Shown here: positions 1 through 31,916 of the stretch, piece after piece
Numbering within the stretch: the first letter of the stretch is position 1
How the letters are laid out: the number at the start of each line of letters is the position of its first letter
Origin: a virus
DNA length: 31,916 nucleotides
Reading direction: 5' to 3' (one strand)
Virus record (IMG/VR): IMGVR_UViG_3300037452_000113
Coordinates: 1-31,916 of that record
Made by a program: the position numbers and the translations under genes
The notes under the pieces: generated by a model
The model's input: only the letters and a program-made list of their open reading frames with translations
What the model was told of the DNA's origin: nothing
Database searches by the model: none

Positions 1-2
1 CC

Positions 3-1832
3 ATTGGCGAGGGCGTCGGCTCGGTCCTCAAGGGGATTATTTCCTTCGTCGGGCAAATCGCGATTGACCTCCGGGAAATCGGCGAAAAAATCTTCGTCGT
101 GACCAAGTTCATCGCGACCATCGGCACGGGCGACATTTTGAACCTGATTAGAACCGGGAAAATCCGAACGCTTCCCGAGTTGCTCGCCGGGTCAAAAAAA
201 GAATGGCAGGAATCGACGGCGAACGCGAACGCGGAAATCGACGCCCTCGGCGACATCGTTTCGGAAAAAGCGCAAACCATGGCGAAGAACATTCGCGACC
301 GAAGCGGCTCGGCGTCCGATGTCACGGGGAACGCCGCCCGCGACCGCGCCCGCGAAGCGTTGCTCCGGGCGCGGGAATCGTTCACGCGGGCCGCGCTCCG
401 CGACGAACTCGACATTTACCGGGAGAACGCAAAACTCGAAGAGGCCGTCGAGCGGGAAAAGTACGACAAGGGCCTCGAATCCATCACGGTATATTTCGCC
501 AACCGCCGCAAAGCCGAGCAGGACGCCCGCGCTAAGGAACTCGCGGACCTTGAAGCGCAACGCGACGCGCTCTCGAAGCAACCCGCGAAGAACAAGGCCG
601 ACGAGGTTCGCATTCAACAAGAACTCATCGACCTAGAATCGAAAATCCAGATATTGAAAACCAAGGGAGCCGAGGACGACTTGCGGCTCGCCCGCGAGGA
701 AACCGACGCGCAAAAGAAAAACGCGCAAGAGGTCCTCGGCTTCGAGGAAAAAATTCTCATCGCCCAAGGCAATCGGCACGAAGCCGAGGCCCGGAAAATT
801 GATGCGGAGATGGCGAAATACCGGACCGCGCTCGCGCAAATGGGCGTTGCGGCGGATGAAATCGAGCGCCGGGTCGCCAAGGCCTCGGCGGTCCTCATGG
901 CGGAAAACGACTTCGAGGAATTGAAGCGCAAACTCGAAGCCGGACTCGAATCGCTCGACGCGGCGCGGGCGCGGGCGCAAGAACTCGCGGCGCGTCACGC
1001 CATCTCACAAACCGAACTTGAACGCCGATTGAAAACGCTCGACGAGGAACGGCTTCCTCCGCTCCGCGCCATCGTCGCCGAAATGCAAAAACTCGCGAAC
1101 ATCTCGGCGATGCCGCAACTCGCCAAGGACGCGGACGCGGCGGGAAAGAAAATCGACGACGTGGCGAAGTCCCTCGACAAAGTGAAAGACGCGAACGAGA
1201 AAGCCGCCGACACGTTCGAAAAAAGCCTAGGGAAATCGGTTAACACGTTTTTGACGACGGGCATCACGCACGCGAAAAGCTTGGGGGACGCGGTTCGGGG
1301 TTTGGCGATGAGCGTCACGGGCGATATTCAAAAAATGTTTTTGACCCTCATCGAGAACATGATTAAAGCCAAACTCGCTGCCAAGCTAACCTCGGGCGGC
1401 GACGATTCGGGCGGCGGGTTCTTTTCGAAACTGTTCTCCGGCGCTTCCGGCAACGCCGAGGGCGGGCCGATTTACGGGCCGGGCGGGACCGATGTAATCC
1501 CGGCATGGCTAACGAGCGGCGAGTTCGTGGTCCGAGCGCCCGTCGCGCAACAACCGGGGATGATGCGCCTCTTGAGCGCCATCAACGACGGGATGCTCGC
1601 GCCCTCGCTTCGGACCAACGCCGGGCCGGGCTTCCGAAAGGGCGGCATCGTCGAGGGCGGGTTCGCGACGGCGGGGCGCGAATCGAGTCCCGAAGCGCAA
1701 ATGACGGTAAGCCTTGATTACGGCCTCGTCCTAAAGAATTTGTCGGCGCATCCGGATTTTGGTCACGTCATCGTGAAGCATCTCGACCTCAACCGCAAAG
1801 CGGCGGGAGCCGCGCTCGGAGTCAGGACATGA
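3..1832 (+). CDS. Tail tape measure protein (3' part; start lies outside the window)
   Basis: The reading frame is open from the first bases of the window, so this is the C-terminal part (about 609 residues) of a longer protein; the GTG at 99 is internal. Most of it is charged, Ala/Glu/Lys-rich helix with coiled-coil character. A hydrophobic stretch follows (around LAMSVTGDIQKMFLTLIENM), then a Gly-rich tail with GGPIYGPGGTDVIPAWL and SGEFVVRA. That ending is typical of lambda-type tape measure proteins, which set tail length and help deliver DNA. It overlaps the next tail gene by ATGA, consistent with one late operon. The family call is firm; the missing N-terminus prevents a length estimate. 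Confidence 0.88.
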   Translation: MGEGVGSVLKGIISFVGQIAIDLREIGEKIFVVTKFIATIGTGDILNLIRTGKIRTLPELLAGSKKEWQESTANANAEIDALGDIVSEKAQTMAKNIRDRSGSASDVTGNAARDRAREALLRARESFTRAALRDELDIYRENAKLEEAVEREKYDKGLESITVYFANRRKAEQDARAKELADLEAQRDALSKQPAKNKADEVRIQQELIDLESKIQILKTKGAEDDLRLAREETDAQKKNAQEVLGFEEKILIAQGNRHEAEARKIDAEMAKYRTALAQMGVAADEIERRVAKASAVLMAENDFEELKRKLEAGLESLDAARARAQELAARHAISQTELERRLKTLDEERLPPLRAIVAEMQKLANISAMPQLAKDADAAGKKIDDVAKSLDKVKDANEKAADTFEKSLGKSVNTFLTTGITHAKSLGDAVRGLAMSVTGDIQKMFLTLIENMIKAKLAAKLTSGGDDSGGGFFSKLFSGASGNAEGGPIYGPGGTDVIPAWLTSGEFVVRAPVAQQPGMMRLLSAINDGMLAPSLRTNAGPGFRKGGIVEGGFATAGRESSPEAQMTVSLDYGLVLKNLSAHPDFGHVIVKHLDLNRKAAGAALGVRT

Positions 1833-2977
1833 GCGTCTCAATAGGAACCGCGACCGATGTCGGGAACCTGCTCGACTTGTTGAATGCGTTCCTCCGGCTC
1901 GGGCATGCGCTCGACCCCCAATATTCGGGAACGGGAACAGGCACGGTGACGGGCGTCATCGGGACCGCCGCGAGCGTCGTCGAAACCATCACGGCGACCG
2001 CGACCGACGCGACTCACTTCGCCGTCGTCGGGAGCATCTCGGGTTCGCTCGGAGTCGCGACCGTGGGCGCGTTGTTCTCTTCCGCCGTCGTCGATTTCAC
2101 CATCAACGCCGGGGGCGTCGCCTTCGTCGGCGGGGACGTGATTTCGTTCGTCATGACGCCGCCTTGGGCCGCGCTCGAAACCGCCGCCGGGAGCGAGTAC
2201 ATTTGGCAAGCGCCGGGGAACGACGGCCTCGCGAATATCGTTGTCGGCGCGAGCCGCTTTTCGGACGTGGGCGGCGATTACGACGATTTGCGCCTCGGCG
2301 GGTTCTTCGGATATTCCGGGACGCAAACCTTCCTCACGCAACCCGGCGCGATGACAACCGAAATTCTCCCGCTTTTGCGCGTGGGGTCGATTCCCTTTTG
2401 GTTCATCGCGAACGGTCGCCGGGTCGTCGTCGTCGCCAAGGTTTCGACTAATTACGAACTCGCGTATTTGGGACTCATCAACGCTTACGCGTCCCCGGCG
2501 CAATTCCCTTACCCGCTCGCGATTGGCGGCTCGATGAATTGGGCGGCGGGCGAACCGTCCTCGGGCGATGTGCGTTGGCGTTGGTCCTACAACGGGAACG
2601 AGCACACAGGCTTTCCCTTTGGAAGCCAAACCTATTCGAACGACGCGACTCCGCAATTCAAATTGCGGCGACCCGATGGATATTGGCGCGGCTTCGCGGC
2701 GACTCTTGCGTCGGCGAGCGGCGGCGGCTTGTGGCCCTATGGGTCCTCGGGCGTCCTCGGGATGCGCGAGAACCTCGACGGTTCTTATCCGATTATTCCG
2801 ATTCTACTAACCGAGGACTCGCCGACCATGTTCGGCGAACCCGACGGCGTGGGCTTCGTCACCGGGTACAACCAAGTCAGCGAGAACACGGTCACGGTGA
2901 ACCGAATCCCTTGGTTAGTCGTGCAAAACATTTTCCGAACGACGGTCAAGGACTATTGCGCCGTCAAGCTTTCGTGA
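1829..2977 (+). CDS. Putative tail/virion structural protein
   Basis: 382 residues, starting at an ATG that overlaps the tape measure stop by 4 nt. The N-terminal third is Gly/Thr/Val-rich and beta-prone. The rest is aromatic-rich and contains GTQTFLTQPGAM, a motif nearly repeated in the next gene (GTQPFLTQPGGPM). The two proteins also share the order of later segments: a FWFI/FFFF strand, VVVVAKV/VVAVIER, and a Y-G-hydrophobic stretch. They therefore look like diverged paralogues. I do not recognise a named domain. Position between tape measure and distal tail genes implies a virion component, possibly in the tail tip or on the surface. Confidence 0.75.
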   Translation: MSVSIGTATDVGNLLDLLNAFLRLGHALDPQYSGTGTGTVTGVIGTAASVVETITATATDATHFAVVGSISGSLGVATVGALFSSAVVDFTINAGGVAFVGGDVISFVMTPPWAALETAAGSEYIWQAPGNDGLANIVVGASRFSDVGGDYDDLRLGGFFGYSGTQTFLTQPGAMTTEILPLLRVGSIPFWFIANGRRVVVVAKVSTNYELAYLGLINAYASPAQFPYPLAIGGSMNWAAGEPSSGDVRWRWSYNGNEHTGFPFGSQTYSNDATPQFKLRRPDGYWRGFAATLASASGGGLWPYGSSGVLGMRENLDGSYPIIPILLTEDSPTMFGEPDGVGFVTGYNQVSENTVTVNRIPWLVVQNIFRTTVKDYCAVKLS

Positions 2978-2987
2978 GGGCGAAGCG

Positions 2988-4004
2988 ATGGCATATTTAC
3001 TTGGAACGGCGGCGAGCGAGAACGATTTGCTTTCCCAGTTCGTGACATGGCTCGCGAGTCTCGGTTGGGCAGTGAACATGGCTCCAACCGTGAACGGCGC
3101 GGCGGGCGGCATGCGGGCGCACATTCAAAAAAGCGGAATGTTCGTAAACCTGCAAGCGGCGAACGGCGACGTTGACCTATTGCCCGATTCGGGCGGCGCT
3201 CCCGCGCCTTGGCACGGCTTCGGCGTCTATCAAAGTGACGGATACGACGGGACGCAACCTTTCCTCACGCAACCCGGCGGGCCGATGGATTTGGCCCCAA
3301 TGCGCTCGCTCGCGGTTTTCGTCACGAAGAATTTCCCGCAGCCCTTCGGACGGTTCTTCTTTTTCTCGGATGCGCTCGATAACGTCGTCGCCGTGATCGA
3401 GCGGCGTTCGCTAAATTTCACGCATCTTGGGTTCGGTCCGGCGCTCGCCAAGTCGGGCGCGTACTCGGACGGGCGCTATTTTTTTTCGGAATATTGGCGG
3501 TCGGCGGCGTCATACGGGACCGACGACACGGCGGGCGGGGGCATCAACGCCGATTGTCCATTTGTTTCGACCGGGGGCGCGAACGGCTTTGTCCGCGCCG
3601 ACGTGGACTCGTTTACCGGGAAATGGCTCGCATGCACGCCGACGAGCGGCGGGAACACGGGCAACGCCGGGAAAAAATGCTATACGGGGATGACGTATCC
3701 CGGCGGGGCCGGATTTACCGACATTCCCATTTGGACGGAAACGGGCGGTTTTCTACGGCTCGCGCCCTCGACCTTGAATTCGCAAGCCGTCCTCGTCCCG
3801 GTCGATATCTACACTGCCAGGGACGCGGGCGGCTCGTCCCTCATCGGTTCTTTGCCGAACATTTTCCTTTGCAACGCCGTGGGGCACGGCTTCGGCCCGG
3901 CGACCGAGTTCGATATCGGCTCCGATGCTTACATGCTTTTTCACGGGGCGACGCCGCAAAACGGCTCGCAACCGGGGTTCGGGTACGCGATTAAAAAGCA
4001 ATGA
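2988..4004 (+). CDS. Putative tail/virion structural protein, related to its upstream neighbour
   Basis: 338 residues, ATG at 2988, ten bases after the previous stop. The N-terminus (LLSQFVTWLASLGWAVN) is helical. The middle carries GTQPFLTQPGGPM and aromatic-rich strands that align by eye with the protein encoded at 1829-2977, suggesting an old tandem duplication within the tail operon. The C-terminus is rich in Gly, Phe and Asp. No enzymatic motif is seen. It overlaps the next gene by ATGA. A structural role follows from position; the exact location in the tail is unknown. Confidence 0.75.
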   Translation: MAYLLGTAASENDLLSQFVTWLASLGWAVNMAPTVNGAAGGMRAHIQKSGMFVNLQAANGDVDLLPDSGGAPAPWHGFGVYQSDGYDGTQPFLTQPGGPMDLAPMRSLAVFVTKNFPQPFGRFFFFSDALDNVVAVIERRSLNFTHLGFGPALAKSGAYSDGRYFFSEYWRSAASYGTDDTAGGGINADCPFVSTGGANGFVRADVDSFTGKWLACTPTSGGNTGNAGKKCYTGMTYPGGAGFTDIPIWTETGGFLRLAPSTLNSQAVLVPVDIYTARDAGGSSLIGSLPNIFLCNAVGHGFGPATEFDIGSDAYMLFHGATPQNGSQPGFGYAIKKQ

Positions 4005-5053
4005 CCGATTTCGTCGGCAATATCGAAAGCTTTCTGCGTATAAACGCGACCAACGAGGCGCACGCGTTCGAGGCCGCGCCGCCGCCGCCGCTCGCCCGGA
4101 GTTCGGCGGACGCGTGGGGCGTGAGGGCCGTCGGTTCCCCGGCGGCGCAACCCCGCATCGGGCGGGCCGGGTTGGTCGAGGAACAGTTCGGCGGGCGACT
4201 GTTCGAGCGCATCATCATAAGCCCGCGTGTGGTGAATTTGGGAATGGTCCTCACGGCGCAAACCGTGACCGTCAGCCTATGGAATTCTTGCCGGAACCTC
4301 GAACAGTTCATGAGCACCATCGGCACGGCGGGACCCGGCTCGGCGGTTCTTCCCGCGTTCGCGTTCCCGGTCGCGTTCCCGCCGCTCGCCGAAACGCTCG
4401 CCGTCCTAACGTTCCCGACCGAGGGCGACCCCACGGTCGAGGAAGATGTTACGTTTGTTTTCCCCGGCTTCGAGGGGACCGACATCGAAGTGACCGGGCA
4501 ACGGCTCGCCTTTTTCTCGGTCGCCGCCGATTGGACCGGGGGAATCGCCGAAACCCCGCAAATTTGGCTTACCGACGTTTTGAAGGGCCTTACCGACGCC
4601 GAGCAACGAATCCAGCTAAGGACCATACCGAGGTCCCGGATTAAGTTCAAAGTCCTGAGCACGGGCCGGGAAACGGCCTTCCTTGACGGTTTGTTGAGTG
4701 CATGGCAGCAAAACCTGTTCGGCGTTCCATTTTGGCCGGACAAGGTTCCCTTGCTCGCGCCCGCCTCGGCGGGAGATGCGGCGCTTTCCTTCGCGTGGGC
4801 GGACCGGGAGTTCGCGCCGGGCGGATATTTGGCCCTTTGGCGCGACTTCCTCACGTACGAAGTTATGACCATCGCGGCCCTTGTTTCGGGCGGCGTCACG
4901 CTTACCGGGACCTTGCAGAACGATTGGCTCGCCGACGGGCGCTCGTGGGCGGTCCCCATCCGGCGCGGGCGGCTCGCCGATAAAGTGGACTTTATCCGGA
5001 AGAACCAAGAAACCGCCGAGGTCGAGTTCGCCTTCGAATGTGAGGTCGTATGA
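4001..5053 (+). CDS. Phage tail protein (distal tail assembly region)
   Basis: 350 residues, overlapping its neighbours on both sides by 4 nt. The first half is beta-rich and includes a segment with RIIISPRVVNLGMVL that reads like a structural beta-sandwich. The second half has FLDGLLSAWQQNLFGVPFWP and later GGVTLTGTLQNDWLADGRS. This layout (a helix, then PFW, then a hydrophobic strand series) recurs in the next protein, which suggests a shared C-terminal domain. There is no catalytic signature. It probably belongs to the tail tip or baseplate hub between the tape measure and the DUF2163-like protein. Confidence 0.75.
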   Translation: MTDFVGNIESFLRINATNEAHAFEAAPPPPLARSSADAWGVRAVGSPAAQPRIGRAGLVEEQFGGRLFERIIISPRVVNLGMVLTAQTVTVSLWNSCRNLEQFMSTIGTAGPGSAVLPAFAFPVAFPPLAETLAVLTFPTEGDPTVEEDVTFVFPGFEGTDIEVTGQRLAFFSVAADWTGGIAETPQIWLTDVLKGLTDAEQRIQLRTIPRSRIKFKVLSTGRETAFLDGLLSAWQQNLFGVPFWPDKVPLLAPASAGDAALSFAWADREFAPGGYLALWRDFLTYEVMTIAALVSGGVTLTGTLQNDWLADGRSWAVPIRRGRLADKVDFIRKNQETAEVEFAFECEVV

Positions 5054-5670
5054 TTTACCGGGGTTTCACGGTTTGGGATACAGAGCCGAACGCCATCGCG
5101 GACCCGAAGGACGCGGCCCGGCGCTCGATGCAAAAACTCGACCCCGGTCCCGGCAAACTCACGGTCGTTGACCGGAGCGGAGTCACGACGCTTGAAATCG
5201 AGTCGGTCGCGTTCCTGTTTCTCGACCGCGCCGACGTGCTCGCCTTCCGCGCCTTTCTTGCCGGATGCAAAGGCCGATTGAATCCCTTTTGGCTTCCGAC
5301 GTGGCTCGCGGATTTCCGCCTCTATGCTCCGGCGGCGGCGGGCGGGTCGGTCCTTAAAATTCTGCCCTCGGCTTACTCGCGTTTCGCTTTCGCGAACCCG
5401 GCGCGGCGGGACATCGCAATCATGATGCTCGACCGCTCGGCGAAATACTGCCATCGCATCACGGCGGCGTCATGGGACGGCGGGCCGTATGAATCGCTCA
5501 CGCTAGAAACTCCGCTCGAAGCTAACGTCGCCGACGGCGCGGTTCTCATCTCGCAATTAAATTTTGTTCGCCTCGCCGCCGACGACGCGGGCGAATGCAC
5601 TTGGGAAACGACCGAGGTCGCCTCGGGCGTCCTCGCCTATCAAAGCTTGCCGATGGAGGTCCCGGCGTGA
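5050..5670 (+). CDS. Phage tail protein, upstream partner of the DUF2163-like protein
   Basis: 206 residues, starting with ATG inside an ATGA overlap. After a short N-terminal strand region comes FRAFLAGCKGRLNPFWLPTW, followed by alternating strands and the C-terminal ECTWETTEV. I recognise this arrangement from small tail proteins encoded directly before BR0599/DUF2163 genes in siphoviruses. The C-terminal half of the preceding 350-residue protein has the same PFW-centred layout. It is probably a distal tail component; no enzymatic role is evident. Confidence 0.75.
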   Translation: MIYRGFTVWDTEPNAIADPKDAARRSMQKLDPGPGKLTVVDRSGVTTLEIESVAFLFLDRADVLAFRAFLAGCKGRLNPFWLPTWLADFRLYAPAAAGGSVLKILPSAYSRFAFANPARRDIAIMMLDRSAKYCHRITAASWDGGPYESLTLETPLEANVADGAVLISQLNFVRLAADDAGECTWETTEVASGVLAYQSLPMEVPA

Positions 5671-6458
5671 CATACGCGGCGCGTGAAACGAGCATCGACA
5701 CGGGGCAACCGTGCGAACTGTACGCGTTCCAAACCGCCGATTCGGGTTGGTACTTCACAAGCGGCGACGAGGCGCAATCGTACCTTGGGCAGACGTACGC
5801 CATCGAGACGATAAACCGGACCGCCATCACGCAATCGGGCGAGACGAAGGCCGGGCAAGTAAAAATCACGGTTCCCCTCGACAACGCGGTCGCGCAACTC
5901 TTCCGGACGTATATCCCGGACACGCCCTTATCGGTTGTGATTTACCGAACGCACGGGACCGACGGCGAGTTCGTCGTCATCTTTACGGGCCGGGTCCTTG
6001 TCGCCTCGTTCGGGGACTTCGCCGAACTAACCGCGATGCCGGAAAGCGATGTCCTTAAATACGCCGTGCCCTCGGAGCAATTTCAAACGCAATGCAACCA
6101 TTTCCTGTTCGATGCGGGTTGCAAGGTCGCAAAGGCTTTGTACATGGTCCCCGGCGTCGTGGGCGCAATCGCCGGGAACGTGCTCACAATTCCGGCTTGC
6201 GCGGGAAAGCCGAACGGTTGGTTTACTGCCGGGTACATAGAGTTCGGCCTTCAACGCCGGATGATTTTGTCCCACGTCGGGAATCAAATCGCGCTTATCG
6301 CTCCGGTTCCGGGCCTCACGGTCGGGGCCAGTGTCAACGCTTACGCGGGATGCATGCGGGATTTCGGAACGTGCGTCTCGAAATTCAATAACCCGCAGAA
6401 CTTCGCCGGGTTCCAATGGATTCCTATTAACAATCCTTTCGCGACGCCGTTCACTTAG
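5667..6458 (+). CDS. Tail assembly protein, DUF2163 / phage BR0599 family-like
   Basis: 263 residues from a GTG at 5667 that overlaps the previous stop. A GGAGG at 5655-5659 sits 7 nt upstream and decides this start over upstream codons. The N-terminus (DTGQPCELYAFQTADS) and strand-rich first half fit DUF2163. The second half has the cysteine-containing CNHFLFDAGC, and the C-terminus has YAGCMRDFGTCVSKFNNPQNF, as in the BR0599 C-terminal region. In gene transfer agents and siphoviruses these hub-region proteins sit between the distal tail protein and the large tip protein, which is the arrangement here. The gene ends in TAG. Confidence 0.83.
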   Translation: MTYAARETSIDTGQPCELYAFQTADSGWYFTSGDEAQSYLGQTYAIETINRTAITQSGETKAGQVKITVPLDNAVAQLFRTYIPDTPLSVVIYRTHGTDGEFVVIFTGRVLVASFGDFAELTAMPESDVLKYAVPSEQFQTQCNHFLFDAGCKVAKALYMVPGVVGAIAGNVLTIPACAGKPNGWFTAGYIEFGLQRRMILSHVGNQIALIAPVPGLTVGASVNAYAGCMRDFGTCVSKFNNPQNFAGFQWIPINNPFATPFT

Positions 6459-6467
6459 AGGATTTCG

Positions 6468-9182
6468 ATGCTTTGGCTTTTGGTCGAAATTGCAATTTAT
6501 ATCGCCTCGACCGTGCTCACGATGTATCTCGCATCGAAGGCGAAGCCGCTCCCGGCATCGGCGCTCGGGGACTTTACCGCGCCCACGGCGGAAGAGGGCC
6601 GGGTTATCCCGGTCGTGTTCGGGACGACGAAGCTTGCCGGGCCGAACGTGGTCTGGTACGGCGACCTCCGGACGACCCCGCTCAAGTCGGGCGGTTGGAT
6701 GACGTTCGGATTCAAGTCAACCTACGGATACCGTTATTTTCTCGGAATGGATTTGATGCTCTGCCACGGGCCGATAGACGCGCTCGAAACCCTCGGAGCC
6801 GTGTCCGCCATGGCGGGGAAATGCGTCGGGGACGGGTACGTCAAAACTTGTTGGGGGACGCCCGGACCGGACCCCGTGAGCGTCGTCCTCATTGCAACCG
6901 ACTCGATGCATTTCAGCGTGACGACGCAACGCCCACAGGACGCGCTTCCGGTCAACCAAGGGACTTTGACCGTCGGCGTTTTTTGGGGAGGATACGGCGG
7001 CTCGATGGGAATTTTGATTGTCGCCGGGCCGACGACGCCGTTCGCGCCGGGCGACCAATTCTCGTTCACCATCTCGACGCCCTCGGCGATTTTCGCGAAC
7101 GACAAGGCGGTCGCGTATACGACCAACGGCAGCGGGCCGGGCGTGGACTATCTCTATTTGAACTCGCCCAAGCTTTTCGGCGGCGACAAGCAAGGCGGCG
7201 GCATTGCCGGACCCGTCTCGTTTTACTACGGGACCGCAAACCAACCCTCGAACGCTTACCTTTTGGGAAAACTGCCGGGCGCGAACCCGGTCCCGTCGTA
7301 CGCGGGTTATTGTCACGCGGTTTTCGAACAGGTTTACATCGGCACGACGAACCAAATTAACCCGTTCGCCTTTGTCGTCAAGCGTTGCCCGGACCCGCTC
7401 GCGCAAGGGAACGGCGACCTCGGCGGCGACGCAAACCCGGCTTGGATAATTTGGGACATCATGACGAACGTAATTTACGGCCTCGGCATCCCGTCGGCGC
7501 GGTTCGACTCGGCTTCGTTCATCGCGGCGGCGGCGACGCTCGCAACCGAGGGCCTCGGGCTTTCGCTCCAAATCGACAATACCGGGAGCGCCGATTCGTT
7601 CCTGTCGGATGTGCTCCGGCACATTTCGGGCGTGCTCTATACGGACCCGGCGAGCGGGCTTTGGACTTTGAAATTGGTTCGCGCCGATTACGACCCGACG
7701 ACAATCCCCGCGCTCGGCGACGCCGACTTGCTCGCGCCGCCGGAGTTCTCGCGCATCGGTTGGGATGAAACCTTAAACGAAATCAAAGTCAAGTATTGCG
7801 ACCGCTCGCTCTATTTCACGCCACGAGTCGCCCAAGCCCAAGAGACGGCGAACTATGCGGTTCGCGGGCAACTCGCGAGCGACTCGCAGGATTTTTTCGG
7901 CTTGTCGAATATGAACATCGCGCAAGTAATCGCGGCGCGGGAACTCAAGGCGCATTCGTACCCGTTCGGTCGCGTCAAACTCAAGACGACGCGCAAAGCT
8001 TGGAACCTCCGCATCGGCGGCGTGTTCGCTTTTTCAAATTCGAACCTCGGGTTCGCCGCCGTACCCTTTCGGATTTCCTCGATAAATTACGGCGAACTCA
8101 CCAAGGGCGATATCGAACTAACGGCGGTCGAGGACGAGTTCGGGATTTCCTATTCCGACTTTTACACGCCGCCCGCGTCCTCGGGCGGTTGGACGAACCC
8201 CGCGCCCACGGGTCCGCCGCCCGCGCCGCTCGCGCAATTGCTGATGGAAGCGCCGTACGTCTTACAGGCAACCCCGCAGAGGTTTGTTCTCATGATGGCG
8301 GCGCGGGGCGACGGGCTTTCGACCGAGTGCGACATTCAATCGAGCACGTCGGGACCGCTCGCGCTCACAAATCAAGGGCAGGATTTCACGCCCTACGGCA
8401 AACTGCGGGACCCGTTCCCCTTGAAGCCCGAGGCCCTCGGCGCGGTCGTCATCATCGCGGGCGTGGACCTCGACACGCTCGCCGCCGCCCCGCTCGATTT
8501 TTTTTCAATCGCCGGCGAAATTTTGAGTTACGCGTCGGTCACGGCGAATATTGACGGCTCATATTCGTTGAACGGCGTCGCTCGCGGTTTGTTCGATACG
8601 CTGCCCGAGGCGCACGCGGCGGGGACGGCGGTTTGGTTTTTTGGCGAGGGCGCGGCGCTCGTTCAAGACGCGGCGTATTTGGCGGACGTGACCGTCACGG
8701 CGAAGGCGCTTCCCTCGAATTCGTTCGGCGAAACTAATCCGGCTCAAGTCCCCTCGGTTGCGCTCACGACCGTAAGCCGGGCGCAATTACCTTACCCGCC
8801 GGGCAACGTCCGGGCCAACGGGGTTTGGTATCCGGATTCGACTCTCGGGGATGCCCTTGTGACATGGGCGGACCGCCATCGTGTGAACCAAGGGCAAAAC
8901 ATCGTCACGCAAGACGGGGCGAGTTTTCCCGGCGGCATCGAGGGGAATTATCACATCGTTCTGAGCATCGGCGGCTCGACCGTCCTCGACCTTCCCGCGC
9001 AAACCGGGAACGCGTTCACGTTTACCGCATTGCAACGCGTCGCGGTCCCGGCGGCGGGTCCGGTCAATTTTCAAATCACGCCAACGAACGGGGCGCTCGT
9101 GGGACCGACCCGGACTCTTGTGTTTACGATGACGGGCTTCGGGTTGGCGTTCGGCGAGTTCTTCGGGGGGAGCCAAACGTAA
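6468..9182 (+). CDS. Tail tip / host specificity protein (gpJ-like)
   Basis: 904 residues with GAGGA just before the ATG. The N-terminus (LVEIAIYIASTVLTMYLA) is hydrophobic, followed by APTAEEGRVIPVVFGT, an entry typical of J-like central tail hub proteins. The middle holds the conserved DLGGDANPAWIIWDIMTNVI block followed by YGLGIPS. Further on are PPEFSRIGWDETLNEIKVKY and a hub-like strand series. The C-terminal 250 residues are Pro/Ala/Gly-rich with fibronectin-like strands (around PPGNVRANGVWYPDS). These proteins form the tip of the tail, contact the host receptor and lead DNA ejection. The large size and position just before the fibre gene support the call. Confidence 0.87.
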   Translation: MLWLLVEIAIYIASTVLTMYLASKAKPLPASALGDFTAPTAEEGRVIPVVFGTTKLAGPNVVWYGDLRTTPLKSGGWMTFGFKSTYGYRYFLGMDLMLCHGPIDALETLGAVSAMAGKCVGDGYVKTCWGTPGPDPVSVVLIATDSMHFSVTTQRPQDALPVNQGTLTVGVFWGGYGGSMGILIVAGPTTPFAPGDQFSFTISTPSAIFANDKAVAYTTNGSGPGVDYLYLNSPKLFGGDKQGGGIAGPVSFYYGTANQPSNAYLLGKLPGANPVPSYAGYCHAVFEQVYIGTTNQINPFAFVVKRCPDPLAQGNGDLGGDANPAWIIWDIMTNVIYGLGIPSARFDSASFIAAAATLATEGLGLSLQIDNTGSADSFLSDVLRHISGVLYTDPASGLWTLKLVRADYDPTTIPALGDADLLAPPEFSRIGWDETLNEIKVKYCDRSLYFTPRVAQAQETANYAVRGQLASDSQDFFGLSNMNIAQVIAARELKAHSYPFGRVKLKTTRKAWNLRIGGVFAFSNSNLGFAAVPFRISSINYGELTKGDIELTAVEDEFGISYSDFYTPPASSGGWTNPAPTGPPPAPLAQLLMEAPYVLQATPQRFVLMMAARGDGLSTECDIQSSTSGPLALTNQGQDFTPYGKLRDPFPLKPEALGAVVIIAGVDLDTLAAAPLDFFSIAGEILSYASVTANIDGSYSLNGVARGLFDTLPEAHAAGTAVWFFGEGAALVQDAAYLADVTVTAKALPSNSFGETNPAQVPSVALTTVSRAQLPYPPGNVRANGVWYPDSTLGDALVTWADRHRVNQGQNIVTQDGASFPGGIEGNYHIVLSIGGSTVLDLPAQTGNAFTFTALQRVAVPAAGPVNFQITPTNGALVGPTRTLVFTMTGFGLAFGEFFGGSQT

Positions 9183-10313
9183 ATGGCGACATCAAACGGA
9201 CCAAACCAAGGGCAATTGATAAGCGCGGCGACGGGCGATTCGTACGACGTGGCATTCCGAAAATTGCTTCGCGCATTCGACGTTCGCGTTCTGCTAACGG
9301 TGAAAAGCCGGACGAACGTCGTCCCCGGCTCGCCCGCGAACGGCGACCGTTATCTCGTGACGACGGGCGCGTCCGGCGCATGGGGCGGACAAGTGAATTC
9401 GGTCGCGGCATGGACGACCGACGACCCGGCGACGCCGGGCGGGTACTGGGAATTCCACGTCCCCGGCGAGGGTTGGTTCGCATGGTCGGCGGCGGATGCC
9501 GGGTTCTATGTATTCACGGCGGGCGCGTGGGCCGCGTTCGTGGGCGGCGGCGGCGGAAGCTCGACGCTTGCCGGAGATTCGGATGTCGTCATCGCCTCGC
9601 CCGCGAACAACGACCTTTTGACTTTCGAAACTTCTTCGGGAAAGTGGAAGAACAAACCCGCCTCGGGCGGCGGCGGCGGGAGTTCGACACTTGCCGGAGA
9701 TTCGGATGTCGTCATCGCCTCGCCCGCGAACAACGACCTTTTGACTTTCGAAACCTCTTCGGGGAAATGGAAAAACAAACCCGCCTCGGGCGGCGGCGGG
9801 GGCGGCGGCGGCGTCCCGGCGGGCACAAATATATGGATTGCACTTCCGAGGTCCGCGTCAAGTCGTGACGGCCTTGGTTCGTATTCCGAGTACGGGTATC
9901 TCTCGGGCGGCGCAATCTTAGCGTTTGCGACCTCGTGGAAATTCACAATTGTTTTTAGTGACACGCCAACCCTCGGGGGGGCGGTCGTTTATCGTACCCT
10001 GCTCGATAGCACCACAATCATAGATGTAACCCCCGTGACGTTCGCCGGGGGAGCGTCTTTTCCCTATACAGCGCCCGGCAGCGGCGAGTTGATTTCCGAC
10101 GCAATTGCCCTTCCGCTCGATGGAACGCACGACTATTACATCGCGACTTACTTGGTTTCCGGAACAATCATCACAGCCGATACTTTTCCCGGCTCGGTCA
10201 ATTGGCAGAGATTCGGCGGATGGGTCGGGGGAAACAGAACGGGCTTGACCGCCGGGGGGACCGTCGATAGGCCCGTCGGCGAGAGTGAAATTTACCGCAT
10301 CATTGCGGCATGA
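9183..10313 (+). CDS. Tail fibre protein with DUF2793-like N-terminus and tandem repeats
   Basis: 376 residues starting directly after the tip-protein stop. The first 120 residues (GDRYLVTTGASGAWGGQ, GYWEFHVPGEGWFAW) match the layout of DUF2793, a domain common in phage fibres. Next come two nearly identical 41-residue units, each with SSTLAGDSDVVIASPANND and FETSSGKWKNKP, separated by poly-Gly. A C-terminal beta-rich domain of about 165 residues (from about residue 210) is the likely receptor-binding part. The Gly linkers and repeats probably act as a flexible or trimeric shaft. The gene ends by overlapping an ATG at 10310. Confidence 0.85.
   Translation: MATSNGPNQGQLISAATGDSYDVAFRKLLRAFDVRVLLTVKSRTNVVPGSPANGDRYLVTTGASGAWGGQVNSVAAWTTDDPATPGGYWEFHVPGEGWFAWSAADAGFYVFTAGAWAAFVGGGGGSSTLAGDSDVVIASPANNDLLTFETSSGKWKNKPASGGGGGSSTLAGDSDVVIASPANNDLLTFETSSGKWKNKPASGGGGGGGGVPAGTNIWIALPRSASSRDGLGSYSEYGYLSGGAILAFATSWKFTIVFSDTPTLGGAVVYRTLLDSTTIIDVTPVTFAGGASFPYTAPGSGELISDAIALPLDGTHDYYIATYLVSGTIITADTFPGSVNWQRFGGWVGGNRTGLTAGGTVDRPVGESEIYRIIAA
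9546..9791 (+). repeat. Two 123-bp tandem repeats inside the tail fibre gene
   Basis: Copy 1 spans about 9546-9668 and copy 2 about 9669-9791. The SSTLAG codons start at 9558 and 9681, giving a period of 123 bp, or 41 codons. The copies differ at a few positions, such as the synonymous change TCGACG/TCGACA, so they have begun to diverge. Unit number could change by slippage or recombination, altering fibre length. Confidence 0.95.
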
Positions 10314-10327
10314 AACGAGGTTTCAAA

Positions 10328-10798
10328 ATGCAAATGCTCTCGGAAAATTTCGCGGCGGCGGAACTCGATGTCGAGGGCGAGGAACCGCGCCTCGTCGCGA
10401 ACGCCCTTTGGTTGTGCGACGCGATTCTCGAACCGCTCCGCGCCGAGGTCGGTCCGCTCGTCGTGCATGACGGATATCGAAATTCCGAACATAACCGGAA
10501 CGTGGGCGGCGCGGCGGACTCGTATCACCTGTTCGCCGGGGACCGATGCGCGGCGGATGTCGTTCCCACATCCGGGAAGATGGTCGAGGCCTTCGATTGG
10601 CTCCGTCTCGCGTCGGACTTGCCCTTCCATAAAGTGATTCTCGAACACGACAAACTCGGGAACCCGCGTTGTATTCATATACAGGGACACGCGTACCCGG
10701 AAAACCGAACGCCGAAGCGTGAGGCCTTTACCGGACTCATCGCCGGAGCGTCGAAACAGTATCCGCAAGTGGAGTGCAAATCATGTTCGCTTTCTTAG
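10328..10798 (+). CDS. Peptidase M15-type endolysin (zinc L,D-/D,D-peptidase)
   Basis: 156 residues. The ATG at 10328 is preferred over the in-frame ATG at 10310 because ACGAGG lies at the right distance. The protein shows the M15 order: an N-terminal LSENFAAAEL, then HDGYRNSEHNRNVGGAADSYH, a downstream AADV and a late CIHIQ. In the family, the SxH and the following Asp bind zinc together with the late His. The usual SxHxxGxAxD is stretched here to HLFAGDRCAADV, about three residues longer, so the loop is unusual. It should cut peptidoglycan cross-links for lysis, and it is followed by a spanin-like gene and small membrane proteins. Confidence 0.85.
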   Translation: MQMLSENFAAAELDVEGEEPRLVANALWLCDAILEPLRAEVGPLVVHDGYRNSEHNRNVGGAADSYHLFAGDRCAADVVPTSGKMVEAFDWLRLASDLPFHKVILEHDKLGNPRCIHIQGHAYPENRTPKREAFTGLIAGASKQYPQVECKSCSLS

Positions 10799-11532
10799 CG
10801 GCGCTAAGCCCGAGGACTTGGCTTTATGTCGGCGGCGGCGCGTTGATTCTTTACCTCGGCGTCCATCTCTACAACGCCGGGATAACCCACGAGCGCGACA
10901 AGGCGAGGGCCGATGTGGTAAACGAGGGCGCGGCGGAACTGAAAAAGCAACGCGACGATTTTCAAGCCGCCATGAACCAAGCCCTCGACCGACAGCATTC
11001 GGCGGAAGTCGCGGCGACGGCGGCGGCGGCGAAAGTCGTCATCCTCGACACTCGAACGGCGGCGGCGCAAACCGCGCAAACCGCGACCGACAAGACGGTC
11101 GCCGCCATGCCCGACCCGCAGGTATTCGGCGACATCGTGCGCCGCATCAACCGCCGACGGCCCGAGGACGCCGCCGCCGCGTTTTACCCGGACGAGTTGC
11201 GCGTCATCGACTCGACCCTCGCGGATGCGCCGTACGATAAAGAACAATTGCAGACGGCGAACGATAAGGTCGCGGCGCTTACCGACAAATCAACCGCCGA
11301 CGACGCCGAGGTCGGGGCCTTGAAGGACCAAAACGCGACGGCGCTTTCGTACGCGCAAGATTTGCACGAGCAATACGTTCTCGCTTACAACGCCGCGCAA
11401 CCTCACGTTTCACTGTTCGTTCGGATTATCACACTCGGATTAAAGCGCCCGAAGAAACTCAACCTCACGCCGCCGGAGTCGATGACGCCGCCCGGCAAGC
11501 CAAAGGCGGACCATGGCAAACCGAAGGCTTGA
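10783..11532 (+). CDS. Rz-like inner membrane coiled-coil protein (putative i-spanin)
   Basis: 249 residues from the ATG at 10783, with GGAG at 10771-10774. It overlaps the endolysin gene. A single N-terminal membrane segment (TWLYVGGGALILYLGVHLY) is followed by a long Ala/Gln/Lys/Asp-rich helix with coiled-coil character (about residues 35-100), a middle linker, a second helix and a Pro/Lys-rich tail (TPPGKPKADHGKPKA). This topology and the position after the endolysin fit an inner-membrane spanin. No separate lipoprotein o-spanin is seen, and 249 residues is longer than lambda Rz, so a different envelope role remains possible. Confidence 0.6.
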   Translation: MFAFLAALSPRTWLYVGGGALILYLGVHLYNAGITHERDKARADVVNEGAAELKKQRDDFQAAMNQALDRQHSAEVAATAAAAKVVILDTRTAAAQTAQTATDKTVAAMPDPQVFGDIVRRINRRRPEDAAAAFYPDELRVIDSTLADAPYDKEQLQTANDKVAALTDKSTADDAEVGALKDQNATALSYAQDLHEQYVLAYNAAQPHVSLFVRIITLGLKRPKKLNLTPPESMTPPGKPKADHGKPKA

Positions 11533-11932
11533 AAACATTCCCGCGAATGAACTGGGGGCCGTCTTGCCGATGCGGAACGGCATTCTACAGGGAATCATCT
11601 CGTTTATGGCGGCGGCTCCGATGCCCGGATTCCTCAAGGACGCACGGGGCCGGGTCCTCTATTTGAACCGCGACGCCGAGGAATTGTTCGAGCGGGACTT
11701 AAAGACGGTTCGCGGGATGACGATTCCCGAGATGCTCAACATCATGCCGGGCGAGGCGCGGCGGACCATCACCACGCAAGACAGGCGCATTCTAAACAGT
11801 TCGTCGCCGCTCGTGTTCGTTGACCATGCGTTGCCGCAAGTGGGCGCGACGCGGCTCGCGACGCTAAAGTTCCGGGTACTGCTCGACAACGACGACAAGG
11901 TTATCGCCGGGCTAATCGTAAAACTGTCGTGA
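11513..11932 (+). CDS. Stand-alone PAS-domain protein in the lysis module
   Basis: 139 residues overlapping the upstream gene by 20 nt. After about 30 residues comes a complete PAS-like core: PMPGFLKDARGRVLYLNRDA (strands A and B), ELFERDLKTVRGMTIPEM (helical part), and a C-terminal strand set ending in LDNDDKVIAGLIVKLS. No kinase, GGDEF, HTH or membrane part is attached. PAS domains bind ligands or cofactors or mediate dimerisation. A free PAS unit between an Rz-like gene and holin-like genes could modulate lysis timing or interfere with a host PAS sensor; both ideas are inference. The fold call rests on sequence pattern alone. Confidence 0.72.
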   Translation: MANRRLENIPANELGAVLPMRNGILQGIISFMAAAPMPGFLKDARGRVLYLNRDAEELFERDLKTVRGMTIPEMLNIMPGEARRTITTQDRRILNSSSPLVFVDHALPQVGATRLATLKFRVLLDNDDKVIAGLIVKLS

Positions 11933-11943
11933 GGGTTTCACAA

Positions 11944-12228
11944 ATGATAATTCCTCCGGTCACCGGAACTTACGAACAAGAACGGCTCGCGCTTTGGTTG
12001 GAGGTCGGGCGCGTGAGCGAGTCCGCCGCGCAAAACAGCGCACTAATCGGCGTGACCAAAGACAAACTCGAAGGGGACACGCGTCGGGACGTGAACGAAC
12101 TCGGCGCGAAAATCCGCCGGGTCGAGAACGGCGTCCTCGTCATCAAGACGAAAGCCATCGCGTACGGAACGGCGGCGGGCTTCGCTGTTACTGGCATCAT
12201 TGAAGCGATTCGATATTTCCATCGTTAG
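11944..12228 (+). CDS. Small protein with C-terminal membrane segment (lysis region)
   Basis: 94 residues. The ATG at 11944 has GAGGG at 11931-11935 and is preferred over the GTG at 11929. The body is a charged helix (TKDKLEGDTRRDVNELGAKI) resembling haemolysin XhlA-type proteins, in which an amphipathic or coiled helix is followed by one C-terminal membrane span (here IAYGTAAGFAVTGIIEAI). Such proteins often act with holins. It ends in TAG and is followed closely by another small membrane protein. The XhlA-like role is an inference from topology and neighbours. Confidence 0.65.
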   Translation: MIIPPVTGTYEQERLALWLEVGRVSESAAQNSALIGVTKDKLEGDTRRDVNELGAKIRRVENGVLVIKTKAIAYGTAAGFAVTGIIEAIRYFHR

Positions 12229-12240
12229 GAGAAAAAGAAC

Positions 12241-12447
12241 ATGGCACCAATAATTGCTCTACTCGCAGGAATCCCGATTGGCTTCGTCCTGGGGATTGTG
12301 GCGGTCAAGATTTGGCCCGCGAAAGCCGCCGCCGTCGTCGCCGACTACGACAAACTCGCGAAGCTATTCACCGATGGCATCGCGGCGACTCACACGAAGT
12401 TAGATTCGCTTTTGGCGAGCGCCGAGAAAGACGTACGACGCATGTAA
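12241..12447 (+). CDS. Small membrane protein of the lysis module
   Basis: 68 residues with a strong TAGGAGAAAAAGAAC leader before the ATG. An N-terminal membrane segment (IIALLAGIPIGFVLGIVAVKIW) is followed by an Ala/Lys/Asp-rich amphipathic helix. The topology fits a holin accessory or antiholin-like product, but no family is recognised. It lies in a run of four close genes that ends at the terminator near 12770. Confidence 0.6.
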   Translation: MAPIIALLAGIPIGFVLGIVAVKIWPAKAAAVVADYDKLAKLFTDGIAATHTKLDSLLASAEKDVRRM

Positions 12448-12484
12448 CCGTGACAGGCCCGCCCGCGTGCCTCATGGTGTAAGT

Positions 12485-12694
12485 ATGCTGCAAAAATTGT
12501 TCAACGCACTAAGCGGGCGGACGACGGCGTTTTGCGGCTCGTTCTTTGTCGCGGGCAATGTGTTTCATTACTTCCATCGGCTCGACGGGACTTACATCGC
12601 CTTCATGACCGCTTTACTCGGTATCATCGTCGGTCACAGCGTCAAGGAAGATATTTTCGGCAAGAAAGACGCCGCCAAGATTCAAGAGGCTTAA
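12485..12694 (+). CDS. Holin-like small membrane protein
   Basis: 69 residues from the ATG at 12485; the upstream GTG at 12467 is a weaker alternative. Two hydrophobic stretches are visible: TAFCGSFFVAGNVFHYF and TYIAFMTALLGIIVGHSV. A charged C-terminus (KEDIFGKKDAAKIQEA) follows. Two membrane spans with a charged tail and a position at the end of the lysis operon suggest a class II-like holin. Sequence alone cannot tell which of the three small membrane proteins is the true holin. Confidence 0.6.
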   Translation: MLQKLFNALSGRTTAFCGSFFVAGNVFHYFHRLDGTYIAFMTALLGIIVGHSVKEDIFGKKDAAKIQEA

Positions 12695-12741
12695 GGCTTT
12701 TCTCGCGGAATGTTTCGCCGCCCACGGTTGCCATTGGGCCA

Positions 12742-12777
12742 ACGGGCCGGGAGTCCCCTTTCCCGGCCCGTCTTTTT
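12742..12777 (+). terminator. Rho-independent terminator after the lysis operon
   Basis: A perfect 11-bp stem (ACGGGCCGGGA at 12742-12752, TCCCGGCCCGT at 12761-12771) with an 8-nt loop is followed by TCTTTTT. It ends the late plus-strand operon and abuts the stop codon of the convergent minus-strand gene. Confidence 0.9.
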
Positions 12778-13138
12778 ACGCGCTCGCTTTCCGCTTCCGC
12801 ATGAACCCCGGCAATTCGCCGCGCTCCATTCGCTGTTTCGCGACCGCCTTGCTCGCGATGCTCCGGCGGCGTGCGGTGAGCGAGTCGCGTTGGGACGCGA
12901 TGGCGTTCGCGACCTTGGGCGGCAAGGCGAGCCGCACGGGTACGCTGTTCTCGTCGATGCATTGCACGAAGATAAAGTCCCCGAGTTCCTCGTGTCGCTT
13001 CGTCTCGATGATGAAGGTTTCCGTACGCCCGGTTATGCTCTCGATGTTCTGTATCGTCGAGGGCTTGGTTCGAAGGCATACGTCGTGCAACCGGGAATAG
13101 ATGCGGTCATATTTGCTTATTGAATGGTCGTCGTCCAT
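12776..13138 (-). CDS. Conserved hypothetical protein, convergent to the lysis operon
   Basis: 120 residues read on the minus strand. The ATG at 13138 is preferred over the one at 13159 because GGAGG lies 8 nt upstream of it. The centre contains TFIIETKRHEELGDFIFVQC, then SVPVRLALPPKVANAIASQR, a layout I recall from short conserved phage and bacterial proteins in which a small beta domain precedes a basic helical tail. The C-terminus is very basic (ERGELPGFMRKRKASA). No function is assigned. It is one of few leftward genes and has its own promoter, so it may be expressed in the lysogen. Confidence 0.72.
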   Translation of the reverse strand: MDDDHSISKYDRIYSRLHDVCLRTKPSTIQNIESITGRTETFIIETKRHEELGDFIFVQCIDENSVPVRLALPPKVANAIASQRDSLTARRRSIASKAVAKQRMERGELPGFMRKRKASA

Positions 13139-13156
13139 TTGTGTGACCTCCATGTA

Positions 13157-13187
13157 CATTATAAATTCCCGAATACGCGAATCATCA
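13157..13187 (-). promoter_or_regulatory. Promoter of the leftward gene at 13138
   Basis: On the minus strand a perfect TATAAT (plus coordinates 13157-13162) is preceded by TTGATG (13182-13187) at 19-bp spacing, or TGATGA at 18. GGAGG and the ATG at 13138 follow downstream. The -10 is consensus; the -35 is weaker. Confidence 0.6.
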
Positions 13188-13268
13188 ATGCTGGCGCGGG
13201 TTTCAACGACTTAGGCGGGCGGGGTTCGTTTACTTTCAACGCGAAACTATTTTTCTTGACACGGGAGT

Positions 13269-13296
13269 TTGCATTTTGTTCGGAATTTGATAATAT
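13269..13296 (+). promoter_or_regulatory. Possible rightward promoter of the accessory run
   Basis: TTGCAT (13269-13274) and TAATAT (13291-13296) are 16 bp apart, about 30 nt before the chosen ATG at 13328. A TTGACA at 13256-13261 lies too far upstream to pair with this -10. The AT-rich gap between divergent genes (13140-13327) supports a control region. Confidence 0.45.
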
Positions 13297-13327
13297 GCCC
13301 GGCGTACGATGGGTTCGGCGTAAGTTT

Positions 13328-14029
13328 ATGACCCCACGACTAAGCGGGTTACTCGACCGATTGGCTCCGGCAGTACGGGAAGAGATTCGCCGCGACTTCG
13401 CGCCGAATTGCTGTATCGCGACCGCCGCCATCCTCCGGCGCGTGTTCCGTCATTTCCGCTTCGAGGCGCTCCCCGTCCCGGTCGAGGTCGTCATTCGTAA
13501 TCGCCGGATGGTCGAGCTATTGAAACGGGGGGTCAAGGTTCCCGGCGACCCGGCCCGAATGCGCGAATGGTTCAAAGCGACGGGTTCTTACTCGGTCGGA
13601 ATCACGCGGGAATCGCCAACCCCATTTAAGGGCGGCGGGTTCTCCGGTCATCTCGTCGTGCGGGTTCAAGACGTGCTCGTCGATGCTTCGCTCGAACAGG
13701 CGAACCGCCCGCAATGGAACCTCGCCGTCCCGCCGTTCATGGTGAGCAACATCGCGCCCGGCTTCATGGAAGGGAAAACGCAAGTCGGCGGCGTGAACGG
13801 TTGCGAGGTCGCATATACCCTGCTCACGGGCGATTCGACTTGGAGGTCCTCGCCCGATTGGACGGACGAGGACCGCGCCCGGCGAGCGGTGAACGCCATC
13901 ATCGCGAGGGTTCGATGGTCGGGGACGTGTCCGGCGACGATGCCGGGAAAATGCCATCCGTTAGATTTTGCGACCGCCGTCAACGGCGAGGGCCTTCGGG
14001 AACGCGAGGGCGACTATGGTCGAGGTTAG
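13328..14029 (+). CDS. Putative Cys-His-Asp (transglutaminase-like/papain-like) protein
   Basis: 233 residues from the ATG at 13328; an in-frame ATG at 13295 lies inside the putative promoter and is less likely. Visible motifs are RRDFAPNCCIATAAIL (C28/C29), FSGHLVVRVQDVLVDASL (H108, D119) and then PQWNLAVPPF. The order Cys, His in a strand, Asp in the next strand is the triad pattern of transglutaminase-like and papain-like folds. I recall similar hypothetical proteins in phages, but no function is known to me. The stop overlaps the next gene. Substrate and role are unknown; host protein modification is one possibility. Confidence 0.65.
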   Translation: MTPRLSGLLDRLAPAVREEIRRDFAPNCCIATAAILRRVFRHFRFEALPVPVEVVIRNRRMVELLKRGVKVPGDPARMREWFKATGSYSVGITRESPTPFKGGGFSGHLVVRVQDVLVDASLEQANRPQWNLAVPPFMVSNIAPGFMEGKTQVGGVNGCEVAYTLLTGDSTWRSSPDWTDEDRARRAVNAIIARVRWSGTCPATMPGKCHPLDFATAVNGEGLREREGDYGRG

Positions 14030-14339
14030 GGTTTCCGAAACTCCGGTTTGCGACTTCTGCTCGGACCCGAATCCCGTCCGCGTCTTTCAAGCGTCCGACT
14101 TCATCATGGACAAGTCAACCGCGACGCTCCCCGCGCTCGGCTCGCGGGGCGGTTGGACGGCGTGCGAGGCGTGCGGCGGATTCATCGACGCCCGGAATTG
14201 GGAACGGCTCCGGCTCCGGGCGACCGACGCTCTCTCAAGAAAGTATCAAGGGATTCCGGGCATCTCGCGGGCCATGATTAAAGGCATAGTCGATAGGGCG
14301 CAAAAGATGTTCCGCGAGCATATGAGGCTCGACGCATGA
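14016..14339 (+). CDS. Small zinc-ribbon protein (CxxC...CxxC)
   Basis: 107 residues from the ATG at 14016, overlapping the upstream gene by 14 nt. It has VCDFCSDP near the N-terminus and GGWTACEACGGFIDARNWE in the middle, so two CxxC knuckles suit one zinc site. The C-terminal 40 residues are helical and basic. I recall this CDFCS...CxxC arrangement in small conserved proteins of actinobacterial and phage genomes with no assigned function. It ends with an ATGA overlap to a 34-residue ORF. Confidence 0.7.
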   Translation: MVEVRVSETPVCDFCSDPNPVRVFQASDFIMDKSTATLPALGSRGGWTACEACGGFIDARNWERLRLRATDALSRKYQGIPGISRAMIKGIVDRAQKMFREHMRLDA

Positions 14340-14440
14340 GCGAAAGCCCGATGATGAAATGGTTCGGCGTTTCGTGGGGCGCTCCGATGTGCGACGAGGG
14401 TCCCCACGTCCCGCCGCCCGAGGACGAGTCGGAGGTTTGA
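14336..14440 (+). CDS. 34-residue conserved-looking peptide
   Basis: ATG at 14336 overlaps the previous TGA, and the TGA ends at 14440, four bases before the next gene. The peptide includes MMKWFGVSWGAPMCDEG, then HVPPPEDE. The WF-G-WGAP-C pattern resembles tiny proteins I have seen beside CDFCS-type zinc-ribbon genes, and translational coupling on both sides supports it as real. One Cys and one His could bind metal as a multimer. Function is unknown. Confidence 0.6.
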   Translation: MSESPMMKWFGVSWGAPMCDEGPHVPPPEDESEV

Positions 14441-14444
14441 AACG

Positions 14445-15257
14445 ATGGCGAATGTACTTCGCGTTCAAGATGTCGAGGTTGATACCTCGGACCCGGCGGC
14501 GGGGTTGCGGAAATATATAGAACTCTCGTTCGAGATGCTCAACCGGGACGCGCCGCCCGAGGGGTTCTTCTATAAGAACTCGTACGATTTCCTCTTGCGT
14601 CACGGGAAGGCCTTCGAGCCGCGAGAACTCCCCGCGAAGATGTGGCAAGGACCGCCGCGAGCGTGTTACGGGAATTCCATCGTCCTCGGTGTCGTCGCGG
14701 GCCTTCGGTACGTCGAGGGAATCGCGGTTCCGCAAATCACTTCGGGCGCGTTCTTCCCGTGCGAGCATGCATGGAATACGGACGCCGAGGGGCGCTTCGC
14801 CTTCGATGCGACTTGGCACGAGCCGGGCGTCGCTTACTTCGGCGTCGAGTTCTCGGTCGAGCGGGCCGACGATGCCACTTGGAACGGCGACTCGTGCGTG
14901 CTAAACGACTATCAAAGGCGGCATCCGTTGATGCGGCAAGAATGGAAGGGCGAGGATTGGGCGAAGCGTTGGCCTAAAAGCCGCCGCCTCGATTTAATCC
15001 GCCGCAACTACAAGGCGGGGAACTGGCGACGCCATCCATCGCCGGAACCAAACCTCACGGCTCGGGAAATGGCAGCGAAAATCCGGGAGATGTTCGAAGC
15101 GTTCGAGGACGACGACGGCGAAACGCGCATCGAATTGGAGGTTTCGAAAGCAACCGAATCGGACCTCGACGACATCCGGGCGCATCTCACGCCGGAGGAA
15201 AACGCGAAACTAAAATTGAGGAGAGAAAAAACAGAATGGACGAGCAAACGTTCGTAA
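14445..15257 (+). CDS. Putative Cys-His-Asp triad protein, second of two in the cluster
   Basis: 270 residues. The core has GPPRACYGNSIVLG (C74), FFPCEHAWNTDAEG (H108) and RFAFDATWHEPG (D121). The sequence C-YGN, then HAW, then DATW is a pattern I recall from hypothetical proteins with a likely transglutaminase/papain-like fold. The C-terminal 100 residues are basic, then acidic and helical (around AAKIREMFEAFEDDDGE). It shares the triad order with the protein at 13328-14029 but not the overall sequence. It overlaps a very short downstream ORF. Substrate is unknown. Confidence 0.65.
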   Translation: MANVLRVQDVEVDTSDPAAGLRKYIELSFEMLNRDAPPEGFFYKNSYDFLLRHGKAFEPRELPAKMWQGPPRACYGNSIVLGVVAGLRYVEGIAVPQITSGAFFPCEHAWNTDAEGRFAFDATWHEPGVAYFGVEFSVERADDATWNGDSCVLNDYQRRHPLMRQEWKGEDWAKRWPKSRRLDLIRRNYKAGNWRRHPSPEPNLTAREMAAKIREMFEAFEDDDGETRIELEVSKATESDLDDIRAHLTPEENAKLKLRREKTEWTSKRS

Positions 15258-15322
15258 AAGCGGCGGAAATCATCGACGAGATTATCCGAAAGACGGAAGC
15301 TTTCCTCGTCGTATTCGAATGA
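15236..15322 (+). CDS. 28-residue small ORF with strong ribosome site
   Basis: The ATG at 15236 is preceded by GAGGAGAG (15219-15226), one of the best Shine-Dalgarno matches in the window. The peptide (MDEQTFVKAAEIIDEIIRKT, then eight residues) is an amphipathic helix. Its stop overlaps the next ATG at 15319, so it may also serve as a leader coupling translation of the next gene. No function is known. Confidence 0.5.
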   Translation: MDEQTFVKAAEIIDEIIRKTEAFLVVFE

Positions 15323-15534
15323 ACGACCCGAGTCCGTTCGCCGGGCGAGTCAAGCAACCGCGCATCGTCGGCACGGTCGAACAATGCCGCGAAGCGTTGC
15401 GGAACCATCGCCGCGCCTTCCATGGGACCGAGGACTTCGCGCCGTTCTTCGATTGCGGCGCGTGCGCCGTGCTCGAACGGGCGTTGACCCAAGCCGAGCG
15501 CGAGGCCTCGTCGCCGCCGGGGGCCGTCCAATGA
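15319..15534 (+). CDS. Hypothetical protein, 71 residues
   Basis: It starts inside a 4-nt overlap with the 28-residue ORF. It contains EQCREALRNHRRAFHGTED and FDCGACAVLERALTQAE; CGAC and nearby Cys/His could form a small metal site. The rest is helical. It belongs to the chain of short accessory genes and has no recognised family. Confidence 0.6.
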   Translation: MNDPSPFAGRVKQPRIVGTVEQCREALRNHRRAFHGTEDFAPFFDCGACAVLERALTQAEREASSPPGAVQ

Positions 15535-15554
15535 GTTTTTTTGGAGGTCTGGAT

Positions 15555-15764
15555 ATGAGCGACAACGAGACGCCGCCCGTCAACCCGCTTAGTCTTTACG
15601 ATGTGGCGGTGACGACGGACCGCGTTCTTAAAATCAAACGCGCCCTCGAAGCGGCGGGCCTAAAGTGCCACATCGAGACGAACATTTCGGTTAGCTTCGG
15701 CCTCGACGTTAGCTTCGGCCTCGACATCCGGGACCCGGCGGAAAAGAAACGGCGGAAAAAATGA
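15555..15764 (+). CDS. Hypothetical protein with a duplicated hexapeptide
   Basis: 69 residues. The ATG at 15555 is preferred over the in-frame ATG at 15531 because TTGGAGG sits 7 nt upstream. It contains TTDRVLKIKRALEAAGLKCH, then SFGLDVSFGLDI, then a very basic tail (AEKKRRKK). The duplicated hexapeptide comes from an exact 18-bp tandem repeat. The alpha-beta pattern is compact, but no family is recognised. It overlaps the next gene by 4 nt. Confidence 0.6.
   Translation: MSDNETPPVNPLSLYDVAVTTDRVLKIKRALEAAGLKCHIETNISVSFGLDVSFGLDIRDPAEKKRRKK
15690..15725 (+). repeat. 18-bp perfect tandem duplication in a small gene
   Basis: GTTAGCTTCGGCCTCGAC occurs at 15690-15707 and again at 15708-15725 without mismatch. 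It is in frame and duplicates V-S-F-G-L-D. Identity at every third base implies a recent event. Confidence 0.97.
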
Positions 15765-15958
15765 TTGCAACTATCGCCTTGAACGAAGGGGACCGTCAAA
15801 TGATTTTGCTCGCGCTCGCGGAACTGGCATTGAGTCGGCCCGGATGGGACGACGCCCTTCGCCGAATCGCGGAGCATTATCGCGGCTCGGAGATGTTCGA
15901 GCAATTCAAGGTCACGAGCGCGGACCGCGTAAAAGCCGAGCGAGGTCCCTTGTTATGA
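15761..15958 (+). CDS. Hypothetical protein, 65 residues
   Basis: ATG at 15761 in a 4-nt overlap with the upstream gene. The protein (LNEGDRQMILLALAELALSR, then a helical part with WDDALRRIAEHYRG) is all-helical with no Cys. The layout resembles small phage helical proteins of unknown role. It overlaps the next start by 4 nt, so all these genes are probably co-translated. Confidence 0.65.
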   Translation: MIATIALNEGDRQMILLALAELALSRPGWDDALRRIAEHYRGSEMFEQFKVTSADRVKAERGPLL

Positions 15959-16152
15959 GTTACGAGGACGAGGACGGTCCCGACTTCGCCGACCCCGGCG
16001 GGCGCTCCGCACTCCGGGCAGCGACGAAAAAGAACCCGCGTAATCTTCCCTGCCCGAACTGCGGGAAGAAAAACAAACTAACCCCGGCGGACCGGACGCT
16101 CGGTTACCAGTGCGACGAGTGCGCCGACGCGCTAGAGCGAGGGGGTTACTAA
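15955..16152 (+). CDS. Small zinc-ribbon protein
   Basis: 65 residues from the ATG at 15955. A classic ribbon is visible in the C-terminal half: LPCPNCGKKNKLTPADRTLG followed by YQCDECADALERGGY, giving CPxCG and CxxC 24 residues apart. The N-terminus is acidic (SYEDEDGPDFADPGG). Such ribbons bind zinc and usually mediate nucleic-acid or protein contacts. Target unknown. Confidence 0.7.
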   Translation: MSYEDEDGPDFADPGGRSALRAATKKNPRNLPCPNCGKKNKLTPADRTLGYQCDECADALERGGY

Positions 16153-16154
16153 AA

Positions 16155-16487
16155 ATGATTTCTTACATCGGTGAGCGCGGCGACATCTGCCAAGTTTGGC
16201 GGGTCGAGGGCAACCGTCGGACCCGGCTCGACCCGCGCCGTTCGCAAAAGCTTTTTAATCACTCCCCGGACGGCTTCGAATGGGGTTATGGCGGGTCGGG
16301 TCCGGCGCAACTCGCCCTCGCCCTCGTGCTCGACGCCCTCGACGACGACCGCCGGGCCGTCGCCATTCATCAAGATTTCAAGTTCCGCATCGTCGGGCGC
16401 ATGGCCCACGAACAATGGGAACTCTCGCAGGAATCCATCCTCGCGACCATTTGGGAAATCGAGGCGGACCGAGCCGCCGCCAAATGA
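16155..16487 (+). CDS. DUF6166-like protein
   Basis: 110 residues. The segment FEWGYGGSGPAQLALALVLD is the hallmark of DUF6166, a small domain found in phages and bacterial accessory regions with no known activity. The preceding part (YIGERGDICQVWRVEG) is a beta pair and the C-terminus is helical. It is the last gene of the plus-strand accessory run and faces the leftward gene ending at 16531. Family recognition is good; function is unknown. Confidence 0.78.
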   Translation: MISYIGERGDICQVWRVEGNRRTRLDPRRSQKLFNHSPDGFEWGYGGSGPAQLALALVLDALDDDRRAVAIHQDFKFRIVGRMAHEQWELSQESILATIWEIEADRAAAK

Positions 16488-16513
16488 AAACGGCGAGCCG
16501 CGAGGCCCGCCGT
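16484..16513 (-). terminator. Terminator for the leftward zinc-ribbon gene
   Basis: Read on the minus strand, ACGGCGgGCC and GGCtCGCCGT form a GC-rich stem (plus coordinates 16490-16513) with a short loop, followed by TTTTCATTT. It lies just beyond the stop codon at 16531 and could also slow the convergent plus-strand operon. Confidence 0.7.
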
Positions 16514-16530
16514 CGTGAGGCCCGAGGGCC

Positions 16531-16827
16531 TTACCCGACTTGGGTCATCATCCGCGTTTCCGGGTCGAACCAACCGTGACGCCGCCCGACGCCCTTCGAG
16601 CCGAGCGTCGTAAAGTCGAAATATCGTTGGCGCTCGGTCGCGGCAATGTTCGCCGTCATGTACGGCGAGACGAGGCCGTAAGAGTCGCCGAGATAGCAGG
16701 AACCGAAAATCGCGCCGCATTTGGCGCAAGTGTAGACGCCGCGAACGGCGGCGAGTTCTTTGTTCCCCCGAACGTTGTCGCACGCTCGGCATTGATTTAC
16801 GGGGCGGTTTGTGATTTCGTTTTCCAT
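16531..16827 (-). CDS. Leftward zinc-ribbon protein from a leaderless promoter
   Basis: 98 residues on the minus strand. Motifs are NQCRACDNVRGNKEL and GVYTCAKCGAIFGSCYLGDS, so CxxC pairs form a probable zinc knuckle. The C-terminus (KGVGRRHGWFDPETRMM) is basic and aromatic. There is no ribosome site; instead the -10 TATTCT (plus 16834-16839) ends 6 nt before the ATG, the same spacing as in three rightward units. The gene is divergent from 16937 and shares a presumed operator. Function is unknown. Confidence 0.75.
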   Translation of the reverse strand: MENEITNRPVNQCRACDNVRGNKELAAVRGVYTCAKCGAIFGSCYLGDSYGLVSPYMTANIAATERQRYFDFTTLGSKGVGRRHGWFDPETRMMTQVG

Positions 16828-16833
16828 GTCGCG

Positions 16834-16930
16834 AGAATACCAAACCGCTTAGGTTATTGGGAAGATGCCCGAAGTTACCCGAGCGAGGTTACCGACGGCA
16901 TCTTGGAAAGCAAACCGCTTAGGTTATTAT
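16834..16930. promoter_or_regulatory. Bidirectional operator with two leaderless promoters
   Basis: Two direct copies of CAAACCGCTTAGGTTATT (16841-16858 and 16911-16928) flank an inverted block: AGATGCC (16863-16869), GTTACC (16874-16879), GGTTACC (16887-16893), GGCATCT (16897-16903). Rightward: TTGGAA (16903-16908), 16-bp spacer, TATTAT (16925-16930), 6 nt, ATG. Leftward: TATTCT, 6 nt, ATG at 16827. Symmetric binding by one regulator would control both genes. Confidence 0.8.
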
Positions 16931-16936
16931 CGGGGC

Positions 16937-17305
16937 ATGGAAAACCTACTCACTCTCGAAAGTCCTGAAATTGTTAACTTCCTTGCCGCATGGGTTCCGC
17001 CCTTCGGTCACGCGACGCGAGCCGTCGAGCGCCGGAAATACATCGCCCTCGATTACGACAACGGTCCCGATTCTTGGTCGGGTTGCTTCCTTGTTGACCG
17101 TGTGACTCATCGCATTTACAGCATCAAGGGTTATGGGGTTCGCGGGTACGACCGGGGCACGGTCGAGGAAATGACGACCAAATGCACGAGGGCGCATTAC
17201 GAGCGCGAGTCAAAGGCGGCGACTCGGGCGCACTATCAACGCGAAGCCGCCCGCGAGTTGCCGGACGATTGCACGACGACCATCGACGGCGACCCCGGTT
17301 TGTGA
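16937..17305 (+). CDS. Hypothetical protein, first gene of a leaderless unit
   Basis: 122 residues. The ATG at 16937 lies 6 nt after the -10 TATTAT, so the mRNA should begin at the start codon. The core (RKYIALDYDNGPDSWSGCF, then VTHRIYSIKGYG and RGYDRGT) is a compact beta domain rich in Tyr and Gly. The C-terminus is helical and basic, with the repeated RAHYxRE pattern (RAHYERESKAATRAHYQREA). It forms a single-gene unit closed by the terminator at 17323. I do not recognise a family. Confidence 0.7.
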   Translation: MENLLTLESPEIVNFLAAWVPPFGHATRAVERRKYIALDYDNGPDSWSGCFLVDRVTHRIYSIKGYGVRGYDRGTVEEMTTKCTRAHYERESKAATRAHYQREAARELPDDCTTTIDGDPGL

Positions 17306-17322
17306 AGGCCGGGCAGAACCGG

Positions 17323-17356
17323 GGGCCGGGCCTAGTCGCCCGGCCCTTTCGCTTTT
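17323..17356 (+). terminator. Rho-independent terminator
   Basis: A perfect 9-bp stem GGGCCGGGC (17323-17331) and GCCCGGCCC (17338-17346) with a 6-nt loop is followed by TTTCGCTTTT. It isolates the unit at 16937-17305 from the next promoter, which begins only a few bases downstream. Confidence 0.85.
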
Positions 17357-17359
17357 CCG

Positions 17360-17419
17360 GGTAACCTCGGACCGGGGTTACTTCGGTTACATTGTGAACC
17401 AATGCGCTTAGGTTATTAT
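17360..17419 (+). promoter_or_regulatory. Operator and leaderless promoter of the second unit
   Basis: Three heptamers, GGTAACC (17360-17366), GGTTACT (17376-17382) and GGTTACA (17385-17391), precede TTGTGA (17392-17397), a 16-bp spacer and TATTAT (17414-17419) within GCGCTTAGGTTATTATC. The ATG at 17426 follows after 6 nt. Layout matches the other two rightward units. Confidence 0.8.
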
Positions 17420-17425
17420 CTAGAC

Positions 17426-17701
17426 ATGGAAAAACATCATCACAGTTTCAAACATAAAAACGGCACATCGGCGGTGTGTGAATGCGGCGCAACCCGATGC
17501 AAGGGCACAATTCAACAAGTGGGTTATTCGACCGGGAACACTTGGAATAGTCAATGTCGCCGCGCCGCATTGCCGGGCGCTTCGTTTTGCGCTAGATGCG
17601 CCGCCGCGAGAATTACCCTCGACCACCGGGTTAATTGTCCAGCGAACGCGGGCGACCGTTGCACTTGCGGCTTTGTCGCCGACCAAAAGGCGGCGTCCTA
17701 A
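17426..17701 (+). CDS. Cys-rich zinc-finger-like protein
   Basis: 91 residues, leaderless start. There are ten Cys residues in groups: VCECGATRCKG, SQCRRAALPGASFCARCAAA and NCPANAGDRCTCG. An N-terminal HHH segment adds possible ligands (MEKHHHSFKHK). The pattern suggests two or three zinc sites, as in small phage-encoded or bacterial zinc-ribbon proteins. The stop codon overlaps the next ATG by one base. No enzymatic motif is seen, so binding to nucleic acid or a host protein is the likeliest role. Confidence 0.7.
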   Translation: MEKHHHSFKHKNGTSAVCECGATRCKGTIQQVGYSTGNTWNSQCRRAALPGASFCARCAAARITLDHRVNCPANAGDRCTCGFVADQKAAS

Positions 17702-17931
17702 TGACGGACATCTCGAAGGCGGCGGCGGCGATGGGACGGCGAGGCGGTTCGGTGACCTCGCCGCGCAAGGCGAAAGCGGTCCGGGAAAACGGCAAACTCG
17801 GCGGGCGTCCAATCAAATATTGCCCGGCGTGCATCGAGGAACTCGACGAGCAAATCGCGCTCGCGAACGGAACGTGCAACGGTTGCGGTTCTTATTTTGC
17901 GAATGCGGTCAAATCTTCGGAGGTTTCCTAG
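17701..17931 (+). CDS. Small basic protein with GRRGG and CxxC motifs
   Basis: 76 residues from the ATG at 17701. The N-terminus, AAAAMGRRGGSVTSPRKAKA followed by VRENGKLGGRP, is a recurring basic Gly-rich pattern seen in many small bacterial and phage proteins of unknown role. The C-terminus carries YCPACIEEL and CNGCGSYF, a four-Cys zinc site. A nucleic-acid-associated role fits the charge and ribbon but is inferred. A GTG-start secreted protein gene follows one base after the stop. Confidence 0.65.
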   Translation: MTDISKAAAAMGRRGGSVTSPRKAKAVRENGKLGGRPIKYCPACIEELDEQIALANGTCNGCGSYFANAVKSSEVS

Positions 17932-18471
17932 GTGAAAAGGTCAATCGCAATTCTTATCCTCGGCGTCGCCGCACTCGCGGCGGCAAAAGACAAACCCGGT
18001 TACACGGTGACGACCGACCGTTTTACAGGCGTGACCAAGGTCGAGATGCTCCCGGTCGTCGTCGCCAATCCCAATAACCCGATGCGGGGGACCATTACAA
18101 CTCTTGCGATGTCGCTCGCGTATTTCAACGACGACGCCGAGGGCCGGGTCCTCTTGGTCGTGACATGCGTCGCCGATAATTGGCGGTTCCTCGATGGAGC
18201 CGATATTCGTTTGCTCGCCGACGGGACGCCCATCGACCTCGGACACTTCGAGGAACATAAGGGCGAAGTGGGCGAGCGGTTCGGCGACGTTCGCACGTTC
18301 GAAAAACTCGGCGGGTACGTTCCCCGCGCAACCTTCGACCGAATGGTCGCCGCGAAGAAACTGGAAATCAAAATCGGGCAGTTCGAGGGCGGGGTCAACG
18401 ACAAGGGCCTCGACAAGATGCGGGCGTTTGCCGGAGCGATGGCGACGGTCCCGGCGAAGGCGGACCGATAA
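17932..18471 (+). CDS. Predicted exported protein, unknown function
   Basis: 179 residues from a GTG with CGGAGG 10 nt upstream. The N-terminus (KRSIAILILGVAALAAAKDK) is a signal peptide with probable cleavage after AAA. The mature part is beta-rich, with a conserved-looking core LLVVTCVADNWRFLDGADIR and later FERLGG-like helices. No Cys pair or catalytic motif is seen. Export of a phage-coded protein in a separately regulated cassette suggests an effect on the lysogen's envelope, such as lysogenic conversion; this is inference. Its stop overlaps the next ATG by one base. Confidence 0.65.
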   Translation: MKRSIAILILGVAALAAAKDKPGYTVTTDRFTGVTKVEMLPVVVANPNNPMRGTITTLAMSLAYFNDDAEGRVLLVVTCVADNWRFLDGADIRLLADGTPIDLGHFEEHKGEVGERFGDVRTFEKLGGYVPRATFDRMVAAKKLEIKIGQFEGGVNDKGLDKMRAFAGAMATVPAKADR

Positions 18472-18650
18472 TGCATCGTGACCCGGTAAAAAGCGAAAGC
18501 GAGCACAGGCAGGACGAATGCATCCATCGCCTCGAACCCGTGAACCCGGAGAAAGAACACGGGTTCCGATGGCATTGTGTGAAGTGCGGAAAATGGCTGT
18601 ATCGAAAAAACGGGACTGTCATTGCGGCGCGAGCGTCTCGCCCCCGGTAA
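18471..18650 (+). CDS. 59-residue protein with CxxC, stop embedded in an operator
   Basis: The ATG at 18471 overlaps the upstream TAA, and the frame runs to TAA at 18648-18650. The peptide has ECIHRLEPVNPEKEHGFRWH followed by CVKCGKWLYRKNG, so CxxC plus nearby Cys/His could bind zinc. The stop codon lies inside the GGTAACC heptamer of the next operator, so the unit ends exactly where the next control region begins. Function is unknown. Confidence 0.6.
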   Translation: MHRDPVKSESEHRQDECIHRLEPVNPEKEHGFRWHCVKCGKWLYRKNGTVIAARASRPR

Positions 18651-18704
18651 CCTCGGACCTGGTTACTAACGGCATCTTCAAAACCTATACGCTTAGGTTA
18701 TTAT
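18646..18704 (+). promoter_or_regulatory. Operator and leaderless promoter of the third unit
   Basis: GGTAACC (18646-18652) and GGTTACT (18661-18667) form an inverted pair, followed by GGCATCTT as in the 16897 region. Then come TTCAAA (18677-18682), a 16-bp spacer and TATTAT (18699-18704) within CGCTTAGGTTATTATC. The ATG at 18711 follows after 6 nt. Confidence 0.8.
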
Positions 18705-18710
18705 CTAACC

Positions 18711-19487
18711 ATGGCAAACACAAACGCAACCCGAGACGGTTCAAATTTTGAGGTTCTCTTGAAAACTGTAGTCGCAATTCTCGCCTTTATCATCGGCCTC
18801 GCCGCACTCGCGGCGACGGCTCAAGTCGTAACTATCCCGGAAGGAACCGCCGTTCGCGTACGTTTGGCGGAAACCATCGGGAGCGCGTCGGCTCATGTCG
18901 GCGACGCGGTTCGAATGGAAATTCTCGACGACGTGCAAGTCGGCGGCTCGACGGTCATCCGCCGGGGGTCGTTGGCAATCGGCGAAGTCACGGTCGCGGA
19001 AGAGAAAAAGCGAATGGGCCGGGCCGGTAAAGTGGCGTTCGCCCTCGACTACCTCGTCGCCGCCGACGGCTCGAAAATCGCCGCGAGCGCGACGCGCAAA
19101 CAAAAAGGCTCGAACTCTGCCGGGACCATCACGACGGGCATCGTCGTTAGCGCGGTTGTATTCGCGCCCGTCGCTCCCCTGTTCCTGCTAAAACACGGCA
19201 AGGACACGGCGGTCCCGTTCGGAACCATCTTCCCCGCGTTCACGACCGCCGACGCTCCGGTTAACGTCGGCCCGGTCGCGGTCGCGGTTGCTCTCCCGGT
19301 CGCGGTTGCTCCGCGAGCCGTCCCGCAATCGCCGACCTCAACCGAGCACGCCGTCGAGGGTTACACGTTGTCGGGTCCCGGCGCGGGTTCGACGACTTAC
19401 ACGGTCCCCGATTCCGAAATGAGCGTCGGGGATGCAGCACGAGCGGCGCGGGCGAAGAAAGCCGCCAAGGAAGCGGGCAAACAATGA
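18711..19487 (+). CDS. Exported protein resembling an acidobacterial envelope family
   Basis: 258 residues, leaderless start. After an 18-residue lead comes a hydrophobic export segment (VVAILAFIIGLAALAATAQV). The mature part has IPEGTAVRVRLAETIGSASA, GGSTVIRRGSLAIGEVTVAE, GKVAFALDYLVAADGSKIA and a second hydrophobic stretch VVFAPVAPLFLLKHGKDTAV. I recall this order (PEGT..VR, IPRG, RMGRAGK, DY, HGKDT.I..GT) from secreted or membrane proteins common in Acidobacteriota. The C-terminus is an Ala/Val/Pro-rich linker and a basic tail. Finding it in a phage cassette suggests capture from a host. Biochemical role is unknown. Confidence 0.7.
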   Translation: MANTNATRDGSNFEVLLKTVVAILAFIIGLAALAATAQVVTIPEGTAVRVRLAETIGSASAHVGDAVRMEILDDVQVGGSTVIRRGSLAIGEVTVAEEKKRMGRAGKVAFALDYLVAADGSKIAASATRKQKGSNSAGTITTGIVVSAVVFAPVAPLFLLKHGKDTAVPFGTIFPAFTTADAPVNVGPVAVAVALPVAVAPRAVPQSPTSTEHAVEGYTLSGPGAGSTTYTVPDSEMSVGDAARAARAKKAAKEAGKQ

Positions 19488-19690
19488 AAAGCGAGCACAC
19501 GGGCGTAATTCCCACGGCGCACGGCGCGAGCGAAACGAACGAATACCCGCACGGCGTCGCGTGCGCCAAGTGTCGAGCGGAGCAACGCTGTAACTATTGC
19601 GGAAGCGGGGAGGATTGGCGGGCGCAACATTGCACGAACGGGCGTTGCTTGGGATGTTGCCGCAAGCATTGCGAGCATCGAACCTGCTAG
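19484..19690 (+). CDS. Very Cys-rich small protein
   Basis: 68 residues, starting in an ATGA overlap. Eleven Cys are packed into the second half: ACAKCRAEQRCNYCGSG, HCTNGRCLGCCRKHCEHRTC. This supports at least two zinc sites in a B-box or knuckle-like arrangement. It is the last gene of the third leaderless unit, closed by the terminator at 19711. Role unknown. Confidence 0.68.
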   Translation: MKSEHTGVIPTAHGASETNEYPHGVACAKCRAEQRCNYCGSGEDWRAQHCTNGRCLGCCRKHCEHRTC

Positions 19691-19710
19691 AACAGCGCCG
19701 GGAAAATACG

Positions 19711-19745
19711 AACGGGACCCGCGACGAACGGGTCCCGTTTTATTG
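19711..19745 (+). terminator. Rho-independent terminator closing the leaderless cassette
   Basis: A perfect 10-bp stem AACGGGACCC (19711-19720) and GGGTCCCGTT (19730-19739), with a 9-nt loop, is followed by TTTATTG. A second hairpin, GCCCGGT/ACCGGGC (19748-19765), lies directly downstream without a T tract. Confidence 0.88.
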
Positions 19746-19770
19746 TTGCCCGGTCCCGACCGGGCGAACA

Positions 19771-19869
19771 ATGGCTCGGAAGCAATTCCAAGCATATCAA
19801 AAACTCCGGGGTTGCAAAGGGGCCGGGACCGTGGGAAGCTTGAACCGTGCAAGGACTCGCCAATCATGA
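19771..19869 (+). CDS. 32-residue basic ORF (doubtful)
   Basis: ATG at 19771 just beyond the second hairpin, ending in an ATGA overlap with the next ORF. The peptide begins MARKQFQAYQKLRGCKG and is strongly basic. There is no clear ribosome site. Only the coupling to 19866 supports it; it may be a leader or chance. Confidence 0.3.
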   Translation: MARKQFQAYQKLRGCKGAGTVGSLNRARTRQS

Positions 19870-20063
19870 AGGCCCGCGTTATCGTCGTCAATCTCCGGAC
19901 CGTGTTCCTCGTCTATTGCCCGGAGTGTCACTCGGTCGTGCGGGCCGAAAGTTTGCTCGACGCCGAGACGGTTCGCGGGCGTCACGTCTGCCCGGAGCCG
20001 CCGCCGCGCTTATCGCTTAGGCTTCCGCCGCCTCGTATCCGTCGCGTTTTCTGCGTGTACTAG
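19866..20063 (+). CDS. Small CxxC protein overlapping the MarR gene
   Basis: 65 residues with VFLVYCPECHSVVRAESLLD near the N-terminus and a later VCPEP, giving three Cys plus His as possible zinc ligands. The C-terminal third is Pro/Arg-rich, and its codons lie in the antisense overlap (20010-20063) with the last 17 codons of the MarR-type gene. The first 45 residues look coding; the tail may simply reflect the overlap. Moderate confidence. Confidence 0.5.
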   Translation: MKARVIVVNLRTVFLVYCPECHSVVRAESLLDAETVRGRHVCPEPPPRLSLRLPPPRIRRVFCVY

Positions 20064-20588
20064 AATTGCCTCGCACATCCCGGTAAAAGTCTGCATTTCG
20101 CTTTTGGTCAAGGGCGCGAAAATGTTTTTATTCGCGGCGTCCTTGGTTCGTTCCGAACCCGCGATAAGTTTTCGCCCTTTTGTCGTCGGCACGACGAGGG
20201 CCTCGCGGCGGTTCTTCGGGTTGCGGACCCGTGCAACGAGTTTTCGTTGTTCGAGCCGGTCGATGATGAGTACCATCACGTTCGGGTTAATGTTGAGGGC
20301 GTCGGCGAGCCGCAATTGCGAATACTTGCCCTCGATTGCGGCGCGGATAATCCAGAGGTCCCGAACGCTTACTCCGACCTCTTCGATACAACGCCGTTCG
20401 GCGCGGGCGGCGATGAGTTCGAGCGCGAGCGCGGCGCGGAGCACGGGCGCGTCGCGCAAGCCCGGCGCTTTCAGCATGGCAATAATGTCGTGATGCGCCA
20501 TTATTCGGAAAATACTATCATCAATGGGGTTAAAACTCGAAAACTGCGGCATTCGTTCCGAAAATTGGAACAGGCTTGCATCGAGCAT
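20010..20588 (-). CDS. MarR-family transcriptional regulator
   Basis: 192 residues on the minus strand. The ATG at 20588 is supported by GGAG 9 nt upstream; TTG at 20603 and ATG at 20501 are alternatives. After about 70 residues the winged helix appears: VSVRDLWIIRAAIEGKYSQL, RLADALNINPNVMVLIIDRL and RKLVARVRNPKNRREALVVP, then TTKGRKLI. This is the MarR order of recognition helix and wing. MarR proteins are dimeric repressors, often ligand-responsive. Next to the integrase and opposite the leaderless cassette, it is a candidate regulator of either. Confidence 0.82.
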   Translation of the reverse strand: MLDASLFQFSERMPQFSSFNPIDDSIFRIMAHHDIIAMLKAPGLRDAPVLRAALALELIAARAERRCIEEVGVSVRDLWIIRAAIEGKYSQLRLADALNINPNVMVLIIDRLEQRKLVARVRNPKNRREALVVPTTKGRKLIAGSERTKDAANKNIFAPLTKSEMQTFTGMCEAILVHAENATDTRRRKPKR

Positions 20589-20798
20589 ACGAAGGGACTC
20601 CAAGCCAAACGGTAGCTTGCAAAGGTCCTAACAGGGAAAACCAAATTAAACGGTAAACCCATCTTGGCGCGTTGTCCGGTAGATATGTTGTGCGGACCGT
20701 ATGTTCGACATATGATTACCCGAACGTATCGAAAACGCGAATGTCGCAGATTGTAACAGGATTTGCACAAGAAAATTGGAAAATTTGCAATATGCCGA

Positions 20799-20828
20799 TT
20801 GACTTCACAGTGCCCGCGAGCGTATTAC
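20799..20828 (+). promoter_or_regulatory. Possible rightward promoter toward the integrase
   Basis: TTGACT (20799-20804) and TATTAC (20823-20828) are separated by 18 bp in an AT-rich stretch. It points toward the integrase, nearly 400 nt downstream. Confidence 0.45.
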
Positions 20829-20876
20829 ATTTCCGAACGGGTCGGGGTTCGGCCCCGAGTATGTACGCGTTTTATC

Positions 20877-20957
20877 TTCGCTGGATTCAAAAGCGCCACA
20901 TCTTCGGGCCTGTTCGGGCGGGAACCCCGGCTCCAATTTTGAGATGAATCCAGCGAA
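20877..20957. repeat. 13-bp inverted repeat upstream of the integrase
   Basis: TTCGCTGGATTCA (20877-20889) is the perfect reverse complement of TGAATCCAGCGAA (20945-20957), with 55 bp between the arms. The arms share the GAATCCAGC core with three downstream direct copies. Confidence 0.9.
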
Positions 20958-20971
20958 CGGCAAGCGTTTTC

Positions 20972-21191
20972 CGAATCCAGCATATTGGGCAACCCGTTCG
21001 GGAAACAATTGCAAGGGGAGCGCCGGGCGGTTCGTCGCCGTCCGGCGTTCTTGGGCTTTGTTCTTTTCCCGAACGGCATCCGCGAGCGGTTCCCCGAATC
21101 CAGCGACACGTAATTTTCGGGACGCCGCCGCCTTATCCTCGTGCCATGTTCGGACGTTCGGAAATCTGGTACAGTCGTTTCGAATCCAGCG
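20972..21191. repeat. Direct CGAATCCAGC(G) repeats before the integrase
   Basis: Copies occur at 20972-20981 (CGAATCCAGC), 21095-21105 and 21181-21191 (both CGAATCCAGCG). Together with the inverted pair at 20877/20945 this makes five sites of one motif within 315 bp, suggesting arm-type integrase or directionality-factor binding sites. Confidence 0.8.
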
Positions 21192-21221
21192 GGGCCGATG
21201 TTGCCGGGAAAGGCGGCGACA

Positions 21222-22481
21222 ATGGCTCGACGACGATACCAAGAACCGAGGCCCGTTCGACGAAAAATCGGGACCGAGGAATTTTGGGTGTTACGTTGGC
21301 GGGAAGATGTTCTCGTCAATGGGAAGCTTTCAAGACGGGCAAGGAAAACGAGGCTTGGGCGTGTCGGATATACCGAACAGGACGAAAAGGAAGGCCGACT
21401 TACATATCGGCTCGCGCTCCGGGAACGGGACGGCTTGCTCGCCAAGGTCAACGGGTACGCATACAAGCCCACAAGTACCCTCACGTTCGGCGAATTGGCG
21501 CGGCGATGGCGCGAGTCGGTTTATCCGCATCTCGAACCCTCGACGCGATACCAGAACCGATGGCACGTCGATAAGTTCTTGCTCCCGCTCTATTCCGATT
21601 ACCAGATTGAAGCGGTCACGCAAGAGGCTTTGCAATGGGGCGTTGCTCGGATGGCGGCTCGGACGACCGGGCCGGTTATCCGGAACATCGTCGGGACTCT
21701 GCAAGGACTTTTCAAAATCGGGCGGGAATGGGGTTACCCGTGTCCGCCGATTTTGCGAAAGGTCCTCAAGATTCCGTCGCACGTCCCACGGGGCGAGAGC
21801 ATGAAGTTTTACTCCATCGAGGAAGCGATGCAAATTTGCGAACAGGCCGGGCCGTACTTCGGGTTTGTATTCCGGGTACAAATGGCCCTCGGGCTTCGCC
21901 CGTGCGAGGTCCTCGGGCTTATGCTCGGGGATTTCGATTTCGCGAATAAGCGCGTGACCATTCGGCGAAAAGCTTGGGGAAAGCATCTTCGCGTGACCAA
22001 GGCGAAGCGCGAAAAATTCGTCGCTTTGTCGCCGGAACTCGAAGAGGCCCTCGGGCGGTTCCTCAAATCCGAATGGATTCCAAATCCCGAAAATTTGCTT
22101 TTTTGCAACGTCCGACGTAAAACGGCTTTGCGGTATAAGTTCCTCATGTACTCCGTTTTGCATCCGACACTCGAACGGCTCGAATTCCCGAAGCGGGGGT
22201 TACACGCGTTCCGCCACACGGCGGCGAGCGTGGTATTCGGCGGCAACGTCCAACGGCTCGCGATTTCAAAGGTCCTCGGACACTCGCCGAACTCTCCCCT
22301 CGATTTGCTTTACGAACACATCCTCGGCAACGAGGACGTTCGGGCGGCGAATCTGCTCGGGGCGACAGCGTTCGGAATGTCGAAAAAGGCGTCGGCGGGC
22401 GTGGGGCGAACAGATGGCGAAAGCGCCGGAAGTTTGTGTCCAGATGTGTCCGGCAAAAAGCGTAAGTTATTGACGGCGTAG
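21222..22481 (+). CDS. int: Tyrosine integrase (site-specific recombinase)
   Basis: 419 residues. The N-terminal 75 residues are basic and strand-rich, like arm-binding domains. A SAM-like core-binding helix bundle follows (LTFGELARRWRESVYPHLEP onward). The catalytic domain shows R226 (GLRPCEVLGL), a Lys in the beta-turn region (KAWGKHLRVTKAKRE), H328 and R331 (LHAFRHTAASV), H354 (LGHSPNS) and the nucleophile Y364 (LLYEHI). All catalytic positions are present, so it should be active. The C-terminus extends about 55 residues beyond Y364 and contains the first copy of the 22-bp repeat. It supports temperate integration. Confidence 0.93.
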   Translation: MARRRYQEPRPVRRKIGTEEFWVLRWREDVLVNGKLSRRARKTRLGRVGYTEQDEKEGRLTYRLALRERDGLLAKVNGYAYKPTSTLTFGELARRWRESVYPHLEPSTRYQNRWHVDKFLLPLYSDYQIEAVTQEALQWGVARMAARTTGPVIRNIVGTLQGLFKIGREWGYPCPPILRKVLKIPSHVPRGESMKFYSIEEAMQICEQAGPYFGFVFRVQMALGLRPCEVLGLMLGDFDFANKRVTIRRKAWGKHLRVTKAKREKFVALSPELEEALGRFLKSEWIPNPENLLFCNVRRKTALRYKFLMYSVLHPTLERLEFPKRGLHAFRHTAASVVFGGNVQRLAISKVLGHSPNSPLDLLYEHILGNEDVRAANLLGATAFGMSKKASAGVGRTDGESAGSLCPDVSGKKRKLLTA

Positions 22482-22638
22482 GCGGTTACACGTCCGGGCT
22501 TTAAATCGCGGTGAATGAAAGCCCGGCAAAATTGGCAACGCGGCTCCGTTGGATTCAATAAGTTACAAGGACCCCGCGAAGGCAATTCTGTAAGTTGTGT
22601 CCCGTAAACGCCGAGTTTTGTGTCCAGATGTGTCCGGC
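22433..22638 (+). repeat. 22-bp direct repeat at and after the integrase 3' end
   Basis: TTTGTGTCCAGATGTGTCCG plus GC occurs at 22433-22454, inside the integrase C-terminal codons, and at 22617-22638, 184 bp downstream. A partial copy, GTTGTGTCCCG, lies near 22594. Within each unit GTGTCC appears twice. The gap 22482-22655 has no other gene. These could be attP-core or arm-type sites. Confidence 0.85.
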
Positions 22639-22655
22639 GTAGGGGTCCGGGATGC

Positions 22656-22976
22656 ATGGCGACGAGGCGGCAACGCCATTTCAGAATTCGAACAAGCGAC
22701 CCGGCTCCGGGACGGCGTTTTCGGAATTTCATCCAGCTATACGGCGTCCGCGCCCTCGCCCGCGAAATGACGGTACACGAGGCGACGGTTCAAGATTGGA
22801 GCGCCGGGCGCAAGCTTCCCTCGCTTCCCAACCTCACGAAGTTAATAGCGTTTTCCGAATCCCTGCTTACGAGGGCGAAACCGCCCGTCGATATCTTCGG
22901 CGACGGTCGTCCCCTCGGCTTGAACGACATCCTCGAATATCGGGTCGAGGAATTCAAGGAAAGGCCGAAAGCATGA
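22656..22976 (+). CDS. Small helix-turn-helix protein
   Basis: 106 residues from the ATG at 22656. The basic N-terminus is followed by YGVRALAREMTVHEATVQDW and SAGRKLPSLPNLTKLIAFSE, the pattern of an XRE-type HTH in which the recognition helix precedes a W-x-x-G-x-x-x-P turn. Position next to the integrase and at the head of the early operon suggests an excisionase- or Cro-like role, though that is not shown. It overlaps the next gene by 4 nt. Confidence 0.68.
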   Translation: MATRRQRHFRIRTSDPAPGRRFRNFIQLYGVRALAREMTVHEATVQDWSAGRKLPSLPNLTKLIAFSESLLTRAKPPVDIFGDGRPLGLNDILEYRVEEFKERPKA

Positions 22977-23290
22977 CCGAACGCCAATTGCTCGAAATCC
23001 TGTTCAAAGGCCGCGACGCCATCGGCCCGGCGCTCGACCTCATGCGCCAAGGCAAGACGGCGGACATCGAACTCGCGTTGCGCCCTCTGCTCGAAGCGGT
23101 CGGGAAATACATCTCGCAAAACACGCGAATTTGCGAGCGTGTCGATTGCAAGGGATTGTTTCTAAAAATGTCGGCGCGGCGGAAGCAATTTTTCTGCTCG
23201 GAGCGTTGCGCCCACGTCGTCGCGGTCCGAAAACATCGGCGGCGGAAAGGCATCACGTCGGGACATACGGCGAAGGGGGCGGCGGCATGA
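22973..23290 (+). CDS. CGNR-like zinc-finger protein
   Basis: 105 residues. After a helical half, ICERVDCKGLFLKMSARRKQ is followed by FFCSERCAHVVAVRKHRRRK. This C-x4-C...C-x3-C arrangement with a basic tail resembles the CGNR zinc finger, a probable nucleic-acid-binding module. It overlaps both neighbours by 4 nt, consistent with a coupled early operon. Confidence 0.65.
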   Translation: MTERQLLEILFKGRDAIGPALDLMRQGKTADIELALRPLLEAVGKYISQNTRICERVDCKGLFLKMSARRKQFFCSERCAHVVAVRKHRRRKGITSGHTAKGAAA

Positions 23291-23550
23291 CATGGCGGGT
23301 TGGGAAAAACGTCCCGGTCAACGTTTACGACGACGAGCGTCCGGTTTGTCAAACGCATACGGCGGTCGATGCCCGGCGCATCGTCGCGGCGGTGAACGAG
23401 TACGGGCGGCGGACGAAAGCCGCCCACGACTTCAAAAACCGATTGACCCATCTGATGTTGCTCATCGAGACGAACGACATCGCCGGGGCGAAAAAGGAAA
23501 TTCACAGGCTCGCGGCGGACGCCGCCGTCGCGGAATTGGGGGCGAGTTGA
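23287..23550 (+). CDS. Hypothetical protein, 87 residues
   Basis: ATG at 23287 in a 4-nt overlap. The first 30 residues form short strands (TWRVGKNVPVNVYDDERPVC, then QTHTAVDARRI), followed by a long helix pair (DFKNRLTHLMLLIETNDIAG). This resembles small phage proteins that precede recombination genes. No motif gives a function. Its stop overlaps a TTG start downstream. Confidence 0.6.
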   Translation: MTWRVGKNVPVNVYDDERPVCQTHTAVDARRIVAAVNEYGRRTKAAHDFKNRLTHLMLLIETNDIAGAKKEIHRLAADAAVAELGAS

Positions 23551-23744
23551 GCGAGCGCCTAAAAATCAGTGTTACGAAAACGGTTGGGCGCAATTCCATC
23601 ACGCGGGCCATTGAATTGCGCCTCGACCCGTCGGACACGCGAATAGATGCCCTACTACAACGGCTCGAAGCCGAGAAACCCTTCGAGGCGACCCCCGAAA
23701 GATTGGCGGAAGAACGTAGACAGTTTTTGAGGGGCCGGAAATGA
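23547..23744 (+). CDS. Hypothetical protein, 65 residues, TTG start
   Basis: No ATG is available in this frame; TTG at 23547 overlaps the preceding TGA, and GGGGGCGAG lies upstream. The protein has LKISVTKTVGRNSITRAIEL, then TRIDALLQRLEAEKPFEATP and a basic end. Overlaps on both sides and codon use like its neighbours support it. Function is unknown. Confidence 0.55.
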   Translation: MSERLKISVTKTVGRNSITRAIELRLDPSDTRIDALLQRLEAEKPFEATPERLAEERRQFLRGRK

Positions 23745-24286
23745 GCGAGCGGAAAGAATGGCTAGAACAGCGTATGAAGGGAATCGGCGGCTCGGACATC
23801 TCGGCGATTCTTTTGTCGAACCCATGGCGGACCCCGCTCGACGTATGGCTCGAAAAGATGGGACGCGCCGAACCGTGGGCGGTCGAGCCGGAGCGCGTCA
23901 AGTGGGGCCGATTGCTCGAAGCGCCCATCGCTCGCGGGTACGCCGAGGCGATGGAACTCGGGCCGGACGAACTGTTCGAGCCGGGCTTACTCAAGCATTC
24001 GCAAATCCCGTGCATCCTCGGAACGCCGGACCGCATGTATACGTCGCAACCTCGCGGCGTCGAAATCAAGGCGGTTAACCAGTTCGCAAAATCCGAATAC
24101 GGCGAGGAAGGGACCGACGCGGTTCCCGACCATTACCACCTACAAGCGGACCACTATCTATTTTTGACGGACTTCACCGAGTGGGATTTGCCGATTTTGT
24201 TCGGCGGGCAGCATCTCGGCATTTTCACGGTAAAGCGGAACGTTCTGCTCGACGCCATCATCGCCGAGGCGAGCGCGAAGTTCTAG
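23741..24286 (+). CDS. YqaJ-type recombination exonuclease, cut short by an in-frame TAG
   Basis: 181 residues to the TAG at 24284-24286. It has the entry KGIGGSDISAIL, then GRLLEAPIARGYAE (E60), CILGTPDRM (D97), GVEIKAVN (E108, K110) and HYHLQADHYL (Q135), which are the nuclease residues of YqaJ/lambda-exonuclease-like enzymes. Family members usually run to about 300 residues or more. Here the same frame stays open for 159 more codons after the TAG and reads like the expected C-terminus. The TAG falls at ...AKF-stop-RDYVV, where relatives typically have FW, so TGG to TAG is the simplest origin. All metal-binding residues precede the stop, so activity of the short form is uncertain. Confidence 0.8.
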   Translation: MSERKEWLEQRMKGIGGSDISAILLSNPWRTPLDVWLEKMGRAEPWAVEPERVKWGRLLEAPIARGYAEAMELGPDELFEPGLLKHSQIPCILGTPDRMYTSQPRGVEIKAVNQFAKSEYGEEGTDAVPDHYHLQADHYLFLTDFTEWDLPILFGGQHLGIFTVKRNVLLDAIIAEASAKF

Positions 24287-24763
24287 CGCGATTACGTCGT
24301 CGCGGACCGGGTTCCCCCCGTCGATGACACGGCGCGTTATGGCGAATACCTCGCGGGCGTCTTTCGCAATTCCACATCGCGGCAATTCCTCGAACCGACC
24401 GACGAGTTCCTCGCATGGCTCGAACGGATTCGTGAGGCGAAACGGGCCGTCGCCCTCGCGGAACAAATCAAACAAGAGGCCCGCAATCACATTATGCAAA
24501 TAATCGGCGAGGCGAAAGGCATCAAGACGCCGGACGGCAAAAAAGCCCAATGGATTCGACCGAAGCCCGCGACTGCGACGGATTGGGAAGGCCTCGCGAA
24601 ACATCTTCAACCAACCCCGGAGCTAATCGCGACGTACACAAAATCCAAGGAAAGGGCCGCATATCTGCGGACAACGTTCCCCGATGACGAAGAAACCGAA
24701 GGACGACTCGAAGGTTCTCCCGGATTCGATTCCCGCCAACCCGCAACCCATTCCCCGGCGTAA
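24287..24763 (+). pseudogene. In-frame C-terminal continuation of the YqaJ-type exonuclease
   Basis: Directly after the amber codon the frame runs to TAA at 24761-24763. It starts RDYVVADRVPPVDDTARYGE and continues FLAWLERIREAKRAVALAEQ, then KGIKTPDGKKAQWIRPKPAT. The VPPVDD and YL segments and the coiled helix fit the C-terminal half of YqaJ proteins. No stop or frameshift other than the TAG is present, so readthrough or suppression would give about 340 residues. An internal ATG at 24494 could start a fragment, but it has no ribosome site. The last 80 nt overlap the next gene. Confidence 0.65.
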
Positions 24764-25202
24764 GACGTTTGTCGAGCGCGAAGTCGAGGTCCCGCTTACC
24801 GACGAGGAAAAAGCGAAATTGAGCAAGCAACTCGTCGAGGCGCTCGAAGGCTTGGAGGACGCCGAGGACCGCAAGGCCGAAGTTACTTCGCAGTTCGCGG
24901 GCGAAATCAAAACCTACAAGGCCGCGTACAAATCCCTCGTGCGGGCGCTCCGGCGCGGCTTCGCGATGCGGACGGTTCGTTGTAAGTGGGAATTCAACAA
25001 GCCCAAGGAAGGGTTAAAGCAACTCATCAACCCCGAGACGACCAAGGTCGTCGAAACGGCGCAAATGAGCGAGTTCGAAAAGCAGGAATCGCTATTCCCC
25101 GAGGAAGATTCGGAAAAAACGAACGAGGAAAAACCGAAAACCGAAAAACACAAGGTTGACGACAAACCGCTCGCGTCGAGCGAGAAAGGCCCGGTCATGT
25201 AA
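24684..25202 (+). CDS. Conserved phage protein of the recombination module, with QESLF
   Basis: 172 residues. The ATG at 24684 lies inside the YqaJ reading frame and lacks a Shine-Dalgarno, so coupling is possible. A strand (RKTFVEREVEVPLTDEE) leads into a long helical hairpin with coiled-coil character, then VRCKWEFNKPKEG. I recall this layout in small phage proteins next to exonuclease/annealing genes. QESLF (residues 134-138) resembles a sliding-clamp-binding peptide. The C-terminal 35 residues are highly charged and probably disordered. It overlaps the next start by one base. Confidence 0.68.
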   Translation: MTKKPKDDSKVLPDSIPANPQPIPRRKTFVEREVEVPLTDEEKAKLSKQLVEALEGLEDAEDRKAEVTSQFAGEIKTYKAAYKSLVRALRRGFAMRTVRCKWEFNKPKEGLKQLINPETTKVVETAQMSEFEKQESLFPEEDSEKTNEEKPKTEKHKVDDKPLASSEKGPVM

Positions 25203-26416
25203 TGGCGACCGCTCATCATGCCGCGACCGTCGTCGAGGGCTTCGGGACCATCGAGTCCCGCGCCGCGAATGAAATCGCCGCCTCGTCCCTGCAAGCCGAG
25301 GCGATGGCGGCGATACAGGCCCGCTACATCGTCGCCCGGCAGAGTCCCCGCGACCTCGTGAGGTTCCGGCAAGGCATCCTCGCGTTATGCCGTAATCCGA
25401 AATTCGCGGACGAGGCGCTTTACGAGAAACCCGTCGGCAACGACGAAACGGTGACCGACTTTTCCATCCGGTTCGCCGAGGCCGTCGTCCGCTTTTATGG
25501 AAATCTCGACGTTGCGGTCGAGGCGACGTTCGACGATGCGACCCGCCGAAAAATCCGGGTCACGGCGACCGACCTCGAAAACAACGCGACGTTCCGCTCG
25601 GACCGGATGCTCGAAAAAACTGTCGAGCGCAAGTTCCCCGGCGAGCGGAAAGTTCTCGCCGAGCGGCTCAACTCCCGGCGGCAAAAGGTTTACATCGTCG
25701 CGGCGACTCCCGAGGAACTCATTACGAAGGAATCGGCGGAAGCAAGCAAGCTTATCCGTACAAACGTGATGCGGTTTGTTGATGAGGACCTCAAGGACGA
25801 GGCGCACAAAGTAATCGAGACGACGCTAAAAACGGCGGCGTCGAACGACCCGGCGGCGCGGATAACCCGCCTCGTCGTGGCGTTTGCAAAATTCGGCGTA
25901 CTCGCGGACAAGCTCGCCGAGGCCCTCGGGCACCCAATCGAACAGGCGACCACGGGCGAAATCGTCGAACTACAAAAGCATTGGGTCGGGCTTCGCGAGG
26001 GCGAGGTTTGGACCGACATCCGCGACGCCATGGTCGCGAAGCGGAAAGCGACATCGGCGGCGGCGACGGCGAGCACGGGAGCGGGTCCCGTGACCTCGGC
26101 AACGCAGCCGACGACCGCCGGGGCGTCGAGGGAGGTCGCGGGAACGCGGTCCGACGCCCTCGCGGAAAAACTCGCGCCCGGGCAACCCGGTTCGCAGGAT
26201 AGGGCGCAATCGAGCGATAAGGGGCCTAGCAGCGACGAACCTACGCCGAGCGTATCGTCCCCGTCGCCGACGATGGACCCCGGCAAAACGGGCGGGAAAT
26301 CGCCGGACGCGGCAATCCCCACAAGTTCGACTCAACCAACCCAATCACAACCGTCGGGCGGCGAGTTATTTCCGCGAGATGACAAGCCAACGACCCGAGG
26401 GTCGAAACGGAGTTGA
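25202..26416 (+). CDS. Phage recombination-module protein, possible annealing partner of the exonuclease
   Basis: 404 residues. The first 270 are conserved-looking: ARYIVARQSPRDLVRFRQGI, DFSIRFAEAVVRFYGNLDVA, ATDLENNATFRSDRM and then a helical region to about residue 280. I recall this order (pR, GpSIRlAE, GN, D-LetN) from a widespread phage family encoded beside YqaJ nucleases and usually labelled hypothetical. Pairing with the nuclease makes a single-strand annealing or loading role plausible, but it is unproven. The last 120 residues are Ser/Thr/Pro/Gly-rich and probably disordered. Confidence 0.65.
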   Translation: MATAHHAATVVEGFGTIESRAANEIAASSLQAEAMAAIQARYIVARQSPRDLVRFRQGILALCRNPKFADEALYEKPVGNDETVTDFSIRFAEAVVRFYGNLDVAVEATFDDATRRKIRVTATDLENNATFRSDRMLEKTVERKFPGERKVLAERLNSRRQKVYIVAATPEELITKESAEASKLIRTNVMRFVDEDLKDEAHKVIETTLKTAASNDPAARITRLVVAFAKFGVLADKLAEALGHPIEQATTGEIVELQKHWVGLREGEVWTDIRDAMVAKRKATSAAATASTGAGPVTSATQPTTAGASREVAGTRSDALAEKLAPGQPGSQDRAQSSDKGPSSDEPTPSVSSPSPTMDPGKTGGKSPDAAIPTSSTQPTQSQPSGGELFPRDDKPTTRGSKRS

Positions 26417-26423
26417 GTCGATG

Positions 26424-26469
26424 ACCGGACGCGGAACGGGGAATATTATCCGCCGTTTTCGCGTCCGGT
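26424..26469 (+). promoter_or_regulatory. Long hairpin between recombination and DUF1376-like genes
   Basis: ACCGGACGCG (26424-26433) pairs perfectly with CGCGTCCGGT (26460-26469). The stem continues with GAACGG against CCGTTT and one bulge, leaving a 13-nt loop containing AATATTAT. No T tract follows, so a terminator is unlikely. An RNA control element, replication signal or protein site is possible. Confidence 0.7.
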
Positions 26470-26484
26470 TCATATGAAGCGCCG

Positions 26485-26902
26485 CAACAAGCGGCGCAAG
26501 GAAGCGGCGCAATGGGCGACCTCTGGTTTAAGTTTTGGGCCAAAGATTTCCTTACGGACCATGATGTCGATGCGCTCGAAGATGGGGCGGCGGTCGTGCT
26601 CGTCCGGGTTTGGTGCCTGTGCTGTATCGACGGGAGCGCACCTAGTGAACCGGGCGACCTCGCCCGGCGCATCATGCGCCGATACGACCGCGATTTCCAA
26701 CGACAGTTCGAAGCGGTTAAACCCTTTTTCGAGTTGAGGGAAGGCCGACTCTACTCGAAGCGCATGGAGCGCGAAAAATGGATGAGCGAGCGCGGGCGAA
26801 AGGGCGCTCGGGCGGCGAACGCGAACGGGCGCGGCGTCGTCAAAGCGCCGCAACAAGCGCCGCAACAAGCGGCACAACAAGCGGCGCAAGGAAGCGGCGC
26901 AA
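26485..26902 (+). repeat. 28-bp exact direct repeat spanning the DUF1376-like start and its Q/A tract
   Basis: CAACAAGCGGCGCAAGGAAG followed by CGGCGCAA occurs at 26485-26512, ending on the A of the start codon, and at 26875-26902 inside the gene's Gln/Ala-rich segment. The unit CAACAAGCGSCG is further repeated around 26851-26910. Confidence 0.9.
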
Positions 26903-27246
26903 CAAGCGGCGCACAGAAGTTAGAAGTCAGAAGTCAGAAAGAACTAGAAGTCAAAGGCATTCCCTTAACCCTTACAGCAGTAAAGGGATTAGCAGTAATA
27001 GAACCTGTGGAAATTGTGCAAAACCCGCTCGCCTTCGAGCGAAATGTTCCTACAGGAACACTCACGCAAAACCAAATGCAACCCCTTGCCAATGAAGGGT
27101 CAAGGGTTTCGATACTGCAAGCGGCAGAGCACGCGCAAAATCGTTTGCTCGCGTTGAGGAAAACCGCAAAAAAGCAAATCGGGTTCGTGATGGCGTCGGG
27201 TGTCGAACTCGAAGTCGAGGTCGCCGATGGAACCGCCAAACGATGA
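26512..27246 (+). CDS. DUF1376/YdaU-like replication-region protein
   Basis: 244 residues. The first 85 match the DUF1376 pattern: WFKFWAKDFLTDHDVDALED, CCIDGSAPSEPGDLARRI and FFELREGRLYSKRMEREK. This domain is frequent at the start of phage replication proteins with a role near DnaC/DnaT-like loaders. The middle (residues about 110-135) is a Gln/Ala-rich repeat. The C-terminal 100 residues use less GC-rich codons than the neighbours and contain repeated AGAAGTCAGAAGT-like DNA, so this part may be acquired or slippage-derived. No helicase motif is seen. Confidence 0.72.
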   Translation: MGDLWFKFWAKDFLTDHDVDALEDGAAVVLVRVWCLCCIDGSAPSEPGDLARRIMRRYDRDFQRQFEAVKPFFELREGRLYSKRMEREKWMSERGRKGARAANANGRGVVKAPQQAPQQAAQQAAQGSGATSGAQKLEVRSQKELEVKGIPLTLTAVKGLAVIEPVEIVQNPLAFERNVPTGTLTQNQMQPLANEGSRVSILQAAEHAQNRLLALRKTAKKQIGFVMASGVELEVEVADGTAKR

Positions 27247-27451
27247 ACGCGGCCCGCGCCCGGCATGCTGGCGAGAGTCCGAGGGTTGGCTTTGTTCGTG
27301 GGCGTGGACTCATCCGCCGGACCCGCGCCCCGAATCCGACGCGGCGGCGGTCGGTTGGTTGGAGCAACGAAAAAAATTCGATGCGGGCGAGCGCAAGCGT
27401 CCCGCGAGTGTGAAGCATGGCGACGAAAGCGCAATTCGCGTTGTTCGATGA
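27227..27451 (+). CDS. Hypothetical protein, 74 residues, overlapping both neighbours
   Basis: ATG at 27227 with GAGGT 5 nt upstream. It overlaps the upstream gene by 20 nt and the downstream gene by 35 nt. The protein is Trp/Pro-rich near the N-terminus (ACWRESEGWLCSWAWTHPPD), then PESDAAAVGWLEQRKKFDAG, and ends with a basic tail. Five Trp in such a short protein are unusual. No family is recognised. Confidence 0.5.
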   Translation: MEPPNDERGPRPACWRESEGWLCSWAWTHPPDPRPESDAAAVGWLEQRKKFDAGERKRPASVKHGDESAIRVVR

Positions 27452-27803
27452 GGTCGAGCCGGAGCCGGAGAAAGCGAAGCCGCCCGCGACCGCGACGTTC
27501 GACGCGAAACAATCCGAGGCCCGCAAGCGCCGGGGGATGAGCGCCGCCGCGTGCGTGCATGGCGTTCTGCTCGATGAATTGCGCCCGGCGATGGAATTCC
27601 TCGCGATGTCGCGGCCCTCGCGGGAAGCCGACGGCGACGACGTGCAACGTTGGCTCATCGAGCACGGCCACACGTCGGCGGACCTCGGCAACGCCGCCGG
27701 GAGCGCGTTCAAATATTCGGCTTGGGAACCAACCGGCGAATGGAAGAAAAGCGAACGCGCCTCGAACAATGGGCGCAAATTTCAAGTGTGGCGGTTGAAA
27801 TGA
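27417..27803 (+). CDS. Conserved-looking small protein with N-terminal QFALF
   Basis: 128 residues. It begins MATKAQFALFDEVEPEPEKA, with QFALF at residues 6-10 matching the QxxLF clamp-binding pattern. After a Pro/Glu linker the folded part is SAAACVHGVLLDELRPAMEF, then DDVQRWLIEHGHTSADLGNA and FKYSAWEPTGEWKKSERASN, ending with KFQVWRLK. The latter resembles a small winged-helix or DNA-binding layout. A role at replication forks is inferred from the motif and location. Confidence 0.62.
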   Translation: MATKAQFALFDEVEPEPEKAKPPATATFDAKQSEARKRRGMSAAACVHGVLLDELRPAMEFLAMSRPSREADGDDVQRWLIEHGHTSADLGNAAGSAFKYSAWEPTGEWKKSERASNNGRKFQVWRLK

Positions 27804-27872
27804 TTAGACGACATCGCGAGTCGCTATGGCGAAGGCCTTTCCGTCCCATCATCGAGCGGGCGTTGAGCGCGT

Positions 27873-28169
27873 TTGCACAATCCGAAACAGAAGTTCGAGA
27901 ACTTGAAGGCCCGCGAAAAAGCGTTGCGAGCCGCGCTCAACGCGGCTTATCCGTACGCGGACTTTGTGGACGCGAAAGAAGTGAAGCAAATGCGCCGCAT
28001 TTGGAACGATGAAATCCGCCGCGCCCGAGGTTTGAAGCCGCCGCTTTGGACCCGGAAACGCGCAATTCGCGATGTGGAAAAACTCATCGCGAACGAAAAA
28101 CGTTATGGAACGCAGGAATCACTAGAGCGGCTCGTCGCGGCTTTGCCATGGCGACCGCCGGGAGTGTGA
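27873..28169 (+). CDS. Helical hypothetical protein, start uncertain
   Basis: Up to 98 residues. The frame opens after TGA at 27864-27866, so TTG at 27873 or 27903 must serve as start unless an inner ATG is used. The protein is helical and basic (FENLKAREKALRAALNAAYP, DFVDAKEVKQMRRIWNDEIR), ending with PWRPPGV. Stop and next ATG are separated by three bases. No family is recognised. Confidence 0.5.
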   Translation: MHNPKQKFENLKAREKALRAALNAAYPYADFVDAKEVKQMRRIWNDEIRRARGLKPPLWTRKRAIRDVEKLIANEKRYGTQESLERLVAALPWRPPGV

Positions 28170-28172
28170 ACG

Positions 28173-28415
28173 ATGGCAACGAAGCGTCAAGGGAACGATT
28201 GTTACGAAAAAGCGGATGCGGACGAACCTGTTTTTACATTGCGAGCGCAAGACATGACCGCCCCCGTCGTTGTCGGCGTTTGGATTGTTTTTCAATTCGT
28301 CGCCGATTTGATTTGTCGGCAACCCGTCTGCTCGGCGGCGAAGCTTCGCGAGGCCTTCGAAGTCGCCCTTGCGATGCGTGAGTACAACCCGGCGAAACGA
28401 AAGTTCCCCGATTGA
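28173..28415 (+). CDS. Hypothetical protein, 80 residues
   Basis: ATG at 28173. The middle (DMTAPVVVGVWIVFQFVADL) is hydrophobic but ends in a helix with Cys residues (ICRQPVCSAAKLREAFEVAL), so it may be a globular alpha/beta protein rather than a membrane protein. It overlaps a TTG-started gene by 4 nt. No family is recognised. Confidence 0.58.
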   Translation: MATKRQGNDCYEKADADEPVFTLRAQDMTAPVVVGVWIVFQFVADLICRQPVCSAAKLREAFEVALAMREYNPAKRKFPD

Positions 28416-28846
28416 ACAGGAAAGCAATCCCGCGAGCCGAGTTCGAGGACGCCCAAAGCGCATTGATGCGTGCGGGGATGCCGGGGGACCCTTGCGGGCG
28501 TTGCGGATGCCGGAGAAAAAATCATCTTCCCGCCCCGATGTTCTCGTTCGCGAAGAGTGGCGGAAGTTCCGGGAAGTCGCACGAGATACCCGTCCTCGCG
28601 CCGACTTGTTGCGATTGCCCGTTTTGCATTTGCTCGTGCGTGGGATTCGTCGAACCGTTCGCCGGGCAGAAGTTCACGCGATGCGTTTACGAGCCGACAA
28701 CCGACGCCGGAGTTTTGCGTCCCGCGCCGCCCTCAATTGCGGTCGAACAATGGGAAGCGCCCACGGCAGAACCCGCGCCCATGGCGGCGAAGCCGAGGCG
28801 CACAAAACAGCAAGCGATTGCAGAGCAATCGAGTTTGTTCGGATGA
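28412..28846 (+). CDS. Cys-rich protein with C-terminal QSSLF
   Basis: 144 residues from TTG at 28412, the only start within the overlap. It has DPCGRCGCRRKNH and APTCCDCPFCICSCVGFVEP, nine Cys that could form two zinc or metal sites. The C-terminus is a disordered Pro/Ala linker ending with QQAIAEQSSLFG; QSSLF at residues 139-143 fits a clamp-binding motif in the usual terminal position. The next gene starts within its stop. Confidence 0.6.
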   Translation: MNRKAIPRAEFEDAQSALMRAGMPGDPCGRCGCRRKNHLPAPMFSFAKSGGSSGKSHEIPVLAPTCCDCPFCICSCVGFVEPFAGQKFTRCVYEPTTDAGVLRPAPPSIAVEQWEAPTAEPAPMAAKPRRTKQQAIAEQSSLFG

Positions 28847-29001
28847 ACGCGGAAAACACTCGCAAGGAACTGGCCCGGCTCCGCGCCGCGCTCGAAGGCG
28901 AGCAGGACTCGGGAATTAGGCGAGTAATTCAACATCGAATTGCAACGCTAGAACGGCAATTGGAAAAACTGAAAGCCGAGGGAAAGGATTCGGAGCCATG
29001 A
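28843..29001 (+). CDS. Small coiled-coil protein, 52 residues
   Basis: ATG at 28843 overlaps the previous TGA, and its own stop overlaps the RNase H ATG. The protein is almost entirely one helix with heptad spacing (RKELARLRAALEGEQDSGIR, RRVIQHRIATLERQLEKLKA). It is probably an oligomerising adaptor. Coupling on both sides makes it likely to be real. Confidence 0.6.
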   Translation: MNAENTRKELARLRAALEGEQDSGIRRVIQHRIATLERQLEKLKAEGKDSEP

Positions 29002-29477
29002 TAGAAGCTTGGTTCGATGGCGTTTGTGAACCGCGCAACCCCGTAGGTCACGCGGCATATGGGGCGCTCGTGAAAGCCGACGGCGAGGTCGTCCTCAGCG
29101 AAGGCGTATATGTGGGGCATGGGTCGAAGATGTCGAACAACGTCGCCGAGTATTCCGCGATGATTGCGGTCCTTCGCAAGCTTGCGACCTTGCAGGATTA
29201 CGCGCTCGTGCGCGGCGACTCGATGCTCGTCATCAACCAATTGCGCGGAACGTGGGAAGTTCACGGCGGCTTATATGTCCCGTACTACCGGGAAGCGTTC
29301 AAACTGTTCGACCCGATTCGCGGTCGGGTCGCGCTCGAATGGATTCCCCGCGAGCGAAATTCCGAATGCGATGTGTTATCGAAGCAAGTTTTGCTCGACC
29401 GTGGCATTCGTTTCCGAATCCAACCGGGACCGGGCGCGGGCGCGGGCGACATGGCAGGGTATAACGATGCTCGTTGA
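28998..29477 (+). CDS. Ribonuclease H-like nuclease
   Basis: 159 residues. The four acidic metal ligands are visible: D7 (AWFDGVCEPRNP), E51 (SNNVAEYSAMI), D74 (LVRGDSMLVINQL) and D125 (PRERNSECDVLSK). The order and spacing fit RNase HI of the short type that lacks the basic-protrusion handle. It should cut RNA in RNA-DNA hybrids, for example removing primers during phage DNA synthesis. The last 20 residues (QPGPGAGAGDMAGYNDAR) are a flexible tail. It overlaps the RusA gene by 11 nt. Confidence 0.85.
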   Translation: MIEAWFDGVCEPRNPVGHAAYGALVKADGEVVLSEGVYVGHGSKMSNNVAEYSAMIAVLRKLATLQDYALVRGDSMLVINQLRGTWEVHGGLYVPYYREAFKLFDPIRGRVALEWIPRERNSECDVLSKQVLLDRGIRFRIQPGPGAGAGDMAGYNDAR

Positions 29478-29886
29478 TGTCCTCGATTTTACGGTTCTCG
29501 GGGTTCCGGCTCCCCAAGGCTCGATGCGGGCGATTATGCCGAAAGGTGCGAGCCGCCCGATTCTCAAGGGCGACAACGAACGCACGCAACCTTGGCGGCA
29601 AGCGGTCGGATGGGTTGCGCTTACGGAAAGGAATCGGCAAGGGTTCGAACTGATAAAGCGACCCGGCGCGGTTCGAATGGAATTGGGATTTTTTTTCGAA
29701 CGCCCGGAGCGAGCGAAGAGTTCGCTAAAGACGACGAAGCCGGATATCGACAAGCTTCAACGCGCCGCGCTCGACGCGCTCACGGGCGTTTTGTTCGAGG
29801 ACGATTCGCAAGTCGTGAGCGTGATTTGTACGAAAGATTTTGGAAGCCCGGCTCGCATGATGGCGCGGGTTTGGACGGTTGGTTGA
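29467..29886 (+). CDS. rusA: RusA-family Holliday junction resolvase
   Basis: 139 residues from the ATG at 29467. N-terminal FTVLGVPAPQGSMRAI is the usual substrate-side strand and loop. KTTKPDIDKLQRAALDALTG followed by VLFEDDSQVV is the RusA signature, with D93, D95 and D112/D113 as the metal-binding acids. RusA dimers cut four-way junctions symmetrically. Together with the exonuclease, RNase H and the possible annealing protein it completes a phage recombination set. Confidence 0.92.
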   Translation: MLVDVLDFTVLGVPAPQGSMRAIMPKGASRPILKGDNERTQPWRQAVGWVALTERNRQGFELIKRPGAVRMELGFFFERPERAKSSLKTTKPDIDKLQRAALDALTGVLFEDDSQVVSVICTKDFGSPARMMARVWTVG

Positions 29887-29908
29887 ACATCGCGGAAGGG
29901 AAAAACAA

Positions 29909-30622
29909 GTGCAGCTAAGTATCAGGATTGAAGGCCTCGACGACTTCGCCGACTTCACATTGCGCCAAGTGAAGCGGCTCGCCTATTCCACGGCGAACGC
30001 GCTCAACTCAACCGCCAAGGATATTCAACTCGAAGAACGCGCCGAACTCGACCGTCGGTTCGTCATTCGGAAAAACCGATTTATGTATTCGCTTATTAAA
30101 ATCTCGCGTTTTGCTCGTGTGACCGACAACGCGGCGGGGACGCGAATTCAATCGCTCTATGCCGAGGTCGAAATCGACTCATCGAAAACCCGCGTTCTAT
30201 TGCAAGAATTTCAAGAGGGCGGTTACAAGGACCCGTCGTTCGGAAAACATATTGCGGTTCCGGTCACGGGAAGCGCGGCTCGTCCGTCGTTCTCGGACCC
30301 GGTAACAGCGGCGTTGATGATTTCGCGCCTCAATTTCCAATCGCACACGACCGCGACCGGAAAAATCCAATGGGAAGGCGAGCGCCGGACTTACATCGTC
30401 CCGGACGTGGGAATTTTTCAGCGGTCGGGCGGCGTGAGGTCCTCGCGGCGAGCGGATAGGTTTTTGGGGAAAAGCGGGCAGCGGCTCGCCGATGGGTCCG
30501 AACTAATTTACAAATTCGTGTCGCGTGCGCCATTGCGCCGACGGTACGACTTTCTCGCGGTCGCCGAGCGCGTGTTCGAGGAACGATGGGACCGGAATTT
30601 TGAAATTGCTTATGGTCAATGA
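29909..30622 (+). CDS. Putative minor virion/tail-completion-like protein
   Basis: 237 residues from GTG at 29909, chosen because GGAAGGG lies 8 nt upstream; TTG at 29879 lacks such a site. It contains QVKRLAYSTANALNSTAKDI, then DRRFVIRKNRFMYSLIKISR and a beta-rich half with FQEGGYKDPSFGKHIAVPVT. The early segment (ALN-TA-D, F-R--F) resembles a pattern I know from phage minor structural proteins rather than replication enzymes. Its place among early genes is therefore odd, and the call is tentative. It overlaps the next ORF by 11 nt. Confidence 0.5.
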   Translation: MQLSIRIEGLDDFADFTLRQVKRLAYSTANALNSTAKDIQLEERAELDRRFVIRKNRFMYSLIKISRFARVTDNAAGTRIQSLYAEVEIDSSKTRVLLQEFQEGGYKDPSFGKHIAVPVTGSAARPSFSDPVTAALMISRLNFQSHTTATGKIQWEGERRTYIVPDVGIFQRSGGVRSSRRADRFLGKSGQRLADGSELIYKFVSRAPLRRRYDFLAVAERVFEERWDRNFEIAYGQ

Positions 30623-30992
30623 AATGTACGACGCCGCCGAACAAGTAATGCGCCTCGGCGCAACTCTCACGCCGGATATTCGCGATTTGATGCGCGAGGT
30701 CGGTCACTTGCTCGATTCCTACGCGGACAACGCAACCCGGCGGCATTTTGTCGAAATGCTCGCACTCTTCGGCGATATTTGCCGAGATGGGGCGACTTGC
30801 GAAGATTTGATTTTGCTCCGCGACTATTGCGCGGACGCCATCGAGCACACGCGAACATTGACGAACGGCGCGGAGTTGCGGCGCGTGGTGTATGTCCTCA
30901 TGGCGGCGGAAGCGTATTTTGTGACGCCGAAACACTGTATCGAGCAACATCCGAACTTGAGTCGGCGTTGCCCGTTGGAAACGGTGCATTAG
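30612..30992 (+). CDS. Helical hypothetical protein, 126 residues
   Basis: ATG at 30612 (ATG at 30624 is an alternative). The protein is nearly all helical (EMYDAAEQVMRLGATLTPDI, GHLLDSYADNATRRHFVEML, EDLILLRDYCADAIEHTRTL) with scattered Cys and His. There are no catalytic or DNA-binding signatures. It is followed by a noncoding stretch and a probable terminator, so it may end the early operon. Confidence 0.62.
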   Translation: MVNEMYDAAEQVMRLGATLTPDIRDLMREVGHLLDSYADNATRRHFVEMLALFGDICRDGATCEDLILLRDYCADAIEHTRTLTNGAELRRVVYVLMAAEAYFVTPKHCIEQHPNLSRRCPLETVH

Positions 30993-31047
30993 AGATTCGG
31001 AGTTCGCAGGAACTTCGAAAATTCGGATTAGGAAAGGAATCGCGGAG

Positions 31048-31078
31048 AAACGCCAGAGCCTAGGACCGGGCGTTTTTT
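31048..31078 (+). terminator. Probable terminator after the early operon
   Basis: AAACGCC (31048-31054) pairs with GGCGTTT (31069-31075) across a 14-nt loop that contains the palindrome CCTAGG, and a run of six T ends the element (31073-31078). The stem is short but the T tract is clear. Confidence 0.55.
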
Positions 31079-31160
31079 GGACTTGTCCCGACTCGTCCGG
31101 TCCTTGAAATTCGGAATTTTGGGAAAAGTGAGGAAATGGAAACTTTTGACATTAGACGAG

Positions 31161-31430
31161 ATGTACAAGTCGGTACAGCGTGCTATGCAGGAAGCGGGAA
31201 TCGTGACCGAGCCGATTAAGACGAAACCGGGTCGCCGCATCGTCGCGATTATGCATCATCCGCGAAAGCGAGGTCGCATCGAGCGCGACGAGAAAGACAA
31301 ATATTTCGCGGTTTGCGAGTGTTCTTGGGAAAGCGGACCAATCGACGCCCTCGATTTGGCATTCAAGGCATTGACCGGACATCGCGGACACTGTTCGGCA
31401 ATTCACAACGAAGGAGAACAAACCAAATGA
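31161..31430 (+). CDS. Hypothetical protein with a CxC-strand core, before the XRE regulator
   Basis: 89 residues from the ATG at 31161; in-frame GTG at 31128 or TTG at 31077 would extend it. The core is PGRRIVAIMHHPRKRGRIER, then DKYFAVCECSWESGPIDALD and HRGHCSAIHNEG. Cys, His and Trp placement recalls small zinc-finger-like proteins with a C-E-C-x-W-x-S pattern and a later H-x-x-H-C. It overlaps the regulator gene by ATGA, so the two are probably co-expressed. Confidence 0.55.
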   Translation: MYKSVQRAMQEAGIVTEPIKTKPGRRIVAIMHHPRKRGRIERDEKDKYFAVCECSWESGPIDALDLAFKALTGHRGHCSAIHNEGEQTK

Positions 31431-31726
31431 ATTTCAACAAAGCGAAGTTCGGACAATTCTTTAACGTTTTACGAACCGAGTCCGGGTTGTCAATGGCGCA
31501 AGTCGCCAAGAAAACAGGACTCGCAACAACGACAGTGTTTTCTATCGAACAGGGAGAAGGCCGTTTGTCGCTCGACCAATTGTTCCGCGTCGCCAAAGTG
31601 TTTGGCGTTGCTCCCGACCGAATGCTCGAAAAGTTCTGTCGTCGTGAGCGTGCGATGTCGGGCCTTCGTAAACGCCGCTCGGCTAATAACAATGGCAAGA
31701 CAGCGGATGAAGCGGTCACGGCTTAG
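31427..31726 (+). CDS. XRE/Cro-type phage regulator
   Basis: 99 residues with AAGGAG 10 nt before the ATG. The HTH is clear: GQFFNVLRTESGLSMAQVAK, KTGLATTTVFSIEQGEGRLS and LDQLFRVAKVFGVAPDRML. The C-terminal 30 residues are basic and probably disordered. There is no peptidase or oligomerisation domain, so it is Cro-like in size rather than CI-like. It is a candidate controller of the early genes or of the repeated operators at 16834-18704; nothing in the sequence decides between these. Confidence 0.82.
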   Translation: MNFNKAKFGQFFNVLRTESGLSMAQVAKKTGLATTTVFSIEQGEGRLSLDQLFRVAKVFGVAPDRMLEKFCRRERAMSGLRKRRSANNNGKTADEAVTA

Positions 31727-31733
31727 AGCGTAT

Positions 31734-31916
31734 ATGACTCTCGCTCTACTCAATTCAAACAGTCTCGACCCATTCGTTCGCAATCTAATCACATCATCGC
31801 TTGCCCTATGCGACGGCGCGGGTTCTGAGAGCACGGCAACGTCGGACCTCATCGCGGCGGGTCCTTCCAAGGCGTCGGCGGGGTCGCGGGTGACGGCGAT
31901 GGCAACCCCTAGTCAG
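31734..31916 (+). CDS. Open frame running off the right edge (doubtful)
   Basis: The ATG at 31734, eight bases after the regulator stop, opens a frame with no stop to the window end (61 codons). The predicted part is MTLALLNSNSLDPFVRNLIT, then Ser/Ala/Gly-rich. There is no good ribosome site. It may be the start of a gene continuing outside, or chance. Confidence 0.3.
   Translation, partial: MTLALLNSNSLDPFVRNLITSSLALCDGAGSESTATSDLIAAGPSKASAGSRVTAMATPSQ

Follow-up and report, generated by a model that had tools for sequence, protein, structure and literature searches.

Dispersed phage operator systems, such as those of P1 C1 and the mycobacteriophage stoperators, repeat one operator at several sites; phage morons usually have unrelated promoters, and the lambda cI mRNA made from PRM is a leaderless phage mRNA. 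Acidobacteriota phages have received little study, and we found none with mapped promoters. Leaderless genes with a TANNNT -10 element next to the open reading frame (ORF) have been described in Deinococcus-Thermus, Actinobacteria, and Acidobacteria (PMC3160421, PMC12340547). Zheng et al. reported leaderless genes in three of three Acidobacteria genomes (mean, 13.3%) and named lambda in their background on leaderless mRNA (PMC3160421).

Here, we analyzed the whole 31,916-nucleotide stretch (i.e., "the window") of the virus contig IMGVR_UViG_3300037452_000113 (31.9 kb; G+C content, 59.6%). Taken as a whole, its accessory block is probably best explained by a duplicated leaderless promoter cassette with operators in a moron block. 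The operator sequence is repeated at several phage sites, as in P1 C1 and the stoperators; however, the sites in the window number only four and are clustered, no repressor is known for them, and their sequence is unrelated. Leaderless transcripts, as in lambda cI, are predicted for the window, whereas lambda cI is a single gene with different operators. One cassette serves four units here, in contrast to the unrelated promoters of morons. The likeness to phage morons (e.g., PMC7067206) lies in accessory genes that stand outside the core modules and have their own promoter and terminator. As in the TANNNT leaderless genes, the -10 element lies a few bases before the ATG, a Shine-Dalgarno (SD) sequence is absent, and the RNA is expected to begin at or close to the start codon; those genes represent many unrelated promoters, whereas the window has one cassette in four copies, with operator boxes common to them and with -35-like hexamers. 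A leaderless layout is ordinary in Acidobacteriota and moron genes under shared phage operators are known, while the multiplication of one cassette into a small phage regulon is newer.

The window phage and its accessory block

The left part of the window carries siphophage-type tail genes, and genes for a YqaJ recombinase and an XRE protein are also present (other features are listed in Table 1). No close record was found in the phage and plasmid collections searched, and a search of the genome contigs collection with the tail protein gave no match. Among sampled genomes of three phyla, the best prophage match of the tail protein was in Acidobacteriota (E = 2e-169; Verrucomicrobiota, 1e-33; Myxococcota, 9e-15). 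The window represents a temperate soil phage, probably with an Acidobacteriota host, the phylum being assigned solely through this prophage similarity.

The genes at 16.5 to 19.7 kb probably form a moron (accessory-gene) block of this temperate phage, with its own promoter and terminator-like sites, noncore genes, and a gene set that varies between relatives. Terminator-like sites flank the units. In IMG/VR, one match to the unit A protein and none to the unit C protein were found, and the unit A protein had no match in 199 Acidobacteriota genomes. The genes at 17932 and 18759 have signal-peptide-coding DNA in common (repeats; positions 17932 to 18815), which suggests that they encode related exported proteins.

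Table 1. Features of the window discussed in the text
Feature	Positions	Strand	Remark
Peptidase M15 endolysin gene	10310		
Accessory block	16.5-19.7 kb		
A-minus intrinsic-terminator-like site	16489-16514	-	consensus match; after A-minus gene
A-minus gene, 98 aa	16531-16827	-	Cys-rich; ATG 16827, leaderless layout; weak DksA-type zinc-finger match only (PHROG phrog_54, E=0.0083)
A-minus -10 and 6-nt gap to ATG 16827	16828-16838	-	TATTCT 16833-16838
Box pair	16873-16893		AGTTACC 16873, GGTTACC 16887; common to both divergent promoters
Unit A core promoter	16903-16936	+	TTGGAA-16-TATTAT-6-ATG; 15-mer 16917-16931
Unit A gene, 122 aa	16937-17305	+	ATG 16937 most plausible start
Intrinsic-terminator-like site	17321-17348	+	between unit A and promoter B
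Unit B boxes	17360-17391		GGTAACC 17360, GGTTACT 17376, extra GGTTAC 17385
Unit B core promoter	17392-17425	+	TTGTGA-16-TATTAT-6-ATG
Unit B, four genes	17426-18650	+	17426-17701, 17701-17931, 17932-18471, 18471-18650; no Pfam match above cut-off
Unit C boxes	18646-18667		exact inverted repeat GTAACC-N8-GGTTAC
Unit C core promoter	18677-18710	+	TTCAAA-16-TATTAT-6-ATG; spacer palindrome AACCTATACGCTTAGGTT 18682-18699
Unit C gene	18711-19487	+	probable start TTG 18759 (signal peptide), not ATG 18711
Unit C second gene, 68 aa	19484-19690	+	Cys-rich
Terminator-like site	19710-19740	both	after unit C
Phage MarR-family gene	20010-20501	-	Pfam PF01047, E=1.1e-6
Tyrosine integrase gene	21.1-22.5 kb		

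Four copies of a promoter cassette

The 15-mer GCTTAGGTTATTATC occurs exactly three times in the window (16917, 17406, and 18691), and the gap from TATTAT to ATG is 6 nt at the ATG codons 16937, 17426, and 18711. A copy with three mismatches lies at 16847; in total, four matches with ≤3 mismatches were found versus 0.24 expected, and 0 of 100 shuffles reached four. A fourth cassette, with ATG 16827, is divergent and lies on the minus strand (TATTCT-cgcgac-ATGGAAAAC). Its upstream region holds GGTAAC-N4-GGCATCTT, as in the other cassettes, and its boxes are shared by A-minus and unit A. The spacer between the -35-like and -10 elements is 16 bp in units A, B, and C (promoter scan and alignment by ATG) and 18 bp in the divergent copy (distances read by hand), while the gap from -10 to ATG is 6 nt in all four.

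Matches to GGTWAC/GTWACC number 10, overlaps included, in 261 promoter bases versus 0.13 expected under a first-order Markov model, the copies not being independent. As read by hand from the alignment, box 1 is centered at -61 to -63 from the ATG in all four cassettes; box 2 lies at -47, or at -49 in A-minus, and stands 13 bp from the -35 in four of four. The spacer palindrome of unit C recurs with one mismatch in B and two in A. All cassettes have an operator-like sequence in common, made up of GGTWAC boxes and a spacer repeat. When A, B, and C are compared, most of the identity falls within the boxes, the -10, and the ATG, and it drops outside them. The four cassettes look like duplicates of one cassette of ~75 bp (three rightward and one divergent) and, being related by duplication, are not independent observations. 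The initial annotation had described a three-unit family with this core, its 6-nt gap, -35-like hexamers 16 bp upstream of the -10, and pairs of GGTWACC-type heptamers; all of these are present at A, B, and C, the core far above chance, and the divergent copy had been overlooked.

From this architecture, we infer the start sites, the binding proteins, and expression as follows. One cassette would have been multiplied into four copies within the block, and a host sigma-70-type RNA polymerase would start at the A of each ATG or beside it. The mRNAs of A, A-minus, and B would be leaderless and translated via the normal leaderless route of the host. A repressor would act on the spacer operator, and another factor would bind the upstream boxes; since these sit upstream of a weak -35, an activator is the likelier candidate.

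Start codons and ribosome sites

SD pairing at the cassette ATGs (-3.6 to -4.1 kcal/mol; -3.6 at each of 16937, 17426, and 18711) ranks with the weaker values in a set of 37 starts, and many genes range between -6 and -12 kcal/mol, in agreement with the earlier remark that the unit ATGs lack an SD while clear ribosome sites occur elsewhere. RNA folding of the first 64 to 80 nt revealed nothing unusual; A, B, and C were slightly less folded than shuffles. Relatives allowed start codons to be compared for A, C, and the L319/L321 cassette genes; none was found for B or A-minus. A relative of unit A in L123 (residues 28 to 68 matched at 56%) has a similar N-terminal length and an SD, which supports ATG 16937 as the start. 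Likewise, a relative of the L319/L321 cassette gene in L413 has a matching N terminus and an SD, supporting the ATGs of L319 and L321. The same genes start behind a ribosome site in some phages and have a leaderless layout in others.

Unit C differs. Its relative in L321 (54% identical) starts at ATG 12368 with GGAGG and a signal peptide, and this start aligns with TTG 18759 of the window, which is preceded by GAGG and lies 16 codons downstream of ATG 18711 (SD pairing, -6.8 at TTG 18759 versus -3.6 at ATG 18711). Translation of unit C is therefore likely to start at the TTG; the same RNA start would then yield a leader of ~48 nt with a ribosome site, which the relative and the GAGG make the more likely arrangement. 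Leaderless translation, initially proposed for all three units, is retained as a likely prediction for A, to which A-minus is added, and for B, but not for C. Given the start of unit C, the fixed position of the ATG is argued to be partly a by-product of duplication.

The units could instead be served by transcripts from further upstream or by late-gene read-through, with SD-independent initiation on leadered mRNA. The upstream genes run in the same direction as the units, and at least unit C, whose promoter overlaps the 3' part of unit B, may also lie on a longer transcript. We nevertheless consider this unlikely for the family, since a terminator-like site precedes promoter B, read-through from the left is impossible for the divergent A-minus, and A, B, and C carry sigma-70-like hexamers. 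Under the preferred reading, that of a duplicated leaderless cassette, the block offers clean promoters for which RNA is predicted to start at the ATG.

The 6-nt gap in Acidobacteriota

In Edaphobacter, TAnnnT stands at a gap of 6 from the 5'-most ATG 16 times versus ~3.5 per other gap (Poisson, ~1e-6), and two further Acidobacteriota genomes gave 4 versus ~0.9 and ~0.8. No gap-6 peak was found in G134, one sampled Acidobacteriota genome (2 of 109 ORFs), and gap-6 enrichment was absent in 71 other tail-protein relatives from IMG/VR (6 versus 5.7). The enrichment of TAnnnT-6-ATG in sampled Acidobacteriota genomes means that the window phage is not alone in following the gap rule; as judged from these counts, the leaderless layout is typical of the host, and the 6-nt gap itself is unremarkable.

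The exact 15-mer followed by ATG was not found in IMG/VR. With ≤2 mismatches, the 15-mer gave one hit, without an ATG, in 396 Acidobacteriota genomes, versus four for the reversed control. Two looser IMG/VR patterns were discarded: TTAGGTTATTATN6ATG was too loose, its hits lacking window relatives save isolated weak protein matches, and GGCATCTT-N20-TATTAT-N6-ATG gave one hit, a contig of 40% G+C content without window homologs.

Conserved geometry and a different spacer sequence in relatives

L319 and L321 have tail, endolysin, MarR, and integrase genes collinear with those of the window (tail protein identity, 70% and 50%). Each carries one related cassette (TACCCT/TACCTT-6-ATG) in the same slot, before the MarR and integrase genes, with a largely different gene set from that of the window. 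A TANNNT -10 stands 6 nt before the start codon in the four window cassettes and these two relatives, and six of six have C at -1 followed by A at +1. L319 and L321 differ very little over the ~30 bases that precede the ATG, whereas positions -110 to -40 have drifted. The upstream alignment of GTGACTTCAGGCACTTTG in L319 with GTAACTTCGGGCATCTTC in A-minus suggests that the upstream sequences of the relatives' and window cassettes are related.

When the motif spacing was sought in related genomes, as the initial annotation had suggested, the spacing was present and the 15-mer was absent. Since TAnnnT-6-ATG is kept while the 15-mer is replaced, it is the geometry that is conserved. The spacer of L319 and L321, where the proposed repressor would bind, holds an 18-bp near-palindrome (GTGCAGGCCCGCCTGTAC) that also occurs in the promoter of the phage's own MarR gene. 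In the 44.9-kb G414 (the record behind L318), whose cassette and MarR site are the same as those of L319, the operator GTGCAGGCCCGCCTGTWC has only two sites (≤3 mismatches), at the leaderless-layout gene and at MarR. MarR is likely to be the regulator of the accessory gene in L319 and L321, where its operator connects a phage regulator gene to an accessory gene. In the MarR promoters of these relatives (L319, 19880; L321, 14280), the operator is followed by TATCCT 11 nt before the ATG, an arrangement conserved in the two phages. The more distant relative L256, a phage contig in an Acidobacteriota genome, has no repeated cassettes; genes with TATTAT-6-ATG and TATAAT-6-ATG lie at its positions 11463 and 19300 (minus).

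The cassettes might also be young duplicates without selection, their constant spacing being uninformative about function. The 20 bp upstream in B and C are 90% identical, ATGGAAAA was copied as well, and unit C appears to retain ATG 18711 unused. This is rather unlikely, however, given that cassette identity declines outside the boxes, -10, and ATG, that the box-to-box and divergent spacer distances have changed while those from box 2 to the -35 and from the -10 to the ATG have not, and that L319 and L321, with tail proteins 70% and 50% identical to that of the window, keep the geometry and a conserved core. We return to the duplicated, functional cassette and tentatively suggest, as a possibility short of an expectation, a regulon built by copying one leaderless, doubly controlled cassette before unrelated accessory genes, the operator in the spacer being exchangeable: the relatives keep the -10, the 6-nt gap, and the ATG and carry their own MarR operator. 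If so, accessory genes could be rewired to a new repressor with translation untouched.

Candidate regulators in the window

The window MarR gene lies on the strand opposite to that of the L319/L321 MarR genes, and its product is only 30 to 34% identical to theirs. Its upstream region contains a different palindrome, GTTCCGAAAATTGGAAC (20555 to 20571), and no site matching the cassettes was found near the gene. With no site in common, MarR is not supported as the regulator of the window cassettes, nor is the earlier suggestion that it binds the heptamers. What remains of the proposed regulon under one regulator is a family of promoters that precede accessory genes and have operator-like boxes in common; the sequence linked neither the window MarR nor the XRE gene to it. 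A TATTTT hexamer lies 7 nt upstream of the ATG of the MarR gene itself (minus strand; 20501 to 20575), where SD pairing is very weak (-1.8), and this gene may also be leaderless.

As a refinement of the preferred explanation, it is improbable that the inverted repeat centered near -55, formed by the boxes at approximately -62 and -47, binds a phage zinc-finger activator like Ogr/Delta of P2, possibly one of the several small Cys-rich proteins encoded in the block: the repeat position and weak -35s fit an activator and one such protein has the marginal DksA-type match, but no protein of the block matched the Ogr/Delta family in Pfam or PHROGs, and the half-sites are unlike those of Ogr.

Near the integrase gene, AATCCAGC occurs five times upstream of or at its start (20880 minus, 20947, 20974, 21097, and 21183; region 20870 to 21200), and a similar ACCAGCG cluster lies at the integrase position of L319 and L321. 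The AATCCAGC repeats are possible arm-type sites of the integrase.
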